The notes beneath the pieces are model-generated. The model had not been told where the DNA came from. It ran no database searches and saw only the letters and a program-made list of their open reading frames with translations. Shown piece after piece: positions 1 to 64,000 of a DNA stretch of 64,000 nt (within the stretch, counting starts at the first letter, position 1; every line of letters begins with the position of its first letter). The stretch lies in assembly GCF_900106845.1 (NCBI RefSeq), contig NZ_LT629850.1:33433-97432 (forward strand). Direction: 5' to 3'. This stretch comes from Romboutsia timonensis. GTDB lineage: Bacteria > Bacillota > Clostridia > Peptostreptococcales > Peptostreptococcaceae. A program made the translations under genes and the position numbers.

Positions 1-57
1 TTCTTTTCTTATAGTTAACATATTTATCACCTCATAAAGAGTATTGACAAAAATAAA

Positions 58-82
58 AGAGCGTAGACTTTGTCTACGCTCT
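58..82 (-). terminator. Rho-independent terminator, minus strand
   Basis: An 11-bp perfect stem (58-68 with 72-82, loop ttt) is followed, reading the minus strand, by a T-rich run (rc of 44-57). It lies just past the end of the minus-strand peptidoglycan-binding gene and fits its main transcription terminator. Confidence 0.75.
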
Positions 83-83
83 G

Positions 84-139
84 AAATATTTAAGTAATAA
101 AAGACCACATAAAAGTGGTCTTTTATTACTTAAATATTT
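84..139. repeat. 25-bp perfect inverted repeat overlapping a stop codon
   Basis: Bases 84-108 pair perfectly with 115-139 around a 6-nt loop. The stop codon of the minus-strand gene (130-132) sits inside one arm. It probably acts as a first, transcript-stabilising hairpin in front of the terminator at 58-82, or as a bidirectional terminator. Confidence 0.7.
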
Positions 140-1401
140 GGATTTAAAGAAGCTATTTTAGTAACAGCAACATAAACTCTAGAAATTTCGTACCAAGTTT
201 TAAAATCTACAACGCCTGTTTTTGGAAGACCGAAGATTCCTTGGAAGGTACTAACTGCTTCGGCAGTGCTATTTCCATAAACACCATCTTCTTTTACTTT
301 TGGAATAGCAGGGTAAGAGTTTGATATTGCATTTAATTGATGTTGTATAGTTTTAACATATTTTCCGCTAGATCCAACCTGTAATGTATCTCCAGGGAAT
401 GATACAGGTACACCACTTACAACAGGTGCTTCTTCAAAGACTATTTCATCACCATAAAAATATCTTAAAATACTTTTATAATCCATTCCTTGATCTCCTA
501 AGTCCTTACTTCCCCATTGAGTCATTTGATTAGGACATTGAGATTTTTTACCATCACAGTATTGAGCTAAAAGAGGCTGTCTAGCTGTTGGAGGTCTTTT
601 TATAAATGTATTAAAAATATTATCAACAACAACATTTATAGTATCAAAGAAATTTCTATTGTTTATAAATTTATGATCATATGCAGTAGATGATGTTATT
701 GTAAAGTTAAGTCCTTTATTTCTATACCATTCTGTAAAAACTCTATTTAGAGTAAATGATATTATAGCTATTACATTTGCATATATAGTTTGTTCTGGCC
801 AAGTAGAATATATCTCAGATGAAGCTACATTTTTTATATACTCTTTAAATGGAATCCAGTAATTTGGAGCATAACTATCTTCAGGTAAACCATCATGAAC
901 AACTACAAATTCGGGAACAACAGGATTGTCTAAGACAACAAATCCTGTTGGTGGTGGTAAAGGCTTTAAATCACTTTCTGGTATTTTAGGAGGATATGTT
1001 CCGTACAAAGTATTTTCCTCTATATAATAAACATTCTCATTTTGTCTATAGTAAAAGTGTCTACGTCGTGTTTGAGTATTTAGAGGGACATTTTGTCTAG
1101 CCTCTACAGTAGGAAATACTTGAGTTCCATCGATAATAGCTGTTTCATATCCTTCTGAAATTACTTCTACAGTATATTGACTATAAGGTCTAACATCTGA
1201 AGGTTGTTGAGAATATTGAATGTCAGGTGCATCTAACGTGATACCAGTAACTTGACCGGAGTTATCAGTTTTTAAATTTTGATATATTTGAGTTTGTCTT
1301 TCTCCAGATTCAGGATTTTTATAAATATTTACAGTTGCATTTTCGATAGGCCTATTAGTTGCACTGTCAATAACACTAACTGTTAGGAAACCATCTTGCA
1401 T
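130..1401 (-). CDS. SpoIID-like / peptidoglycan-binding spore protein
   Basis: A 423-residue protein with no signal peptide. The first ~80 residues (TVSVIDSATNRPIENATVNI) look like a carboxypeptidase-regulatory-type beta-sandwich. Residues ~190-330 contain ANVIAIISFTLNRV, which resembles the SpoIID/LytB core, and a QYCDGKKSQCP segment with two cysteines. Residues ~340-410 form a peptidoglycan-binding type 1 domain (LQVGSSGKYVKTIQ ... DGVYGNSTAEAV). The start has a good AGGTGAT site just upstream. Domain content suggests a spore cortex or cell-wall role in the mother cell or forespore. Enzymatic activity is not evident. The domain calls are by eye. Confidence 0.75.
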   Translation of the reverse strand: MQDGFLTVSVIDSATNRPIENATVNIYKNPESGERQTQIYQNLKTDNSGQVTGITLDAPDIQYSQQPSDVRPYSQYTVEVISEGYETAIIDGTQVFPTVEARQNVPLNTQTRRRHFYYRQNENVYYIEENTLYGTYPPKIPESDLKPLPPPTGFVVLDNPVVPEFVVVHDGLPEDSYAPNYWIPFKEYIKNVASSEIYSTWPEQTIYANVIAIISFTLNRVFTEWYRNKGLNFTITSSTAYDHKFINNRNFFDTINVVVDNIFNTFIKRPPTARQPLLAQYCDGKKSQCPNQMTQWGSKDLGDQGMDYKSILRYFYGDEIVFEEAPVVSGVPVSFPGDTLQVGSSGKYVKTIQHQLNAISNSYPAIPKVKEDGVYGNSTAEAVSTFQGIFGLPKTGVVDFKTWYEISRVYVAVTKIASLNPNI

Positions 1402-1519
1402 ATAATCACCTCTTCATATAAATAATACTTTTCTACATTCATACTATGAAGATAGCTATTATTTTGTTAAGGATAAATGGAAATAATATATCTATAAAAT
1501 ATAAAGAGAGGATTAATTT

Positions 1520-2251
1520 ATGAAATTAGATCTATTAATATTGGCTATAGCACCAGTTGCAACAATTATATTATGGATATATTTGAAAGATAAATATGAT
1601 AAGGAACCAATACGTGTACTAAGTAAGTTTTTTATACTTGGTATCTTAGTAAGTATATTAGCAATTTATGCAGAAGAAATACTTATAAAAATAAATATAT
1701 TTACAGGAAAAATTAATATTTTTTATATGTCTTTTATAGTTGCAGGGTTAGTTGAAGAAGGATTAAAAGAGTTAGTGCTTATACCAAATTTACTAAAAGA
1801 AAAAAGCTTTAATGAAAGGTTAGATGGTATTATATACTCAGTATTTTTATCCTTGGGGTTTGCAACTATTGAAAATATTATATATATATTATTTGAGGAT
1901 TCAATATCAGCTTTTGAAGTTGGAATCATAAGATCTATAATATCAGTTCCTGCACATATGATGTTTGCTGTAATTATGGGATACTACATTTCAAAATATA
2001 GATTTACTAGCTCTAAAGCTAAAAAAAGAAAATATTTAACATTATCTATAGTATTGCCTATTTTATTACATGGAGTTTTTGATTTTATATTGATGATACA
2101 ATATAGATGGTCTATTATAGTGTTTATAGTTTATATAGTATATTTATGGAAAAGCAGTCTAGATAAACTAGATGAATATACAAATAATTCTAGAAAAAAA
2201 TTTTTAAAAAGATATAAATTTATTAGGCATAAAAAGAGAAAGGACGATTAA
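1520..2251 (+). CDS. prsW: PrsW-family intramembrane metalloprotease
   Basis: A 243-residue polytopic membrane protein with the PrsW/CAAX-like metal-binding motifs: EExxK (E79, E80, K83), FxxxE (F114, E118), H146 in PAHMMFAVIMGYY, and HxxxD (H184, D188). In Bacillus and Clostridioides, PrsW makes the site-1 cut in the anti-sigma factor RsiW or RsiT and so activates an ECF sigma factor in response to envelope stress. No ECF sigma/anti-sigma pair is visible here, so the substrate must be elsewhere. A GAGAGG site precedes the ATG. The gene ends 2 bp before the next start, so the two are probably co-transcribed. Confidence 0.88.
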   Translation: MKLDLLILAIAPVATIILWIYLKDKYDKEPIRVLSKFFILGILVSILAIYAEEILIKINIFTGKINIFYMSFIVAGLVEEGLKELVLIPNLLKEKSFNERLDGIIYSVFLSLGFATIENIIYILFEDSISAFEVGIIRSIISVPAHMMFAVIMGYYISKYRFTSSKAKKRKYLTLSIVLPILLHGVFDFILMIQYRWSIIVFIVYIVYLWKSSLDKLDEYTNNSRKKFLKRYKFIRHKKRKDD

Positions 2252-2253
2252 AA

Positions 2254-3552
2254 TTGAAGAAATTACCACAAAGATTTTTAGATGACATGAAAGAACTTCT
2301 TATGGATGAATATGATGATTTTATAAAAAGTTATGATGAACCTAAAACAACAGGATTAAGAATCAACACTTTAAAAATAAATAAAGAAGAATTATTAAAT
2401 TTAAATTTATATAATTTAACACCGATACCTTGGGCAGATGAAGGATTTTATTATGATGAGGAAGTAGATAGACCAGGGAAAAGTCCACTACATGAATCAG
2501 GCGCATATTATTTACAAGAACCATCTGCAATGAGTGTAGTACCTCATCTTGATATAAAAGAAGGAGATAAAGTTCTTGATATGTGTGCTGCCCCAGGAGG
2601 AAAATCTACATATATATTATCGAAACTAAATGATACAGGATTATTAGTATCAAATGAGATAAATCCTACTAGAATAAGAGCACTAGGAGAAAACTTAGAG
2701 CGATTTGGGGCTAGAAATTGTATAATAACAAATACTGATTCTAATAATTTGAGAAAGTTATTTACAGGATATTTTGATAAGGTAGTAATTGATGCGCCTT
2801 GTTCAGGACAAGGTATGTTTAGGAAAGATGAAGTTGCCATAACGGATTGGAGTTATGCTAAGGTTTTAGAATGCCAAAGTATTCAAAAAGATATTATAAG
2901 AGATGGATATGATATGTTAAAAAATGGTGGAGTATTAGTATATTCTACTTGTACATTTGCAAAAGAAGAGAATGAAGATGTAATAAATGAGTTTATATCT
3001 GAATATAAAGATGCTAAATTAATTGAAATGCAAAGAATATGGCCGCATAAAGTAAGTGGAGAAGGTCATTTTGTTGCTAAAATTCAAAAATTAGAGAATG
3101 AAGATTGTAATGTAAAATATATAAAAATAAAGAATAACGATAAAGAAGTAAAGGATTATAGAGAGTTTGAAAAAAAATTCTTAAATATATCTATGGAAAG
3201 TAGATTTGATATAAGAGGAGAAAATTTATACTTACTACCTGAAGAACATCCGGATACAAAAAAATTAAAAGTATTAAGATATGGTCTGCACTTAGGAATG
3301 CTAAAGAAAAATAGATTTGAGCCTTCTCATGCATTATCTCATTATTTTAAAATGGAAGATGTAAAAAATGTAGAAAACTTTAGTATACAAGATAATAAAA
3401 TTTTAGACTATCTAAGAGGAAATACTATAGAAACAGGAAAAAGTAGAGGATGGGTTTTAGTTTGTGTAGAAGGTATAGGTCTTGGATGGGGAAAAGAATC
3501 TAATGGTATATTAAAGAATCATTACCCTAAAGGATTAAGAATAAATTACTAA
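2254..3552 (+). CDS. rsmF: RsmF/NOL1-NOP2-Sun family rRNA m5C methyltransferase
   Basis: A 432-residue SAM-dependent RNA cytosine-5 methyltransferase. The SAM site is DMCAAPGGKST (109-119). Motif IV APCSG holds C183, and motif VI STCTF holds the probable nucleophile C233. The C-terminal ~130 residues match the RsmF-B/PUA-like RNA-binding tail found in the YebU/RsmF group. Translation starts at TTG 2254, with AAGGACG lying in the end of prsW. The probable target is a 16S rRNA cytosine; the exact position cannot be read from sequence. Confidence 0.88.
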   Translation: MKKLPQRFLDDMKELLMDEYDDFIKSYDEPKTTGLRINTLKINKEELLNLNLYNLTPIPWADEGFYYDEEVDRPGKSPLHESGAYYLQEPSAMSVVPHLDIKEGDKVLDMCAAPGGKSTYILSKLNDTGLLVSNEINPTRIRALGENLERFGARNCIITNTDSNNLRKLFTGYFDKVVIDAPCSGQGMFRKDEVAITDWSYAKVLECQSIQKDIIRDGYDMLKNGGVLVYSTCTFAKEENEDVINEFISEYKDAKLIEMQRIWPHKVSGEGHFVAKIQKLENEDCNVKYIKIKNNDKEVKDYREFEKKFLNISMESRFDIRGENLYLLPEEHPDTKKLKVLRYGLHLGMLKKNRFEPSHALSHYFKMEDVKNVENFSIQDNKILDYLRGNTIETGKSRGWVLVCVEGIGLGWGKESNGILKNHYPKGLRINY

Positions 3553-3619
3553 AATTATTTAATAAAATCTCCAATATAGTTCAATAATAAAATATAAAAC
3601 TATTTTATGGAGGTAGGTT

Positions 3620-4420
3620 ATGGAGATTTTAAGTGAAAATCAAGAGTATGCTATATCAAAATTTTTACAAAGATATGATTATGATGCAGTATTAGAGATA
3701 CTAGAAGAAGCCGGAATTATAGATGGAGATTTATATTTTTTAATTGAATCGTGTCAGTACTCTGTTAATTTTGAATTTAAAAGAGCTTTAGAATCTATAG
3801 AAAAAATGAGTAGCCAGATGCTAACTAGAAGAGAAATAAAAAAATTGATAACTAATCTTAATAATTTAGAACAGGGGGAACCAGAAGATATATTATCTGA
3901 ATTAATTGAGAATATAAAAATTCAAATTGTAAATGAAGAATATATAGATTTTTTAGGTAGACTTTATAGATTAAAAGAAGCATTATTTAAGTATATATTT
4001 GTAAGTACTAAAGAATCTAAAAGCTATAAAGTATCAATGCATGGATATATGGTATCAAAAAAAAATATACTATATACATTAAAAAAGAAGTATAATATTT
4101 ATAGTGGGAACCTAATCAAAGGGGTAACTCAGTACATAAATAGACATGTGAAGAAAACTAAAAGAATGGAAAAGGTAGTAGAAATACTAAATAACGATAG
4201 GTTAGAAAGTTTGATAAGACTTAGAAATGAAAGCCCTGTAGGACATGGTTTTAAGGGTATAAGCAAAGAGGAAATTGAAAATATTTACGGAAGTCCTATG
4301 GAAGTTATGAGAGATTTAGTTAAAGCATGTGAACTTTTGGACTTAGGTATTAGTTCAAATAAATATGATGATATCAATGAGATGGCTGTCCATATGATAG
4401 GAAGCTATGAAAATCATTAA
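3620..4420 (+). CDS. Orphan HEPN-like protein (Csm6/Csx1-type C-terminal half)
   Basis: A 266-residue, probably all-helical cytosolic protein. It carries the HEPN ribonuclease signature R-N-x5-H as RNESPVGH (R202, N203, H209), followed by a helix with conserved-looking spacing (ISKEEIENIYG). Upstream helices (DYDAVLEILEEAG, NFEFKRALESI, EYIDFLGRLYRLKEALFKYIF 107-127) resemble the HEPN-proximal part of Csm6/Csx1-like CRISPR effectors. There is no CARF sensor domain, and no CRISPR array or cas gene nearby. It sits 20 bp before the signal peptidase gene and has AGGAGG upstream. The HEPN assignment is by motif and helix pattern; the function is unknown. Confidence 0.55.
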   Translation: MEILSENQEYAISKFLQRYDYDAVLEILEEAGIIDGDLYFLIESCQYSVNFEFKRALESIEKMSSQMLTRREIKKLITNLNNLEQGEPEDILSELIENIKIQIVNEEYIDFLGRLYRLKEALFKYIFVSTKESKSYKVSMHGYMVSKKNILYTLKKKYNIYSGNLIKGVTQYINRHVKKTKRMEKVVEILNNDRLESLIRLRNESPVGHGFKGISKEEIENIYGSPMEVMRDLVKACELLDLGISSNKYDDINEMAVHMIGSYENH

Positions 4421-4440
4421 TTTTAGAGGAGATGGTGTGA

Positions 4441-4974
4441 GTGAGTGAAAAGTTTAAGAAGGAGCTAATTGAGTGGATAAAAGTAATTGCAACAGCATTA
4501 GTATTTGCCTTTATAATAACTCAGTTTATAAGACCTACTTTAGTTAGAGGAGAGTCAATGTATCCAACATTAGTTGAAAATGACTATTTAATAATAAATA
4601 GAATGGCTTATAAAATAGGAGAACCAAAAGATGGTGATATAATAGTATTCAAAACTAACCTATTACAAGATGATGGAAAACCAAAAGACTTAGTTAAAAG
4701 AGTTATAGCTACAGAAGGACAACATATAAAAATAGAAGATTCTAAAGTATATGTAGATGATAAACTTTTAGATGAGCCATATATACATGATAATTATACT
4801 AGTGAAAACATAGATTTGATAGTTCCAGAAGGTGAAGTTTTTGCTATGGGGGACAATAGAGAAAAAAGTTTAGATAGTAGATATGAACAAGTTGGATTAG
4901 TTAAGGAAAAAGATATAATGGGAAAAGTTATGATAAGATTATTCCCATTTAATAAAATAGGTACTGTAAGTTAG
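4441..4974 (+). CDS. lepB: Signal peptidase I
   Basis: A 177-residue S26 protease anchored by one N-terminal membrane segment (~12-30). The catalytic serine is S39 in RGESMYPTL, and the general base is K86 in LVKRVIA. The conserved box GDNREKSLDSR is near the C-terminus. It removes signal peptides from secreted proteins on the outer face of the membrane. Translation starts at GTG 4441 behind GAGGAGATGG; no in-frame ATG lies closer. The size is typical of Gram-positive SipS-type enzymes. Confidence 0.95.
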   Translation: MSEKFKKELIEWIKVIATALVFAFIITQFIRPTLVRGESMYPTLVENDYLIINRMAYKIGEPKDGDIIVFKTNLLQDDGKPKDLVKRVIATEGQHIKIEDSKVYVDDKLLDEPYIHDNYTSENIDLIVPEGEVFAMGDNREKSLDSRYEQVGLVKEKDIMGKVMIRLFPFNKIGTVS

Positions 4975-4982
4975 GTAAGTAT

Positions 4983-5744
4983 ATGAGATTAGGTATATCT
5001 GCTCTTTTATTTAATTTAGATAAAGCTCTAGAACTTTGTAGAGAAGTTGATAGAATTAATCATATAGAAGTAGGCATAGATAATTTAGATGAATGTATTA
5101 AGTTAAGTAAATATAAAGGTGAGTTTGATAAATTAAATTTATCTTTAGGAATACATCTTCCAATGGAGCTTAATTCTTGTGAAAATATAAAATATATAAG
5201 AAAATCATGGATAGATTTTATAAATAAATTTGAAGATGGGCTGAAAGATTTAAATATAGAGTACTTTAATATGCATTTAGGTTATGTAATATCTGAAAGA
5301 TTATATAAAAATAGAATAAAATACTTAGATAATAGTGTTTCATTTTTTGAAGAATTATTAAAAGTAAGTAATAAAAGGTTATCTATAGAGAATACATATT
5401 CTAAGAGTGGAGATCTTTCAAATATTGGATATATATGTGATGATTTTGAATATATATTTAATAAAATTAAAAGTCAAAATTTATGTTTTTGCTATGATAC
5501 AGGTCATAACTTAATAAATAATAGTGACTATATCAGCAATTTAAATGATAGATTAGAGATAATTCATTTAAGTGACAATAATGGTATCGATGATAGTCAT
5601 TTAGGTATAGGTAGAGGTATTTTGCGTGAAAATGAAATAAAAAGGTTATTAAGTGTTAATGCAAAGTACTTAATATTAGAAATTAATCATAACCATATAA
5701 AAGAAACTATAGATATATTAGATAAAATAAAAAAAGGGGTATGA
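4983..5744 (+). CDS. TIM-barrel sugar isomerase / AP-endonuclease-2-like protein
   Basis: A 253-residue protein of the xylose-isomerase-like TIM-barrel fold. Recognisable segments are LGIHLPMEL, NMHLGYV, LSIENTYS, FCYDTGHNL and IIHLSDNNGIDDSHLGIGRG, which supply the His, Glu and Asp metal ligands seen in sugar-phosphate isomerase/epimerase relatives. The substrate is unknown. It starts 8 bp after the signal peptidase gene, so it belongs to that transcript, and its stop codon lies in the loop of a terminator hairpin. Confidence 0.75.
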   Translation: MRLGISALLFNLDKALELCREVDRINHIEVGIDNLDECIKLSKYKGEFDKLNLSLGIHLPMELNSCENIKYIRKSWIDFINKFEDGLKDLNIEYFNMHLGYVISERLYKNRIKYLDNSVSFFEELLKVSNKRLSIENTYSKSGDLSNIGYICDDFEYIFNKIKSQNLCFCYDTGHNLINNSDYISNLNDRLEIIHLSDNNGIDDSHLGIGRGILRENEIKRLLSVNAKYLILEINHNHIKETIDILDKIKKGV

Positions 5745-5760
5745 TATACCCCTTTTTAAT
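5731..5760 (+). terminator. Rho-independent terminator
   Basis: A 12-bp stem (5731-5742 with 5746-5757) with loop gat and a terminal T run. It overlaps the stop codon of the TIM-barrel gene and ends the transcript that includes the signal peptidase. Confidence 0.85.
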
Positions 5761-5785
5761 ATATTGAAAGAAGGGAGTATATGTT

Positions 5786-7453
5786 ATGAGCATAATAAAT
5801 ATATGCATTAATAATGTGAATAGAGAGTATTACTTAGAAGAAGGCTCTTCAGGTATAGTTTTAGAAAATATAGTAAAAGACATAGAAAGTGAATATAAAG
5901 GATATATAACACTTGCAAATATAAATAATAAATTAAGGGAATTAAGCTATAAAGTAAAAGAAGACTGCAATATAAAATTTATAGATACAACAAATGCAGA
6001 TGGTTCAAGAGTATATTCTAGGACAATGTCTTTTATATTTATAATGGCTTGTAATGAATTATTCGATAAAGCTAGAGTTACGATTGAACATTCTTTATCA
6101 AGGGGACTTTATTGTGAAGTTCATACAAATACAAAACTTCAAGATTTTGATTTAAAAAATATTAAAAATAAGATGCAAGATATAATAGATAAAAATTATA
6201 AAATAGAAAAAATATCTACAACAAAGTCAAACGCTATTAAGATATTTGAAGAGCATGGAATGTATGAAAAAGCTGAGTTATTAAGATATAAAGAACATGA
6301 TGATGTAAAAATATATAAATGTAATAATTATATAAATCATTTTTATGGACATATGTTACCTTCAACAGGATATATAAAAACTTTTGATTTAAAACAGTAT
6401 GAAAATGGGGTAATATTATTAGGTCCGAGTGAATCTGATAAAACAAAAGCTAAAGAGTATGTACCACAACCAAAGCTTGCAAATATTTATAAAGAAGCGG
6501 AAGAGTGGGCTAAGGTAATTGATGTAGATAAAGTTATAACTTTAAATAAAATAATAGAAAATAATCAATATGGAGAAGTTATAAGGACGGTTGAAGCTTT
6601 ACACGAGAAAAAATTATCTCAAATAGCAGATATGATAAAAGAAAAGAAAAAAAGAGTTGTACTTATAGCAGCTCCATCTTCATCTGGAAAAACTAGTTTT
6701 GCTAATAGATTATGTATACATCTTAAAGTTAATGGACTAAATCCTGTATCAATCTCACTAGATGATTATTTTTTAAATAGAGAGGATACACCTTTAGATG
6801 AATTCGGTAAATATGATTTTGAATCAATATATGCAATAGATTTAGAGAAATTTAATTCAGACTTAAAAAGTTTATTAGATGGAAAAGAAGTAAATCTACC
6901 TAAATTTAATTTTAAAACAGGAAAAAGAGAAGAAAATTATAAAAAATTAAAAATAAAAGAAAATCAGCCTATAATACTAGAAGGGATACATGGATTAAAT
7001 CCAATATTGACATCATCAATACACGATGAAGACAAATTTAAAATATATATTAGTGCTTTGACACAAATAAATTTAGATGATTATAATAGAATACCTACTA
7101 CAGACTTAAGGCTTATAAGAAGAATGGTAAGAGATCATAACTTTAGAGGATATAGCGCTAAACACACTATTATGAATTGGGATTCTGTAAGAAGGGGAGA
7201 AAAGAAAAATATATTTCCATATCAAGAAGAAGCTGATATAATATTTAACTCAGCTTGTGTTTATGAGTTAGCAGTATTAAAAAAATATGCTAAACCATTG
7301 CTAGAAGAAATAAAAAGTGATGATGAAGCATATATAGAAGCCAATAGGCTTCTTAAATTCTTACAGTATTTTATTGAATTAGAAGATACATCAGATATAC
7401 CTTCTACATCTATACTAAGGGAATTTATAGGGGGAAGTAAAATAGTAGATTAA
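5786..7453 (+). CDS. Uridine kinase-like protein fused to ThrRS-type N-terminal domains
   Basis: 555 residues in two parts. Residues ~1-65 look like a TGS domain, and ~80-235 like the second additional (editing) domain of threonyl/alanyl-tRNA synthetases. Residues ~285-510 form a P-loop kinase of the uridine kinase/phosphoribulokinase family, with Walker A APSSSGKT (296-303) and DDYF and EGIHGLNP segments. The fusion is known across Clostridia and Thermotogae. The kinase should phosphorylate uridine/cytidine or a related substrate; the role of the tRNA-synthetase-like part is not established. GAAGGGAG precedes the ATG. Confidence 0.85.
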   Translation: MSIINICINNVNREYYLEEGSSGIVLENIVKDIESEYKGYITLANINNKLRELSYKVKEDCNIKFIDTTNADGSRVYSRTMSFIFIMACNELFDKARVTIEHSLSRGLYCEVHTNTKLQDFDLKNIKNKMQDIIDKNYKIEKISTTKSNAIKIFEEHGMYEKAELLRYKEHDDVKIYKCNNYINHFYGHMLPSTGYIKTFDLKQYENGVILLGPSESDKTKAKEYVPQPKLANIYKEAEEWAKVIDVDKVITLNKIIENNQYGEVIRTVEALHEKKLSQIADMIKEKKKRVVLIAAPSSSGKTSFANRLCIHLKVNGLNPVSISLDDYFLNREDTPLDEFGKYDFESIYAIDLEKFNSDLKSLLDGKEVNLPKFNFKTGKREENYKKLKIKENQPIILEGIHGLNPILTSSIHDEDKFKIYISALTQINLDDYNRIPTTDLRLIRRMVRDHNFRGYSAKHTIMNWDSVRRGEKKNIFPYQEEADIIFNSACVYELAVLKKYAKPLLEEIKSDDEAYIEANRLLKFLQYFIELEDTSDIPSTSILREFIGGSKIVD

Positions 7454-7476
7454 TGGGGAAGAGGGGCTATATTAGA

Positions 7477-7513
7477 ATATTTATATATAATAATAATTAT
7501 TATATATAAATAT
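7477..7513. repeat. A/T-only 17-bp inverted repeat
   Basis: Bases 7477-7493 pair perfectly with 7497-7513 around a 3-nt centre. All pairs are A-T. It lies between the kinase stop and the glsA promoter and may be a weak terminator or an operator. Confidence 0.55.
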
Positions 7514-7516
7514 ATT

Positions 7517-7545
7517 TTGATATACTCCTTTTTATATTACATAAT
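7517..7545 (+). promoter_or_regulatory. Sigma-A type promoter for glsA
   Basis: TTGATA (7517-7522) and CATAAT (7540-7545) are separated by 17 bp, each one mismatch from consensus. The glsA start lies 34 bp downstream of the -10. Confidence 0.6.
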
Positions 7546-7579
7546 ATATTTATAAATATCATTTACTAAGGAGGAACTA

Positions 7580-8497
7580 ATGAATAACTTATTAAAACAA
7601 GTAATAGATGAAAATAGAAAGTATACTAATTATGGACAAGTTGCTAGCTATATACCAGAACTAAAAAATGCAAAAAGAAGTGATTTAGGTATATGTATAA
7701 TTGACAAGGATAATAAAATATACACAGCTGGAAATTATAATACTAAATTTACTATACAAAGTATATCTAAGCCTATAGTTTTAGCTATGGCTTTAATGGA
7801 TAATGATTGGACAACTGTATTTTCTAAGGTAGGTATGGAGCCAAGTGGAGACCCATTTAACTCGATAATGAAATTAGAAACAAATGATACAAAAAAACCT
7901 TCAAATCCTATGATAAATGCAGGTGCAATAGTAACTACTTCACTTATAAAAGGTAGTAGTTTAGAAGAGAAAGAAGAAAGAATGTTACAGTTCTTTAGAC
8001 GTTTAGCTAATAATGATAGCATTGGGATAAATTATGAAGTTTATAAGTCAGAAAAGCTAACTGGTGATAGAAATAGAGCCATGGCATACTTATTAAAGAA
8101 TGATGGATTTATAGATGGTGACGTAGAAGAAGTACTAGATTTATATTTTAAACAATGCTCTATAGAAATAGATTGTGTAGATTTAGCAAGAATCGGAATA
8201 AATCTTGCAATGTATGGAATAGATATAGAAAGTAAAGAAAGATTAATTAGTGAAAAAGTTTCTAGAATGGTAAAAACATTTATGGTTACTTGTGGAATGT
8301 ATGATGCATCGGGTGAATTTGCTATAAGAGTTGGCATACCTGCAAAATCTGGTGTTGGGGGAGGTATAATGGCTTCTGTTCCAGACATAATGGGTATAGG
8401 AGTTTATGGACCAGCTCTTGATAAAAAAGGAAATAGTATAGCTGGAGTTAAGGTTTTAGAAGATTTATCTGAAAAGTTAGAATTAAATATATTTTAA
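7580..8497 (+). CDS. glsA: Glutaminase A
   Basis: A 305-residue serine-dependent beta-lactamase-like amidase that hydrolyses L-glutamine to glutamate and ammonia in the cytosol. The catalytic SxxK is SISK (S61, K64). PMINAGAIVTTS and the C-terminal GGIMASVPDIMGIGVYGP are family hallmarks. Length is normal. AAGGAGG precedes the ATG. It appears monocistronic, with its own promoter upstream and the next gene carrying another. Confidence 0.95.
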   Translation: MNNLLKQVIDENRKYTNYGQVASYIPELKNAKRSDLGICIIDKDNKIYTAGNYNTKFTIQSISKPIVLAMALMDNDWTTVFSKVGMEPSGDPFNSIMKLETNDTKKPSNPMINAGAIVTTSLIKGSSLEEKEERMLQFFRRLANNDSIGINYEVYKSEKLTGDRNRAMAYLLKNDGFIDGDVEEVLDLYFKQCSIEIDCVDLARIGINLAMYGIDIESKERLISEKVSRMVKTFMVTCGMYDASGEFAIRVGIPAKSGVGGGIMASVPDIMGIGVYGPALDKKGNSIAGVKVLEDLSEKLELNIF

Positions 8498-8510
8498 AAT
8501 ATGGAATTTT

Positions 8511-8539
8511 TTGACAACTCTAAAGCCTTCTTATATAAT
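8511..8539 (+). promoter_or_regulatory. Perfect consensus sigma-A promoter
   Basis: TTGACA (8511-8516), 17-bp spacer, TATAAT (8534-8539). It lies 36 bp before the ArsR-type regulator start. An exact consensus suggests strong basal transcription, perhaps held down by the regulator itself. Confidence 0.85.
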
Positions 8540-8575
8540 TAAAATGTAATTAAAAATATTTCAGGGGGTGGGGGA

Positions 8576-9136
8576 ATGAGAGAAGTGCTTGTACTTAGAG
8601 ATTTAGAATGTATAAAAGCTATTGCGCATCCGAAAAGAATAGATATTTTAAAAGCATTTAATAACTTACCGCTATCGGCTAAACAGTTATCTCAGATGCT
8701 TGATGAACCTCATGCAAAAATAAATTATCATATAAAAACTCTTTATAATGTGGGGATTTTAGAATTAGTAGAAGAGAAGATTAAATCGGGAATTGTAGAA
8801 AAATACTATTATCCAAAAGCAAAGAATATAGTTATAGATAAAAATGTAATAAATTTCTCTTTAAGAGAAGATGATGATGAAGCATTTTTATCAAAATTTG
8901 ATGATATAATAGAATTATTTTATCAAGCTGCGGAAGAACAAGTATTAGAAGAAAAAAATATAGTTGATTATCATAATATATCTCTTACGCAAAATGAACT
9001 TATAGAACTTAACAATACTATAAAATATAAAATAGAAGAAATAATACATAAAAGAAAGTCAGAAGATGAAGAGTTACAATATGATATAGTTATGGTTTCG
9101 ATACCAGTACAAAAAAAAGAAACATGTAATTTATGA
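8576..9136 (+). CDS. ArsR/HTH_20-type winged-helix transcriptional regulator
   Basis: 186 residues. The N-terminal ~80 form a winged helix typical of the ArsR superfamily (LECIKAIAHPKRIDILKAF, LSQMLDEPHAKINYHIKTLYNVGILELVEEK). The remaining ~100 residues are mostly helical and acidic and probably serve dimerisation or sensing. There are no obvious metal-binding cysteine pairs; the only cysteines are isolated. A G-rich site (GGGGGTGGGGG) precedes the ATG. The target is unknown; autoregulation from its consensus promoter is possible. Confidence 0.82.
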   Translation: MREVLVLRDLECIKAIAHPKRIDILKAFNNLPLSAKQLSQMLDEPHAKINYHIKTLYNVGILELVEEKIKSGIVEKYYYPKAKNIVIDKNVINFSLREDDDEAFLSKFDDIIELFYQAAEEQVLEEKNIVDYHNISLTQNELIELNNTIKYKIEEIIHKRKSEDEELQYDIVMVSIPVQKKETCNL

Positions 9137-9169
9137 TAAGTATCAATGTTTATTGATACTTATTTTTTT
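9137..9169 (+). terminator. Rho-independent terminator
   Basis: An 11-bp stem (9137-9147 with 9152-9162), 4-nt loop, then a run of seven T. It ends the ArsR-type gene directly after its stop codon. Confidence 0.88.
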
Positions 9170-9216
9170 GGGTATATTAGTAATATAAAAAATTAATTAA
9201 TAAGGAGAGATTGAAA

Positions 9217-10053
9217 ATGCTTGTAATAGGACCACATATTTCAATATCAAAAGGATTTGGTAAGGCAGCTCAAACAGCAGTAGATATTGGAGCAAATACA
9301 TTCCAATTCTTTAGTAGAAATCCAAGAGGAGGAAATGCTAAAGAATTTGATGAAAAGGATATAGAAAAATTTCAAAAAATAAGAAAAGAATATAATTTTG
9401 GACCACTTTTAGCACATGCACCTTATACTATGAACTTAGGTGGATCAAAGGATGAAGTATATGAATTTGGAAGAAAAGTTATAAAAGAAGATATAGAAAG
9501 AATGGATTCTTTAGGAATAGAGTATATGTGTTTTCATCCAGGTAGCCACGTTGGTGGAGGGATAGATTTTGGTATACAAAGAATAGTAGATGCTTTAAAT
9601 GAAACACTAACAGGAGAAGAAAATATAACTGTTCTTCTTGAAACTATGTCTGGAAAAGGAACTGAAATTGGATTTACTTTTGAACAAATCAAAAGAATAA
9701 TAGATGGGGTAACTCATAATGAAAAGTTAGGTGTATGTTTAGATACATGCCATATATTTTCAGCAGGATATGATATAGTAAATGATTTAGATGGAGTTTT
9801 AGCTGAGTTTGACAGCATAATAGGATTAGATAGACTTAAGGCTGTACATTTAAACGATAGTATGATGCCTTTTGGAGGGAAAAAAGATAGACATGCAGTA
9901 ATAGGAGAGGGTGAAATTGGTTTAAATGCTATAATAAACTTTATGAGTCATCCTAAATTAAATAAACTGCCTTTCTTCCTAGAGACACCTCTTGAGGATG
10001 AAGGTCATAAAAAAGAAATAGCTATGATAAAAGAAATATTGTCTGATAAATAG
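9217..10053 (+). CDS. nfo: Endonuclease IV (AP endonuclease)
   Basis: A 278-residue TIM-barrel, zinc-dependent AP endonuclease that incises DNA 5' of abasic sites. Family segments are [57 protein letters not shown] and [25 protein letters not shown]. An upstream in-frame TTG at 9211 is only three bases from the GGAGAGA ribosome site, so ATG 9217 is chosen. Length is normal. Confidence 0.95.
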
Positions 10054-10075
10054 ATTTTGATTATATAATAAAATA

Positions 10076-10110
10076 ACCTTATAATATAATAAGAAAACAT
10101 ATTATAAGGT
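10076..10110 (+). promoter_or_regulatory. Inverted repeat masking a ribosome binding site
   Basis: Bases 10076-10087 pair perfectly (12 bp) with 10099-10110. The 3' arm contains the AAGGT of the ribosome binding site for the aldo/keto reductase (ATG 10120). No T run follows, so it is not an obvious terminator. It may act as a translational switch or as a DNA operator. Confidence 0.5.
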
Positions 10111-10119
10111 GGGATATAT

Positions 10120-11115
10120 ATGAGATTATTAGGTAAAACTAATATGAAGGTAAATAGGGTCGGTTTTGGTGGAATACCAATTCAAAGGATAACACAAGAA
10201 GAAACTAATAAAGTGATAAATGAATTAATTGATAAAAATGTCAATTTTATAGATACTGCAAGAGCTTATACTATAAGTGAAGAGTATATAGGAAATGCTA
10301 TAGAAGGTAAAAGAGAAAAGTTTTTTATTGCTACTAAAAGTATGGCTAGAGATTATGAATCAATGAAGCAAGATATAGAAATAAGTTTGAAAAACTTAAA
10401 AACAGATTATATAGACTTATATCAAATTCATAATCTTAAGCCAGAAGAATATAAAACTATATTTGATGAAAATAAAGCATATAAAGCATTATTAGAAGCA
10501 AAAGAAGAAGGTAAAATAAAATATATAGGAATAACTAGCCATAGTTTAGAAACTATAGAAAAGTCAATAGAAGATGAAAAGTTTTCGACTATACAATTTC
10601 CATATAATATAATTGAAGATCAAGCGGATGAAGTTTTTAAAAAAGCTAATAAAAAAGATATAGGAATTATAGTAATGAAGCCTTTAGCAGGTGGAGCTAT
10701 AGATGATGCAAAGTTAGCAATAAAATATATACTTTCAAAAGATTATATAGATGTAGTTATACCTGGTATGGAAAGTATTGAACAAGTTAGAGAGAATGTA
10801 TCAGTGCTACAAGATACTAATATTACAAAAGATGATGAACTTAAGATACAAGAAATAAGAGATATTATGGGTAAAAGGTTTTGTAGAAGATGTGAATATT
10901 GCTTACCATGTCCATTAAAAATAAATATACCTCAAAACTTCTTGTTAGAAGGATACTATGCAAGATATAATTTAAAGGATTGGGCAAAGGAAAGATATAA
11001 ATCGTTAGAAGTTAAAGCAAGTGCATGTGTAGAATGCGGATTATGCGAAACTAAATGTCCATATGAATTACCTATAAGGGAAATGTTAAAAGAGGTATCA
11101 TCTAAGCTTGGTTAA
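10120..11115 (+). CDS. Aldo/keto reductase with C-terminal ferredoxin-like 4Fe-4S domain
   Basis: 331 residues. The N-terminal ~235 form an aldo/keto reductase barrel (MRLLGKTNMKVNRVGFGGIP, DYIDLYQIHNL). The tail has two cysteine groups, CEYCLPCP and CVECGLCETKCP, fitting an iron-sulfur domain. Such clostridial proteins are annotated as ferredoxin-linked oxidoreductases; the physiological substrate is unknown. The ribosome site lies in a hairpin arm (10076-10110). Confidence 0.85.
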   Translation: MRLLGKTNMKVNRVGFGGIPIQRITQEETNKVINELIDKNVNFIDTARAYTISEEYIGNAIEGKREKFFIATKSMARDYESMKQDIEISLKNLKTDYIDLYQIHNLKPEEYKTIFDENKAYKALLEAKEEGKIKYIGITSHSLETIEKSIEDEKFSTIQFPYNIIEDQADEVFKKANKKDIGIIVMKPLAGGAIDDAKLAIKYILSKDYIDVVIPGMESIEQVRENVSVLQDTNITKDDELKIQEIRDIMGKRFCRRCEYCLPCPLKINIPQNFLLEGYYARYNLKDWAKERYKSLEVKASACVECGLCETKCPYELPIREMLKEVSSKLG

Positions 11116-11138
11116 AAATATAGAGTATAGATAATAAT

Positions 11139-11173
11139 AAAGAGAACTTAAGTTTTAAGTTCTCTTTTATATA
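11139..11173. terminator. Bidirectional terminator between convergent genes
   Basis: A 13-bp stem (11139-11151 with 11155-11167) with a 3-nt loop, T-rich on the plus strand and with TTATTATTATC-type sequence on the minus strand. It serves the aldo/keto reductase and the RusA-like gene. Confidence 0.75.
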
Positions 11174-11177
11174 TAAA

Positions 11178-11582
11178 TTACTTTTTAGATATAACATAGG
11201 ATACATCATACTCTGAAACAGGATAAAGTTCTATTTCAACTCTAGGATTATCCTTATCTATAAAGTCAAATAATAATACTGGTTTAAGCTGTTTATCATT
11301 TTTTATTATTCCACTTTTTTCTATACCATCACATATACTTTTAGGATAGTTGTGTAAGTCACCCATGCGTTTATTTGGGAAATATAACTTTAGTATAGTT
11401 ATCAAGTCTTCTTCAATTGTATCACCAAAGTATTGTTGATTTATAAATCCAGCAATCATGTTTTCATAAGCTAAATATTTTGAATGTTTACCTGTTGATG
11501 GCATCCATGCCTGCCCATGGACATTGTGGAGTTTAAAGTTTGATTTACTAATAGGTCTACCTGGTATTGTTAATTTAATCAA
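11178..11582 (-). CDS. RusA-like Holliday junction resolvase
   Basis: 134 residues with the RusA pattern: an N-terminal strand IKLTIPGRPISK, then GDLHNYPKSICDGIEKSGIIKNDKQ, which supplies acidic metal-binding residues equivalent to the D..N..K..D...DD core. It should cut four-way DNA junctions. RusA genes are usually phage-borne, but no other phage gene is nearby. The upstream region carries AGGGTGGTGAT as ribosome site. Assignment is by motif. Confidence 0.72.
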   Translation of the reverse strand: MIKLTIPGRPISKSNFKLHNVHGQAWMPSTGKHSKYLAYENMIAGFINQQYFGDTIEEDLITILKLYFPNKRMGDLHNYPKSICDGIEKSGIIKNDKQLKPVLLFDFIDKDNPRVEIELYPVSEYDVSYVISKK

Positions 11583-11645
11583 AATATCACCACCCTTATA
11601 CTCTAGTTATTATAAAACTAATATTTAATTAATGAAAGGTTTTTT

Positions 11646-12551
11646 ATGAAGAAAGAAGAATTAAAAGATTTTTGTAAATCTATAGGAATAGATTGTGTCG
11701 GTATAGCTGGAGTAGGTCCCTACTACGATTTAGAAAAGATAATAAAACAAAGATTATTTAATGGATATACAACTGGTATGGAGGAACCTATTATAGAAAA
11801 GAGAGTTAATCCAAAAGAAACGATGGAAAATGTAAAATCTATAATAGTATGTGCATTTCCTTACTATATTGGAAATTTCAATGAAAGTAATTTATCAAAG
11901 TATTGTTATGGAGAAGATTATCATATAGTGGTTAAAGATATGTTGCAACAAATATGTAACCACTTATTAGACAATATAGATAATTTTGAGTATAAGATAT
12001 TTGCAGATAATGGTCCACTAGTAGATAGATATTTGGCTTATTTATCTGGTATAGGATATTTTGGAATAAATAATAATATAATTACAGATGAATATGGTTC
12101 GTATGTGTTTATAGGATATATATTGACTAATTATGAGTTTCAAAGTGATACTCCGTTAGAAAAAACATGTATAAAATGTGGAAAATGTGTAAAATATTGT
12201 CCGGGAAATGCTCTTTTAGGAAATTATGAAATGAATCCTAAAAGATGTTTATCTTATATAACACAAAAAAAAGGAGATCTTGAAGAGGAAGAGGAAAAAG
12301 TATTGAAAGAAAATAAAAAAGTTTTTGGATGTGATATTTGCCAAGATATATGTCCTCACAATAAAAATATTCCAATAACCTCTATAGAAAGATTCAAACA
12401 AGATACAATTTTAAAGCTAGATGCTGAAGAAATTAATGATATATCGAATAAGGAATTTAAGAGAAGGTATGGAAATAGGGCATTTAGTTGGAGAGGTAAG
12501 AACATAATAAAAAGAAATATAAATATAGTTTCAGAGAAGCCGAATGAGTAA
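11646..12551 (+). CDS. queG: Epoxyqueuosine reductase QueG
   Basis: A 301-residue cobalamin- and iron-sulfur-dependent enzyme that reduces epoxyqueuosine to queuosine in tRNA. It carries two ferredoxin-like cysteine groups, CIKCGKCVKYCPGNAL and CDICQDICPHN. The N-terminal half has the QueG signature ADNGPLVDRYLAYLSGIGYFGINNNIIT. It is shorter than E. coli QueG (~380 aa) and seems to lack the C-terminal HEAT-like tail, as many clostridial forms do. Confidence 0.9.
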   Translation: MKKEELKDFCKSIGIDCVGIAGVGPYYDLEKIIKQRLFNGYTTGMEEPIIEKRVNPKETMENVKSIIVCAFPYYIGNFNESNLSKYCYGEDYHIVVKDMLQQICNHLLDNIDNFEYKIFADNGPLVDRYLAYLSGIGYFGINNNIITDEYGSYVFIGYILTNYEFQSDTPLEKTCIKCGKCVKYCPGNALLGNYEMNPKRCLSYITQKKGDLEEEEEKVLKENKKVFGCDICQDICPHNKNIPITSIERFKQDTILKLDAEEINDISNKEFKRRYGNRAFSWRGKNIIKRNINIVSEKPNE

Positions 12552-12574
12552 GAAGTCAAAGGCTTCTTTTTTTA
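12551..12574 (+). terminator. Rho-independent terminator
   Basis: A 7-bp stem (12551-12557 with 12561-12567, one G-U) and loop aaa, followed by a T-rich run. An alternative longer-range stem uses 12535-12541. It ends queG. Confidence 0.75.
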
Positions 12575-12693
12575 TTATAAACAATTTAAATGGAAAGATA
12601 TTTTATATAATGAATAAAATTAGTATTAGATAACTCAACATTTACAAGCTATTAGTCATAGAATATATATATAGATAGAAGGGGGGAGGGTCA

Positions 12694-14949
12694 ATGCTAA
12701 AATTTAACAATACATCTGAGATAGAACCTCTAGAAGGCATATTAGGTCAGGAAAGAGCTATAGAAGCTATGGAAATAGGATTAAAAATTGATAATCCAGC
12801 GTATAACATGTACTTAGCGGGAGATTCAGGAACAGGTAAAACAACATACGCTATGAATGCTTTAAATAAATACGCAGCTAAAAAAGGGAATCATAAAGAT
12901 TGGTGCTATGTATATAATTTTGAAAATAACAGAGAACCATTAATAATTGGGCTTGAGAAAGGTCTAGGCAAAATATTCAAAAAAGATATTGAAAAGCTTA
13001 TAGAAACTTTACTTGATGAACTAAGAGATGCCTTTGAAAGTGAAGATTTTGAAATAGGAAAAAATCAATTAATAGAAGAATATGAAATAGAAAAAGATGC
13101 ATTACTTAAAAAGATAAAAAAATATGCGGAAGAAAAAGGATTTAAATTAAAAAATAGTAAAGTTGGTATGGTATTTATACCTATAGATGACAATAAAGAA
13201 GATGAAGAAGCTGAAGATGATGACTATACAGATGAAGAGTTCTATAAAGTAAAAAGAGAATTAGAAAATGCTGCAATACAAGTAGTATATAAAATTAGAG
13301 ACTTAGAAGATGCAGCAAAAGAAGCATTATTAGAATTAGAAGAAGAAATTGCTAAATTTGTAATAGACCCTCATATTGAAGGTTTAATAGAGAAATATAA
13401 TAGTTATGAGAAAGTTAAAGCGTACTTAAATAATATGAGAGATGATATATTAGAATATGTTTATTTATTCTATATGGATGAAGAAGAATTAAAAGATAAA
13501 TATGATAAAGAACATTTCCTTAAATATAAAGTCAACTTATTTGTTGATAATGGAATTGATAGAGAAAATTCTAAAGCACCGGTAATAGTTGAAATAAATC
13601 CAAGTCCATCTAATTTATTTGGAAAAGCAGAGTATGATTACTATAATGGAAATGCAAAAACAGATTTTACAAAATTGATACCAGGAGCGGTTCACAAAGC
13701 AAATGGAGGATATTTAGTTTTATATGTTGATCAACTTCTAAGATATCCATTATCTTGGGATATGTTAAAAAGAGCTATTCAATCAAGACAAATAGGTGTA
13801 GATACACAAACATCAATAAAACCTGAAAATATGCCTATAGATATTAAAGTTATATTAATAGGAACTAATTATATGTACAATGTGCTTTATAACTACGACT
13901 CTGATTTTAGTAAGTATTTTAAAATATTTGTAGATTTTGACAATGAAATGGATAAAAATGAAAATAATGAAGATGGAATTGCTAGATTTATAGCATATCA
14001 ATGTAACAAAAATAATTTAAAACATTTTACTTACGATGCTGTTGAAGAGGTTATAAAGTTTAGTACTAGAATTTGTGGAGATAAATATAAACTTTCAACT
14101 CAATTTAATAAAATAATGGAAATAATAGTTGAAGGTGATGTATGTGCTCAAATTAGAGATGCTGAATATGTAGATAAGTTTGATGTTCAAAAAGCTATAT
14201 TAGAAAGAAAGAAAAGATTAAATAGAATAGAAAATAAGATGGATGAATCACTAGAAAATGGATTTACACTTATTGAAACTAAGGGAAGTAGAGTTGGTGT
14301 TATCAATGGATTGTCTGTACTGAGTACAGGTGAATATTCATTTGGAAGACCTTCTAGAATAACTGTGACAACTAGCCCAGGAAACAAAGGAATAGTTAAT
14401 ATAGAGAGAGAAGTTAATATGAGTGGACCAATACACAATAAAGGTGTTTTAATCTTAGGTGGATATTTAGCAGAGAACTTTGCTCAGGAATTCCCGCTTT
14501 CATTAAATGCAAATATATGCTTTGAACAAAATTACGGAGGCGTAGATGGAGATAGCGCAACAGGTGCTGAATTATACGCTTTACTATCATCATTAAGTAA
14601 AATACCTTTAAAACAAAGTATAGCTGCAACAGGTTCTATGAATCAAAAAGGTGAAATACAAGTAGTTGGTGGAATAAGTGAAAAAATAGAAGGATTTTAT
14701 TCTGCTTGTAAAAAACAAGGACTAAATGATAATCAAGGTGTAATAATACCAAAAAATAATAGTAGAAACTTAATTTTATCTGATGAGGTAACAAATGCAA
14801 TAGAAGAAGGTAAATTTACTATATATACAGTTGAAAGAGTAGAAGAAGCTATAGAAATATTAATGGATGTTAAATTTGATGAAGTAAAAAGACTAGTAAT
14901 AGAAAGATTAAGAGAATTTAATGAGTTACAAAGTCCATCTAAAAAGTAG
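12694..14949 (+). CDS. Lon-like ATP-dependent protease (AAA_32 / LonB-type)
   Basis: 751 residues. The N-terminal AAA module has Walker A GDSGTGKT (43-50) and a long acidic, coiled insertion (~90-290). The C-terminal S16 Lon protease domain has catalytic S621 (DGDSATGAE) and K664 (GGISEKIEG), 43 residues apart as in classical Lon. It lacks the LonA N-terminal substrate domain. The role is probably protein quality control in the cytosol. A strong AAGGGGGGAGGG site precedes the ATG. It appears monocistronic. Confidence 0.9.
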   Translation: MLKFNNTSEIEPLEGILGQERAIEAMEIGLKIDNPAYNMYLAGDSGTGKTTYAMNALNKYAAKKGNHKDWCYVYNFENNREPLIIGLEKGLGKIFKKDIEKLIETLLDELRDAFESEDFEIGKNQLIEEYEIEKDALLKKIKKYAEEKGFKLKNSKVGMVFIPIDDNKEDEEAEDDDYTDEEFYKVKRELENAAIQVVYKIRDLEDAAKEALLELEEEIAKFVIDPHIEGLIEKYNSYEKVKAYLNNMRDDILEYVYLFYMDEEELKDKYDKEHFLKYKVNLFVDNGIDRENSKAPVIVEINPSPSNLFGKAEYDYYNGNAKTDFTKLIPGAVHKANGGYLVLYVDQLLRYPLSWDMLKRAIQSRQIGVDTQTSIKPENMPIDIKVILIGTNYMYNVLYNYDSDFSKYFKIFVDFDNEMDKNENNEDGIARFIAYQCNKNNLKHFTYDAVEEVIKFSTRICGDKYKLSTQFNKIMEIIVEGDVCAQIRDAEYVDKFDVQKAILERKKRLNRIENKMDESLENGFTLIETKGSRVGVINGLSVLSTGEYSFGRPSRITVTTSPGNKGIVNIEREVNMSGPIHNKGVLILGGYLAENFAQEFPLSLNANICFEQNYGGVDGDSATGAELYALLSSLSKIPLKQSIAATGSMNQKGEIQVVGGISEKIEGFYSACKKQGLNDNQGVIIPKNNSRNLILSDEVTNAIEEGKFTIYTVERVEEAIEILMDVKFDEVKRLVIERLREFNELQSPSKK

Positions 14950-14977
14950 TTTTATATAAAATATTAATGGGTAAAAT

Positions 14978-15021
14978 AATAAGGAGGTAGGAGTTATAAA
15001 CTTTTACCTTCTTATTTTTAT
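14978..15021 (+). terminator. Rho-independent terminator
   Basis: A 12-bp stem (14978-14989 with 15005-15016, one G-U) closes a 15-nt loop and runs into T-rich sequence. It follows the Lon-like gene by ~30 bp. The rest of 15022-15167 is A/T-rich with nothing further recognised. Confidence 0.7.
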
Positions 15022-15167
15022 ATAAATTGAAATATTACAACAAATTTTATTATATACACAATTATAGAATATTAAGACTTTTATTGTTTGTTAAAATTAT
15101 AAGATTTATTATATAGTAGTCAAGATAGATAATAATAGCATAAATAAGAGGTTTAAGGGAGAATAAT

Positions 15168-15794
15168 ATGAAAAATATTAATAAAGTATTAGATATATTA
15201 GAAGAAACATATCCAGATGCAAAATGTGAACTAGATTACACTACACCATTTGAACTATTAGTAGCAACTATATTATCGGCTCAATGTACAGATGTAAGGG
15301 TAAACAAAGTTACAGGGGAGATGTTTAAAAAATATAATACTCCAATGGATTTTGCAAAACTTAGTATAGATGAAATACAAGAGGAAATAAAAACTTGTGG
15401 ACTATATAAAAGTAAGGCTGAAAAAATAAAGTCTACATCAGAAAAAATATGTAATGAGTATAATGGAGAGGTTCCGGATAATTTAGAGGATTTAACTAAA
15501 CTTCCTGGAGTAGGAAGAAAGACTGCTAATGTAGTACTTAGCAATGCTTTTGGACAAGATGCCATGGCAGTTGATACTCATGTATTTAGGGTTTCAAATA
15601 GAATTGGTATAGTTGATACTCAAACACCTGAAAAAACAGAGTTTGCTCTTATGGATGCCATACCAAAGAAAAGATGGTCTCACTCTCATCATTTATTAAT
15701 ATTTCATGGAAGAAGAATTTGCAAAGCTAGAAAACCAGAATGTGAAATTTGTCCAATAACGAAATATTGTAAATACTATAAGAACAACTTTTAG
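15168..15794 (+). CDS. nth: Endonuclease III
   Basis: A 208-residue helix-hairpin-helix DNA glycosylase/AP lyase that removes oxidised pyrimidines. The HhH motif is LPGVGRKTANVVL. The catalytic Lys/Asp region includes AQCTDVRVNKVT and VDTHVFRVSNRIG. The C-terminal CKARKPECEICPITKYC gives the Cx6Cx2Cx5C cluster for 4Fe-4S. AAGGGAG precedes the ATG. Confidence 0.95.
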   Translation: MKNINKVLDILEETYPDAKCELDYTTPFELLVATILSAQCTDVRVNKVTGEMFKKYNTPMDFAKLSIDEIQEEIKTCGLYKSKAEKIKSTSEKICNEYNGEVPDNLEDLTKLPGVGRKTANVVLSNAFGQDAMAVDTHVFRVSNRIGIVDTQTPEKTEFALMDAIPKKRWSHSHHLLIFHGRRICKARKPECEICPITKYCKYYKNNF

Positions 15795-15870
15795 AAAGTA
15801 AGTTCTTAGAAATATGAATTTCTGATATAATTGTAAAGAAATATAATAGAGTGAAAAATAGGAGGACGAA

Positions 15871-16341
15871 ATGTCAATAAATGTAGTTTTAGTAGAACCA
15901 GAAATACCTCAAAATACAGGAAATATAATAAGAACTTGTGCTGCTACAGGTGCAACTTTACATTTAGTAAGACCACTAGGATTTTCATTAGAAGATAAAT
16001 ATTTAAAAAGAAGTGGTCTTGATTACTGGGATATAGCAAATATACAATATTATGATAGTTTCGAAGAAGTTGTTGAAAAAAATCCAAATGGAACATTTTT
16101 CTATGCCACAACAAAAGTAGATCAAGCTCATTCTGATGTGAAATATGTTGATAATTCATTTATTGTATTTGGAAAAGAGACCAAAGGTTTACCTGAATCC
16201 CTTATAAAAGCAAACTTAGAAACATGTATAAGAATACCTATGTTAAACATTGAAAAAGCTAGATCTTTAAATCTGTCAAATTCAGTGGCTATAGTAGTAT
16301 ATGAAGCATTAAGACAACTAGATTATCCAGGAATGAGATAA
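15871..16341 (+). CDS. trmL: tRNA (cytidine/uridine-34 2'-O)-methyltransferase TrmL
   Basis: A 156-residue minimalist SPOUT methyltransferase that modifies the wobble ribose of tRNA-Leu. The hallmarks are EPEIPQNTGNIIRTCAATG at the N-terminus and the trefoil-knot SAM site FGKETKGLPESL ... RIPM ... RSLNLSNSVAIVVYEALRQ. It is full length, with AGGAGG upstream. Confidence 0.93.
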   Translation: MSINVVLVEPEIPQNTGNIIRTCAATGATLHLVRPLGFSLEDKYLKRSGLDYWDIANIQYYDSFEEVVEKNPNGTFFYATTKVDQAHSDVKYVDNSFIVFGKETKGLPESLIKANLETCIRIPMLNIEKARSLNLSNSVAIVVYEALRQLDYPGMR

Positions 16342-16358
16342 TTGCATATTTGCATTAT

Positions 16359-16413
16359 AAAATGATACTAAAGGGGAAAATACTTATTGTATATGCCTAG
16401 TATCATTTTTTAT
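16359..16413 (+). terminator. Terminator-like hairpin after trmL
   Basis: A 12-bp perfect stem (16359-16370 with 16398-16409) with a 27-nt loop and a T run. The loop is long for an intrinsic terminator but the T run supports the call. The IS30 left end begins two bases after this feature. Confidence 0.6.
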
Positions 16414-16414
16414 T

Positions 16415-16444
16415 ACCTGAATTGTATAATTAAATCAGACAAAT
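16415..16444. repeat. IS30 left terminal inverted repeat
   Basis: Thirty bases matching the reverse complement of 17503-17532 at 27 positions. The three mismatches cluster at positions 12, 13 and 15 of the repeat. Confidence 0.9.
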
Positions 16445-16514
16445 ATATAAACAAAAAAAGACACTTATGATATACTTAGTTAACCTACTAAAATCAACAA
16501 AAGGAGTACCAAAA

Positions 16515-17489
16515 ATGTCTTTTAATCATATTAACATAAATCAGCTAACAAATCTAGAAGCAAATTACTATTTAGGCGTGAAAGCAAGAGCTTGCGCTCA
16601 AAGAATGAAAATTGGAAAAGATAAAGTTTACAGATATTACAAGCTATTTATGCAAGGACTTACTGTTCAAGAAATATATAATCAATACCTAATAAATAAA
16701 TCTAGATGTGGAAGAAAGCCCATTGTATTAAGCAAAGAAAAATTAGATGATATCAATAATAAGCTAGAAAATGATTGGTCTTTAGATGCTATCGCAGGAA
16801 GAGATAAAATAGATGGAAAAGATGAAAAAATATCAACAAAAACATTATACAAATTAGCAAAACAAGGTGTAATAGATATAAATAAGTTGAGACGTAAGGG
16901 TAAAAATAACCCGAAGGGTCATAACGAAACAAGAGGTAAAATTAATACATGTAAAACAATTCATGAAAGAGATGAAAAGTATCCTAATGCTAAAACTAGT
17001 ATAGAATATGGCCATTTTGAGGGAGATACTATTGTAGGAAAAGCTAGAAAATCAGCTATAGTTACTTTAGTAGAAAAGTATTCAAAATATATTGTATTAC
17101 TTAAAGCAAGTAGAAAGAGTGAGGATGTTAAAGAAGCAATTTGCAAATGGCTATCATCTTTACATAAGTCGTGTATATCTACTATTACATTTGATAGAGG
17201 TAAAGAGTTTTCAAAATGGTCAGACATAGAAAAAGATAGTTCAGTTAATATTGAAATCTACTTTGGAGACCCTGGATCACCAGGTCAAAGAGGGCTAAAT
17301 GAGAATTCAAATGGAATAGTTAGAAAAGATTTACCTAAGTCTACAGATTTATCTGCATATTCTCAAGAAGAATTAAATATGATTGCGTATAAATGGAATT
17401 CTATACCTAGAAAATCACTAGACTATAAAACACCAAATGAGGTTATAAAAGAAGCAACTGGATTTGAAAGCTTACTTACATTTGCTTAG
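16515..17489 (+). CDS. IS30-family transposase
   Basis: A 324-residue DDE transposase. An N-terminal helix-turn-helix (KIGKDKVYRYYKLFMQGLTVQEI) is followed by the DDE core: D171 in EGDTIVG, D227 in TFDRGKEF and E263 in GLNENSNGIVRKDLPK. Translation probably starts at ATG 16515, behind AAAGGAG at 16500-16505; an in-frame ATG at 16467 lacks such a site. The gene fills its element, and no frameshift or stop is seen. Confidence 0.92.
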   Translation: MSFNHININQLTNLEANYYLGVKARACAQRMKIGKDKVYRYYKLFMQGLTVQEIYNQYLINKSRCGRKPIVLSKEKLDDINNKLENDWSLDAIAGRDKIDGKDEKISTKTLYKLAKQGVIDINKLRRKGKNNPKGHNETRGKINTCKTIHERDEKYPNAKTSIEYGHFEGDTIVGKARKSAIVTLVEKYSKYIVLLKASRKSEDVKEAICKWLSSLHKSCISTITFDRGKEFSKWSDIEKDSSVNIEIYFGDPGSPGQRGLNENSNGIVRKDLPKSTDLSAYSQEELNMIAYKWNSIPRKSLDYKTPNEVIKEATGFESLLTFA

Positions 17490-17502
17490 TGATTCATAAG
17501 TA

Positions 17503-17532
17503 ATTTGTCTGATTTAAATTGACAATTCAGGT
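17503..17532. repeat. IS30 right terminal inverted repeat
   Basis: Partner of 16415-16444. It follows the transposase stop by 13 bp. Confidence 0.9.
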
Positions 17533-17796
17533 TATAATAGAAAAGATAATATTAGTATAAAGTGTCAAAATCATATCACATAAAACTTAGAAATTATATA
17601 ATTGCTTTAATAGCGAAGGCATTGTTGGTTAAATAGTATATCACATATATTTAATAAAATACAAAATACAATTAAATTTAATATAAAGTTATATACAAAA
17701 ATATCAATATATACAATTTTTTTGTAGAAAAAAAGTGTAAAATGGTGTAAAATAAAATTAAATATTATATATTATAAGAATATTAGGAGGATACAT
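17533..17796 (+). other. Upstream region of the BMP lipoprotein gene
   Basis: 264 bp of very A/T-rich DNA between the IS end and the lipoprotein start. It contains two direct copies of ATATCACATA (17573-17582, 17638-17647) and two copies of GTGTAAAAT exactly 10 bp apart (17735-17743, 17745-17753). A promoter probably lies at 17700-17770, but no clear -35/-10 pair was found. No purine riboswitch core was recognised. Confidence 0.4.
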
Positions 17797-18846
17797 ATGA
17801 AACTTAAAAAGCTTATAGCTTTAGGTTTAGCTACAGTAATGAGTGCTAGTATGTTAGTAGGATGTGGAGCTAAATCAGACTCTAATGCGTCAACAGATAA
17901 TGGTGACAAAGTATTTAAAGTAGGGATGATAACAGACACTGGTGGGGTAAATGATGAATCATTTAACCAATCAACATGGAAAGGATTCCAAGACGCTCAA
18001 GAAAAATTTGGGAAAGATAAATTAGAAATAAAATATTTAGAGTCTAAACAAGATGCAGACTATGTTCAAAATATAGATACATTTGCTGATGAAGAAATGG
18101 ATTTAATAATAGGTGTTGGATTTAAATTAGAGCAAGCTATAACAGAAGCTGCTAAAAATTATCCAGAACAACAATTTGCATTAATAGATGCAGTTTGTGA
18201 AGGAGAACAACCAGAAAACGTAACATCATTATTATTTGAAGATAATGCATCAGCTTACTTAACAGGATTAATAGCTGGTAGAATGACAGAAACAAACAAA
18301 GTTGGATTTATAGGTGGTATGGAATCACCAGTTATAAGTAAATTTGATTACGGATTTAGAGCAGGTGTTAAAGCTGCAAATCCAGATGCAGAAGTAATGG
18401 TACAATATGCAAATAGTTTCACAGATTCAGCTTTAGGAAAAACTATAGCTAACCAAATGCATTCAAAAAATGCTGATATAATATTCACTTGTGCAGGTGC
18501 AGTTGGAATAGGTGCTATAGAAGCAGCTAAAGAAAATGGTAAAAAAGCTATAGGTGTTGACCAAGATCAAAATGCTTTAGCTCCAAAAAATGTAATAACT
18601 TCAGCTATGAAAAACATAGATGTTGCAGTAGTAGAATTATTATCTAAAGTAGTTGATGGAAGCTATAAAGGTGGAGAAGTAATAATTAATACATTAGCTA
18701 TGAATGGTGTTGGCATACCTCAATCAAGTGAAAAGAATGTTCCACCAGATGTATTAAAATATGTTATTGAAGAAGCTGAAAAAGTTAAGTCAGGAGAGGT
18801 AAAAGTTCCTGCAACTAAGGAAGAATTTGAGCAATTAAATAAATAA
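17797..18846 (+). CDS. BMP/PnrA-type nucleoside-binding lipoprotein
   Basis: 349 residues. The signal peptide ends in lipobox LVGC (C23), so the protein is anchored to the outer face of the membrane. The mature part is a periplasmic-binding-protein fold of the Bmp/PnrA/Med family (KVGMITDTGGVNDESFNQSTWKGFQ; VGVGFKLEQAITEAA-like region; GIPQSSEKNVPPDVL). It should deliver purine nucleosides to the ABC importer encoded next. A terminator separates it from the ATPase gene, which allows it to be made in excess over the transporter. Confidence 0.92.
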   Translation: MKLKKLIALGLATVMSASMLVGCGAKSDSNASTDNGDKVFKVGMITDTGGVNDESFNQSTWKGFQDAQEKFGKDKLEIKYLESKQDADYVQNIDTFADEEMDLIIGVGFKLEQAITEAAKNYPEQQFALIDAVCEGEQPENVTSLLFEDNASAYLTGLIAGRMTETNKVGFIGGMESPVISKFDYGFRAGVKAANPDAEVMVQYANSFTDSALGKTIANQMHSKNADIIFTCAGAVGIGAIEAAKENGKKAIGVDQDQNALAPKNVITSAMKNIDVAVVELLSKVVDGSYKGGEVIINTLAMNGVGIPQSSEKNVPPDVLKYVIEEAEKVKSGEVKVPATKEEFEQLNK

Positions 18847-18861
18847 TAATAAATTAACTAT

Positions 18862-18900
18862 AAAAAGGACTATCTTCATAAAAAGGATAGTCTTTTTAAA
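18862..18900 (+). terminator. Rho-independent terminator
   Basis: GACTATC (18868-18874) pairs with GATAGTC (18886-18892); flanking A and T runs extend the stem and supply the T tract. It lies between the binding-protein gene and the importer genes. Confidence 0.75.
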
Positions 18901-19025
18901 TGTATTACATATTTAAAATATTTAAATAGATTTTGGAAATAATAATACAAACTATATTAATATTTTATAAAAAATTATTATAATACAAAAAAAAACAAAT
19001 TAAAACAAAAATCAAAATAAAAAGT

Positions 19026-19054
19026 TTGTTATGTTAGTTATATTTTAGTATAAT
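19026..19054 (+). promoter_or_regulatory. Sigma-A type promoter for nupOPQ
   Basis: TTGTTA (19026-19031), 17-bp spacer, TATAAT (19049-19054). It lies 42 bp before the ATPase start and gives the importer genes a transcript independent of the lipoprotein gene. Confidence 0.65.
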
Positions 19055-19096
19055 AAAAAGGCTGAGAATTTTAAATAAGGAGGAAAAGAAAGAGCG

Positions 19097-20665
19097 ATGA
19101 ATAATAGTAATATCAACTACAGTCAAAAAGTCGTAGAAATGAAGAACATAACTAAGAAGTTCGGAAGCTTTGTTGCGAATGATAATATAAACCTGACTGT
19201 ACATAAAGGTGAAGTACATGCTCTTTTAGGAGAGAACGGTGCAGGAAAATCTACTCTAATGAATATACTGTATGGTTTATATCAGCAAACATCTGGAGAG
19301 ATATATATTAACGAAAAATTAGTTAATATGGATAATCCTAATGTTGCGATAGCAAATGGAATAGGTATGGTTCATCAGCACTTTATGCTAGTGCAACCTT
19401 TTACTGTAGCGCAAAACATAATATTAGGAGTTGAGCCTACAAAAGGTCTTGGATCAATAGATATAAATAAAGCGATAGAAGACGTTAAAGCTATATCAGA
19501 AAAATATGGATTATATGTTGATCCTAATGCAAAAATAGAAGATATAAGTGTTGGTATGCAACAAAGAGTAGAAATACTAAAAGCTTTATACAGAGGAGCA
19601 GAAATATTAATACTAGATGAGCCTACGGCGGTTCTTACTCCACAAGAAATACAAGAACTTATACAAATTATAAGAAACTTAACTAAAGAAGGTAAATCTG
19701 TAATAATAATAACTCATAAGTTAAAAGAAATAAAGGCAGCTGCAGACCATTGTACAATAATTAGAAGAGGTAAGTATATAGACACTGTAAAAGTATCTGA
19801 TACAACTGAAGATGAATTAGCAGCAATGATGGTTGGTAGAGAAGTTAACTTCAAAGTTGATAAAAAAGAAGCTAGACCAACATCAAATGTACTAGAAATA
19901 AAAGATTTACTAGTAAAGGATAGCAGAAAAGTATCTGTAGTAGATGGATTATCACTAGAAGTTAAGGCTGGAGAGATACTAGGTATTGCAGGGATTGATG
20001 GAAATGGACAATCAGAGCTAGTAGAGGTATTAACTGGTCTTAGAAAAGCAGAAAGTGGAAGTATAAAAGTAAATTCAAAGGAATTAATCAACAAAAAACC
20101 AAAAGAGATATTTGACAACGGAATAAAAAATATTCCAGAAGATAGACATAAAAGAGGATTAATATTAGATTTTACTGTTGCAGAAAATACAGTTTTACAA
20201 AACTATAAAGATCCAAGATTCTCTAAAAATGGAATATTAAATAAAGATGCTATAGAAAAGTATGCTGATGAAATAATAGAAAGATTTGACGTAAGACCTA
20301 CAGATCATACTGTTAAATCAAGAGCTTTATCTGGTGGTAACCAACAAAAGATTATAATAGGTAGAGAAGTTGACAATATAGAAACAGCAAGAAAAGCTAC
20401 AGGAGAGCCTCAATTACTTATAGCTACTCAGCCAACAAGAGGTCTTGACGTTGGAGCAATAGAATTCGTTCATCAAGCATTAGTAAAGCAAAGAGATGAA
20501 GGAAATGCTGTATTATTAGTTTCATTAGAATTAGATGAAGTTATGAATGTATCAGATAGAATAGCGGTTATATATGAAGGTAAAATAGTAGGAATCGTTG
20601 ACGCAAAAGATGCAGATGAAAATACATTAGGTCTAATGATGGCAGGAGGTGAAGATAATGAGTAG
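19097..20665 (+). CDS. nupO: Nucleoside ABC importer ATPase (two ATP-binding cassettes)
   Basis: 522 residues with tandem ABC domains, like YufO/NupO and the sugar-importer RbsA. The first cassette has Walker A GENGAGKST, signature ISVGMQQRVEILKAL and Walker B ILILDEPTAVL. The second has a degenerate Walker A GIDGNGQSEL and signature LSGGNQQKIIIGRE. It powers uptake of nucleosides bound by the BMP lipoprotein. AAGGAGG precedes the ATG. Its stop overlaps the start of the first permease gene. Confidence 0.92.
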   Translation: MNNSNINYSQKVVEMKNITKKFGSFVANDNINLTVHKGEVHALLGENGAGKSTLMNILYGLYQQTSGEIYINEKLVNMDNPNVAIANGIGMVHQHFMLVQPFTVAQNIILGVEPTKGLGSIDINKAIEDVKAISEKYGLYVDPNAKIEDISVGMQQRVEILKALYRGAEILILDEPTAVLTPQEIQELIQIIRNLTKEGKSVIIITHKLKEIKAAADHCTIIRRGKYIDTVKVSDTTEDELAAMMVGREVNFKVDKKEARPTSNVLEIKDLLVKDSRKVSVVDGLSLEVKAGEILGIAGIDGNGQSELVEVLTGLRKAESGSIKVNSKELINKKPKEIFDNGIKNIPEDRHKRGLILDFTVAENTVLQNYKDPRFSKNGILNKDAIEKYADEIIERFDVRPTDHTVKSRALSGGNQQKIIIGREVDNIETARKATGEPQLLIATQPTRGLDVGAIEFVHQALVKQRDEGNAVLLVSLELDEVMNVSDRIAVIYEGKIVGIVDAKDADENTLGLMMAGGEDNE

Positions 20666-21749
20666 TAAGGCAAGTAAAAAGAAAATTTCTTTAGTTGATA
20701 ATACTATTTTATTCTCCTTAATATCAATAGTTTTAGGTTTATTAGTTGGAGCAATAGCATTATTAATAGCAGGAAAAGACCCTATACAAGCATATTCAGC
20801 TATGATAGAGGGTGTATTTGGTAAGCCTAAGTATATTGCATGGGTTATAATAAGATCAACACCACTTATACTAACAGGTTTATCTATTGCATTTGCATTT
20901 AAAACAGGATTATTCAATATAGGTGCAGAAGGTCAGTTTATAATAGGTGCTTTAGTTGCAACTATGGTTGGTTCTGCAATACCATTACCTGCAATAATAC
21001 ATGTACCACTTACTCTTTTAATAGCTTGTTTAGGTGGAGCTATATGGGGTGGATTTGCAGGATGGTTAAAATCTAAGTTTGGAATAAATGAAGTTATAGC
21101 AGCTATAATGCTTAACTGGATAGCATTCTACTTAAGTAACTTTACTATAAAAAATACATGGTTAGCTAAGCCAAATAGTGAAGCATCAGTTAGTATACAT
21201 GATTCAGCAACTATAGGCATAAACTGGTTAACAGATTTAGTAGGACCGGCTACAAAGGTTAACTGGGGTATAGTTATATCAATAATATTTGTTTTAGCAA
21301 TAGCATTTATATTATTTAAAACTACTCTAGGATATGAATTAAGAGGAGTTGGACACAACAAGTTTGGAGCTGAATATGGTGGAATAGATGTTAATAAATC
21401 AATATTAAAATCTATGGCTATAGCAGGTATACTTGCATCTGCAGCAGGTGCTATACAAGTAATGGGTGTATCTCAAAATATTACTATATTAGCGAGTCCA
21501 GAAGGATATGGATTTGACGGTATAGCTGTTGCATTAATTGCAAACAGCAATCCTATCGGAGTTATATTCTCAGGATTATTATTTGGAGCATTTAAATACG
21601 GTGGAACTAAGATGCAAGCTGTAGGGGCTCCTTCTGAAGTAGTAAATATAGTTATAGGTTCTATAGTATACTTTATAGCTTTAAGCAGTGTATTAAGAAT
21701 GTTATATATAAAATTCAGAGAGAATAAAAATAAAGGGGGTAATGCATAA
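20658..21749 (+). CDS. nupP: Nucleoside ABC importer permease 1
   Basis: A 363-residue polytopic membrane protein of the BPD_transp_2 (RbsC/LivH-like) family. Family segments are GLFNIGAEGQFIIGAL and GINEVIAAIMLNWIAFYLSN. GTG 20649 lies inside the AGGAGGTG ribosome site, so ATG 20658 is taken; it overlaps the end of nupO by 8 bp. It pairs with the second permease to form the channel. Confidence 0.9.
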   Translation: MSSKASKKKISLVDNTILFSLISIVLGLLVGAIALLIAGKDPIQAYSAMIEGVFGKPKYIAWVIIRSTPLILTGLSIAFAFKTGLFNIGAEGQFIIGALVATMVGSAIPLPAIIHVPLTLLIACLGGAIWGGFAGWLKSKFGINEVIAAIMLNWIAFYLSNFTIKNTWLAKPNSEASVSIHDSATIGINWLTDLVGPATKVNWGIVISIIFVLAIAFILFKTTLGYELRGVGHNKFGAEYGGIDVNKSILKSMAIAGILASAAGAIQVMGVSQNITILASPEGYGFDGIAVALIANSNPIGVIFSGLLFGAFKYGGTKMQAVGAPSEVVNIVIGSIVYFIALSSVLRMLYIKFRENKNKGGNA

Positions 21750-22684
21750 TGCAAGATATAGCTTTAATTATTAGTACTACTTTAATGTACTCTACACCCC
21801 TTATATTTGCGGCATTAGGTGGAGTATTTTCAGAGAATTCAGGTATAGTTAACATAGGTATAGAAGGTATGATGACTATAGGTGCTTTCGCAGGTGCTGC
21901 GGCAGGATACATGTTAGGCAATCCATGGTTAGCATTTATAATAGGTGGTTTAGCTGGAGGTTTATTTGCTTTAGTTCATGCATTAGCAACTGTAACTTTC
22001 AATGCAGACCATACTATATCAGGGGTTGCAATAAACTTATTAGCTCCTGGAGTTGCGTTATTTGCATCTAAGATAATGTTTGATGGTGCAACTATGACAC
22101 CAACAATACCAATGGAACAAAAAATACCAAGACCATTAAATGGTTTATTCCCATCGGGAAGTATATTAGATACAATATTCAATGCATATGCTACAGTTTT
22201 CATAGCATTTATATTAGTTGCAGTTACATGGTATGTATTATATAAAACTAAATTCGGACTTAGAATAAGAGCAGTTGGAGAGCATCCAGGTGCAGCAGAT
22301 ACATTAGGAATAAGTGTTGCTAAAACTAGATATGCAGCTGTTATAATATCAGGTATATTAGCAGGATTAGGTGGGGCATCAATGAGTTTAGCAGTTGTTT
22401 CTTCATTTAGACCTACATTAATATCAGGTCATGGATATATAGCTATGGCTGCTGTAATATTTGGTAAATGGAGACCTCAATGGGCAATGGCTGCATGTTT
22501 ACTATTTGGTTTCTCAACAGCATTATCTGTATACTTTGGAAATCCAGAATTACCATTTAGCATAAATGAAAACTTATTATCAATGATACCTTATATAATG
22601 ACATTAATAGTATTAGTACTATTTGTTAAGAGTTCTAAGGCTCCAGCAGCACTTGGAAATCCATATAAAAAAGGTGAAAGATAA
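21749..22684 (+). CDS. nupQ: Nucleoside ABC importer permease 2
   Basis: A 311-residue membrane protein of the same permease family as its neighbour (SGIVNIGIEGMMTIGAFAGA; DHTISGVAINLLAPGVALF; LRIRAVGEHPGAADTLGI). Its ATG overlaps the last base of the upstream stop codon, giving translational coupling. It is the last gene of nupOPQ and is followed at once by a terminator. Confidence 0.9.
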   Translation: MQDIALIISTTLMYSTPLIFAALGGVFSENSGIVNIGIEGMMTIGAFAGAAAGYMLGNPWLAFIIGGLAGGLFALVHALATVTFNADHTISGVAINLLAPGVALFASKIMFDGATMTPTIPMEQKIPRPLNGLFPSGSILDTIFNAYATVFIAFILVAVTWYVLYKTKFGLRIRAVGEHPGAADTLGISVAKTRYAAVIISGILAGLGGASMSLAVVSSFRPTLISGHGYIAMAAVIFGKWRPQWAMAACLLFGFSTALSVYFGNPELPFSINENLLSMIPYIMTLIVLVLFVKSSKAPAALGNPYKKGER

Positions 22685-22718
22685 AAAAATGATAGCTTTA
22701 AGCTATCATTTTTTTTAT
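22684..22718 (+). terminator. Rho-independent terminator
   Basis: GATAGCT (22691-22697) pairs with AGCTATC (22701-22707), extended by A/T pairs on both sides and followed by a T run. It ends nupOPQ. Confidence 0.88.
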
Positions 22719-23031
22719 ATATTAAAATACTATAAGATATATAAAATATATATAAGTGATAATTAATTTTATTAAAATTATCAACATTACAGTTGAAACT
22801 AAAATTTATATTAAGTTGAATTTTGTTATTGTCTATAAAGGGTAATTGATAAATAGAGAGACTGATTAAGTTGAATTTTTTTAATTAGATATTGAGGTAA
22901 TAACTAAATGTAGGGTAATGACATTCGGTGTCGTTTATAAAATGAATTAAAACTTTATATAGAGAAATAATAAAAGTAGAAGAAGTTTATTTTTAGGTAT
23001 TTTAACAAGATGTTAGAAGGGAGTGAGAAAA
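22719..23031 (+). other. Intergenic region with a repeated 15-mer
   Basis: About 310 bp without a gene. A 15-base sequence (ATTAAGTTGAATTTT) occurs twice, at 22810-22824 and 22865-22879, and AGGGTAAT follows each at 22839 and 22912. A small hairpin lies at 22919-22937. It is the presumed leader or promoter region of ytxC. No known RNA family was recognised. Confidence 0.4.
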
Positions 23032-23832
23032 ATGACCAATAAAGATATCTATTTAAGCTTAAACAGACAAGATGAAACATCTGTTAAAAAGTTATTAACC
23101 AACCATAAACTTGAAAAAGAATATACATACAATAATGACTATATAGAGGTAGTATTAAAAAATAATAATAAAGATAAAATACATAATGAAGAAATCGTAG
23201 ATGAAATTGTTAACTTGATAATTGATATAATGGAAAATAAACTTCTTAGAAAGTATGTAATAAAAAAATATAGTTCTGAATCTAGTGAAGAAATTCAAAA
23301 GATATATATGTGTGCATTGAATATGTTTAAAGAAAAATATTTTATAATAAAGCAATCTTTATATGAAAAAGTATATAATTATATACTAAATGAAGACTAC
23401 ATAAATATAGAAGGTTTTGTAAAGTTTAGAATGAAAGAATTTAATAATTATATATCAACTATAGTAGACTTAGCATGGGAAGAATATTTCATAAAAAAAG
23501 ACCAAGATGAGTTTATCAATGTACTTAAGTATTTTGTGGATATACAGCAAGAAAAGTTAGAACTTTTAAGAATACATATAAAAGAAGATAATTCATTTAT
23601 ACTTTACGATAAAGAGGGTAATAAGATTGATAGTATAAATGATGAAGAAATAATGGATATGGTAATAGAAGAAAATTTGAATTATGAAGATTTTTTAATG
23701 AGTAATCTTCTTACTCTATGTCCTGGTAAAATAGAAATAATAGATTCTTTAAACAATAATTCTTCTAAAGAAATAATAGAAATAATTAAATCGATATTTG
23801 GTGATAAAGTAACCTGTATTAACAGAAATTAA
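23032..23832 (+). CDS. ytxC: Putative sporulation protein YtxC
   Basis: 266 residues, mostly helical, without signal peptide or membrane segment. The middle (FVKFRMKEFNNYISTIVDLAWEEYF; FVDIQQEKLELLRIHI) and the C-terminal segment (DFLMSNLLTLCPGKIEII) match the YtxC family. In Bacillus subtilis ytxC lies directly upstream of thrS, and here thrS is also close downstream. ATG 23032 is preferred to GTG 23023, which lies within the AGAAGGGAG site. The function is not established. Confidence 0.78.
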   Translation: MTNKDIYLSLNRQDETSVKKLLTNHKLEKEYTYNNDYIEVVLKNNNKDKIHNEEIVDEIVNLIIDIMENKLLRKYVIKKYSSESSEEIQKIYMCALNMFKEKYFIIKQSLYEKVYNYILNEDYINIEGFVKFRMKEFNNYISTIVDLAWEEYFIKKDQDEFINVLKYFVDIQQEKLELLRIHIKEDNSFILYDKEGNKIDSINDEEIMDMVIEENLNYEDFLMSNLLTLCPGKIEIIDSLNNNSSKEIIEIIKSIFGDKVTCINRN

Positions 23833-23953
23833 CTTCATGCTAAATGAATTCATTATAAAGGAATAAGATATATAGTTAGAAAAATTACTTTTTTAATGGT
23901 ATATTATATTTATAATTAATTATAAATATATATCGAAAAAAGGAGAATTTAGC

Positions 23954-24556
23954 ATGAATAACATAATTAGGATATTAATCTTAGCTATTATAGGAGGGTT
24001 AATAGGATATATAACAAATGTAATAGCTATAAAATTAATATTTAGACCAATAAACCCAATAAAAATACCAATACTTAATATAGAGATAATAGGTATGATA
24101 CCAAAGAGAAAGACAGAAATTGCTACTAATATAGCAAAGGTAGTGGAAGAGCAATTTATATCTGTTGATGAAATAACGGATAATATAATAACAGAGCAAG
24201 ATAAACAACATATAATTGATTACATAAAAGTAAGAGTGAAATTAATACTTAGTGAAAAGATGACTCTTATTCCTAGCACAATAAGAAATTTAGTTCAAAA
24301 TTATGTTTCTGAAATAATCGAAGATGAAATAAGAGAAGGAATAGATGAATTATCTGAAGAAATGATAATTAAAACAAAGAATCGTATAAATATAAAAGAA
24401 ATTATAGAAGATAAAATCAATGAATTAGATTTATATGAATTGGAGACAATAATATTACAAATTGTAAAAAATGAATTAAGACATATTGAAGTATTAGGAC
24501 TTATATTAGGATTTTTTATAGGAATAGTTCAAGGAATAATAACAATATTTATATAA
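23954..24556 (+). CDS. DUF445 membrane protein
   Basis: 200 residues. A hydrophobic N-terminal segment (ILILAIIGGLIGYITNVIAIKLIF) is followed by the DUF445 hallmark IPKRKTEIATNIAKVVEEQ, a helical soluble part, and a C-terminal hydrophobic segment (ILGFFIGIVQGIITIFI). It resembles YheB of Bacillus in arrangement but is shorter. Its biochemical role is unknown. AAAAGGAG precedes the ATG. Confidence 0.8.
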   Translation: MNNIIRILILAIIGGLIGYITNVIAIKLIFRPINPIKIPILNIEIIGMIPKRKTEIATNIAKVVEEQFISVDEITDNIITEQDKQHIIDYIKVRVKLILSEKMTLIPSTIRNLVQNYVSEIIEDEIREGIDELSEEMIIKTKNRINIKEIIEDKINELDLYELETIILQIVKNELRHIEVLGLILGFFIGIVQGIITIFI

Positions 24557-24565
24557 AATATTGTT
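24541..24565 (+). terminator. Weak hairpin at the end of the DUF445 gene
   Basis: A 10-bp perfect stem (24541-24550 with 24556-24565) includes the stop codon. No T run follows, so terminator function is doubtful. Confidence 0.35.
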
Positions 24566-24566
24566 A

Positions 24567-24595
24567 TTGATACTAAATTAAGTATTTGATATAAT
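24567..24595 (+). promoter_or_regulatory. Sigma-A type promoter for the thrS T-box transcript
   Basis: TTGATA (24567-24572), 17-bp spacer, TATAAT (24590-24595). It lies just upstream of the T-box leader. Confidence 0.75.
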
Positions 24596-24639
24596 TAATG
24601 TAATAATTAAAAAAATAGCAATGAAAAGGAAGAGTAAAA

Positions 24640-24861
24640 TAGAAACAATTAAACAGAGAGGATAAGTCATAGGCTGGAAACTTATCTTAATATGACTATT
24701 TGAAAACTACCTTGGAGCTGAACTTATTAGCATTTATAAAATGTGAAAGTGTTCGGGTGACAACCTTATAGTCATCAAGAGGAAGTATTTAAATACTTCA
24801 ACTTGGGTGGAACCGCGAATTAATACTCGTCCCAATATATTTATTTGGGACGAGTTTTTTT
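24640..24861 (+). ncRNA. T-box leader of thrS (threonine specifier ACU)
   Basis: The leader carries the T-box motif GGGTGGAACCGCG (24805-24817) and a terminator with an 11-bp perfect stem (24825-24835 with 24845-24855) plus T run. Upstream Stem I features include AGAGAGGATAAG and GGCTGGAAA. The likely specifier is ACU at 24706-24708, five bases before GGAG, as in the pheS leader. Uncharged tRNA-Thr should stabilise the antiterminator and allow thrS transcription. The 5' boundary is approximate. Confidence 0.9.
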
Positions 24862-24892
24862 ATTATAAAAAATTAATTAAGGAGGAAATAAG

Positions 24893-26812
24893 ATGATAAA
24901 AGTTACTTTAAAAGATGGATCTGTAAGAGAATTCGAAAATGAACTTTCAGTTATGGACATAGCTAAGTCTATAAGTGAAGGTTTAGCTAGAGCAGTAGTT
25001 GCTGCATCTGTAAATGGAAAAGTTGTAGGACTAAACCATATAGTAAAAGAAGATTGTGAATTAAACTTATTCAAGTTTGATGATGAAGAAGGAAAAGATG
25101 TATTCAGACATACATCAGCTCATATATTAGCTCAAGCTATAAAGAGATTATACCCAGAAGCTAAATTTGCAATAGGACCAACTGTAGAAAATGGATTCTA
25201 CTATGATATAGACTTAGATCATAGATTAACTAATGAAGATTTAGAAAAATTAGAAAAAGAAATGAAGAAAATAGCTAAGGAAGATATAGCTGTTGAAAGA
25301 TATGAATTACCAAGAGAAGAAGCTTTAGCATGGGCAAAAGAAAATAATGAAATATATAAAGTAGAACTTATAGAAGATTTACCAGAAGGGGAAGTAATAT
25401 CTTTCTATAAGCAAGGAGACTTTACTGACTTATGTAGGGGACCTCACTTACCTTCAACAAAAAAAGTTAAAGCAGTTAAATTATTAAGCGTAGCTGGAGC
25501 TTATTGGCGTGGAGATGAAAAAAACAAAATGCTTCAAAGAATATATGGTATATCTTTTGAGAAGAACAAAGACTTAGAAGAATACTTACACATGTTAGAA
25601 GAAGCTAAGAAAAGAGACCATAGAAAATTAGGTAGAGAATTAGAATTATTCTTTATACCTGAAGAAGGTCCAGGATTCCCATTATTCTTACCAAAAGGTA
25701 TGGAACTTAAGAACGAATTATTAAAGTTCTGGAGAGAAATACATAGAGAAGATGGATACCAAGAAATAGAGACTCCAATAATACTAAATCAAAAATTATG
25801 GGAAACTTCAGGACATTGGTACAATTATAAAGAAAATATGTACACTGTAGATATAGATGAGCAACAATTTGCTATAAAACCAATGAACTGTCCAGGTTCT
25901 TTAATATATTACAACGCTAAGCCACATTCATATAAAGAATTCCCTATGAAAGTTGCAGAACTTGGTAGAGTTCATAGACATGAATTATCAGGTGCGTTAC
26001 ATGGACTTATGAGAGTTAGAGCGTTTACTCAAGATGATGCACATATATTCATGTTACCAGAACAAATAAAGGATCAAATAAAAGGTGTTGTAGATTTAAT
26101 TGATAGAGTTTATAAGACTTTTGGATTTGAATATCACTTAGAATTATCAACTAGACCTGAAAACTCAATAGGTTCAGATGAAGAGTGGGAAGCAGCTGAA
26201 AATGGTTTAAGAGAAGCTTTAGAAGAGCTTAATTTACCATATATATTAAATGAAGGTGATGGAGCATTCTATGGTCCTAAGATAGACTTCCACCTAAGAG
26301 ATTGCTTAGGAAGAACATGGCAATGTGGAACTATACAATTAGATATGCAATTACCTCAAAGATTTGACATAACTTATATAGGTCAAGATGGTGAAAAACA
26401 TAGACCAGTTATGATACACAGAGTTGCATTTGGAAGTATAGAAAGATTCATAGGTATATTAATAGAGCATTATGCTGGTAAATTCCCAGTTTGGTTAGCT
26501 CCAACTCAAGTTAGAATATTACCTATATCAGATAAGTATAATGATTATGCAAATGAAGTTAAAAAAGCTTTATTTGATAGAGGAATAAGAGTTGAAATAG
26601 ATGATAGAGCAGAAAAGACAGGATTCAAAATAAGAGAAGCTCAACTTCAAAAAATACCTTATATGTTAATAGTTGGTGAAAAGGAAGCTGCTGATAAGAC
26701 TGTATCTGTAAGATCAAGAGATAACGGTGAAGTAGGAAGCATAAGTTTAGATGAATTTATAACTACTATATCTGAAGAAGTTGAAAGTAGAAAGAATGTA
26801 ATACAAGACTAA
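24893..26812 (+). CDS. thrS: Threonyl-tRNA synthetase
   Basis: A 639-residue class II synthetase with domains in the usual order: TGS (1-62), editing/SAD domain (~70-225, with HTSAHILAQA and DLCRGPHLPST), catalytic core (~240-535, with MNCPGSLIYYNAKPHSYKEFP, RVHRHELSGALHGLMRVRAFTQDDAHIF and MIHRVAFGSIERF) and anticodon-binding tail. It charges tRNA-Thr and is controlled by the T-box just upstream. AAGGAGG precedes the ATG. Confidence 0.97.
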   Translation: MIKVTLKDGSVREFENELSVMDIAKSISEGLARAVVAASVNGKVVGLNHIVKEDCELNLFKFDDEEGKDVFRHTSAHILAQAIKRLYPEAKFAIGPTVENGFYYDIDLDHRLTNEDLEKLEKEMKKIAKEDIAVERYELPREEALAWAKENNEIYKVELIEDLPEGEVISFYKQGDFTDLCRGPHLPSTKKVKAVKLLSVAGAYWRGDEKNKMLQRIYGISFEKNKDLEEYLHMLEEAKKRDHRKLGRELELFFIPEEGPGFPLFLPKGMELKNELLKFWREIHREDGYQEIETPIILNQKLWETSGHWYNYKENMYTVDIDEQQFAIKPMNCPGSLIYYNAKPHSYKEFPMKVAELGRVHRHELSGALHGLMRVRAFTQDDAHIFMLPEQIKDQIKGVVDLIDRVYKTFGFEYHLELSTRPENSIGSDEEWEAAENGLREALEELNLPYILNEGDGAFYGPKIDFHLRDCLGRTWQCGTIQLDMQLPQRFDITYIGQDGEKHRPVMIHRVAFGSIERFIGILIEHYAGKFPVWLAPTQVRILPISDKYNDYANEVKKALFDRGIRVEIDDRAEKTGFKIREAQLQKIPYMLIVGEKEAADKTVSVRSRDNGEVGSISLDEFITTISEEVESRKNVIQD

Positions 26813-26820
26813 TTTATAAT

Positions 26821-26860
26821 AAAAAGAGTAATCTATATTTTAGATTACTCTTTTTGTTTT
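26821..26860. terminator. Bidirectional terminator between thrS and the FtsH-like gene
   Basis: A 15-bp perfect stem (26821-26835 with 26841-26855) with A and T runs on both sides serves both converging genes. Confidence 0.85.
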
Positions 26861-28262
26861 AACACATTTCTTTTCTTATTAAAGATTTTAATTCTTCATG
26901 AGTCATAGTTTCATTTTCAAATAAATGACTTGAAACTATATGTAGGTCATTTATGTTATTTCTTAATATATCTAAAGTTTCGTTATAACAATCTTGTACT
27001 ATTCTATTAGCCTCATCTTGTATTTTTTCAGATAAAAATGTTTTATTATTTCCATCTAAAGTCATAAATCCTAGATTACTCATTCCATACTCACAAACCA
27101 TCTGATTAGCTATCTCTGTAACTTTCTTTAAGTCATCCTTTGCGCCAGTAGATTTATGATTGAATATAATTTCTTCTGATGCTTTTCCTGCAAGAAGTAT
27201 TTTCATTTTTCCAAGAAGTTCTTCTTTAGTATAGATGTATCTATCTTCATCAGGTAATTGTAGAACATAACCTAAAGCCTGTCCTCTTGGAACTATTGAT
27301 ATTTTTTGTATAGGGCAAATTCCTACTAAATCACTAACTAATGCATGTCCAGCCTCGTGATAAGAGACTATTTTCTTTTCTTTCTCGATTAGAGTTGAGT
27401 TTTTTGACTCAAGTCCAGCTATAACTCTTTCTAAGGCTTTGTCAAAGTGAACTTCAGTGATTACATCGCTGTTATCTCTTACAGCAAAAATTGCAGCCTC
27501 GTTAGCTATATTAGCAAGATGTGCACCGTTAAATCCATGAGTTTTTTTAGCTAAAGTTTCTAAATTTACAGAAGGAGCTATTGGCTTATTGTTAGTGTGA
27601 ACTTTTAAAATTTCATATCTAGTATGATAGTTAGGAGCACCTATATGAACATGTCTATCAAATCTACCGGGTCTAAGTAAAGCTTCATCAAGTAAGTCAA
27701 GTCTATTAGTAGCGCCTATTATTATTACATTTGAATCTTTAGTAAAACCATCCATTTCTACTAAAAGCTGATTTAATGTTTGGTCTTTTTCATTATTACT
27801 TTCTAAATGTCTTTTAGCACCTATTGCATCAATTTCATCTATAAAGATTATGCTTGGAGCTTCTTTTCTAGCTTTTTCAAAAAGAGTTCTTACTCTTTTA
27901 GCACCTACACCAACATATTTTTCAACAAACTCAGATCCAGTAACATTAAAGAATGAAGAATTTGTTTCACCAGCAACTGCTGATGCAAGTAATGTTTTAC
28001 CTGTACCAGGAGGACCATAAAATAATACACCTTTTGGTATTTTTGCGCCCATTTTTTTGTATTTATCTGGAAACTTCATAAAGTCTACTATTTCAAATAA
28101 TTCCTCTTTAACTTCTTCTAATCCAGCAACATCGCAAAATGTAGTCTTAGGTTTAGATGAACTAGAATCTTCACTTGAAATTTCCTTTTCCATCTTAGTT
28201 GTTTGGGCAAACACAGGCACTGGTTTATTTATTTTCTTAAAAAAATTTTCCCACATTTTCAT
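26859..28262 (-). CDS. FtsH-like AAA+ zinc metalloprotease lacking membrane segments
   Basis: 467 residues. The AAA module has Walker A GPPGTGKT, Walker [12 protein letters not shown] and arginine finger region [22 protein letters not shown]. The M41 protease part has HEAGH (302-306). Unlike membrane FtsH, there is no N-terminal transmembrane pair, only ~40 polar residues, so it should be soluble or recruited by a partner. ATG 28262 is chosen over ATG 28268, which sits too close to the GAGGTG site. It may be a second FtsH paralogue with a specialised, perhaps sporulation-linked, role (inference). Confidence 0.88.
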
Positions 28263-28441
28263 AGCCATACACCTCGGATAATAAAAATTGTTTATTTATT
28301 TTAGATTTTCCATAGTTTATAAAATTTATTACTTAAATTTTTTTATTTTAATAATAAATTTCTAATATCTTAAAGTATAACCATAAACTGTATATATGAT
28401 TACTTAATTTAAATTATTTTATAAAAAAAATAAAAAAATAC

Positions 28442-28470
28442 TTGAAAAACTAATTGATAAGTGATATAGT
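28442..28470 (+). promoter_or_regulatory. Sigma-A type promoter of infC-rpmI-rplT
   Basis: TTGAAA (28442-28447), 17-bp spacer, TATAGT (28465-28470), followed by the structured leader. Confidence 0.7.
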
Positions 28471-28479
28471 AAATGAAGT

Positions 28480-28640
28480 AAGATAATAAAGAAAACAAGA
28501 AGAAGTCCGCTTCTCACCTTACGATAAGTGTTGTAAGTGTAAATATAAGTTAAGTTTATATATTTTTTTAATATATAAAACTTGTTTAAATGTGTTAACT
28601 TATATGCGGATGATTTTAATCATTCGCTTTTATTTTTATA
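28480..28640 (+). ncRNA. L20-type ribosomal protein leader
   Basis: The leader upstream of infC contains GTCCGCTTCTCACCTTACG near 28506-28524, typical of Firmicute infC leaders, a long-range A/T-rich pairing region, and a terminator hairpin (28606-28615 with 28618-28627, one G-U) before a T-rich run. In Bacillus, L20 binds such a leader and promotes premature termination. The 5' end is approximate. Confidence 0.75.
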
Positions 28641-28662
28641 AAAAATTTGGAGGTGTCCTACC

Positions 28663-29172
28663 ATTAGTAAGGAACTAGCAATCAATGAACAAATAAGAGA
28701 TAAAGAAATAAGAGTTATCTCAGACAATGGAGAGCAACTTGGAGTAATGTCTGCTAAAGAAGCTCAAACAATAGCTAATAATAAAAATCTAGATTTAGTA
28801 ATGATATCACCTAATGCTAATCCGCCAGTATGTAAGATAATGGACTACGGTAAGTACAAGTATGAACAATCTAGAAAAGAAAAAGAATCTAAGAAAAAAC
28901 AAAAGGTAGTAAACATAAAAGAAGTTAGATTAAGACCAGGTATAGAAGCTAATGACTTAAATACTAAAGCTAATCAAGCTATAAAGTTCCTTAAAAAAGG
29001 AGATAAAGTTAAAGTTGAACTTAGATTTAGAGGTAGAGAATTAGGACATAAAGACATTGGTAAAGAAGTAATGTTAAAGTTTATAGATATAGTAAAAGAG
29101 TTTGGAGAACCAACTAAAGCCCCAGCATTTGAGGGAAATAACATGGTTGTAATGATAGATCCAAAGAAATAA
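28663..29172 (+). CDS. infC: Translation initiation factor IF-3 (ATT start)
   Basis: 169 residues. The true start is ATT at 28663, 7 bases after GGAGGTG (28649-28655); the first in-frame ATG (28747) would remove 28 residues that are clearly IF-3 (ISKELAINEQIRDKEIRVI). The rest (SPNANPPVCKIMDYGKYKYEQ; IKEVRLRPGIEANDL) is standard. AUU initiation lets IF-3 repress its own translation because IF-3 disfavours non-canonical starts. It is the first gene of infC-rpmI-rplT. Confidence 0.95.
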   Translation: MSKELAINEQIRDKEIRVISDNGEQLGVMSAKEAQTIANNKNLDLVMISPNANPPVCKIMDYGKYKYEQSRKEKESKKKQKVVNIKEVRLRPGIEANDLNTKANQAIKFLKKGDKVKVELRFRGRELGHKDIGKEVMLKFIDIVKEFGEPTKAPAFEGNNMVVMIDPKK

Positions 29173-29199
29173 ATGATTAACTGAGAGGAGGAAATTAAC

Positions 29200-29394
29200 A
29201 TGCCTAAAATGAAAACTCATAGAGGTGCTGCTAAAAGATTCAAAAAGACTGGAACTGGAAAATTAAAGAGAGCTAAAGCTTTCAGAAGACACATATTAAC
29301 TAAGAAAGCTGCTAAGACTAAGATGCAATTAAGAAAGTCTGGAATAGTTACAGCAGGAGATGCTAGAAGAATAGCACAATTATTACCATACTAA
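29200..29394 (+). CDS. rpmI: 50S ribosomal protein L35
   Basis: A 64-residue, very basic protein with the L35 pattern [24 protein letters not shown]. It lies in the conserved order between infC and rplT. GAGAGGAGG precedes the ATG. Confidence 0.97.
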
Positions 29395-29454
29395 AAATCG
29401 GATAAAAAATAGATAAACAATTAATAACAGAGGAAGACGAAGGAGGTCATAACG

Positions 29455-29811
29455 ATGGCAAGAGTTAAAAAAGCTATGAACGCTCGTAAGAAGCATAAGA
29501 AAGTATTAAAACTTGCAAAAGGATTTATAGGATCAAGAAGCAAATTATATAGACCAGCAAATACATTTGTAATGAAGGCGTTAAAGAACGCTTATATAGG
29601 AAGAAAGTTAAAGAAGAGAGACTTCAGAAGACTTTGGATACAAAGAATAAACGCTGGAACAAGAGCTCATGGATTATCTTACTCAAGATTCATGAACGGA
29701 TTAAAATTAGCTGGTGTTGAAGTTAACAGAAAAATGTTAGCTGAAATGGCTATACATGATGCAGAAGGATTTGCTAAGTTAGTAGAAGTTGCTAAATCTA
29801 AATTAGCTTAA
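29455..29811 (+). CDS. rplT: 50S ribosomal protein L20
   Basis: A 118-residue basic protein with the L20 pattern [24 protein letters not shown] and [19 protein letters not shown]. It binds 23S rRNA early in assembly and is the likely repressor acting on the leader at 28480-28640. AAGGAGGT precedes the ATG. Confidence 0.97.
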
Positions 29812-29820
29812 TTATATAGA

Positions 29821-29862
29821 AAAAGCTTTTGAATTTTATATTCAAGAGCTTTTTTTATTTAA
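29821..29862 (+). terminator. Rho-independent terminator
   Basis: A 14-bp stem (29821-29834 with 29840-29853, one G-U), 5-nt loop and a T run. It ends infC-rpmI-rplT. Confidence 0.88.
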
Positions 29863-29939
29863 ATATATTTTAAGTGATTAGTAAATAAAAAGTCTCTTAA
29901 ATATATATAATATAATTATATAAATTAAGGTATGTATTG

Positions 29940-29968
29940 TTGTTTTTAATAGAGTTTTGGAATATAAT
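29940..29968 (+). promoter_or_regulatory. Possible promoter of the potassium uptake genes
   Basis: TTGTTT (29940-29945), 17-bp spacer, TATAAT (29963-29968). The -35 is weak, the -10 is consensus. Confidence 0.45.
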
Positions 29969-30029
29969 AAAATAATGATTATTAACTATTTTGAAATTAA
30001 TCCCAAAATACAAAGGAGGGTTTAAAATA

Positions 30030-31406
30030 GTGAGAAAAATTGTAAAAAAACTTTCTGATCTAATAAATAAAATGGAACCTACTCAAATAATGGTAATAGG
30101 ATTTGCTATTATAATATTGATAGGAGCTATTTTACTTAATATGCCAATATCTACTCAAAATGGAGAGAGCATAGGATTCTTAGATGCATTATTTACATCA
30201 ACTTCGGCAGTATGTGTCACAGGATTAATTGCGGTTGACACATCGACTTATTGGAGTTTTTTTGGACAACTAATAATTATAACCTTAATACAAATTGGTG
30301 GATTAGGGTTTATGACTATGACAACATTATTTGCTCTTATAATCAAGAAAAGAATAAACCTAAGGGAAAGACTTTTAATACAAGAATCTTTGAATCAAAT
30401 AGATTTATCAGGATTAGTTAAGCTAACTAGGTACATATTACTTACAACAGTTTTAATAGAAGGTACAGGAGCATTATTATTATCAACTGTATTCATACCT
30501 CAATTTGGGCTCTTAAAAGGGATTTGGTACAGTATATTCCATGCTATATCAGCATTTTGTAATGCAGGCTTTGACTTAATGGGAGTAGTTAGTGGTCCAT
30601 TTTCATCACTAACATATTATGTAAATAATTTTACTATAACTATAACAGTATCACTATTAATTATTTTAGGTGGTATAGGATTCCCTGTAATCCTTGATTT
30701 AATAAGAAATAAGAAGTTATCAAAATTAAATATACATTCTAAAGTTGTACTTTTTACAACTTTTGTTTTAATAGGATTTGGAATGCTATTTATACTAGTA
30801 TTAGAATATAATAATCCAAAAACACTAGGTCAATTAGGGTTTGGAGGAAAAATATTAGCATCACTATTCCAATCAGTAACACTTAGAACGGCTGGATTTA
30901 ATACAATAGATTTAGCTGCTATGAGAGAAAATAGTATATTTTTTATGATAATATTAATGTTTATAGGTGCATCTCCGGCATCGACAGGTGGAGGGGTAAA
31001 AACTACTACAATAGCTACATTAATATTAACTGTAAAGTCATTTATATTAGAAAAACAAGATATAGAAGTATGTGAAAGAAGGATAAGTGAAACTACTGTA
31101 AAAAAATCATTAGGAATATTTTTAATAGGTGTAGCTCTATTTTTAATGGGAACTCTTATTATATCTATAACTGATCCAGATTTTAGCTTACTTGAAGTTG
31201 GATTTGAAGTAGTATCTGCTATTGCTACAGTTGGGCTTAGTATAGGTGGAAGTCCAAATCTTAGTATTTTAGGAAAAATATTTATAATGCTATTTATGTT
31301 TATGGGAAGAGTTGGATCTTTAACTATATTTATGGCATTGGCATCAAGAGGAGTCAAGAAAAATCCTCTTATTAGGTATCCAGAAGGTAAAATAATAGTT
31401 GGATAA
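30030..31406 (+). CDS. ktrB: Potassium uptake channel subunit, TrkH/KtrB family
   Basis: A 458-residue membrane protein with four M1-P-M2 repeats. Filter-like segments include TSTSAVCVTGLIAVDT, HAISAFCNAGFDLMG, SVTLRTAGFNTIDL and SAIATVGLSIG. Translation is assigned to GTG 30030, 9 bases after AAGGAGGG (30013-30020); an upstream in-frame TTG at 29991 lacks a site. Its partner subunit follows directly. It imports K+ with or without Na+ coupling. Confidence 0.92.
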   Translation: MRKIVKKLSDLINKMEPTQIMVIGFAIIILIGAILLNMPISTQNGESIGFLDALFTSTSAVCVTGLIAVDTSTYWSFFGQLIIITLIQIGGLGFMTMTTLFALIIKKRINLRERLLIQESLNQIDLSGLVKLTRYILLTTVLIEGTGALLLSTVFIPQFGLLKGIWYSIFHAISAFCNAGFDLMGVVSGPFSSLTYYVNNFTITITVSLLIILGGIGFPVILDLIRNKKLSKLNIHSKVVLFTTFVLIGFGMLFILVLEYNNPKTLGQLGFGGKILASLFQSVTLRTAGFNTIDLAAMRENSIFFMIILMFIGASPASTGGGVKTTTIATLILTVKSFILEKQDIEVCERRISETTVKKSLGIFLIGVALFLMGTLIISITDPDFSLLEVGFEVVSAIATVGLSIGGSPNLSILGKIFIMLFMFMGRVGSLTIFMALASRGVKKNPLIRYPEGKIIVG

Positions 31407-31447
31407 ATAAAAAATAAATTTATTTAGTATATGGAGAGGTAAAAGTT

Positions 31448-32119
31448 ATGAAACAATATATAGTTATAGGGTGTGGAAGATTTGGATCTTCAGTAGCCAC
31501 AACTATGCATCTTTTAGGTCATCAAGTAATGGCTATAGATAAAAGTGAAGAAATAATTCAGAACATAGTTGACAAAGTTACTCATGCAGCTATAGTAGAT
31601 GTTACTGATGAGCAAGCTCTAAGATCAATAGGATTAGGAAACTTTGATGTAGCTATAATAGCAATAGGAGCTGATATAAGAGCATCTATAATGGCAACAC
31701 TTATAGCTAAAGAAATGGGAGTATCTCAAATTGTATGTAAAGCAAAAGATGAATTACAAGCAAAAGTTCTTTATAAAATAGGAGCTGATAGAGTAGTATT
31801 CCCAGAAAGAGATATGGGAGTTAGAGTTGCTCATAATTTAGTTTCAGATAACATATTAGATCATATAGAACTAGATCCAGAGTATTCTATAGTAGAAATA
31901 GTTACACCAACTAGCTGGGTAGGAAAAACTCTAGTTGATTTAGAATTAAGAGCAAGATATGAAATAACTGTACTTGCTATAAAAAATGGTAAGAGTATAA
32001 ATGTAACACCAGCACCAGATGAAGAACTTAAAGCAGGAAGTATATTAGTTGTGATTGGTCAAAGTAGCAATATAAGTAGTATTACTTCTGAAAATAAAGA
32101 TATAATTAGGAGAAAGTAG
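31448..32119 (+). CDS. ktrA: Potassium uptake regulatory subunit, TrkA/KtrA family
   Basis: A 223-residue cytosolic RCK protein. The N-terminal Rossmann fold has GCGRFGSSVATTMHLLGHQVMAID, and a C-terminal RCK_C domain (~140-215) follows. It forms a nucleotide-gated ring on the KtrB-type channel. By analogy, ATP/ADP and possibly c-di-AMP gate transport. It lies 41 bp after the channel gene. GGAGAGG precedes the ATG. Confidence 0.93.
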   Translation: MKQYIVIGCGRFGSSVATTMHLLGHQVMAIDKSEEIIQNIVDKVTHAAIVDVTDEQALRSIGLGNFDVAIIAIGADIRASIMATLIAKEMGVSQIVCKAKDELQAKVLYKIGADRVVFPERDMGVRVAHNLVSDNILDHIELDPEYSIVEIVTPTSWVGKTLVDLELRARYEITVLAIKNGKSINVTPAPDEELKAGSILVVIGQSSNISSITSENKDIIRRK

Positions 32120-32121
32120 TT

Positions 32122-32919
32122 ATGTCTATGATAATAACAGCTAAAGATAATGATAAAATAAAATACACAAAATCTTTATTAAAATCAAAAAATAGAAATA
32201 AAGAATCAAAATTTATAATAGAAGGATATAGAATATTAACACTTGCTATAGAATGTAGAGCTAAGTTAGATTACGTATTCATAAATGAAGATTTTGAAAA
32301 AAAACAAGAGCATAAAGAATTCTTAGAAATACTTAAGAAAAAGGATATAAGAGTATACAAAACTACTAATAAAATTTTTGAAGATTTGACAGATACTGAA
32401 AATACTCAAGGTATAATAGGTGTGGTTAAATTTAAACAAAGGACATTAGAAGAAAATTTAACTGATGATAATAGATTTGTATTAATCTTAGATAGAATAC
32501 AAGACCCGGGTAACATGGGAACTATAATAAGAACAGCAGATGCAGCTGGAGTAGATGCAATAATTGCATTAAAAGGATGTGTAGATATATACAATCCAAA
32601 AGTAATAAGATCAACTATGGGATCTATATTTGATATGAATGTAATTCATGCTACTCAAGAAGAAGCATTAAGAATACTTAAATTAAAGAAATTTGATATA
32701 GTATCTAGTTACTTAGATACAAATAATTATTACAATACAGTTGAGTATAATTATAAGACTGCATTAGTAATAGGTAATGAAGCTAATGGAATAAATGAAG
32801 AATTAGTATCAAAATCAGATGTATTGGTTAAAATACCTATATATGGCAAGGCAGAATCTTTAAATGCAGCAATAAGTTCTGCTATACTTATGTATGAGAT
32901 AAAAAAATACTTGGTTTAA
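32122..32919 (+). CDS. SpoU-family RNA 2'-O-methyltransferase (YsgA-like)
   Basis: 265 residues. An N-terminal substrate-binding part (SKFIIEGYRILTLAIECRAKLDYVF) precedes the SPOUT core with motifs LDRIQDPGNMGTIIRTADAAGVDAII, ALVIGNEANGINEEL and KIPIYGKAESLNAAISSAILMYEI. The family methylates ribose in 23S rRNA or tRNA. As in Bacillus (ysgA), it sits upstream of pheS-pheT. It starts 2 bp after ktrA, with AGGAGAAAG as ribosome site. Confidence 0.9.
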   Translation: MSMIITAKDNDKIKYTKSLLKSKNRNKESKFIIEGYRILTLAIECRAKLDYVFINEDFEKKQEHKEFLEILKKKDIRVYKTTNKIFEDLTDTENTQGIIGVVKFKQRTLEENLTDDNRFVLILDRIQDPGNMGTIIRTADAAGVDAIIALKGCVDIYNPKVIRSTMGSIFDMNVIHATQEEALRILKLKKFDIVSSYLDTNNYYNTVEYNYKTALVIGNEANGINEELVSKSDVLVKIPIYGKAESLNAAISSAILMYEIKKYLV

Positions 32920-32922
32920 AAG

Positions 32923-32952
32923 TTGTTAATTATACATTTTATATGTTATAAT
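32923..32952 (+). promoter_or_regulatory. Sigma-A type promoter of the pheST T-box transcript
   Basis: TTGTTA (32923-32928), 18-bp spacer, TATAAT (32947-32952). It lies between the RNA methyltransferase stop and the T-box leader. Confidence 0.6.
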
Positions 32953-32984
32953 TATATAAAAAAATATATTTTAAAATACAATGA

Positions 32985-33222
32985 AAGAGAAAAGTATTTT
33001 GAATTAACTTAACACAGAGAAAAGTATCAAGGCTGAAAGTACTTTATAAGAATTCAAAAGAAGTTCCCTCTGGAGTATTAAAGCTGAAATTAATAGTAGG
33101 CTTTAACGTTAAAACGCGTTAAGTTTATTTGAGGTGGTTTAAAATTTGTAATTTTAGACTACTAGGGTGGTACCGCGAAATAATAGTCTTTCGTCCCTAG
33201 GTTGGGATGAAGGGCTTTTTTT
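32985..33222 (+). ncRNA. T-box leader of pheST (phenylalanine specifier UUC)
   Basis: It carries the T-box motif GGGTGGTACCGCG (33165-33177), a 13-bp terminator stem with G-U pairs (33185-33197 with 33204-33216) and a T run. The specifier UUC at 33064-33066 stands five bases before GGAG, the same geometry as ACU in the thrS leader. Uncharged tRNA-Phe should permit read-through. The 5' boundary is approximate. Confidence 0.9.
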
Positions 33223-33253
33223 ATGTGAATAAATAGTGAAAGGGTGATATATA

Positions 33254-34273
33254 GTGCAAGAAAAATTACTTAATTTACAAGAAGCCGCTTTAAATGAAAT
33301 TAAAGATACTTCTAGTATAGAAGCTGTAGAAAGCCTAAGAGTTAAGTACTTAGGTAAAAAAGGTGAAATAACTGCTATTCTTAAAGAAATGGGTAAGTTA
33401 TCAGCAGAAGAAAGACCAGTTATAGGTCAAGTTGCTAACAAAGTAAGAGAATCTATAGAAGGAAGTATATCTTCAAAGAAAGAAGAATTAAAAGATATAG
33501 AAAAGCAAAAGAAATTAGCTGAAGAAGTTATAGATGTTACTATGCCAGCTAAAGCTGTTAAAGTAGGAAAGAAACATCCTATATCTCAAATAATAGATGA
33601 AGTAAGTGAAATATTTATGGGAATGGGATTCTCTATAGCAGAAGGTCCAGAAGTTGAAACTGTTGAAAATAACTTTGATGCATTAAATGCACCAATAGAC
33701 CATCCATCAAGAGATATGAGTGATACATTCTATATAAATAGTGAATTATTACTTAGAACACAAACATCTCCGGTTCAAGTTAGAACTATGAAAGGTCAAG
33801 AATTACCTATAAAAATAATAGCTCCAGGAAGATGCTTCAGATTTGATGCTCCAGATGCTACACATTCACCAATGTTCCATCAAATAGAAGGATTAGTAGT
33901 TGGTAAAGATGTAACTATGGCTCAATTAAAAGGAACATTAGATATGTTTGTTAAGAAGTTATTCGGAGAAAATACGAAAACTAAATTTAGACCACATAAC
34001 TTCCCATTCACAGAACCAAGTGCAGAAGTAGACGTTACTTGCTTTAAGTGTCAAGGTGCTGGATGTCCAATGTGTAAACAAGAAGGATGGATAGAAATAT
34101 TAGGTGCAGGTATGGTTCATCCAAACGTACTTAGAAACTGTGGAATAGATCCAGAAGTTTATAGTGGATTTGCTTTCGGTATGGGTGTAGATAGAATAAC
34201 TATGCTTAAATACGAAATAGATGATATAAGATTATTATTCGAAAATGATATGAGATTTTTAGATCAATTTTAA
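33254..34273 (+). CDS. pheS: Phenylalanyl-tRNA synthetase alpha subunit
   Basis: A 339-residue class II catalytic subunit with an N-terminal coiled-coil arm (~1-85), motif 2 [27 protein letters not shown] and motif 3 [23 protein letters not shown] cysteine group ([12 protein letters not shown]) is typical of bacterial forms. It starts at GTG 33254 behind AAAGGGTGAT. It forms the alpha2-beta2 enzyme with the next gene. Confidence 0.96.
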
Positions 34274-34289
34274 TTAGGAGGGTTTGAAT

Positions 34290-36680
34290 ATGTTAGTACC
34301 TTTAAAATGGCTTAGAGACTATGTTGACATAGATATAGATACACAAGAATTTGCTGATATGATGACTATGACAGGTTCAAAAGTTGAAAAAGTAGATTTC
34401 TTTGGAAAAGAAACAAACGGAGTTGAAGTATGTAAGATACTTGAAATAGAACAACATCCAGATGCAGATAGATTAAAAGTTACAAAGGTTGAAGTTGCAA
34501 ACGGAGAAATACTTCAAATAGTAACTAATGCTACAAATATAAAAGTAGGAGATTATGTACCAGTTGCTAGAATAGGTGCAGTATTACCTGGAGATTTCAA
34601 AATAAAGAAAGGTAAGTTAAGAGGAGTATTATCAGAAGGAATGTTCTGTGGTGCTGAAGAATTAACTATACCATCTGCATTTGTTGAAGATCATAAAAAA
34701 GATGGAATATATATACTAGATCATCAAGATTCATTTGAATTAGGAATGGATGTAAGAGATGTTTTAGGAATAAACGATGCATTAATAGAATTTGAAATAA
34801 CTTCAAACAGACCAGATTGTAGATCAATAATAGGTATAGCTAGAGAAGCTGCTGTTACTTTAGGAAAAGAATTAAAATATCCTGAAATAAAAGTTCAGGC
34901 TTGCGATGAAGAAATGTCATTTGAAATAGATATACAAACTGATTTATGTAAGAGATACTGTGGTAGAGTAGTTAAAGATGTTAAAGTAGGGCCATCTCCA
35001 TACTGGATGCAAAGAAAACTTATAGAAGCAGGAATGAGACCTATAAGTAACATAGTGGATATAACAAACTACGTTATGTTAGAGCTTGGACAACCACTTC
35101 ATGCATTTGATTTAGATGATATAAAATACAATAAAATGACTGTTAAGATGGCTGAAGAAGGTGAAAAATTCACTACATTAGATGGAGTTGAAAGAACTTT
35201 AACATCTGATATGTTAGTTATAGGAAATCAAGATAAGACTTTAGACTTAGCAGGTATAATGGGTGGAGAAAACTCAGAAATAAAAGATACAACAACTTCT
35301 ATATTTATAGAAGGAGCAAGTTTTGCTAAAGAAAATATAAGAGCTACATCTAAGAAATTAGGTCTTAGAACAGAAGCATCTTCAAGATTTGAAAAAGGAA
35401 TAGACATAAACTTAGCAGAAGAAGCTGTTAATAGAGCATGTCAATTAATAGAAGAGTTAGGATGTGGTACAGTTCTTAATGGAATGCTTGACTATTATCC
35501 ACAAAAAGAAGAGGTTCAAAAAGTAACTGTTAACCCTGTTAGAATAAATAAATTATTAGGTGTTAATGTGCCTATGGACCAATTCATAAACATATTAGAA
35601 AGCTTAGAATTTAAATGTAATTTAGTATCTTCTGAAGTTTTAGAGTTAGAAGTTCCAACATTTAGATTAGATATAACTGAAGATGCAGATATATTAGAAG
35701 AAATAGCTAGAATATATGGATATGACAATATACCATCTGCAAGTTTAGAAGGTAATGCTACCGCAGGTGTAAAAACTGAAAAACAAAAGTTTATAGACAA
35801 TGTAAAATCTAACTCTATAGCTTGCGGATTAAATGAAATATTAACATATTCATTTGTAAGCCCAAGAGGTGTAGATAAAATAAATCTTCCAGCTGATGAT
35901 GAAAAGAGAAACTTTGTTAAAATAATGAACCCATTAGGTGAAGAAACTTCTGTAATGAGAACTACTTTAATACCTAATATGTTAGATGTTATATCTACAA
36001 ATATATCTCATAAAGTTGAAGAAGTATCTGCATTTGAATGTGGAAATACATTTATACCACAAGAAGGATTACCAATAGAGACTAAGAAATACTGTGTAGG
36101 AATGTACGGTAAAGAAGTAGATTTCTTCGTGTTAAAAGGAGTTATAGAATCTGTACTTAATAATGTAGGATTAAAAGGTTATGAAATAGAGCCAGAAACT
36201 ACAAATTTAACATTCCACCCAGGAAGATGTGCAAAAATAGTGTATAATAATATATATATAGGAACTTTTGGAGAATTACATCCAGATGTTATAGAAAACT
36301 ATAACTTAGGACAAAGAGTATATGTAGCTGAAATAAATATAGATACAGTATTTGAAAACTTAAACTTAACTAAGTCATACAATCCATTACCAAAATATCC
36401 ATCTACATCTAGAGATATAGCATTAATAGTTAAAGATGAAGTATTTGTTAAACAAATAGAAGATATAATAAAAGCTAATGGTGAAGATTTAGTAGAAAGT
36501 TATAAATTATTCGATGTTTACAAAGGTGCTCAAATAGAAGAAGGGCATAAGTCTATAGCATATTCTATAACATATAGAAGTAAAGATAAAACTTTAACTG
36601 ATGAAGATGTAGCAAAAGTACATGAAAAGATATTAAGTGAGCTAAGTGAGAAATTAAACGCAAACTTAAGATCAAACTAA
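34290..36680 (+). CDS. pheT: Phenylalanyl-tRNA synthetase beta subunit
   Basis: A 796-residue tRNA-recognition and editing subunit. Domains in order: EMAP/OB-like tRNA-binding (~40-150), B5 and B3/4 editing regions (~205-480), pseudo-catalytic core, and C-terminal ferredoxin-fold anticodon-binding domain (LPKYPSTSRDIALIV). ATG 34290 is chosen; the in-frame TTG at 34284 lies 2 bases from AGGAGGG. It is co-transcribed with pheS, 16 bp apart. Confidence 0.96.
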   Translation: MLVPLKWLRDYVDIDIDTQEFADMMTMTGSKVEKVDFFGKETNGVEVCKILEIEQHPDADRLKVTKVEVANGEILQIVTNATNIKVGDYVPVARIGAVLPGDFKIKKGKLRGVLSEGMFCGAEELTIPSAFVEDHKKDGIYILDHQDSFELGMDVRDVLGINDALIEFEITSNRPDCRSIIGIAREAAVTLGKELKYPEIKVQACDEEMSFEIDIQTDLCKRYCGRVVKDVKVGPSPYWMQRKLIEAGMRPISNIVDITNYVMLELGQPLHAFDLDDIKYNKMTVKMAEEGEKFTTLDGVERTLTSDMLVIGNQDKTLDLAGIMGGENSEIKDTTTSIFIEGASFAKENIRATSKKLGLRTEASSRFEKGIDINLAEEAVNRACQLIEELGCGTVLNGMLDYYPQKEEVQKVTVNPVRINKLLGVNVPMDQFINILESLEFKCNLVSSEVLELEVPTFRLDITEDADILEEIARIYGYDNIPSASLEGNATAGVKTEKQKFIDNVKSNSIACGLNEILTYSFVSPRGVDKINLPADDEKRNFVKIMNPLGEETSVMRTTLIPNMLDVISTNISHKVEEVSAFECGNTFIPQEGLPIETKKYCVGMYGKEVDFFVLKGVIESVLNNVGLKGYEIEPETTNLTFHPGRCAKIVYNNIYIGTFGELHPDVIENYNLGQRVYVAEINIDTVFENLNLTKSYNPLPKYPSTSRDIALIVKDEVFVKQIEDIIKANGEDLVESYKLFDVYKGAQIEEGHKSIAYSITYRSKDKTLTDEDVAKVHEKILSELSEKLNANLRSN

Positions 36681-36702
36681 CTAACGTAGGGGGCGTGTTA
36701 GT

Positions 36703-37311
36703 ATGAAGGAAATGAATAAAGTTATAGTAAAAATTAATGGTTCTGAATATCCAATGGTAGGAGAGAAATCTGAACAACATATGTTAAATGTAGCAAGATA
36801 TGTTGATGAAGAAATTAAAAGAATAAGTGAAGCAAATCCTAAATTAAGCACATCAGTATTAGCTATATTATCAGCTGTAAATATAGCTAATGAACTATTT
36901 GAATGTGGTGAGGAAAATGACAAACTATCAAAAGAAAACGAAGAACTTAACAAAAAGGTTGGTACTGGTGAAGAAGAATTAAAATTAGAGATGAAGAAAT
37001 TACAATTATCTCTACAAGGCAAAGCAAAAGAAGAAGAAGACTTAAAGACAAAGATAGATGAGTTGAATAAGTTAATTGAAGAGCAAAAAAGTAAAATTTT
37101 TAAATTAGAAAGTGATATTCAATCTAAAGATAAGCAAATTGAAGAGTATAAGGTTGAAGTTAATGAACTTAAAGATTTAACTAAAATTGCTGAAGAAAAA
37201 GCTAGAGTTGCTGAGCAAATGTCTTCTAAATTCCAAAATGACGCATATAGAGTACAATTGGAAAAGATAGAGATTGAAAATGAATTAAAATTTTATAAAG
37301 CAACTAGATAA
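36703..37311 (+). CDS. zapA: Cell division protein ZapA with extended coiled coil
   Basis: 202 residues. The N-terminal ~75 are ZapA (VIVKINGSEYPMVGEKSEQHMLNVARYVDEEI ... LAILSAVNIANELFE), which binds FtsZ and bundles protofilaments. The remaining ~125 residues form a long acidic/basic coiled coil (KLSKENEELNKKV, KLIEEQKSKIFKLESDI). Canonical ZapA is ~100 residues; the extended form is common in Clostridia. TAGGGGGCG precedes the ATG. Confidence 0.9.
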   Translation: MKEMNKVIVKINGSEYPMVGEKSEQHMLNVARYVDEEIKRISEANPKLSTSVLAILSAVNIANELFECGEENDKLSKENEELNKKVGTGEEELKLEMKKLQLSLQGKAKEEEDLKTKIDELNKLIEEQKSKIFKLESDIQSKDKQIEEYKVEVNELKDLTKIAEEKARVAEQMSSKFQNDAYRVQLEKIEIENELKFYKATR

Positions 37312-37321
37312 AAAATAAATT

Positions 37322-37355
37322 AAGCCTTCAGGGGAACCTGAAGGTTTTAATTTTA
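37322..37355 (+). terminator. Rho-independent terminator
   Basis: CCTTCAGG (37325-37332) pairs with CCTGAAGG (37337-37344), loop GGAA, with A/T extension and T-rich tail. It ends pheS-pheT-zapA. Confidence 0.85.
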
Positions 37356-37408
37356 GTATTTAAGGTATATTATATAGGTAGTATAAATATGCCTTGAAGG
37401 AGGACAAT

Positions 37409-39820
37409 ATGAGAGATGTAGAATTATTAGCACCCGTTGGGTCTTTTGAAGCATTAAAAGCTGCGGTACAAAATGGGGCAAATGCAGTATACCTTGGAGG
37501 AAAAGATTTTGGAGCAAGAGCATCTGCAAATAACTTTGATAGAGATGAATTAAAAGAAGCTGTAAAATATGCTCATATAAGAGGTGTACAAGTTTTCGTA
37601 ACTACAAATACATTAAGAAAAGAAAATGAAATAGAAGATTTCTTAGAATATGCAAAGTTTTTATATGATATAGATGTAGATGCAATAATACTTCAAGATA
37701 TAGGTATGGCTAGACTTATAAAAAGAGAATTACCTGATTTTGAATTACATGCAAGTACTCAAATGGTTGCACACTCATTAGAAGATGTTAAATATTTAGA
37801 AAGTGTAGGATTTGATAGAGTAGTACTTGCGAGAGAAGTTACAGTAGAAGAAATTAAGTATATATGTGACAATTGTAAAGCAGATATAGAAGTTTTTGTT
37901 CATGGAGCATTGTGTGTATGCTATTCTGGACAATGTTTAATGAGTTCTATGATAGGAAATCGTTCAGGTAACAGAGGTAGATGTGCACAACCTTGTAGAC
38001 AAAGATATGAACTGATTGATGTATACACAGGAGAAGTTGTAAATAGCAACGGAGATTATCTACTAAGTCCAAGAGATTTAAATGCAATAGAAGAAATTGA
38101 TAAAGTAATAGATGCAGGAGTACATTCTCTAAAAATAGAAGGTAGAATGAAAAGACCAGAGTATGTTGCAACTGTTATAGATGGATATAGAAAAACTATA
38201 GATGAATATTTAGCTACAAATAAATTAAATGTTTCAGATGAAACAATAAATGATTTATATACAATATTCAATAGAAAGTTCACTAAAGGATTATTACTAG
38301 GTGATGTTGGTAAGGATATGATGAACTCACAACTTCCAAACAACCAAGGACTATATGTTGGTACAGTAGTAGATTATAATAAAAAAGCAAAAAGATTAAA
38401 AATAAAACTTGCAAATACTCTTAAAAAGGGTGATGGTATAAACCTTGGCGGCGGTACTATAGGTAGAATAATAAAAAATGGAAATATAGAAACTATAGGA
38501 TACAAAGGTGAAACTATAGAGCTTGACTTTGTTGGCGAAGCAAGAAAAGGACAGATAGTATTTAAAACATCAGATAGTGAACTAATGGATAGAGTTCAAG
38601 CTACATTTACACAAGATAAAGAATTTGTAAAAAATATAATTGATGCAAAAATTACTATAAAATTAGGTCAAAAGCCAATACTTACATTAAAAGATAGACA
38701 TAGTAATGAAGCAACTATAGAAGGTGATAAAATAGTTGAAGAAGCTATGAAGGTTGCTTTAAGTAAGGAAAAAGTAGAAACTCAACTAAGAAAACTTGGA
38801 AATACACCTTATGAATTAGACTTATTAGAAATTGAATTAGATGATAATGTTAGTTTACCAATAAGTTTACTAAATCAAATGAGAAGAGATTGTATTGAGC
38901 TTTTAGATAAAGAAAGAGTAAGTATAAAAAATAGAAAATATAAAAATAAAACAGTTAAGTATAAGCCAGTATTATATAATAGAAATAAACAACAGGGAAT
39001 TTCTGTTAAAGTTAAAAACTTAGAACAACTAGAAAGTGCATTAGAATGTGGTGTAGATAGAATATATTATGAAGATACTAACACAATAGATAAAGCTATG
39101 AGTTTAGCTATGAAGTATAATAAAAAAGTAATATACTCAGCACCTAGAATAATAAGAAATAAAGAATATAATCATTTAGCAAAAGCTAATAATGCAGGTG
39201 TAGAATCTGTACAAGTAGGAAACTACGGTTCAATAGATTACTTTAAAGATAAAAAATTAAACATAGATTACTATTTAAATGCATTTAATAGCGAAACTAT
39301 AAATTACTATAAAGAAATAGGTGCAGATACTTTATGTATATCTCAAGAGTTAAATATAAATGAGATAAAAGAAACAATAAAGTACACTGATATAAATATA
39401 GAATCTGTAGTTTATGGATATACTCCACTTATGATAACAGAATACTGTCCTATGGGAGTAATTGTTCGTGATTGTAAAAAGGATAAAAGAGTTGCTAAAT
39501 GTAAAGAAAGTATATATGCATTAAGAAATTCTAAAGGTGATGAATTTAGAGTTTCACAAGATATATTCTGTAGGAGTACAATATATAATTCAAATGTAAC
39601 TTGTATGCTAGACAACTTATATGAATTACATGAAATAGGTATAAATGTACTTAGATTAGACTTTACATTAGAAGATAAAGGTACTGTTAAAGAAGTTATA
39701 GAAGCCTATCAAGAAGTTTTATCTAATGATTATAAATTAGGAACAAAAGCTACTAAACTTTATAATAAATTAGATGAAAAAGGTACAACAGCAGGTCATT
39801 ACTACAAAGGTGTAGAATAA
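37409..39820 (+). CDS. U32 family protein with DUF3656 (RlhA-like RNA hydroxylase)
   Basis: 803 residues. The N-terminal ~300 have the U32 core (LLAPVGSFEALKAAVQNGANAVYLGG) and cysteine-rich signature (FVHGALCVCYSGQCLMSSM; GNRGRCAQPCR). A DUF3656-like middle (~375-500) and a second barrel-like half with further cysteines (TEYCPMG, CKKDKRVAKCKESIY) follow. U32 proteins with DUF3656 include E. coli RlhA, which hydroxylates 23S rRNA C2501; the old peptidase label is doubtful. ATG 37409 follows AAGGAGG; the in-frame TTG 37394 precedes that site. Confidence 0.85.
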   Translation: MRDVELLAPVGSFEALKAAVQNGANAVYLGGKDFGARASANNFDRDELKEAVKYAHIRGVQVFVTTNTLRKENEIEDFLEYAKFLYDIDVDAIILQDIGMARLIKRELPDFELHASTQMVAHSLEDVKYLESVGFDRVVLAREVTVEEIKYICDNCKADIEVFVHGALCVCYSGQCLMSSMIGNRSGNRGRCAQPCRQRYELIDVYTGEVVNSNGDYLLSPRDLNAIEEIDKVIDAGVHSLKIEGRMKRPEYVATVIDGYRKTIDEYLATNKLNVSDETINDLYTIFNRKFTKGLLLGDVGKDMMNSQLPNNQGLYVGTVVDYNKKAKRLKIKLANTLKKGDGINLGGGTIGRIIKNGNIETIGYKGETIELDFVGEARKGQIVFKTSDSELMDRVQATFTQDKEFVKNIIDAKITIKLGQKPILTLKDRHSNEATIEGDKIVEEAMKVALSKEKVETQLRKLGNTPYELDLLEIELDDNVSLPISLLNQMRRDCIELLDKERVSIKNRKYKNKTVKYKPVLYNRNKQQGISVKVKNLEQLESALECGVDRIYYEDTNTIDKAMSLAMKYNKKVIYSAPRIIRNKEYNHLAKANNAGVESVQVGNYGSIDYFKDKKLNIDYYLNAFNSETINYYKEIGADTLCISQELNINEIKETIKYTDINIESVVYGYTPLMITEYCPMGVIVRDCKKDKRVAKCKESIYALRNSKGDEFRVSQDIFCRSTIYNSNVTCMLDNLYELHEIGINVLRLDFTLEDKGTVKEVIEAYQEVLSNDYKLGTKATKLYNKLDEKGTTAGHYYKGVE

Positions 39821-39903
39821 TAAATCATATTCTAGTGCTATAATATGTAAAATTGACTATATTAAGCAAATATGATAATATTACAAAATAATAAAAGTTA
39901 AAT

Positions 39904-39935
39904 AATGCTCTGGGTATAAAATTATCCAGAGCATT
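39904..39935 (+). terminator. Hairpin after the U32 gene
   Basis: A 10-bp perfect stem (39904-39913 with 39926-39935), extendable by 3 pairs including G-U. Only AATAATTT follows, so it is a weak terminator candidate. Confidence 0.5.
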
Positions 39936-39973
39936 AATAATTTAAAAATGAAGAAATTTAAAAAATGACATTT

Positions 39974-40090
39974 TGAAATGTTTCGCCCACGCAGTGGCTC
40001 AAGCAACGGATGTGACCGAAATGCTTCGCCAACACGTTGATCAAAGTGGTAGCGAGTGTCATATCGTTGGCGATATGAGCATAGCGAATT
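39974..40090 (+). repeat. G+C-rich patch with tandem ~43-bp repeat and hairpin
   Basis: About half of these bases are G or C, against a surrounding region near 30%. Two imperfect copies begin GAAATGTTTCGCC (39974) and GAAATGCTTCGCC (40017), offset 43 bp. A perfect 7-bp hairpin CATATCG/CGATATG follows (40060-40077), then a T run at 40088-40093. It lies in the 315-bp gap between the U32 and XRE genes. It may be a small RNA gene, an intergenic repeat element or foreign DNA. Confidence 0.5.
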
Positions 40091-40135
40091 TTTTATTAAA
40101 ATAAATTCTATAAACAATGAAAGAGAGACTTAAAT

Positions 40136-41278
40136 ATGAGCAAAAAAGCATTTATAGGAAGAAAATTAAGAGAAGCTAGAATGTATAGAGGTAAAACAAT
40201 AGATGTATTAGCTAAAGAAACTAATATAAATAAAAAAGATATAATTGCATTTGAAGAAGATAAATATAAACCAACATTAGAAAATGAAATGAAGCTATCA
40301 AATGCACTAGGATTTCCAAGAGAATTCTTTAAATATGCAGACAATATAAAAATGACTATAGATTCTACACATATAAGACCAGAATGTACAATACCAAAAG
40401 TAGAGCAAATAGCTTTTAAAGAAAAATTAGCTATGACTCATAGGATATTAACATTTTTAGAAGGGTATATCCAATTCCCACAAATGAATATACCAACTGA
40501 TTTAAATAAAAATGAAGATATAGAAGAGTTAGCAACTAAGGTAAGAAGATACTGGAATTTAGGGGATGGCATTATAGGTAACATGCTAACCTTACTTGAG
40601 ATAAATGGAATAATAGTATCTGATGCTAATATAAACAAAAAAGGAGCCTTATCATTTAGTCAAAAACAAACTGTAAATGGAAATAGTAGATACTTTGTAT
40701 CTTTAGGTAATGATAAAAAATCAGCATGTACAAGAAACTATGATTTAGCATATGAATTAGCATATATAGTAGCAACAGAAGCAAACATACAATCAAAAAA
40801 ATTCTCTAAGGATGAATTTGCTTGTGCATTTTTAATGCCTAAAGAAACTTTTATACAAGATTTAAAAATGGTAAATGACTTAGAAGATTATGTTGAATTA
40901 AAGAAAAAGTGGATAGTTCCAATATCAGCTATAATATTAAGAGCATATCAATTAGGTGAAATAAGTTACAAAAAATATATGTACTTAATGAATGAAATGG
41001 ATAAAAAGGGATGGTTAAAGAAAGAACCACTAGAAGAAAATATAAAAGCTACAAGTCCGATGCTATTAAAAAAATCTATAGATGTATTAATAGATAATAA
41101 TATAATGAGTAAGGCTAGTTTAGTAATGAATTTATCAAATTGGGGATTACACTTAAATCAAGATGAAGTAGAAGTATTATTAGGATTTAAAGAAGGAAAG
41201 TTAACTACAGAAAGAAATACTATAAATAACAAAAAATCAAAGGTTACAAAAGTTAACTTTAAATCTAAAAAAAGATAA
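40136..41278 (+). CDS. XRE regulator with degenerate ImmA/IrrE domain
   Basis: 380 residues. Residues ~5-65 form a Cro/CI helix-turn-helix (GRKLREARMYRGKTIDVLAKETNINKKDIIAFEE). Residues ~130-260 align with the ImmA/IrrE (M78) metalloprotease fold, but the HExxH zinc motif is replaced by YELAY (206-210), while the later FACAFLMP segment survives. The ~120-residue C-terminus is helical and basic. It is therefore probably a non-proteolytic DNA-binding regulator or sensor. GAAAGAGAG precedes the ATG. It is followed by a small lipoprotein gene 31 bp downstream. Confidence 0.8.
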   Translation: MSKKAFIGRKLREARMYRGKTIDVLAKETNINKKDIIAFEEDKYKPTLENEMKLSNALGFPREFFKYADNIKMTIDSTHIRPECTIPKVEQIAFKEKLAMTHRILTFLEGYIQFPQMNIPTDLNKNEDIEELATKVRRYWNLGDGIIGNMLTLLEINGIIVSDANINKKGALSFSQKQTVNGNSRYFVSLGNDKKSACTRNYDLAYELAYIVATEANIQSKKFSKDEFACAFLMPKETFIQDLKMVNDLEDYVELKKKWIVPISAIILRAYQLGEISYKKYMYLMNEMDKKGWLKKEPLEENIKATSPMLLKKSIDVLIDNNIMSKASLVMNLSNWGLHLNQDEVEVLLGFKEGKLTTERNTINNKKSKVTKVNFKSKKR

Positions 41279-41309
41279 TTAAACACTTATATAGTAGTAA
41301 GAGTTTTTT

Positions 41310-41657
41310 ATGAATAAAAAAATTATAGGCATAAGTTTATTTATATTAATAATAACTTCATCTATATTTGGTTGCAGTAAATTTCAAGAAAATAATGATA
41401 CTAATTTAAATAGTATAGATAAAGATAGCATAAATCCTATATCAAAAGATACAGCTATAAATATATTAAAGGCAGAGTATGGAGATAATATATTAGTTGA
41501 AGATAAGGATATAAAATTAATAGGAGATTTATATTTCATAGATGTTTATGTTGAAGTAGTAGATAGTGATGATGGAAGTCATGAAACACATACACATAGA
41601 CAAAGCCTAGGAAATATAAAGATAGATAAATATACTGGAGAGATTATAACAGAATAG
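41310..41657 (+). CDS. Small lipoprotein, PepSY-like
   Basis: 115 residues. The signal peptide ends in lipobox IFGC (C22), so it is a membrane-anchored lipoprotein. The mature part (AINILKAEYGDNILVEDKDIKLIGDLYFIDVYVEV ... IKIDKYTGEII) has the helix-then-sheet pattern of PepSY-type domains, ending in a DKYTGEI motif common in them. An HETHTHR segment could bind metal (speculative). The ribosome site is weak (GTAAGAG). Function unknown. Confidence 0.65.
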   Translation: MNKKIIGISLFILIITSSIFGCSKFQENNDTNLNSIDKDSINPISKDTAINILKAEYGDNILVEDKDIKLIGDLYFIDVYVEVVDSDDGSHETHTHRQSLGNIKIDKYTGEIITE

Positions 41658-41677
41658 ATATAAATTATATAAAAATA

Positions 41678-41716
41678 AATGAGCTATTTGCAAATTAAAT
41701 TTGCAGATAGCTCATT
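41678..41716. terminator. Bidirectional terminator between convergent genes
   Basis: A 17-bp stem (41678-41694 with 41700-41716, one G-U) with a 5-nt loop lies between the lipoprotein and pepD stops. Confidence 0.75.
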
Positions 41717-41742
41717 GTTATGTTTAACGAGAAACGTATATA

Positions 41743-43194
41743 TTAATATTGATTCATACCTTTTAATATAGCAACTAAATAATCCCAAGTACGTTTAGTA
41801 GAAGATATATTTAAATGCTCATTAGGCGTATGAACTTCAAACATATCAGGTCCAAGAGATATAGCTTGTGCATGAGGCATTTTATCTAATAATAATCCAC
41901 ATTCAAGACCAGCATGTATAGCCATTATAATTGGCTTTTTACCAGTTAATTTTTCGTAAGTTTCAACACATATTTTTTCTAATTTAGAACCTTTAGCATA
42001 CTCCCAAGCTGGATAATCACTATCTAAAATTAATTTTCCATTTAAGTTTGTAGAAAGTAGATCCATTTTATTAGTTATATCATCTTTTAATGTTTTTACA
42101 GAACTTCTAACAGCACATTCAAATGTAACTGAATTTTCAGTGGTATGAACAACACCTAAGTTTGTTGAACTTTCAACAAGACCTTCTATATCCATACTCA
42201 TAGTTTGTATTCCATTAGGTATTAAGTTTAGTAAACTAATTACATTTGTTTTTGTTTTATCATCAAATACTTTATCAACAGTAGTTTCAGTACATTCTAT
42301 ATTTATGCCTGGGTCAGAAGTACTGAATTCATGTTTAAATGTATTCATTATTTCATTTATACAATTTTTAGTTTTTTCAACATCATTTTTATCTACAACT
42401 ATTATAGCTTCACACTCACGAGGGATTGCATTGTTTTTAGAACCACCTTGAATTTTAGATAAGTCGTAATCAATACATAATAAATTTAAAAGTCTTCCCA
42501 TTAATCTATTAGAATTGGCTCTTTGTTTTATTATATCCATTCCAGAGTGTCCACCAAGTAATCCTTTTATTTCTACTAATAAAGCTTGTTTATTAGAATC
42601 AACATTAGTATACTCAGCATTTAGTTCAGATAATGCAGTAACTCCACCAGCACAACTAACTAGTAAATATCCTTCTTCTTCAGAGTCAAGATTTATTATG
42701 TATTGACCTTTTAATAGAGAGCCATCTAAAGCCATAGCGCCACTCATTCCAGCTTCTTCATCAGTCGTTATTAAAACTTCTATAGCAGGGTGTTCTAAGT
42801 TATTAGATGCAAGTACTGCCATTCCCATAGCTACAGCTATACCATTGTCAGCACCTAGAGTAGTTCCAGTTGCATATATCATATCATCTTCAACTCTTAA
42901 TTTTATAGGATCAGTAACAAAGTTATGGTCGGTATCTTTATTCTTTTCACAAACCATATCCATATGTCCTTGAAGTATTACACCAGGACAATTTTCATAC
43001 CCTTTTGTAGCAGGTTTTCTTATTATTATATTAAGAGTATCATCTTGTATAGTTTCAAGACCTAAATCCTCACCGAACTTTTTTAGATAATCACTTATAG
43101 CTTTTTCATTTCCAGAACCACGAGGTATTTGAGATATTTCTTCAAAATATTTGAAAACAAGTTCAGGCTGTAATCCATTTAAAACATTTTCCAT
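41743..43194 (-). CDS. pepD: Aminoacyl-histidine dipeptidase (Xaa-His, M20 family)
   Basis: A 483-residue cytosolic zinc dipeptidase. Metal-site segments are LQGHMDMVCEKN, GTTLGADNGIAVAMG, TTDEEAGMSGA and INLDSEEEGYLLVSCAGG. A dimerisation (lid) domain lies at ~200-390. It cleaves Xaa-His and broader dipeptides, supplying amino acids for fermentation. AAAAGGAG lies upstream on the minus strand. Confidence 0.93.
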   Translation of the reverse strand: MENVLNGLQPELVFKYFEEISQIPRGSGNEKAISDYLKKFGEDLGLETIQDDTLNIIIRKPATKGYENCPGVILQGHMDMVCEKNKDTDHNFVTDPIKLRVEDDMIYATGTTLGADNGIAVAMGMAVLASNNLEHPAIEVLITTDEEAGMSGAMALDGSLLKGQYIINLDSEEEGYLLVSCAGGVTALSELNAEYTNVDSNKQALLVEIKGLLGGHSGMDIIKQRANSNRLMGRLLNLLCIDYDLSKIQGGSKNNAIPRECEAIIVVDKNDVEKTKNCINEIMNTFKHEFSTSDPGINIECTETTVDKVFDDKTKTNVISLLNLIPNGIQTMSMDIEGLVESSTNLGVVHTTENSVTFECAVRSSVKTLKDDITNKMDLLSTNLNGKLILDSDYPAWEYAKGSKLEKICVETYEKLTGKKPIIMAIHAGLECGLLLDKMPHAQAISLGPDMFEVHTPNEHLNISSTKRTWDYLVAILKGMNQY

Positions 43195-43319
43195 AAAAAC
43201 AACTCCTTTTAGATTAAGTTAAGATAGATATTTTAAAAATAGTAAATAATATTTTTATATCACAAATAAAGTATCATTATGTATAATATAAAATAGCCAT
43301 ATAAATAGTATAATACAAA

Positions 43320-43336
43320 ATGTGTAAAATACACAT
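43320..43336. promoter_or_regulatory. 17-bp palindrome upstream of mutS2
   Basis: ATGTGT (43320-43325) and ACACAT (43331-43336) flank AAAAT. It lies 41 bp before the mutS2 start, just after a TATAAT (43309-43314), so it would sit near the transcription start. Possible operator. Confidence 0.4.
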
Positions 43337-43377
43337 AGTAAAATAGAAATAAAAAAATTAAAATTTAAGGAGGCATT

Positions 43378-45756
43378 ATGAACCAAAAATCGCTGAGAGT
43401 TTTAGAATTCAATAAAATAATTGAATTATTGAAAAGTAAAGCTTCATCTTCGTTAGGTTTAAAATATATAGAAGAGTTAGTTCCAAGTTCAGATTATGAA
43501 GAAGTTAAGTATATGCAGCAAGAAACAAGTGAAACGCAATCAATACTTACTAAAAGAGGATATGTTGGATTACAAGGAATACATGATATAGAAGATAAAG
43601 TAAAAAGAGCTGGGGTAGGAGCAAGTCTTGATCCAGGGAGTTTAATAATGATAGCAGATACTTTAAGAGCTGCTAGAACATTAAGAAATAGTCTATCAGG
43701 TAGTGATGAAGAAGATTTTAATTATCCAATAATACAATCTTTATCAAATGGATTATATGCATATAGAGAGATAGAAGATGCAATATATAATGCAATAATA
43801 AGTGAATTAGAAATATCAGATAATGCATCATCAACACTTAGAGATATTAGAAGAAGAATAGTTCAAAAGAATCAATCTATAAGATCTAAATTGAACTCTA
43901 TAATATCATCAACTACATATCAAAAATATTTACAGGATGCAATAATATCAGTAAGAGGAGATAGATTTGTCGTTCCTGTAAAAGCTGAATATAGATCTCA
44001 AGTTGCAGGGATAGTTCATGATCAATCTTCATCAGGAGCCACATTATTCATAGAACCTATGAGTATAGTTGATATGAACAATGAACTTAGACAATTAAGA
44101 CTTAGTGAACAAGAAGAAATAGAAAGAATACTTCAAGAATTATCAGGTATGGTTGGTGAAGTAAGTGAAGATTTAATATCAAATCAGGAGATACTAGGTA
44201 GACTTGATTTTGCATTTGCAAAAGGAAAATTATCAATGCAAATGAGAGGTGTAGAACCTACATTAAATAAAGATAAGTTTATAAATATAAAAAATGGTAG
44301 ACACCCATTATTAGATAGAAAAACTGTAGTACCTAATAGTGTGTATTTAGGAAGAGATTTTCATACTTTAGTTATAACTGGGCCAAATACAGGTGGTAAA
44401 ACTGTAACAATAAAAACTGTTGGATTATTTGCTCTTATGACTCAAAGTGGGCTTCATATATCCGCAGATTATGGAAGTAGCATGTGTGTATATGACAACA
44501 TATTTGCAGATATAGGTGATGAACAAAGTATAGAACAGAGTTTATCAACATTCTCATCTCATATGACAAATATTGTGTCTATATTAAAAGATGTAACTGA
44601 AAATTCTTTAGTTATATTTGATGAATTAGGTGCAGGTACAGATCCTATAGAAGGTGCAGCACTTGCTATAGCAATACTTGAAGATGTAGCTATGGCTGGA
44701 GCTAGATGTATAGCTACAACTCACTACACTGAAATAAAAAATTATGCACTTACTAAAGATGGTGTAGAAAATGCTGCAGTTGAGTTTGATTTAGATACAT
44801 TAAGTCCTACTTATAAATTATTAATAGGTGTTCCAGGTAAATCAAATGCCTTTGAAATATCTAAAAAATTAGGACTTAGTGATTATATAATAACTAGAGC
44901 TAAGGAATTTATAGATACTGATAATATAGAATTAGAAGACATATTACAAAGTGCAGAAAAAAATAGAATAAAAGCTGAAGAAGAAAGAATAAAAGCTGAG
45001 AAACTAAGAGAAAGTATAGAAAAACTAAAGATAGAATATGATGAGAAACTTGAAAAGTTTGCAAATCAAAAAGAAAAAATGCTTGAGCAAGCAAGACAAG
45101 AAGCATTTAGAATTACTAGACAAGCAAAAGAAGAAGTAGATAATATTATAAAAGAATTAAGAAGATTAGAAGAAGAAAGAGCATCAAAAGAAAAGAACCA
45201 ACAAATAGAAGCTCTTAGAAAAGAATTAACAAGTACTATGGGAAGTTTACAGCCTACGGTTAAGAGCATGATAGTCCCTAAAGTTGCAAGTAAAGAAATA
45301 ACTGATTTGAAGGCAGGAGAAGATGTAAGAGTAATAACTTTAAATCAAGAAGGTACTGTTGTTTCTGTTGATAAGAATAAAAAAGAAGCTGTAGTGCAAA
45401 TTGGTATAATGAAAATGACACTACCATTTAAATCATTACAAAAGGTTAAAAAAGATGTTAAGAAAACTGTAACAAAATCAACTAGAAATATAATAAAATC
45501 TAAATCTGGTAACGTAAAGAGTGAAGTAGATTTAAGAGGTATGAATTTAGAAGAAGCAATTATGGAAGTTGAAAAATACCTAGATGATGCATATGTTGCA
45601 GGTCTAGAAAATGTAACAATAATACATGGTATAGGTACGGGAGTTTTAAAATCAGGCCTTCAAGATATATTAAGAAGAAACAGACATGTAAAATCACAAA
45701 GAGCTGGTCAATACGGTGAAGGTGGTGCAGGTGTAACTATAGTTACACTAAAATAA
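43378..45756 (+). CDS. mutS2: Endonuclease MutS2
   Basis: 792 residues. A MutS-type core and clamp come first, then the ABC ATPase with Walker A GPNTGGKT (335-342) and Walker B LVIFDELGAGTDPIEG. A long coiled coil (~515-640), a KOW-like segment and a C-terminal Smr nuclease domain (VDLRGMNLEEAIMEVEKYLDDA ... IIHGIGTGVLKSGLQDILRR) follow. It lacks the mismatch-recognition domain. Known roles are suppression of recombination and, in Bacillus, rescue of collided ribosomes. AAGGAGG precedes the ATG. Confidence 0.96.
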   Translation: MNQKSLRVLEFNKIIELLKSKASSSLGLKYIEELVPSSDYEEVKYMQQETSETQSILTKRGYVGLQGIHDIEDKVKRAGVGASLDPGSLIMIADTLRAARTLRNSLSGSDEEDFNYPIIQSLSNGLYAYREIEDAIYNAIISELEISDNASSTLRDIRRRIVQKNQSIRSKLNSIISSTTYQKYLQDAIISVRGDRFVVPVKAEYRSQVAGIVHDQSSSGATLFIEPMSIVDMNNELRQLRLSEQEEIERILQELSGMVGEVSEDLISNQEILGRLDFAFAKGKLSMQMRGVEPTLNKDKFINIKNGRHPLLDRKTVVPNSVYLGRDFHTLVITGPNTGGKTVTIKTVGLFALMTQSGLHISADYGSSMCVYDNIFADIGDEQSIEQSLSTFSSHMTNIVSILKDVTENSLVIFDELGAGTDPIEGAALAIAILEDVAMAGARCIATTHYTEIKNYALTKDGVENAAVEFDLDTLSPTYKLLIGVPGKSNAFEISKKLGLSDYIITRAKEFIDTDNIELEDILQSAEKNRIKAEEERIKAEKLRESIEKLKIEYDEKLEKFANQKEKMLEQARQEAFRITRQAKEEVDNIIKELRRLEEERASKEKNQQIEALRKELTSTMGSLQPTVKSMIVPKVASKEITDLKAGEDVRVITLNQEGTVVSVDKNKKEAVVQIGIMKMTLPFKSLQKVKKDVKKTVTKSTRNIIKSKSGNVKSEVDLRGMNLEEAIMEVEKYLDDAYVAGLENVTIIHGIGTGVLKSGLQDILRRNRHVKSQRAGQYGEGGAGVTIVTLK

Positions 45757-45780
45757 ATTAATACTAATAAGGTGATAGAT

Positions 45781-46227
45781 GTGATACTTGTATCAGCATG
45801 TTTACTTGGAATAAATTGTAAATATAATGGTGATAATAATAAAAATGAAAAAGTAGCAGAATATCTTAAAGATAAACAATTTATAATGGTTTGCCCGGAA
45901 CAATTAGGAGGACTATCAACACCACGTGATCCATCAGAGATTATAAGGCTAGATGGTAATGCTGTTATAGAAGGAAAAACCAGTGTAATAAACAATAAAA
46001 GACTAGATGTAACAAAGAAATTTAAACAAGGTGCTATGGAAACTTTAAAAATAGCTGATTTATATGGATGTAAAAAAGCTATATTAAAAGAGGGTAGCCC
46101 TTCATGTGGATCGAGTTTAATATATGATGGAACTTTTACAGGTAAAAAAGTATCTGGAGTAGGAGTAACAACAGCGTTGCTTAGACAAAATGGGATAGAA
46201 GTTATTAGCGAAAAGGATATAATGTAG
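45781..46227 (+). CDS. DUF523 family protein
   Basis: 148 residues. It has the DUF523 start ILVSACLLGINCKYNGDNN and the later LKEGSPSCGSSLIYDGTFTG, with conserved cysteines in both. The usual family N-terminus supports GTG 45781 (behind AAGGTGAT) over GTG 45772. Function is not established. It is probably co-transcribed with mutS2, 24 bp downstream. Confidence 0.85.
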   Translation: MILVSACLLGINCKYNGDNNKNEKVAEYLKDKQFIMVCPEQLGGLSTPRDPSEIIRLDGNAVIEGKTSVINNKRLDVTKKFKQGAMETLKIADLYGCKKAILKEGSPSCGSSLIYDGTFTGKKVSGVGVTTALLRQNGIEVISEKDIM

Positions 46228-46316
46228 ATATATAATAGTAAATAGTGTCAAATACCTTGAAAAAACTTAGAATTTGATTTACCATAAAATAATAACAAAG
46301 AGAGAGGAGCAATATA

Positions 46317-48017
46317 ATGCAAGACTTTAAAGTAGCAGTAGCAACATGTTTAAAAGAACATATAGAAGAATTGACTTTAGAAGAAATAACAGCACTTATA
46401 GAAGTGCCACCAAATAAAGATATGGGAGATTTTGCATTCCCATGTTTTAAATTAGCGAAAGTATTTAGAAAAGCACCTAACATGATAGCGGCTGAGTTAT
46501 CAGAAAAAATAGAAGCTAAAGGAGTTATATCTAATGTTACTCCATTAGGTGGTTATATAAACTTCTTTGTTAATAAATCTCAATTAGCAGAAACAGTTAT
46601 AAAAGATGTATTAACAAAGAAAGAAAAGTACGGTCATAGCGATTTAGGAAAAGATAAAACTATAGTAATAGATTTCTCATCTCCTAATATAGCAAAGCCA
46701 TTCCATATAGGTCATATAAGAACTACAGTTATAGGGAATGCTTTATACAAAATATATGATTCTCAAGGATACAATACAGTTAGAATAAATCATTTAGGGG
46801 ACTATGGAACTCAATTTGGTAAGCTTATAGTAGCTTTCAAATTATGGGGTAATAAAGAAGCTGTAGAAGCTAATCCAATACCAGAGTTATTAAAATTATA
46901 CATACAATTCCACGATGAAGCTGAAAAGCACCCAGAAATGGAAGATGAGGCAAGAGCTTGGTTTACTAAGTTAGAAAATGGAGATAAAGAAGCAAAAGAA
47001 TTATGGCAATGGTTCAGAGATGAAAGTTTAAAAGAATTTGCTAGAGTTTATGACTTATTAGATATAGAATTTGATTCATACAACGGAGAAAGTTTCTATT
47101 CAGATAAAATGGATAGAGTTATAGATATAATAAAAGATAAAGGATTACTTCAAGAATCTCAAGGAACTAATATAGTAGACTTAGAAGAATACAATATGCC
47201 ACCAGCACTTATAACTAAGAATGATGGATCTACATTATATATGACAAGAGATTTAGCTGCAGCATTATACAGAAAAGAAAATTATGATTTTGAAAAATGT
47301 ATATATGTAGTTGGTTCACAACAAAGCTTACACTTCCAACAATTATTCAAAGTTTTAGAACTTGTTGGATTTGAATGGGCTAAGGATATGGTACACGTTC
47401 CATTTGGTATGGTAGCATTAGAAGAAGGTACTATGTCTACAAGAAAAGGTAGAGTAGTATTCTTAGAAGATGTTTTAAAACAAGCTATAGAAAAGACAAA
47501 AGAAACTATGCTTGCTAAAAACCCAAATGCTTTAAATGTTGATGAAATAGCTAAACAAGTTGGGGTTGGAGCAGTAGTATTCCAAGAATTATCTAACAGT
47601 AGAATAAAAGATTACACATTCTCATGGTCAAGAACACTAAGCTTTGAAGGAGAAACAGGTCCTTACGTTCAATATACTCATGCTAGATGTTGTGCAGTTT
47701 TAAGAAAAGCTGAAGAAGAAGTTACAACAGATATTAACTATGAATTATTAAATGATGTAGATAGTGCGGAAGTTTTAAAAGTTATAGCATCATTCAATAA
47801 AACTATACTTAATGCTATGAGAAAGAACGAGCCACATATAATAACAAGATTTGTCCTAGATTTAGCACAAGCATTCAATAAATTCTACCATGATAACTCT
47901 ATATTAGTAGAAGATGCTGAGTTAAGAAAAGCTAGACTTGCTTTAGTTTGTGCTACTAGACAAGCATTAGAAAATGGTCTTAAATTATTAGGAATGCAAG
48001 CACCAGAAAGAATGTAA
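46317..48017 (+). CDS. argS: Arginyl-tRNA synthetase
   Basis: A 566-residue class I synthetase. The N-terminal Add1 tRNA-binding domain (~1-90) precedes the HIGH-type motif FHIGHIRTTVIGNAL in SPNIAKPFHIGH. The KMSKS position reads MSTRKGRV, as usual for this family. The DALR anticodon-binding domain ends the protein. GAGAGAGGAGC precedes the ATG. No T-box was seen upstream. Confidence 0.96.
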   Translation: MQDFKVAVATCLKEHIEELTLEEITALIEVPPNKDMGDFAFPCFKLAKVFRKAPNMIAAELSEKIEAKGVISNVTPLGGYINFFVNKSQLAETVIKDVLTKKEKYGHSDLGKDKTIVIDFSSPNIAKPFHIGHIRTTVIGNALYKIYDSQGYNTVRINHLGDYGTQFGKLIVAFKLWGNKEAVEANPIPELLKLYIQFHDEAEKHPEMEDEARAWFTKLENGDKEAKELWQWFRDESLKEFARVYDLLDIEFDSYNGESFYSDKMDRVIDIIKDKGLLQESQGTNIVDLEEYNMPPALITKNDGSTLYMTRDLAAALYRKENYDFEKCIYVVGSQQSLHFQQLFKVLELVGFEWAKDMVHVPFGMVALEEGTMSTRKGRVVFLEDVLKQAIEKTKETMLAKNPNALNVDEIAKQVGVGAVVFQELSNSRIKDYTFSWSRTLSFEGETGPYVQYTHARCCAVLRKAEEEVTTDINYELLNDVDSAEVLKVIASFNKTILNAMRKNEPHIITRFVLDLAQAFNKFYHDNSILVEDAELRKARLALVCATRQALENGLKLLGMQAPERM

Positions 48018-48029
48018 TTTATATAAGTG

Positions 48030-48137
48030 TACAGGGATGTCGAAAATCGATACTTTACATCTGAAAATGTAATATTGTATAATAATAGCAAGTAATATAG
48101 TAGTATACACTCGTTTGTACACTACTATTCCCCTGTA
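48030..48137 (+). ncRNA. Possible multibranched structured RNA after argS
   Basis: A closing stem of 7 perfect pairs (48030-48036 with 48131-48137) encloses three local hairpins: TCGA/TCGA (48040-48050), TTACAT/ATGTAA (48055-48072) and ATAGTAGT/ACTACTAT (48098-48128). A strong terminator follows at 48143. It could be the 3' end of the argS mRNA or an independent small RNA. No known family was recognised. Confidence 0.4.
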
Positions 48138-48142
48138 TAAAC

Positions 48143-48170
48143 GACAGCTTATAAGCTGTCTCTTTTTTTT
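48143..48170 (+). terminator. Rho-independent terminator
   Basis: A perfect 18-base palindrome GACAGCTTATAAGCTGTC (48143-48160) is followed by a long T run. It ends the argS transcript and any small RNA processed from it. Confidence 0.88.
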
Positions 48171-48256
48171 GATTCGTATAGGTTATAATATAGTATATTA
48201 AACTAATTACTTGATAAAAATAATAATTATAAAATATTACAAGGAAAATAATATTC

Positions 48257-49180
48257 ATGAAAGATAATTTAATAAAAAAAGCGTATATATCAGCATTTGA
48301 TATAGAGGATAAGTATTTAAAAGATTTAATTGTAATTAACACAAAATGTTTAGTAGATGATAATATACAAAGACGTGTATACATAGATAACAAGAGATTA
48401 AGAGATGAATTAATATATTATAAGTTTTATGGAGAAAGACCAAATTATAATAATATACTTAACCTTTTATTACCTGTAATAATTTCTAATACTAATATTA
48501 AGAAAAGTGAAGATGAAGTACTTGAATTAATTCAAAAGTATGTTAAATACTTTAAAAAGGAAGAATACTTATTTGAATACATATTATCTTCTGTTTTATA
48601 CAACTCAATTATTCATAATATAATAGAAGATAACACAATAGAGTATAAAGACTTGCTTCAAAAAATAAAGGAACAAATTATAGGATTTACTATTCCATTA
48701 GATAAAGCAAGTACTATAAAGTTTCATATGGCAAGAATAAATTCGATACAGCAAATAGATAAGTATATAGATTTAAAAGTACAAGATTATGACGATGAGA
48801 AAATTTTAGGTAGTTTATTAAATATATTATATGATATATATATTGAAGATAGAGAAGTTAAAGATTTTGGAAGTAAAAGTATAAAAAAATCTATACTATC
48901 TATATTAGGAGATGATGAAAATCACAATATAGACAATATAGACTTTATTTTATCGATGTCAGAATATATAGTTAAATTAAGACAGTATAAAATTAATAAA
49001 AAAGTATACGATAAAAACTCAGATCCTAGATACTTAATAAATCTTAATGAAGGGGATACGTATAATGATCCTATATTCAATCAGATAAAAATTATATCTA
49101 AGAACTTTAATAATAATATACTAAATATAAATATTAAATCTAAATCTGGCTTATATGTATTGAAATTTAAAAAGGCTTAG
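48257..49180 (+). CDS. Uncharacterised helical protein
   Basis: 307 residues, not recognised. It is rich in Lys, Ile, Asn and Asp, without signal peptide, membrane segment, cysteine cluster or P-loop. It is mostly predicted helix, with a short beta-rich C-terminus (NNILNINIKSKSGLYVLKFKKA). The ribosome site AAGGA is 13 bases before the ATG, so expression may be low. It converges with the small minus-strand gene at 49184, three bases away, with no terminator between. Confidence 0.6.
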   Translation: MKDNLIKKAYISAFDIEDKYLKDLIVINTKCLVDDNIQRRVYIDNKRLRDELIYYKFYGERPNYNNILNLLLPVIISNTNIKKSEDEVLELIQKYVKYFKKEEYLFEYILSSVLYNSIIHNIIEDNTIEYKDLLQKIKEQIIGFTIPLDKASTIKFHMARINSIQQIDKYIDLKVQDYDDEKILGSLLNILYDIYIEDREVKDFGSKSIKKSILSILGDDENHNIDNIDFILSMSEYIVKLRQYKINKKVYDKNSDPRYLINLNEGDTYNDPIFNQIKIISKNFNNNILNINIKSKSGLYVLKFKKA

Positions 49181-49183
49181 AAT

Positions 49184-49384
49184 TTACTTACTTGACTCTA
49201 AGTAGTTTATAAAGTCTTCTTCTGTTGTTTCAGTTAAAAAACAGATTTCTTTAACTATATTATTTCTAAGATCGATAAAATCTTCAAGACCTGTATTTTC
49301 ATTAGTGTATTCTAATGCTTTTAAAATAAGTAATAAGTCTCTCTTTGATAAAGCGTTGATAGATACTTGGTCAATTAATTCCAT
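49184..49384 (-). CDS. Small uncharacterised protein
   Basis: 66 residues, acidic and helical (MELIDQVSINALSKRDLL; ETTEEDFINYLESSK). It has a strong AAAAGGAG site 7 bases before ATG and codon use like its neighbours, which supports a real gene. No known domain was recognised. Its end lies three bases from the end of the converging gene. Confidence 0.6.
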   Translation of the reverse strand: MELIDQVSINALSKRDLLLILKALEYTNENTGLEDFIDLRNNIVKEICFLTETTEEDFINYLESSK

Positions 49385-49546
49385 AAAAAACTCCTTTTCT
49401 AACTTATATAATTATAATACTAATATTCTACAAAATATATGTAAAAACCTTCTATTAAAAAATATTTAGATAATGTTTTACACATATTATTTTAACCTAA
49501 AAATAGCATAAAAATATACAATAATCTTAATAAAGAGGTGAAATAA

Positions 49547-51301
49547 TTGAAAATTTTATTAACAACATTAAATTCTAAGTTTATACATACAAATTTAGCT
49601 ATAAGATATTTAAAATCATATACTAAAGATTTAGTTGATGCAGATATAAGAGAATATACAATTAATAATGATTTAGACTATATATTAAAAGATATATACA
49701 AAAATGATTATGATGTAATATTATTCTCAACATATATTTGGAATGTATTAGATATAGTAAAGCTTTGTGAAAATATAAAAAAAGTAAAACCAAACACAAT
49801 CATAGGCTTAGGTGGACCGGAAGTAACTTATGATAGTGAAAATGCTATGGAAAAATATCCATTTGTAGACTATATATTATGTGGTGAAGGTGAATTAGTA
49901 TTTAGAGATTTAGTTATGTACCTTCAAGGTAATAAAAATATAGAAGATGTAGAAGGAATAGTATATAGAAATAATGGAGAAATAGTGGTAAATAGACCTA
50001 AGGAATTATTACAAAACTTAGATGAAATACCAAGTCCGTATGAAAATCTAGATCCTAAAGAATATGAAAACAGAATTGTTTATTATGAAACATCAAGAGG
50101 ATGTCCTTTTAATTGTCAATATTGTTTATCATCTACACTTAAAGGATTAAGATATTTCAGTATAGATAGAGTAAAAAAAGATTTAAAAGCTTTAATTGAT
50201 GCAAGGGTATCACAAATTAAGTTTATAGATAGAACGTTTAATGCAAATAAGAAGTTTGCAAAAGAGATAATGAATTTCCTTATGGAAAATGATAATGATT
50301 ATACTACATATCACTTTGAGGTAACGGCGCATTTATTAGATGATGATATGTTAGAATTTTTATCTAATTGTAAAGAGGGATTATTCCAATTTGAAATAGG
50401 TGTCCAAACTACTAATCAAAAAGTACTAGATGCTGTTGGAAGAAGAGATGACTTTACTAAATTATCTAAAGTTGTTAAGAAGATAGCTTCATATAGAAAC
50501 ATACATCAACATCTAGATTTAATAGCAGGACTTCCTTATGAAGATTATGCTAGCTTTGAAAATTCATTTAATGATGTATTTAATTTAGGAATAGAACATT
50601 TACAATTAGGATTTCTAAAGATGATAAAAGGAACAGGAGTAAGAAATATTGCAGAGGAGCATGGATATAAATATAAAGATTATCCACCATATGAAGTTCT
50701 ATATAATGATTATATTTCTTATTCTCAAATTTTAAAATTAAAAGATATAGAAGAAATACTAGAAAAATATTACAATTCTAAGAACTTTGTATTATCTATG
50801 AGGTATATAATATTTAATTATTATAAAGAAAGTCCATTTAAATTCTTTGAGGAATTTGCAACTTATTTTGATAAGAATGGATACTTTGATGTTGCTCAAG
50901 GTAAAAATCAACTTTACAAAATACTGTTAGATTTTTATAATGAATCAATAAATAAAAATAATGACTTATTTAATGATATACTAAAATATGATTATATATC
51001 ACTAGGTAAAACATCAAATATACCACAGTTCTTTAATAAACTTGATATGGAAGATTTCAAGAATAGATGTCATGTATTTTTACAAGATGAAAGTAATATA
51101 TCAAAATATTTACCTAATTTCGAAAATAAGCCAGCTAAACATATTATAAAATATGTTCACTTTGAGCCATTTAAATTTGATATACTAGAGCTTAAAAAAG
51201 ATATAAATAAAAATATAGATAAAGAAGACAATGTAGTAATGTTTGTATATGATGATAAAAAGATATTTGAGAAATCAAAGGCTTATAGAGTTAGTATCTA
51301 G
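49547..51301 (+). CDS. B12-binding-domain radical SAM protein (DUF4080)
   Basis: 584 residues. A cobalamin-binding-like Rossmann domain (~1-135, with IIGLGGPEVTYDSE and DYILCGEGE) is followed by a radical-SAM barrel with CPFNCQYC (C186, C190, C193). The C-terminal ~180 residues fit DUF4080. The substrate is unknown; relatives methylate or rearrange unactivated carbons. It starts at TTG 49547 behind GAGGTGA. A TPR gene follows 9 bp downstream. Confidence 0.85.
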   Translation: MKILLTTLNSKFIHTNLAIRYLKSYTKDLVDADIREYTINNDLDYILKDIYKNDYDVILFSTYIWNVLDIVKLCENIKKVKPNTIIGLGGPEVTYDSENAMEKYPFVDYILCGEGELVFRDLVMYLQGNKNIEDVEGIVYRNNGEIVVNRPKELLQNLDEIPSPYENLDPKEYENRIVYYETSRGCPFNCQYCLSSTLKGLRYFSIDRVKKDLKALIDARVSQIKFIDRTFNANKKFAKEIMNFLMENDNDYTTYHFEVTAHLLDDDMLEFLSNCKEGLFQFEIGVQTTNQKVLDAVGRRDDFTKLSKVVKKIASYRNIHQHLDLIAGLPYEDYASFENSFNDVFNLGIEHLQLGFLKMIKGTGVRNIAEEHGYKYKDYPPYEVLYNDYISYSQILKLKDIEEILEKYYNSKNFVLSMRYIIFNYYKESPFKFFEEFATYFDKNGYFDVAQGKNQLYKILLDFYNESINKNNDLFNDILKYDYISLGKTSNIPQFFNKLDMEDFKNRCHVFLQDESNISKYLPNFENKPAKHIIKYVHFEPFKFDILELKKDINKNIDKEDNVVMFVYDDKKIFEKSKAYRVSI

Positions 51302-51310
51302 GAGGTTAGT

Positions 51311-52453
51311 ATGAAATTTAAGATAGAAAAACATATATTAAAAAAGGCTGAAGAGTTATCTTTTATAACTATAAAGCATGATAGTGAATTTAAAGTAGAG
51401 GGATATACTATACCAAAAGAAGGGTTACAAGTACCTATAAAAAATGAAGTATTAGTAAAAGGTATAAAAGAAAAAACTGCTCAAGATAATATAAATGCAA
51501 TGTCTATTGCTGATGCAATGATATATATAATAGGTATAGATAGCCAATTTAGATATAATGAAGAATATAAAAAATTCTTAAATGCATTTAAAAATAAAGT
51601 AAACTTAGATTTAAATGCATATATGGGATATATGTCTAGAAAGTATTTTGATATTGGAGAATATACGGATTCTTTAATATACTTAAAAGCGCTTATAACT
51701 ATGAATAATAATGATATAAATGGGTTATACCATTATGCTATAGTATGTCAGGAAGTTGCTAAGAAGTATCAAAAGGATAATGATGATAAGGCTATGAATG
51801 ACTTCTTATTAGAAGCATTAAATAAGTTAGAAATGGTAATAGATTTAGATCCAGAATTTGCCTTAGGATATTATCACCTAGGATATCATTATTATAATCA
51901 AGGTCAATATGTAAAATCTAAAGTAATATGGGAAGAAGCATTAAAATTAGGATTAGATGAAGATACAACATCTGAAGTTCAAGAAAATATAGGTAAAATG
52001 GACTTTAAGGTTCAATACGAAGAAGGGTATAATCTAGTATTCCAAGGAAGAAATGAAGAAGGTCTAGAAAAATTATTACCTTTAGAAGAAGATAATTCAG
52101 ATTGGTGGAATTTATTGTTCATGATAGGTTTAGCTTATAAAAATATGAATGAGATAGAGACAGCTAAAAGATATTTTGAAAAAATATTAGTAATAAAGCC
52201 ACATCAAGTTGATACTATGGTTGAACTTGGTCTTTGTGAAGCAAGTACTTTTAATATGGAAAAAGCTATAGAACATTTTGAAACTGCAGCTAAAATAAAA
52301 GAAGACCCAGAAATACTATGTAACCTAGGAATGGCATATTTAAATAATGGAGATTTAGATGATGCTGTATATTACATAGAGAGGGCTTATGAACTAGACC
52401 CGCAAGATGAAATAACTATAGCATGTTTAAGAGAGTTAGATAAATATAGGTAA
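51311..52453 (+). CDS. Tetratricopeptide repeat protein
   Basis: 380 residues with several TPR units from ~110 onward (ALGYYHLGYHYYNQGQYVKSKVIWEEALKLG; WNLLFMIGLAYKNMNEIETAKRYFEKIL; ILCNLGMAYLNNGDLDDAVYYIERAYELDP). The first ~100 residues lack repeats. It is probably a cytosolic scaffold. Close spacing suggests it works with the radical-SAM protein upstream. AGGAGG precedes the ATG. Confidence 0.88.
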   Translation: MKFKIEKHILKKAEELSFITIKHDSEFKVEGYTIPKEGLQVPIKNEVLVKGIKEKTAQDNINAMSIADAMIYIIGIDSQFRYNEEYKKFLNAFKNKVNLDLNAYMGYMSRKYFDIGEYTDSLIYLKALITMNNNDINGLYHYAIVCQEVAKKYQKDNDDKAMNDFLLEALNKLEMVIDLDPEFALGYYHLGYHYYNQGQYVKSKVIWEEALKLGLDEDTTSEVQENIGKMDFKVQYEEGYNLVFQGRNEEGLEKLLPLEEDNSDWWNLLFMIGLAYKNMNEIETAKRYFEKILVIKPHQVDTMVELGLCEASTFNMEKAIEHFETAAKIKEDPEILCNLGMAYLNNGDLDDAVYYIERAYELDPQDEITIACLRELDKYR

Positions 52454-52472
52454 AAAAATAAAGATAAATGTT

Positions 52473-52506
52473 AAAACTTCTATTTTAAATATAGAAGTTT
52501 TTTTAT
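52473..52506 (+). terminator. Rho-independent terminator
   Basis: An 11-bp perfect stem (52473-52483 with 52491-52501), 7-nt loop and a T run. It ends the radical-SAM/TPR pair. Confidence 0.88.
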
Positions 52507-52546
52507 ACAAAGTGTTATTATTAATTATATAAAAGGAGGTGTTAAT

Positions 52547-53467
52547 TTGGTAAAAAAATTAAAAGAGATATTTGATATACTTAAAGGTGAAGAGAAATTA
52601 ATTCTTTCTGTAGCTGCAGCAGAAGATAAAGAAGTTTTAAAGGCTGTAAAAGATGCAGTAGAAAAACAAATAATAGAACCTATATTAGTGGGAGATTGTG
52701 ATAAAATAAAGTTGATTTCAGAAAAAATAAACTTTGATTTAACTGGAATAGAAATATTAAATTCTAATAATATAGAAGAGAGTGCTAAAATAGCTGTTGA
52801 ATTAGTAGCGACTAAGAATGCAGATTTTGTAATGAAAGGTATTTTAGATACTTCAATTCTTTTAAAATCTGTGTTAAATAAAGAGTATGGACTTAGAACT
52901 GAGAGTCTCCTTAGCCATGTCGTAGCATATCAAATGGAAAATTATCATAAATTATTATTAATAACAGATGGAGGTATGAATATTTCACCTAATTATGAAC
53001 AAAAAGAGATGATACTTAAAAATGCTATACAAGCAGCTAAAGCATTAGGTATAGATACTATAAAAGTGGCATGCCTTGCTGCTAAGGAGAAAGTGAATCC
53101 TAAAATGCAAGCTACTGTTGATGGACACTTATTACAAGAAGCATCTATAAATGGTAAATTTGGTAGAAATGTTATAGTCGAGGGTCCATTATCATTTGAT
53201 ATAGCCTTATCAAAGGAGGCTAGTGATATGAAAGGTTTTAAAAGTGAAGTATCAGGAGATATTGATATTTTATTAGTACCTAATATAGAAGTCGGTAATG
53301 GAATAGGCAAATCATTTACATATATGGCAAATGCAAAATCAGCAGGAGTTATTATGGGAGCCAAAGCACCTATAGTATTAGTTTCTAGATCAGATAGTGC
53401 AGAATCGAAGTTATATTCTATAGCATATGGAGCACTTATAGCTAAAGATATTAAGAAAATTATATAA
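52547..53467 (+). CDS. ptb: Phosphate butyryltransferase-like protein
   Basis: 306 residues of the phosphate acetyl/butyryltransferase family (FVMKGILDTSILLKSVLNKEYGLR; LLITDGGMNISPN; VEGPLSFDIALSKEA; VPNIEVGNGIGKSFTYMANAKSAGVIMGAKAPIVLVSRSD). Ptb converts butyryl-CoA and phosphate to butyryl phosphate. The usual partner kinase buk is not adjacent, so substrate choice is open. It starts at TTG 52547 behind AAAGGAGGT. It lies immediately upstream of the Wood-Ljungdahl cluster. Confidence 0.85.
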   Translation: MVKKLKEIFDILKGEEKLILSVAAAEDKEVLKAVKDAVEKQIIEPILVGDCDKIKLISEKINFDLTGIEILNSNNIEESAKIAVELVATKNADFVMKGILDTSILLKSVLNKEYGLRTESLLSHVVAYQMENYHKLLLITDGGMNISPNYEQKEMILKNAIQAAKALGIDTIKVACLAAKEKVNPKMQATVDGHLLQEASINGKFGRNVIVEGPLSFDIALSKEASDMKGFKSEVSGDIDILLVPNIEVGNGIGKSFTYMANAKSAGVIMGAKAPIVLVSRSDSAESKLYSIAYGALIAKDIKKII

Positions 53468-53486
53468 AATACACACATTTATTTTA

Positions 53487-53501
53487 AACAATTAAATTGT
53501 T
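53487..53501. promoter_or_regulatory. 15-bp palindrome between ptb and cooS
   Basis: AACAATT-A-AATTGTT is a perfect inverted repeat in the 174-bp gap before cooS. It could be an operator controlling the carbon fixation genes or a weak 3' hairpin for ptb. A TATAAT at 53544-53549 lies downstream but has no good -35. Confidence 0.4.
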
Positions 53502-53641
53502 AGAATACTATTAAAAATAACACAAATTTAAACTGAATTAGTATATAATCAAATTAGGTAATACAGAGCATTAATTTTTAATTGACATATCTTTTATTCA
53601 TCCTAGGATTTATAAATCGAGATAGAGGGGGATATAGGCAT

Positions 53642-55564
53642 ATGGATAAAAAAATGATGACTATTGATTTAAATAGTAAAGTATTATTAGATAAGGCTGA
53701 AAGAGACGGCGTAGAAACAATGTATGACCGAAAGCAAAATTTTAAGGCTCAATGTGGTTTTGGTCTTCAGGGGAATTGCTGTAGAATATGTGGAATGGGT
53801 CCATGTAGAATAACACCTAAAACACCAAGAGGTCTATGTGGTGCCGATGAACATGTTATAGTAGGAAGAAACTTTGCAAGGATGGTTGCAGGTGGTACTG
53901 CAGCTCACTCTGACCACGCAAGAGATATAGCTCATACAATGGCCTTAGCAAGTAGAAATGGAAACTATACAATAAAAGATGAATCAAAACTAATAACATT
54001 AGCAAAAGAGTGGGATGTAGAAACAGAGGGTAGAGATATATATGATATAGCTCACGAAGTTGCAGATGTTGCATTAATGGAATTTGGTAAACCTTACGGA
54101 GTAGCAAGATTTTTAAAGAATGCTCCAGTAAAAAGACAAAAAGTATGGAAAGAACTTGGAATAGAACCAAGAGCGATAGATAGAGAAGTTGCTACCATAA
54201 TGCACTCAACTCATATAGGATGTACAGCAGACATAGATAGTTTAATACATATGTCACTTAGAACATCTCTAGCAGATGGATGGGCTGGATCTATGATAGG
54301 AACTAGATTTAGTGATATATTATTTGGAACTCCAACAGTGAGAGAAACGGAAGCAAACTTAGGAGTTTTAGAAGAGAATAAAGTAAATATAATATTACAT
54401 GGACATGAGCCTTCATTATCTGAAATGATAGTTTTAGCGTCTGAAGATCCAGAATTAGTTGAATTAGCTAAAGAAGTTGGAGCAGATGGAATAAACTTAG
54501 CAGGAATGTGCTGTACAGGTAATGAAGTTACAATGAGACATGGTGTAAAAACTGCAGGAGACTTCCACCAACAAGAACTTGCAATAGTTACAGGTGCAGT
54601 GGAAGCAATGATAGTTGACGTTCAATGTATATTCCCAGCATTAGCAAAGGTTGCAAAATGCTATCACACAAAATTCATAACAACATTTCCAAAGGCTAAA
54701 ATAGCCGAGTCAACATATATGGAATTCTCAGAAGAAACTGCATATGAAGATGCACGTAGAATAGTTAGAGAAGCAATATTAAACTTTAAAAATAGAGACA
54801 AATCAAAAGTACTTATACCAGAATTAAAATCAAGCGCAACAGTAGGATATAGTCTAGATGCAATACTTGGGCAACTAGATAGAGTTGTAAATTCACAAAT
54901 AGACCCAACAGGTACTCTAAAACCATTAGCAGATTGTTTAAAATCTGGAGTATTAAGAGGAGCTGTAGGTGTAGTTGGATGTAATAATGCTAAAGGGGTT
55001 TCTAATAAAGCGCATATAACAATAATGAAAGAATTAATTAAAAATGACATACTTGTTGTTACTACTGGATGTGGAGCATCAGCTGCAGCTAAATTTGGTT
55101 TAATGACTAAAGAGGCTAGAAAGCTAGCAGGTAAAGGATTAGCAACAGTTTGTGAACTTGTTGATATACCGCCAGTTTTACACCTAGGTTCTTGTGTTGA
55201 TTGTAGCCGTATATTAGAGATAGTAAGCGAAACTGCTAAAACTTTAGATATGGATATATGTGATCTTCCAGTAGCTGGTGTGGCACCAGAGTGGATGTCT
55301 GAAAAAGCAGTTGCTATAGGTACTTATGTTGTAGCTTCAGGTATAGACACATACTTAGGAATAATGCCACCAGTAAAAGGTTCATCAAGAGCAGTAGAAA
55401 TATTATGTGATGAATTACAAGATATAGTAGGAGCTAAATTTACAGTTAATGAAAATCCAGAAGAATTAGCACAAATAATAATATCTGACATAGAAAAGAA
55501 ACGTGTTCACTTTGAAAAATTAGTTGAAGAAAAAATGAAGCAAGTAGTCGAAGTAGAAGTTTAA
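53642..55564 (+). CDS. cooS: Anaerobic carbon monoxide dehydrogenase catalytic subunit
   Basis: A 640-residue Ni-Fe-S enzyme that interconverts CO and CO2. The N-terminal cysteines C38, C46, C47, C50 and C55 (CGFGLQGNCCRICGMGPC) supply the D and B clusters. Later segments (NLAGMCCTGNE, VVGCNNAKG, TTGCGASAAA, HLGSCVDCSR) hold ligands of the C cluster. ATG 53642 follows AGAGGGGGA; the upstream in-frame TTG would add 20 residues not expected in the family. It begins the Wood-Ljungdahl cluster. Confidence 0.95.
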   Translation: MDKKMMTIDLNSKVLLDKAERDGVETMYDRKQNFKAQCGFGLQGNCCRICGMGPCRITPKTPRGLCGADEHVIVGRNFARMVAGGTAAHSDHARDIAHTMALASRNGNYTIKDESKLITLAKEWDVETEGRDIYDIAHEVADVALMEFGKPYGVARFLKNAPVKRQKVWKELGIEPRAIDREVATIMHSTHIGCTADIDSLIHMSLRTSLADGWAGSMIGTRFSDILFGTPTVRETEANLGVLEENKVNIILHGHEPSLSEMIVLASEDPELVELAKEVGADGINLAGMCCTGNEVTMRHGVKTAGDFHQQELAIVTGAVEAMIVDVQCIFPALAKVAKCYHTKFITTFPKAKIAESTYMEFSEETAYEDARRIVREAILNFKNRDKSKVLIPELKSSATVGYSLDAILGQLDRVVNSQIDPTGTLKPLADCLKSGVLRGAVGVVGCNNAKGVSNKAHITIMKELIKNDILVVTTGCGASAAAKFGLMTKEARKLAGKGLATVCELVDIPPVLHLGSCVDCSRILEIVSETAKTLDMDICDLPVAGVAPEWMSEKAVAIGTYVVASGIDTYLGIMPPVKGSSRAVEILCDELQDIVGAKFTVNENPEELAQIIISDIEKKRVHFEKLVEEKMKQVVEVEV

Positions 55565-55694
55565 TAATATGAAAATAAAACTTTTTTGAACACAGTATTT
55601 ATTAATGTTTATAGATAAACGTATAAAAGGATAAATAATTTAGATGAACATACATATCATTATATGGTTCATCTATTACAAAAGGTGGTATAAT

Positions 55695-56480
55695 ATGAAA
55701 ATAGCGATAACAGGTAAAGGTGGAGTAGGAAAGACAACTTTTTCTTCTATGTTGTCTAGAATGTTTGCAGATGATGGATACAGAGTAGTTGCTGTTGATG
55801 CAGATCCTGATGCTAATCTAGGTTTAGCATTAGGATTTCCAAAAGAAGTATATGATTCTATTGTTCCAATATCAGAAATGAGAAAATTAATTTCAGAAAG
55901 AACTGCTGCAGAAACAGGAACTTTTAACAAAATGTTTAAATTAAATCCTAAGGTTGATGATATACCTGAAAATTATTGTAAAGAATACAATGGTGTTAGA
56001 TTACTTACTTTAGGTACTGTAGATTTTGGTGGTTCAGGATGTGTTTGTCCAGAACATGTATTATTAAAAAGACTTTGCTCGCATCTAATATTACAAAATA
56101 AAGATGTAGTAGTAATGGATATGGAAGCAGGAATTGAACACTTAGGTAGAGGAACTGCACAAGGTGTAGATGCTTTTATAGTGGTAGTTGAACCAGGTGA
56201 AAGAAGTCTACAAACTTATAGAAAAGTTAAATCTTTAGGTAAAGATATAGGTATTAAACAAGTATTTGTTGTAGGCAACAAAATTAGAAATAAAGAAGAT
56301 GAAGAATTTATAATGTCTAATATAGAGGATGGAGAAGCTTTAGGCTTTATATACTACAATCAAGATGTCATAAATTCGGATAGAAGTAATAAATCTCCAT
56401 ATGACACTAGCCAAGAAACTAGAGAACAAATTGAAGCAATAAAAAATAAGTTGATGGGATTAAGTGTGTCCTGTAATTAA
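55695..56480 (+). CDS. cooC: CODH maturation ATPase CooC
   Basis: A 261-residue MinD/NifH-like P-loop ATPase that supplies nickel to CO dehydrogenase. The deviant Walker A is GKGGVGKTT at the N-terminus. VDADPDANLGLALG, CVCPEHVLLKRL (a CxC dimer/metal site) and MDMEAGIEHLGRGT are typical. ATG 55695 follows AAAGGTGG, so an upstream 17-residue extension is excluded. It lies directly after cooS. Confidence 0.92.
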   Translation: MKIAITGKGGVGKTTFSSMLSRMFADDGYRVVAVDADPDANLGLALGFPKEVYDSIVPISEMRKLISERTAAETGTFNKMFKLNPKVDDIPENYCKEYNGVRLLTLGTVDFGGSGCVCPEHVLLKRLCSHLILQNKDVVVMDMEAGIEHLGRGTAQGVDAFIVVVEPGERSLQTYRKVKSLGKDIGIKQVFVVGNKIRNKEDEEFIMSNIEDGEALGFIYYNQDVINSDRSNKSPYDTSQETREQIEAIKNKLMGLSVSCN

Positions 56481-56581
56481 AATGCTAAAAAATGGTCATT
56501 ATTATATAGATTATTTGCTAAAGATAAATAATTTATACATAGCGAAATTAAATATTTAAATTATAGGGGAGGATACTAATT

Positions 56582-58258
56582 ATGGGATTTAAATCAGATA
56601 TTGAAATAGCTCAAGAAGCTAAACCACAAGATATAAGAGAGATAGCTAAAAAGTTAGGTCTAGGAGAAGATGATATAGAATTATACGGTAAGTATAAAGC
56701 TAAAGTAGACTACAATTTATTAAAGAGAGGCAATGGCGGTAAAAAGTCAAAGTTAATATTAACTACAGCTATAAACCCAACTCCAGCAGGAGAAGGAAAA
56801 ACTACTACTACTATAGGAGTTGCAGATGGATTAGCTAAATTAGGTGAAAATGTATTAGTTGCATTAAGAGAACCTTCGTTAGGACCTGTATTTGGTATTA
56901 AAGGTGGAGCAGCAGGTGGAGGATATGCACAAGTTGTTCCAATGGAAGATATAAATTTACATTTCACAGGAGATTTTCATGCTATAGGTGCTGCAAATAA
57001 CTTATTAGCTGCTATGCTAGATAACCATATTCATCAAGGAAATGAATTAGGAATAGACTCTAGAAGTATAACTTGGAGAAGATGTGTTGATATGAACGAT
57101 AGACAACTAAGAAATGTTGTTGATGGTTTGGGATCAAGAGCAGATGGTGTAGCTAGAGAAGATGGATTCGATATAACAGTTGCTTCAGAAGTAATGGCTG
57201 CTTTCTGTTTAGCAAGTGATATAGTTGATTTAAAAGCTAGATTAGGAAGAATAATAGTAGGATACAATTTCCAAGGTGACCCTGTAACTGCAGAGCAATT
57301 AAAATCTAATGGAGCTATGGCTGCATTATTAAAAGATGCATTAAAGCCAAATTTAGTTCAAACATTAGAAGGAACACCTGCATTTGTTCATGGTGGACCA
57401 TTTGCAAATATAGCTCATGGATGTAACTCTGTTATAGCTACAAGAATGGCTATGCACTTTGCTGATTATGTAGTAACTGAAGGTGGATTTGGTGCTGATT
57501 TAGGTGCTGAAAAATTCCTAGATATAAAATGTAGAATGGCTGATTTAAAGCCTGATGCAGTTATAATAGTTGCTACAGTAAGAGCGTTAAAATACAATGG
57601 TGGAGTACCAAAAGATGAGTTAAACAATGAAAACTTAGAAGCTTTAGAAGCTGGTCTTCCAAATTTATTAAAGCATGTTGAAAATATAACTCAAGTATTT
57701 AAGTTACCAGCAGTAGTTGCTATAAATGAATTCCCAACTGATACAGAAGCAGAAGTTAACTTAGTAAAAGAAAGATGTAAAGAACTAGGTGTTAATGTTG
57801 CCTTATCTCAAGTATGGGCAAAAGGTGGAGAAGGTGGAATTGAACTAGCTAAAGAAGTTATAAGATTAACTAATGAACCAAATGAATTTGAATTCTGCTA
57901 TGAAGATGATTTAAGTATAGAAGACAAGATAAATGCTATAGCTACTAAGATATATGGAGCTGATGGAGTAGACTTTACTCCACAAGCTAGAAAAGAGTTA
58001 GAAAGATTAGAAAAGTTAGGATTCTCACATATGCCAATATGTATGGCTAAAACTCAATATTCTTTAACTGACGATCAAACTAAATTAGGTAGACCAACAG
58101 GATTTAGAATAACAGTTAGACAATTAACAGTATCAGCAGGTGCTGGATTTATAGTTGCTTTAACTGGTGCAATAATGAAAATGCCAGGACTTCCAAAAGT
58201 TCCAGCAGCTGAAAGAATAGATGTTGATGAAAATGGAATAATATCTGGATTATTCTAA
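56582..58258 (+). CDS. fhs: Formate-tetrahydrofolate ligase
   Basis: A 558-residue ATP-dependent enzyme that makes 10-formyl-THF from formate, the first folate step of the methyl branch. Hallmarks are [23 protein letters not shown] (P-loop), [36 protein letters not shown], and the C-terminal [32 protein letters not shown] precedes the ATG. Confidence 0.97.
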
Positions 58259-58269
58259 TAAATAATAAT

Positions 58270-58296
58270 GTGGAGTGTAAAAATTTTGCACTCCAC
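58270..58296 (+). other. Strong mRNA hairpin between fhs and fchA
   Basis: A 12-bp stem (58270-58281 with 58285-58296, one G-U) with loop AAT. No T run follows, so it is more likely a processing or stability element than a terminator inside the operon. Confidence 0.6.
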
Positions 58297-58339
58297 TACA
58301 TAGTAATTTAGTATCTTTAAAAGATTTAAGGGGGAAATC

Positions 58340-58972
58340 ATGAAGATATCTGAAAAAACTTGTGTTGAATTTGTAAATCTATTAGCTTCAAAGTCAGCCG
58401 TACCTGGTGGAGGTGGAGCAGCAGCTTTAGTTGGTGCTATAGGAATGGCTTTAGGCAGTATGGTTTGCAACTTAACTATAGGAAAGAAAAAATATGCAGA
58501 GTATGAAGATAGCGTAAAAGAAATATTAGTAAAAGCAGGAGAAATAGAAGAGAAATTATTGAGTATGATTGATGAAGATGCAAACAATTTCTTGCCTCTT
58601 TCAAAAGCTTATGGACTTCCGACTTCAACGGAGGAAGAAAAGAAAATAAAAGAAGAAATTATGGAAAATGCATTAAAGGTAGCTTGTGAAGCTCCAATAA
58701 ACATAGTAAGAATGTGTTTCGATGCTATAAAATTACATGAGGATTTAGTTGATAAAGGTTCAAGGCTTGCTATAAGTGATGTAGGTGTTGGAATTCAATG
58801 TTTAAGATCTGCAATACTTAGTGGTCAGCTAAATATAGTAATAAATATAAACTCTATAAAAGATATGGAGTATGTTGAAAAAGTAAGAAATGAAGTAAAC
58901 CATTTAGTAGAAGAAGGCGTAAAAATATGTGATGAAGTTTACGCTAAAGTAGAAAAAGCTCTAGGAAAATAA
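58340..58972 (+). CDS. fchA: Methenyl-THF cyclohydrolase FchA
   Basis: A 210-residue helical protein of the formiminotransferase-cyclodeaminase family (FVNLLASKSAVPGGGGAAALVGAIGMALGSMVCNLTIGKKKY). In acetogens and Peptostreptococcaceae it converts formyl-THF/methenyl-THF. The gene lies between fhs and folD, as in C. difficile. AAGGGGG precedes the ATG. Confidence 0.93.
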   Translation: MKISEKTCVEFVNLLASKSAVPGGGGAAALVGAIGMALGSMVCNLTIGKKKYAEYEDSVKEILVKAGEIEEKLLSMIDEDANNFLPLSKAYGLPTSTEEEKKIKEEIMENALKVACEAPINIVRMCFDAIKLHEDLVDKGSRLAISDVGVGIQCLRSAILSGQLNIVININSIKDMEYVEKVRNEVNHLVEEGVKICDEVYAKVEKALGK

Positions 58973-59048
58973 TTATTTTAAAGTAGAAAATTAATACAAG
59001 CTATACTTGTATATTATATAAATTAAAATTTAAGGGGGCGTTTTTAAA

Positions 59049-59921
59049 ATGGAAGTAACTGCAACTAAAGGTCAAATAATAAAAGGAAAGCCAGTAGCTG
59101 ATCAAATAAGTGAGAATTTAATAAAAGAAGTTGATGAATTAGTTAAAGAGGGTATAAATCCTAAGTTAGCTATAGTTAGAGTAGGAGCTAGAGGAGACGA
59201 TTTAGCTTACGAAAGAGGAGCATTAAAGAGATGTCAAACTATAGGTATAGAAACTGAAGTTGTAGAATTAGCAGAAGATATAACACAAGAAGATTATGAA
59301 AAAACTTTAAGAAGCTTAAATGAAAATAAAGATGTTCATGGTATATTATGTCTTAGACCATTTCCTAACCAATTAAATGAAGAAGCAATAAAATACGTTA
59401 TATCTCCAGAAAAAGACGTAGATTGCTTTAGCCCAATAAACTCTGCAAAAATAATGGAAGGTGACAAATCAGGATTCCCACCATGTACCCCAACTGCAGT
59501 TGTAGAAATATTAAAACATTATGATGTTGAATTAAATGGTGCTAACGTAGCTGTACTTGGAAGAAGTATGGTAGTTGGTAAACCTGCATCAATGCTTTTA
59601 TTAAACGAAAATGCAACTGTTACTATATGCCACTCTAGAACTAAAAATTTAGAAAAAGTAACTTCACAAGCTGATATATTAGTAGCTGCTGTTGGTAGAG
59701 CTAAAATGATAAAAGAAAACTTCGTAAAAGAAGGGGCAGTCGTAATCGATGTAGGTATAAATGTTGATGAAAATGGAAATTTATGCGGAGATGTTGATAC
59801 AGCATCTGTACAAGATAAAGTATCTATGATAACTCCAGTTCCAGCAGGGGTAGGTTCTGTTACAACATCTATACTTGCTAAGCATGTAGTTAAGGCTTGT
59901 AAGAATCAAAACAATAAATAA
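59049..59921 (+). CDS. folD: Bifunctional methylene-THF dehydrogenase/cyclohydrolase
   Basis: 290 residues. The active-site region has VGARGDDLAYERGALKRCQTIGIE; the canonical catalytic YxxxK appears as Y-ERGALK. The NAD(P) part includes LGRSMVVGKPASMLLLNENATVTICHSRT and VAAVGRAKMIKENFVKEGAVVIDVGIN. It reduces methenyl-THF to methylene-THF. AAGGGGG precedes the ATG. Confidence 0.94.
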   Translation: MEVTATKGQIIKGKPVADQISENLIKEVDELVKEGINPKLAIVRVGARGDDLAYERGALKRCQTIGIETEVVELAEDITQEDYEKTLRSLNENKDVHGILCLRPFPNQLNEEAIKYVISPEKDVDCFSPINSAKIMEGDKSGFPPCTPTAVVEILKHYDVELNGANVAVLGRSMVVGKPASMLLLNENATVTICHSRTKNLEKVTSQADILVAAVGRAKMIKENFVKEGAVVIDVGINVDENGNLCGDVDTASVQDKVSMITPVPAGVGSVTTSILAKHVVKACKNQNNK

Positions 59922-59949
59922 TAGATTGTAAGTTTTAGGGGGAATAGAG

Positions 59950-60630
59950 ATGATAATTTCTGAAAATAAGCCTATAAATGAAATCTTAGGATTTTTAAAA
60001 AATGCAGAGAAAGTAGTTTTGATTGGATGTAATCAATGTGCTGCGATTTGTAAAAGTGGTGGAGAAGAAGAAGTCCTTAAAATGAAAGAAGCTTTAGAAA
60101 TAGAAGGAAAAACTGTTTTAGGATACCGTATATTAGACCCAGCATGTAATTTATTAAAATCTAAGAAAGATTTAAAGGAATTAAAATCTGAATTAGCAGA
60201 TGCAGATGCAGTTTTATCTTTAGCTTGTGGAGATGGAACACAAACTATAGTTAAAAACCTTAAGAATATACCTGTTTATCCAGCAAACAATACTATGTTT
60301 ATAGGGGAAACAAAGAGAATTGGAGAATTTGAAGAAGCATGTAAGGCTTGTGGAGATTGTGAACTTGGATGGACTGGAGGAATATGTCCTGTAACTATGT
60401 GTGCTAAAGGATTAATAAACGGTGCATGTGGTGGAGCTAAAAATGGCAAATGTGAAGTAAGTCAAGATAATGATTGTGCTTGGGTAAAGATATATGAACG
60501 ATTAAAAGATATAGATCAATTAGATAATCTCTTAGAAATAAGACCGATGAAGGATTATTCTAAACAAAATAATCCAAGAAGTCTAAATTTAAAAGAAAAA
60601 CAAAATCAAAAAACTACTGCTAAAGCATAA
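59950..60630 (+). CDS. metV: Methylene-THF reductase partner MetV
   Basis: A 226-residue iron-sulfur protein matching the MetV/methylene-THF reductase C-terminal family. N-terminal CNQCAAICKSGG and a later cluster (CKACGDCELGWTGGICPVTMCAKGLINGACGG) supply many cysteines for Fe-S centres. In acetogens MetV pairs with MetF and probably carries electrons into the methylene-THF reduction. The last ~25 residues are basic and look disordered. Confidence 0.9.
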   Translation: MIISENKPINEILGFLKNAEKVVLIGCNQCAAICKSGGEEEVLKMKEALEIEGKTVLGYRILDPACNLLKSKKDLKELKSELADADAVLSLACGDGTQTIVKNLKNIPVYPANNTMFIGETKRIGEFEEACKACGDCELGWTGGICPVTMCAKGLINGACGGAKNGKCEVSQDNDCAWVKIYERLKDIDQLDNLLEIRPMKDYSKQNNPRSLNLKEKQNQKTTAKA

Positions 60631-60665
60631 GAATTTCTAAAAGGTTAAAAAGGAGGATATTTTTA

Positions 60666-61547
60666 ATGAGCTTATTAAGAGAAACATTAGAAAGTGGAAA
60701 GTTTGCAGTTACAACTGAGATGGCACCTCCAAAGGGAACAGACCTTTCACATTTGATCGAATGTGCTAAACCACTAGTGGGAAGAGTGCATGCAGCTAAT
60801 GTTACGGATTTTCAATCTGCAGTTATGAGAACCACTTCACTTGCTACATGTAAATTATTAAAGGATGTTGGATTAGAGCCAGTATTACAAATGACTGGTA
60901 GAGATAGAAATAGAATAGCTATACAAGGAGAAATGCTATCTGCTGGTGTATTTGGAATAAAAAATATGTTAGCTTTAACTGGTGATCATACAGTAGTTGG
61001 AGATCATCCACAAGCTAAGGGTGTATTTGATTTAGATTGTATAGGTATACTTCAAACAGCTGAAACATTAATGGGAGGAAAAGACTTAGTTGGAAATGAA
61101 CTAAAAGGTTCTCCAAAATTTTATTTAGGAGCTTCAGTTACTCCAGAGTATGCTCCAATAGAAATACAATTAATGAAGATGCAAAAGAAAATAAATGTAG
61201 GGGCTAAGTTTTTCCAAACTCAAGCTGTATATGATATAGAGCATATGAGAGAATTTAGAAAATTAACTAAGCATATGGACTGTAAGGTATTAGCTGGGAT
61301 AGTACCTTTAAAATCTCCTGGAATGGCTAAGTTCATGACTGCCAATGTTCCTGGTATATTTGTTCCAGATGAACAAATAGAAAGATTAAGAGCTGTAGGA
61401 AAAGAAAACTGGGTATCAGAAGGTATAAAGATGGCAGGAGAATTCATAAGACAATTAAAAGAAGAAGATTTATGTGACGGTGTTCATATAATGGCAATCG
61501 GAGCAGAAGAAAATGTTCCAGCTATATTAGATGAAGCTGGATTATAA
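60666..61547 (+). CDS. metF: Methylene-THF reductase MetF
   Basis: A 293-residue flavin TIM-barrel enzyme that reduces methylene-THF to methyl-THF. Segments are KFAVTTEMAPPKGTDLSHL, VHAANVTDFQSAVMRTTS, NMLALTGDHTVVGDHPQAKGVFDLD and GAKFFQTQAVYDIEHM. It lies 35 bp after metV and probably forms a complex with it. AAGGAGG precedes the ATG. Confidence 0.95.
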   Translation: MSLLRETLESGKFAVTTEMAPPKGTDLSHLIECAKPLVGRVHAANVTDFQSAVMRTTSLATCKLLKDVGLEPVLQMTGRDRNRIAIQGEMLSAGVFGIKNMLALTGDHTVVGDHPQAKGVFDLDCIGILQTAETLMGGKDLVGNELKGSPKFYLGASVTPEYAPIEIQLMKMQKKINVGAKFFQTQAVYDIEHMREFRKLTKHMDCKVLAGIVPLKSPGMAKFMTANVPGIFVPDEQIERLRAVGKENWVSEGIKMAGEFIRQLKEEDLCDGVHIMAIGAEENVPAILDEAGL

Positions 61548-61591
61548 AAAATAAAGAATTCTAAAATTAATTGTGATATGGGGGAATGGAT

Positions 61592-62989
61592 ATGAAAATA
61601 GCAGTAATTGGTGGAGGTCCAGGAGGATACGTTGCAGCAATAAAAGCAGCTATGCTTGGAGGAGATGTAACGGTTATAGAGAAAAAGAAAGTAGGAGGTA
61701 CTTGCTTAAATGTAGGTTGTATACCGACTAAAGCGTTACTTGCATCTTCTTCAATGTTAATGAATATAAAAGAGGCAAAAAACTTTGGAATAAATATAGA
61801 TGGAAAAGTTAATGCAGATTTTAGTGCTGTAATGTCTAGAAAAGATAAGATAGTAGATCAATTAATAAGTGGAATAGAATTTTTATTTGATAAAAGAGGA
61901 ATAAATTTAGTAAATGGATTTGGTAAGCTTATAGATAAGAATACTATAGAAGTTACAAAAGAAGATGGAGAGATAGAAATTATAAAAGCTGATAAAATAA
62001 TATTAGCTAATGGATCTGTTCCAATAGTACCGCCAATGTTTCCATATGATAAAAAGCGTATAATCACTAGCGATGAAGTGCTAGGACTTTCTGAATTACC
62101 TGAGTCTATGTTGATAATAGGTGGAGGGGTAATAGGATGTGAAATAGGTCAGTTCTTTAGTACTTTAGGCACTGAAGTTACTATAGTTCAAAGAGGAGAA
62201 CAACTATTACCATTTGAAGATAAAGATGTTGTAAAACAGTTGCAGAGACAATTTAAAAAGGATAAAATTAAAGTATTACTAAATAGTGGAGTTGATTCTT
62301 GCGAAGTAGTGGGGGACGAAGTAGTATCAACTTTATCAGACGGAAAAAAAGTAAATACTCAATATGTATTAGTTGCAATAGGTAGAAGACCTAATATTGA
62401 AAACTCTGGAATTGAAGAATTAGGAATAGAGTTAAACAGAGGTAAAATAGTGGTTAATGAAAATCTTGAAACAAGTGTAGAAGGTATATACGCAATAGGA
62501 GATTTAATAAACACTCCAATGCTTGCACACGTTGCATCTAAAGAAGGAATAATTGCTGTAGAAAATGCTTTTGGTAAATCTAAAACAGTAGATTATACAG
62601 CAGTTCCAAGATGTGTATATACTGAACCGGAAGTTGCTGCTGTTGGAAAAACTCAAAAGCAGTTAGATGCTGAAGGTGTTGAGTATAATGTAGGTCAGTT
62701 TGAATTTAGAGGATTAGGTAAAGCTCAAGCTATAGGTCATACACAAGGATTTATAAAAGTTCTTGCAGATAGTGAAGATAAAATAGTAGGGGCATCAGTA
62801 GTAGGTCCTCACGCAACAGATTTATTAACAGAATTATCACTTGCAGTACATTTAGGATTAACTGTAGAGCAAGTAGGAGATGTTATACATGCACATCCAA
62901 CATTATCAGAAGGTCTAATGGAAGCTCTTCATGATGTTCATGGTGAATGTGTTCATGCAGCTCCAAAATTAACTAAGGCAAAGGCTTAA
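61592..62989 (+). CDS. lpdA: Dihydrolipoyl dehydrogenase
   Basis: A 465-residue FAD/NAD disulfide oxidoreductase with N-terminal GGGPGGYVAA, redox cysteines C38 and C43 (GGTCLNVGC), a second Rossmann IIGGGVIGCEIG, and C-terminal His-Glu pair in HAHPTLSE. ATG 61592 has better spacing from GGGGG than ATG 61586. It may link the glycine cleavage system to the folate pathway, as gcvH-type genes adjoin this cluster in relatives. Confidence 0.92.
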   Translation: MKIAVIGGGPGGYVAAIKAAMLGGDVTVIEKKKVGGTCLNVGCIPTKALLASSSMLMNIKEAKNFGINIDGKVNADFSAVMSRKDKIVDQLISGIEFLFDKRGINLVNGFGKLIDKNTIEVTKEDGEIEIIKADKIILANGSVPIVPPMFPYDKKRIITSDEVLGLSELPESMLIIGGGVIGCEIGQFFSTLGTEVTIVQRGEQLLPFEDKDVVKQLQRQFKKDKIKVLLNSGVDSCEVVGDEVVSTLSDGKKVNTQYVLVAIGRRPNIENSGIEELGIELNRGKIVVNENLETSVEGIYAIGDLINTPMLAHVASKEGIIAVENAFGKSKTVDYTAVPRCVYTEPEVAAVGKTQKQLDAEGVEYNVGQFEFRGLGKAQAIGHTQGFIKVLADSEDKIVGASVVGPHATDLLTELSLAVHLGLTVEQVGDVIHAHPTLSEGLMEALHDVHGECVHAAPKLTKAKA

Positions 62990-62992
62990 TAC

Positions 62993-63021
62993 AAAACAGA
63001 GTAAATTAAAAGCTCTGTTTT
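62993..63021 (+). other. Hairpin between lpdA and the second cooC
   Basis: A 9-bp stem (62993-63001 with 63013-63021) with an 11-nt loop. The following sequence is not a clean T run, so it may be an attenuator or processing site rather than a full terminator. Confidence 0.45.
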
Positions 63022-63048
63022 GACAAATAAAAAGGGGGAAGTCTTAAT

Positions 63049-63819
63049 ATGGGATATAATATAGCAGTAGCAGGTAAAGGTGGAACTGGAAAGACTAGTC
63101 TTACAGGGCTTTTAGTTAATAACTTAACAACTAATAACAAAGGGCCAGTACTAGTTGTTGATGCAGATGCAAATGCTAATATAAATGAAGTATTAGGTAT
63201 AGAAGTTGAAACTACTATAGGTTCAATCAGAGAAGAAGTTAACCAAAGAGAAAAACAAGGGAATGCTTTTCCAGGTGGTATGACTAAAGCTCAATACTTA
63301 CAATATAGATTAAATACTTGTTTAGCAGAAGGTGACGGATATGATCTAATAGTAATGGGACGATCTGAGGGGGAAGGTTGTTACTGTTACGTAAATGGAA
63401 TATTAAGAGAGCAAACTGATAAACTATCAGATGCTTATGAGTATTTAGTTATAGATAATGAAGCTGGAATGGAGCATTTAAGTAGAAAAACAACTAAACA
63501 TATAGATAAACTTTTATTAGTTAGTGATTGCTCAAGAAGGAGTGTTCAGGCTGTTGCTAGAATTAGAGATTTAGCAAGAGAATTAAATTTAAGTGTAGGA
63601 GATATATACTTAATTGTAAATAAAGCTCCAAATGGAGAATTAAATGAGGGAATAAAAGAAGAAATAGATAAACATAATTTAAATCTTATAGGTGTAGTAC
63701 CTATGGATGAAATGATATATGAGTATGATTCTTCAGGAATACCATTAGTTAACTTACCTGAGGATTCAAAGGCTAAGATAGCTATAAATGATATAATGGC
63801 TAAATTAGAGTTAAATTAG
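63049..63819 (+). CDS. cooC: Second CooC-type maturation ATPase
   Basis: A 256-residue NifH/MinD-like ATPase with P-loop GKGGTGKTS and segments VVDADANANINEVLGIE, GEGCYCYVNGILRE (CxC) and DNEAGMEHLSRKTT. It is clearly a paralogue of the first CooC but lies next to acsD. It may serve nickel loading of acetyl-CoA synthase (AcsF-like) rather than CO dehydrogenase. AAGGGGGAAG precedes the ATG. Confidence 0.9.
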   Translation: MGYNIAVAGKGGTGKTSLTGLLVNNLTTNNKGPVLVVDADANANINEVLGIEVETTIGSIREEVNQREKQGNAFPGGMTKAQYLQYRLNTCLAEGDGYDLIVMGRSEGEGCYCYVNGILREQTDKLSDAYEYLVIDNEAGMEHLSRKTTKHIDKLLLVSDCSRRSVQAVARIRDLARELNLSVGDIYLIVNKAPNGELNEGIKEEIDKHNLNLIGVVPMDEMIYEYDSSGIPLVNLPEDSKAKIAINDIMAKLELN

Positions 63820-63838
63820 GCTTAAGGGGGAAAAAACT

Positions 63839-64000
63839 ATGGCATTTAAGATGTCTGTTCAAAAATATTCTGGAAAGATATCAGAAGTAGAAATAGGGAA
63901 AGGGGAAAAAGCGATAAAAATAGGTGGAGAAAGTACTTTACCATTTTATAGCTTTGATGGAAATACTGGAAATACTCAAAAAGTAGGAGTAGAAATGTTA
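63839..64000 (+). CDS. acsD: Corrinoid iron-sulfur protein small subunit (partial)
   Basis: The first 54 codons, running off the window edge (MAFKMSVQKYSGKISEVEIG, then STLPFYSFDG). They match the N-terminus of the acetyl-CoA synthase delta / corrinoid-protein small subunit, which shuttles the methyl group from methyl-THF to acetyl-CoA synthase. AAGGGGG precedes the ATG. Gene order supports the call. Confidence 0.85.
   Translation, partial: MAFKMSVQKYSGKISEVEIGKGEKAIKIGGESTLPFYSFDGNTGNTQKVGVEML

What the first reader, a model, noticed from the sequence alone, without database searches (positions are those of the whole stretch)
39974..40090. G+C-rich tandem repeat patch in A/T-rich DNA
About half of the bases are G/C, against a surrounding composition near one third or less. 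Two 43-bp-offset copies plus a hairpin and T run suggest a structured RNA gene, a dispersed intergenic repeat or imported DNA. It lies directly before an XRE regulator.
Basis: seen in the sequence. Interest (0 to 1): 0.5.

Follow-up and report, generated by a model that had tools for sequence, protein, structure and literature searches.

The report
Hairpin repeat inserted after transcription terminators
The G+C-rich patch is one copy of a small mobile-looking DNA repeat, present in about a hundred or more copies in this Romboutsia-type bacterium and in many relatives, that tends to sit just behind transcription stop signals, can carry further tiny hairpin inserts, and is itself a landing site of a larger jumping element.

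Summary
In detail: 48.7% G+C in a 28.8% window, with two short modules offset by 43 bp. The patch is a partial copy (about 39960-40094) of a dispersed repeat: the own genome has 132 right-end matches against 3 for a reversed-pattern control, and 26 of 99 genomes match, all in the window's own family, apparently Peptostreptococcaceae. Full copies are an A/T-rich hairpin half plus a G+C-rich hairpin unit whose stem covaries. Many sit right behind intrinsic terminators (56 of 81 versus 24 of 400 control T-runs), and occupied/empty site pairs show insertion there. The "43-bp copies" are two of three kinds of optional 25-26 bp hairpin micro-inserts. A sister genome has the same insertion with another module set; two congeners lack it. 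All six IS110-type elements of the own genome have the repeat's left end directly upstream. What moves the repeat is unknown: the own genome has no Y1 transposase or reverse transcriptase hit. Closest analogues are BOX and bcr1 repeats. Function is unproven; the window copy lies in the likely leader of an XRE/M78 gene.

The parts
39960..40094 (+). the repeat copy as a whole (right part of the family's full element; the A/T-rich left half is missing)
   Evidence: family comparison; absent from the orthologous spacer of two congeners
39960..39976 (+). remnant of the junction between left half and right unit (AAAAAATGACATTTTGA)
   Evidence: the same string ends the left half in full copies
39977..40002 (+). 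micro-insert at site 1 (26 nt, hairpin core CAC/GTG)
   Evidence: optional in other copies: in 23 of 42 own-genome copies examined
40003..40016 (+). 5' arm of the right unit's stem (GCAACGGATGTGAC, one bulged G)
   Evidence: stem with covariation in the 64-nt units
   Evidence: in 8 of 42 own-genome copies examined; absent in L004 and L005
40058..40071 (+). 3' arm of the right unit's stem (GTCATATCGTTGGC, one bulged G)
40079..40094 (+). conserved right end GCATAGCGAA plus six T (a vacant micro-insert site 3 lies before 40079)
   Evidence: 132 right-end matches in the own genome vs 3 control; site 3 is filled in the G001 copy
39903..39936 (+). hairpin AATGCTCTGGGTAT..ATCCAGAGCATT upstream of the repeat: conserved in the XRE gene's upstream region, not part of the repeat
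   Evidence: arms; visible in 15 of 22 printed upstream regions of XRE homologues, window's own included
39853..39881 (+). promoter-like site (TTGACT-17-TAATAT); if used, the repeat lies in the XRE 5' leader
   Evidence: 4 such sites in the region against a mean of 3.8 in shuffles, so weak
40136..41278 (+). HTH_19 + Peptidase_M78 (ImmA/IrrE-like) regulator gene downstream

Best explanation
The patch is a 5'-truncated copy of a small non-autonomous mobile repeat of Peptostreptococcaceae. SHOWN: many dispersed copies; a two-part anatomy (A/T-rich left hairpin half, G+C-rich right hairpin unit, right end GCGAAGCGAA-T6); frequent adjacency to the T-run of intrinsic terminators; occupied/empty site pairs between related genomes; optional 25-26 bp hairpin micro-inserts at three fixed sites; a conserved stem with compensatory changes. 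INFERRED: copies spread because an enzyme acting in trans recognises the folded hairpins and joins the element to T-runs behind hairpins; micro-inserts are minimal hairpins of the same family that entered the larger one; the window copy lost its left half by a later deletion between A-rich stretches. Its effect on the XRE/M78 gene, if any, would be as structured sequence in the mRNA leader.
For: Copies: 70 blastn pieces in the own genome, 132 right ends vs 3 control. Spread: 26 of 99 genomes incl. own, 26 of 60 in the family, 0 of 39 outside it; named Romboutsia, Terrisporobacter, Paraclostridium, Faecalimicrobium, Asaccharospora and other records (family of the first three). Insertion: XRE spacer occupied in G000 and G001, empty in G002 and G003, and a separate right-unit insertion in G009 and G029; clean occupied/empty pairs L005/L135, L187/L069, L178/L151, L105 against L102-L104. 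Target: hairpin of -6 kcal/mol or better directly before the T-run in 56 of 81 full copies vs 24 of 400 other T-runs. Stem: 9 of 16 pairs changed on both sides, score 0.377 vs 0.163 in shuffles, 0 of 500 as high (relatedness is not removed by that control). Micro-inserts: site 1 in 23, site 2 in 8, site 3 in 17, a nested one in 3, none in 13 of 42 own-genome copies examined; the sister-genome copy has insert 3 and lacks 43 bp. Recent spread: nine distinct left halves of one subfamily are 93-99% identical, median 96%.
Against: No autonomous version was found, but the search was limited: among 161 right ends in the held loci six lack the usual left stem arm, and only about 110 nt beside them were looked at, not the genes around. 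No tested transposase tracks the repeat: among 19 repeat-bearing genomes searched, Y1_Tnp is absent from 10, own genome included, RVT_1 from 16, PF13751 from 12, PF01548 from 14; other families were not searched. A target duplication cannot be proved because both ends lie in T-runs. 25 of 81 full copies have no strong short hairpin before the T-run by my test. The G003 site opposite the window insertion holds a small hairpin before the same T-run, so this insertion was not a simple addition; two further candidate pairs, L141/L213 and L159/L160, do not align as clean occupied/empty sites.
Confidence: 0.85

Rival explanations
1. The repeat is a cis-acting RNA element (mRNA leader or trailer structure) kept by selection for a regulatory or stabilising role at its many sites.
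For: Stem covariation and conserved apical letters across genera; G-T 22 vs A-C 9 among stem cells leans to the + strand, though 9 of the 22 come from one pair; copies behind SAM-riboswitch and T-box leaders and inside three T-box leaders; L039 and L041, orthologous places, both keep a copy.
Against: Presence/absence between close relatives, near-identical scattered copies, both orientations of the next gene (46 same, 17 opposite, 2 not seen, of 65 full copies). Covariation would also follow from a need of the single DNA strand to fold for movement.
Confidence: 0.2
2. REP/RAYT-type repeat moved by an IS200/IS605 (Y1) transposase acting on single-stranded hairpins.
For: Hairpins with bulged bases, right unit without long terminal inverted repeats, attachment to a short T-rich target, Y1 enzymes in 38 of 61 genomes searched, four hits in G001.
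Against: No Y1_Tnp hit in the own genome (99.98% complete), G002 or G003; none of the 30 Y1 loci fetched, a part of the matches, carries repeat ends nearby. The GTAG or CGTC end tags of REPs were not tested; both letter groups occur inside copies.
Confidence: 0.2
3. Retroelement-like spread similar to group IIC introns, which (recalled) also choose terminators.
For: Fixed orientation behind terminator hairpins.
Against: No RVT_1 hit in the four genomes of the genus that were searched; no group II intron match in Rfam scans of the window or of selected loci with copies.
Confidence: 0.05
4. Classical MITE of a DDE insertion sequence: the left half carries an inverted repeat (TTTTTTACGCTTAA / TTGAGCGTAAAAAA in one subfamily).
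For: Ends of the left half match each other and differ together between several subfamilies; the own genome has 21 PF13751 hits.
Against: Only 28 of 60 measured left halves share three or more consecutive letters beyond TTTA, and 22 more had no such A-rich second end; G001 has 134 right ends and no PF13751 or PF01548 hit; right units occur at sites without the left half.
Confidence: 0.2

Closest known systems
BOX elements of Streptococcus pneumoniae and relatives (boxA-boxB-boxC; PMC3049150, passages read)
   Same: Modular, hairpin-forming small interspersed repeat; optional internal modules that vary between strains; repeats inserted into one another
   Different: No sequence comparison was made; here the optional modules sit at three fixed sites and copies follow terminators
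bcr1 repeats of the Bacillus cereus group (PMC6542083, passages read; the original paper is not held)
   Same: Size class, copy number (up to 130 integral copies of bcr1), mobile features, a T-rich junction motif (TTTAT)
   Different: Different taxon; sequences were not compared; here the T-rich junction is often the tail of a terminator
REP / RAYT repeats (PMC3733652 passages; PMC1525189 abstract)
   Same: Short hairpin repeats, some of which are targets of insertion sequences
   Different: No Y1 transposase hit in the own genome; end tags not tested
Group IIC introns (recalled)
   Same: Attachment downstream of intrinsic terminators
   Different: No ribozyme match and no reverse transcriptase hit in the four genus genomes searched
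IS621 and other IS110 elements and their REP targets (PMC11208160 passages)
   Same: An IS110-type element uses a dispersed repeat as its target
   Different: Here the repeat is this family and the junction is AAGG/AAATTAT in its left half; a bridge RNA was not demonstrated

Membership tests
interspersed mobile-like intergenic repeat (BOX/bcr1 kind) | many dispersed copies in one genome | tested here: met
   132 right ends vs 3 control
interspersed mobile-like intergenic repeat (BOX/bcr1 kind) | presence/absence at orthologous sites | tested here: met
interspersed mobile-like intergenic repeat (BOX/bcr1 kind) | conserved foldable structure | tested here: met
BOX elements | BOX sequence family | not tested
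   no BOX sequence was compared
bcr1 | bcr1 sequence and TTTAT junction repeats | not tested
   bcr1 sequence not at hand; many right ends read T6AT, which contains TTTAT, but a duplication is not resolvable in T-runs
REP/RAYT | Y1 transposase in the host genome | tested here: not met
   0 hits in G000
REP/RAYT | GTAG or CGTC tag at one end | not tested
   definition from PMC3733652 passages; ends were not scored for it
MITE with terminal inverted repeats | inverted repeats at both ends of the full element | tested here: inconclusive
   left half has them in a group of subfamilies; the full element's right end differs
MITE with terminal inverted repeats | target site duplication | tested here: inconclusive
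   T-run on both sides in occupied/empty pairs
group IIC intron | ribozyme and reverse transcriptase | tested here: not met
Rfam structured RNA | match to a described family | tested here: not met
small RNA gene | independent transcription | not testable with these tools
   no RNA-seq here

The most novel reading that the evidence does not exclude
A family-wide, terminator-homing small element that spreads without any known transposase type, grows by accepting its own minimal hairpins at three fixed sites, and in turn serves as the programmed landing site of an IS110-type (bridge-RNA) element, so that terminators become stacked insertion sites for successive parasites.
Probability: 0.35. Interest if true: 0.75.

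Novelty: new variant of a known kind. Interest (0 to 1): 0.5.

Why it matters
Small interspersed repeats are known in several bacterial groups, but which machinery moves many of them is open. This family has a sharp target preference (behind intrinsic terminators), clean empty sites between close species, a sister genome with a different module set at the same site, and RNA-seq deposited for R. ilealis, so target choice, module gain and transcript effects can be tested directly. Its use as a target by an IS110-type element adds a natural case of target choice on a repeat other than REP.

Tried and rejected
Plasmid and phage origin: no match in the two collections. Known RNA: none at threshold; the permissive scans gave only weak, unrelated matches. 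Exact 28-mer of the window copy in the named genome collection: none, so a broader pattern of the right end was used. Y1, reverse transcriptase, IS1182-like and IS110 enzymes as mover: none tracks the repeat; other families were not searched. Autonomous version: six of 161 right ends lack the usual left stem arm; the printed 110 nt show truncated or diverged units, gene surroundings were not examined; none of the 30 fetched Y1 loci has the repeat's ends. DnaA-box idea: TGTGGATAA is exact in 27, one mismatch in 30, two in 16 and missing in 9 of 82 left halves, but it partly coincides with a stem, so no claim is made. The IS110 left end shares the 10-mer TACAAGGAAA with one target variant (as long a match in 2 of 200 shuffles of its first 250 nt, 16 of 200 of the whole IS), but only a T-run with another variant (155 of 200): a lead only. 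A second G016 match of the IS end (L239) was not resolved. The leader alignment had wrong coordinates for L103, L105 and L107 and is not used. Literature: ten searches listed no paper that I recognised as describing this repeat; the last looked for three of its sequence strings and found 0 papers. Only the held open-licence library was searched, mostly seen as listings.

Full report
OBSERVATION. The patch is real: 48.7% G+C over 117 nt against 28.8% for the window, unmatched by any 117-nt stretch sampled at steps of 13. The 43-bp-offset copies match 17 of 22 nt at best, reached by 0 of 500 shuffles, but only 18 of 43 over the full length. There is a hairpin and a T-run but no classical terminator, and the + strand fold is unremarkable (z -1.25; - strand z -2.48).

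DISPERSED REPEAT. The patch with flanks gives 70 blastn pieces in the own genome (40 of 150 first-look candidates were scored). The 16-nt right end, with up to two mismatches, occurs 132 times there against 3 for the same pattern read backwards; G001 has 134 against 3. With the longer query, 26 of 99 genomes match, own included: 26 of 60 in the same family and 0 of 39 in other families of the order. The first three genera belong to Peptostreptococcaceae. G001's main contig is 2,581,778 bp, the length of the R. ilealis CRIB chromosome in PMC5598433 (passages), so the window's genus is taken to be Romboutsia; that is an inference. The passages of that paper found with 'repeat', 'palindromic' and 'mobile' describe no such repeat.

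ANATOMY. From: a T-run, usually a terminator's, then an A/T-rich left half (AYGYNYAAGG..., usually with a TGTGGATAA-like string), then TTTTGA and a G+C-rich right unit GCAACGG...CGTTGGCGACATGAGCGAAGCGAA-T6. On 31 distinct 64-nt right units, 16 stem pairs (14 plus 2 at the tip) with a bulged G on each arm form standard pairs in 93.5% of cells; 9 pairs and 62 cells changed on both sides, covariation score 0.377 against 0.163 in shuffles (0 of 500) and at most 0.092 when slid. Shuffling does not remove relatedness. These 31 are all distinct units of exactly 64 nt among 137 copies; other lengths were not put to this test. The left half's two ends form an inverted repeat in a group of subfamilies.

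MICRO-INSERTS. Three fixed sites in the right part may hold 25-26 nt hairpins. Of 42 distinct own-genome copies that I held (of about 130), site 1 is filled in 23, site 2 in 8, site 3 in 17, a nested fourth in 3, and 13 have none (the first count gave 24 and 12 because one neighbouring copy was read in). In 52 of 53 distinct occurrences the variable stem letter keeps its partner (CAC/GTG 25, GAC/GTC 16, AAC/GTT 11, one mismatch); these reflect a few insert types, not 52 events. Read in reverse they look like minimal versions of the right unit's own stem; this is my reading of the letters.

INSERTION. Upstream of the XRE/M78 gene the repeat is present in G000 and G001 and absent in G002 and G003. 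The G001 copy differs by having insert 3 and lacking 43 bp between the two TTCGCC strings. In G009 and G029 a separate right unit sits behind TTTT in the same spacer, which is empty in G010, G030, G034 and G014. Further clean pairs: L005/L135, L187/L069, L105 against L102, L103 and L104, and L178/L151, where the insertion follows the terminator of a SAM riboswitch. L141/L213 and L159/L160 did not align as clean pairs. The G003 site opposite the window copy has a small hairpin before the same T-run, so this history includes a loss, probably of that hairpin and the left half (inference).

TARGET. Of 137 copies, 82 have a left end by a match that allows six errors in 22 letters, so a few may be false; 81 could be scored (one too short), and 56 have a hairpin of -6 kcal/mol or better directly before the T-run against 24 of 400 random T-runs of the same loci. 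Among the 25 misses two follow 5S rRNA (L154, L196) and some have, by eye, longer hairpins. By a simple ORF finder, among 65 full copies with enough flank the upstream gene points towards the repeat in 55; the downstream gene is co-directional in 46 and convergent in 17. Three right units lie inside T-box leaders (L049, L160, L200).

WHAT MOVES IT. Not known. Among the 19 repeat-bearing genomes that were also searched for enzymes, Y1_Tnp is absent from 10 (own genome included), RVT_1 from 16, PF13751 from 12, PF01548 from 14. G001, with as many copies as the own genome, has neither PF13751 nor PF01548 but has four Y1 hits. Nine distinct left halves of one subfamily are 93-99% identical at different sites, so spread was fairly recent.

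A TARGET ITSELF. All six PF01548 (IS110-type) places in the own genome have the repeat's left end directly upstream ([T-run] ...AAGG|AAAAACATTAAAC); two of the six have the same upstream sequence and look like one insertion duplicated in the assembly, next to a run of N. In the three with a readable downstream end the rest of the repeat follows (...CATTTTCGTA|GGAAATTAT or GGAATTAT). The same kind of end joined to the repeat is seen in two genomes of another genus (L058, L234). REPs are known IS targets (PMC1525189 abstract; PMC11208160 passages).

JUDGEMENT. A small modular mobile-like repeat of the BOX/bcr1 kind, with a sharp target preference, optional hairpin modules and an IS110-type guest. 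Function in the window is unproven: the copy may lie in the XRE/M78 leader, because a promoter-like site (weak) and a hairpin seen in 15 of 22 printed upstream regions of homologues lie before it; the gene product has HTH_19 and Peptidase_M78 domains.

Noticed in passing
L221-L225 (own genome), L058, L234: IS110-type elements sit in the left half of this repeat (AAGG/AAATTAT): six of six upstream junctions in the own genome (one perhaps an assembly duplicate), three readable downstream ones, and two junctions in another genus.
   Followed up: yes
window 39903-39936: Hairpin AATGCTCTGGGTAT..ATCCAGAGCATT upstream of the XRE/M78 gene is visible in 15 of 22 printed upstream regions of homologues across genera: possible conserved mRNA leader of this regulator.
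   Followed up: partly
L049, L160, L200: Right units of the repeat lie inside T-box leaders that still score above the Rfam threshold.
   Followed up: partly
left halves of 82 copies: DnaA-box-like string TGTGGATAA in the left half: exact in 27, one mismatch in 30, two in 16, none in 9.
   Followed up: partly
L154, L196: Full copies close behind 5S rRNA genes.
   Followed up: no
G000, 21 PF13751 hits: Own genome carries 21 hits to PF13751 (IS1182-type by recall), absent from G001 and G003.
   Followed up: no
window 24612-24837 and 32972-33201: Two T-box leaders.
   Followed up: no
L225: Two IS110-type places with identical upstream sequence, one next to a run of N in a repetitive gene: probable assembly artefact.
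   Followed up: no
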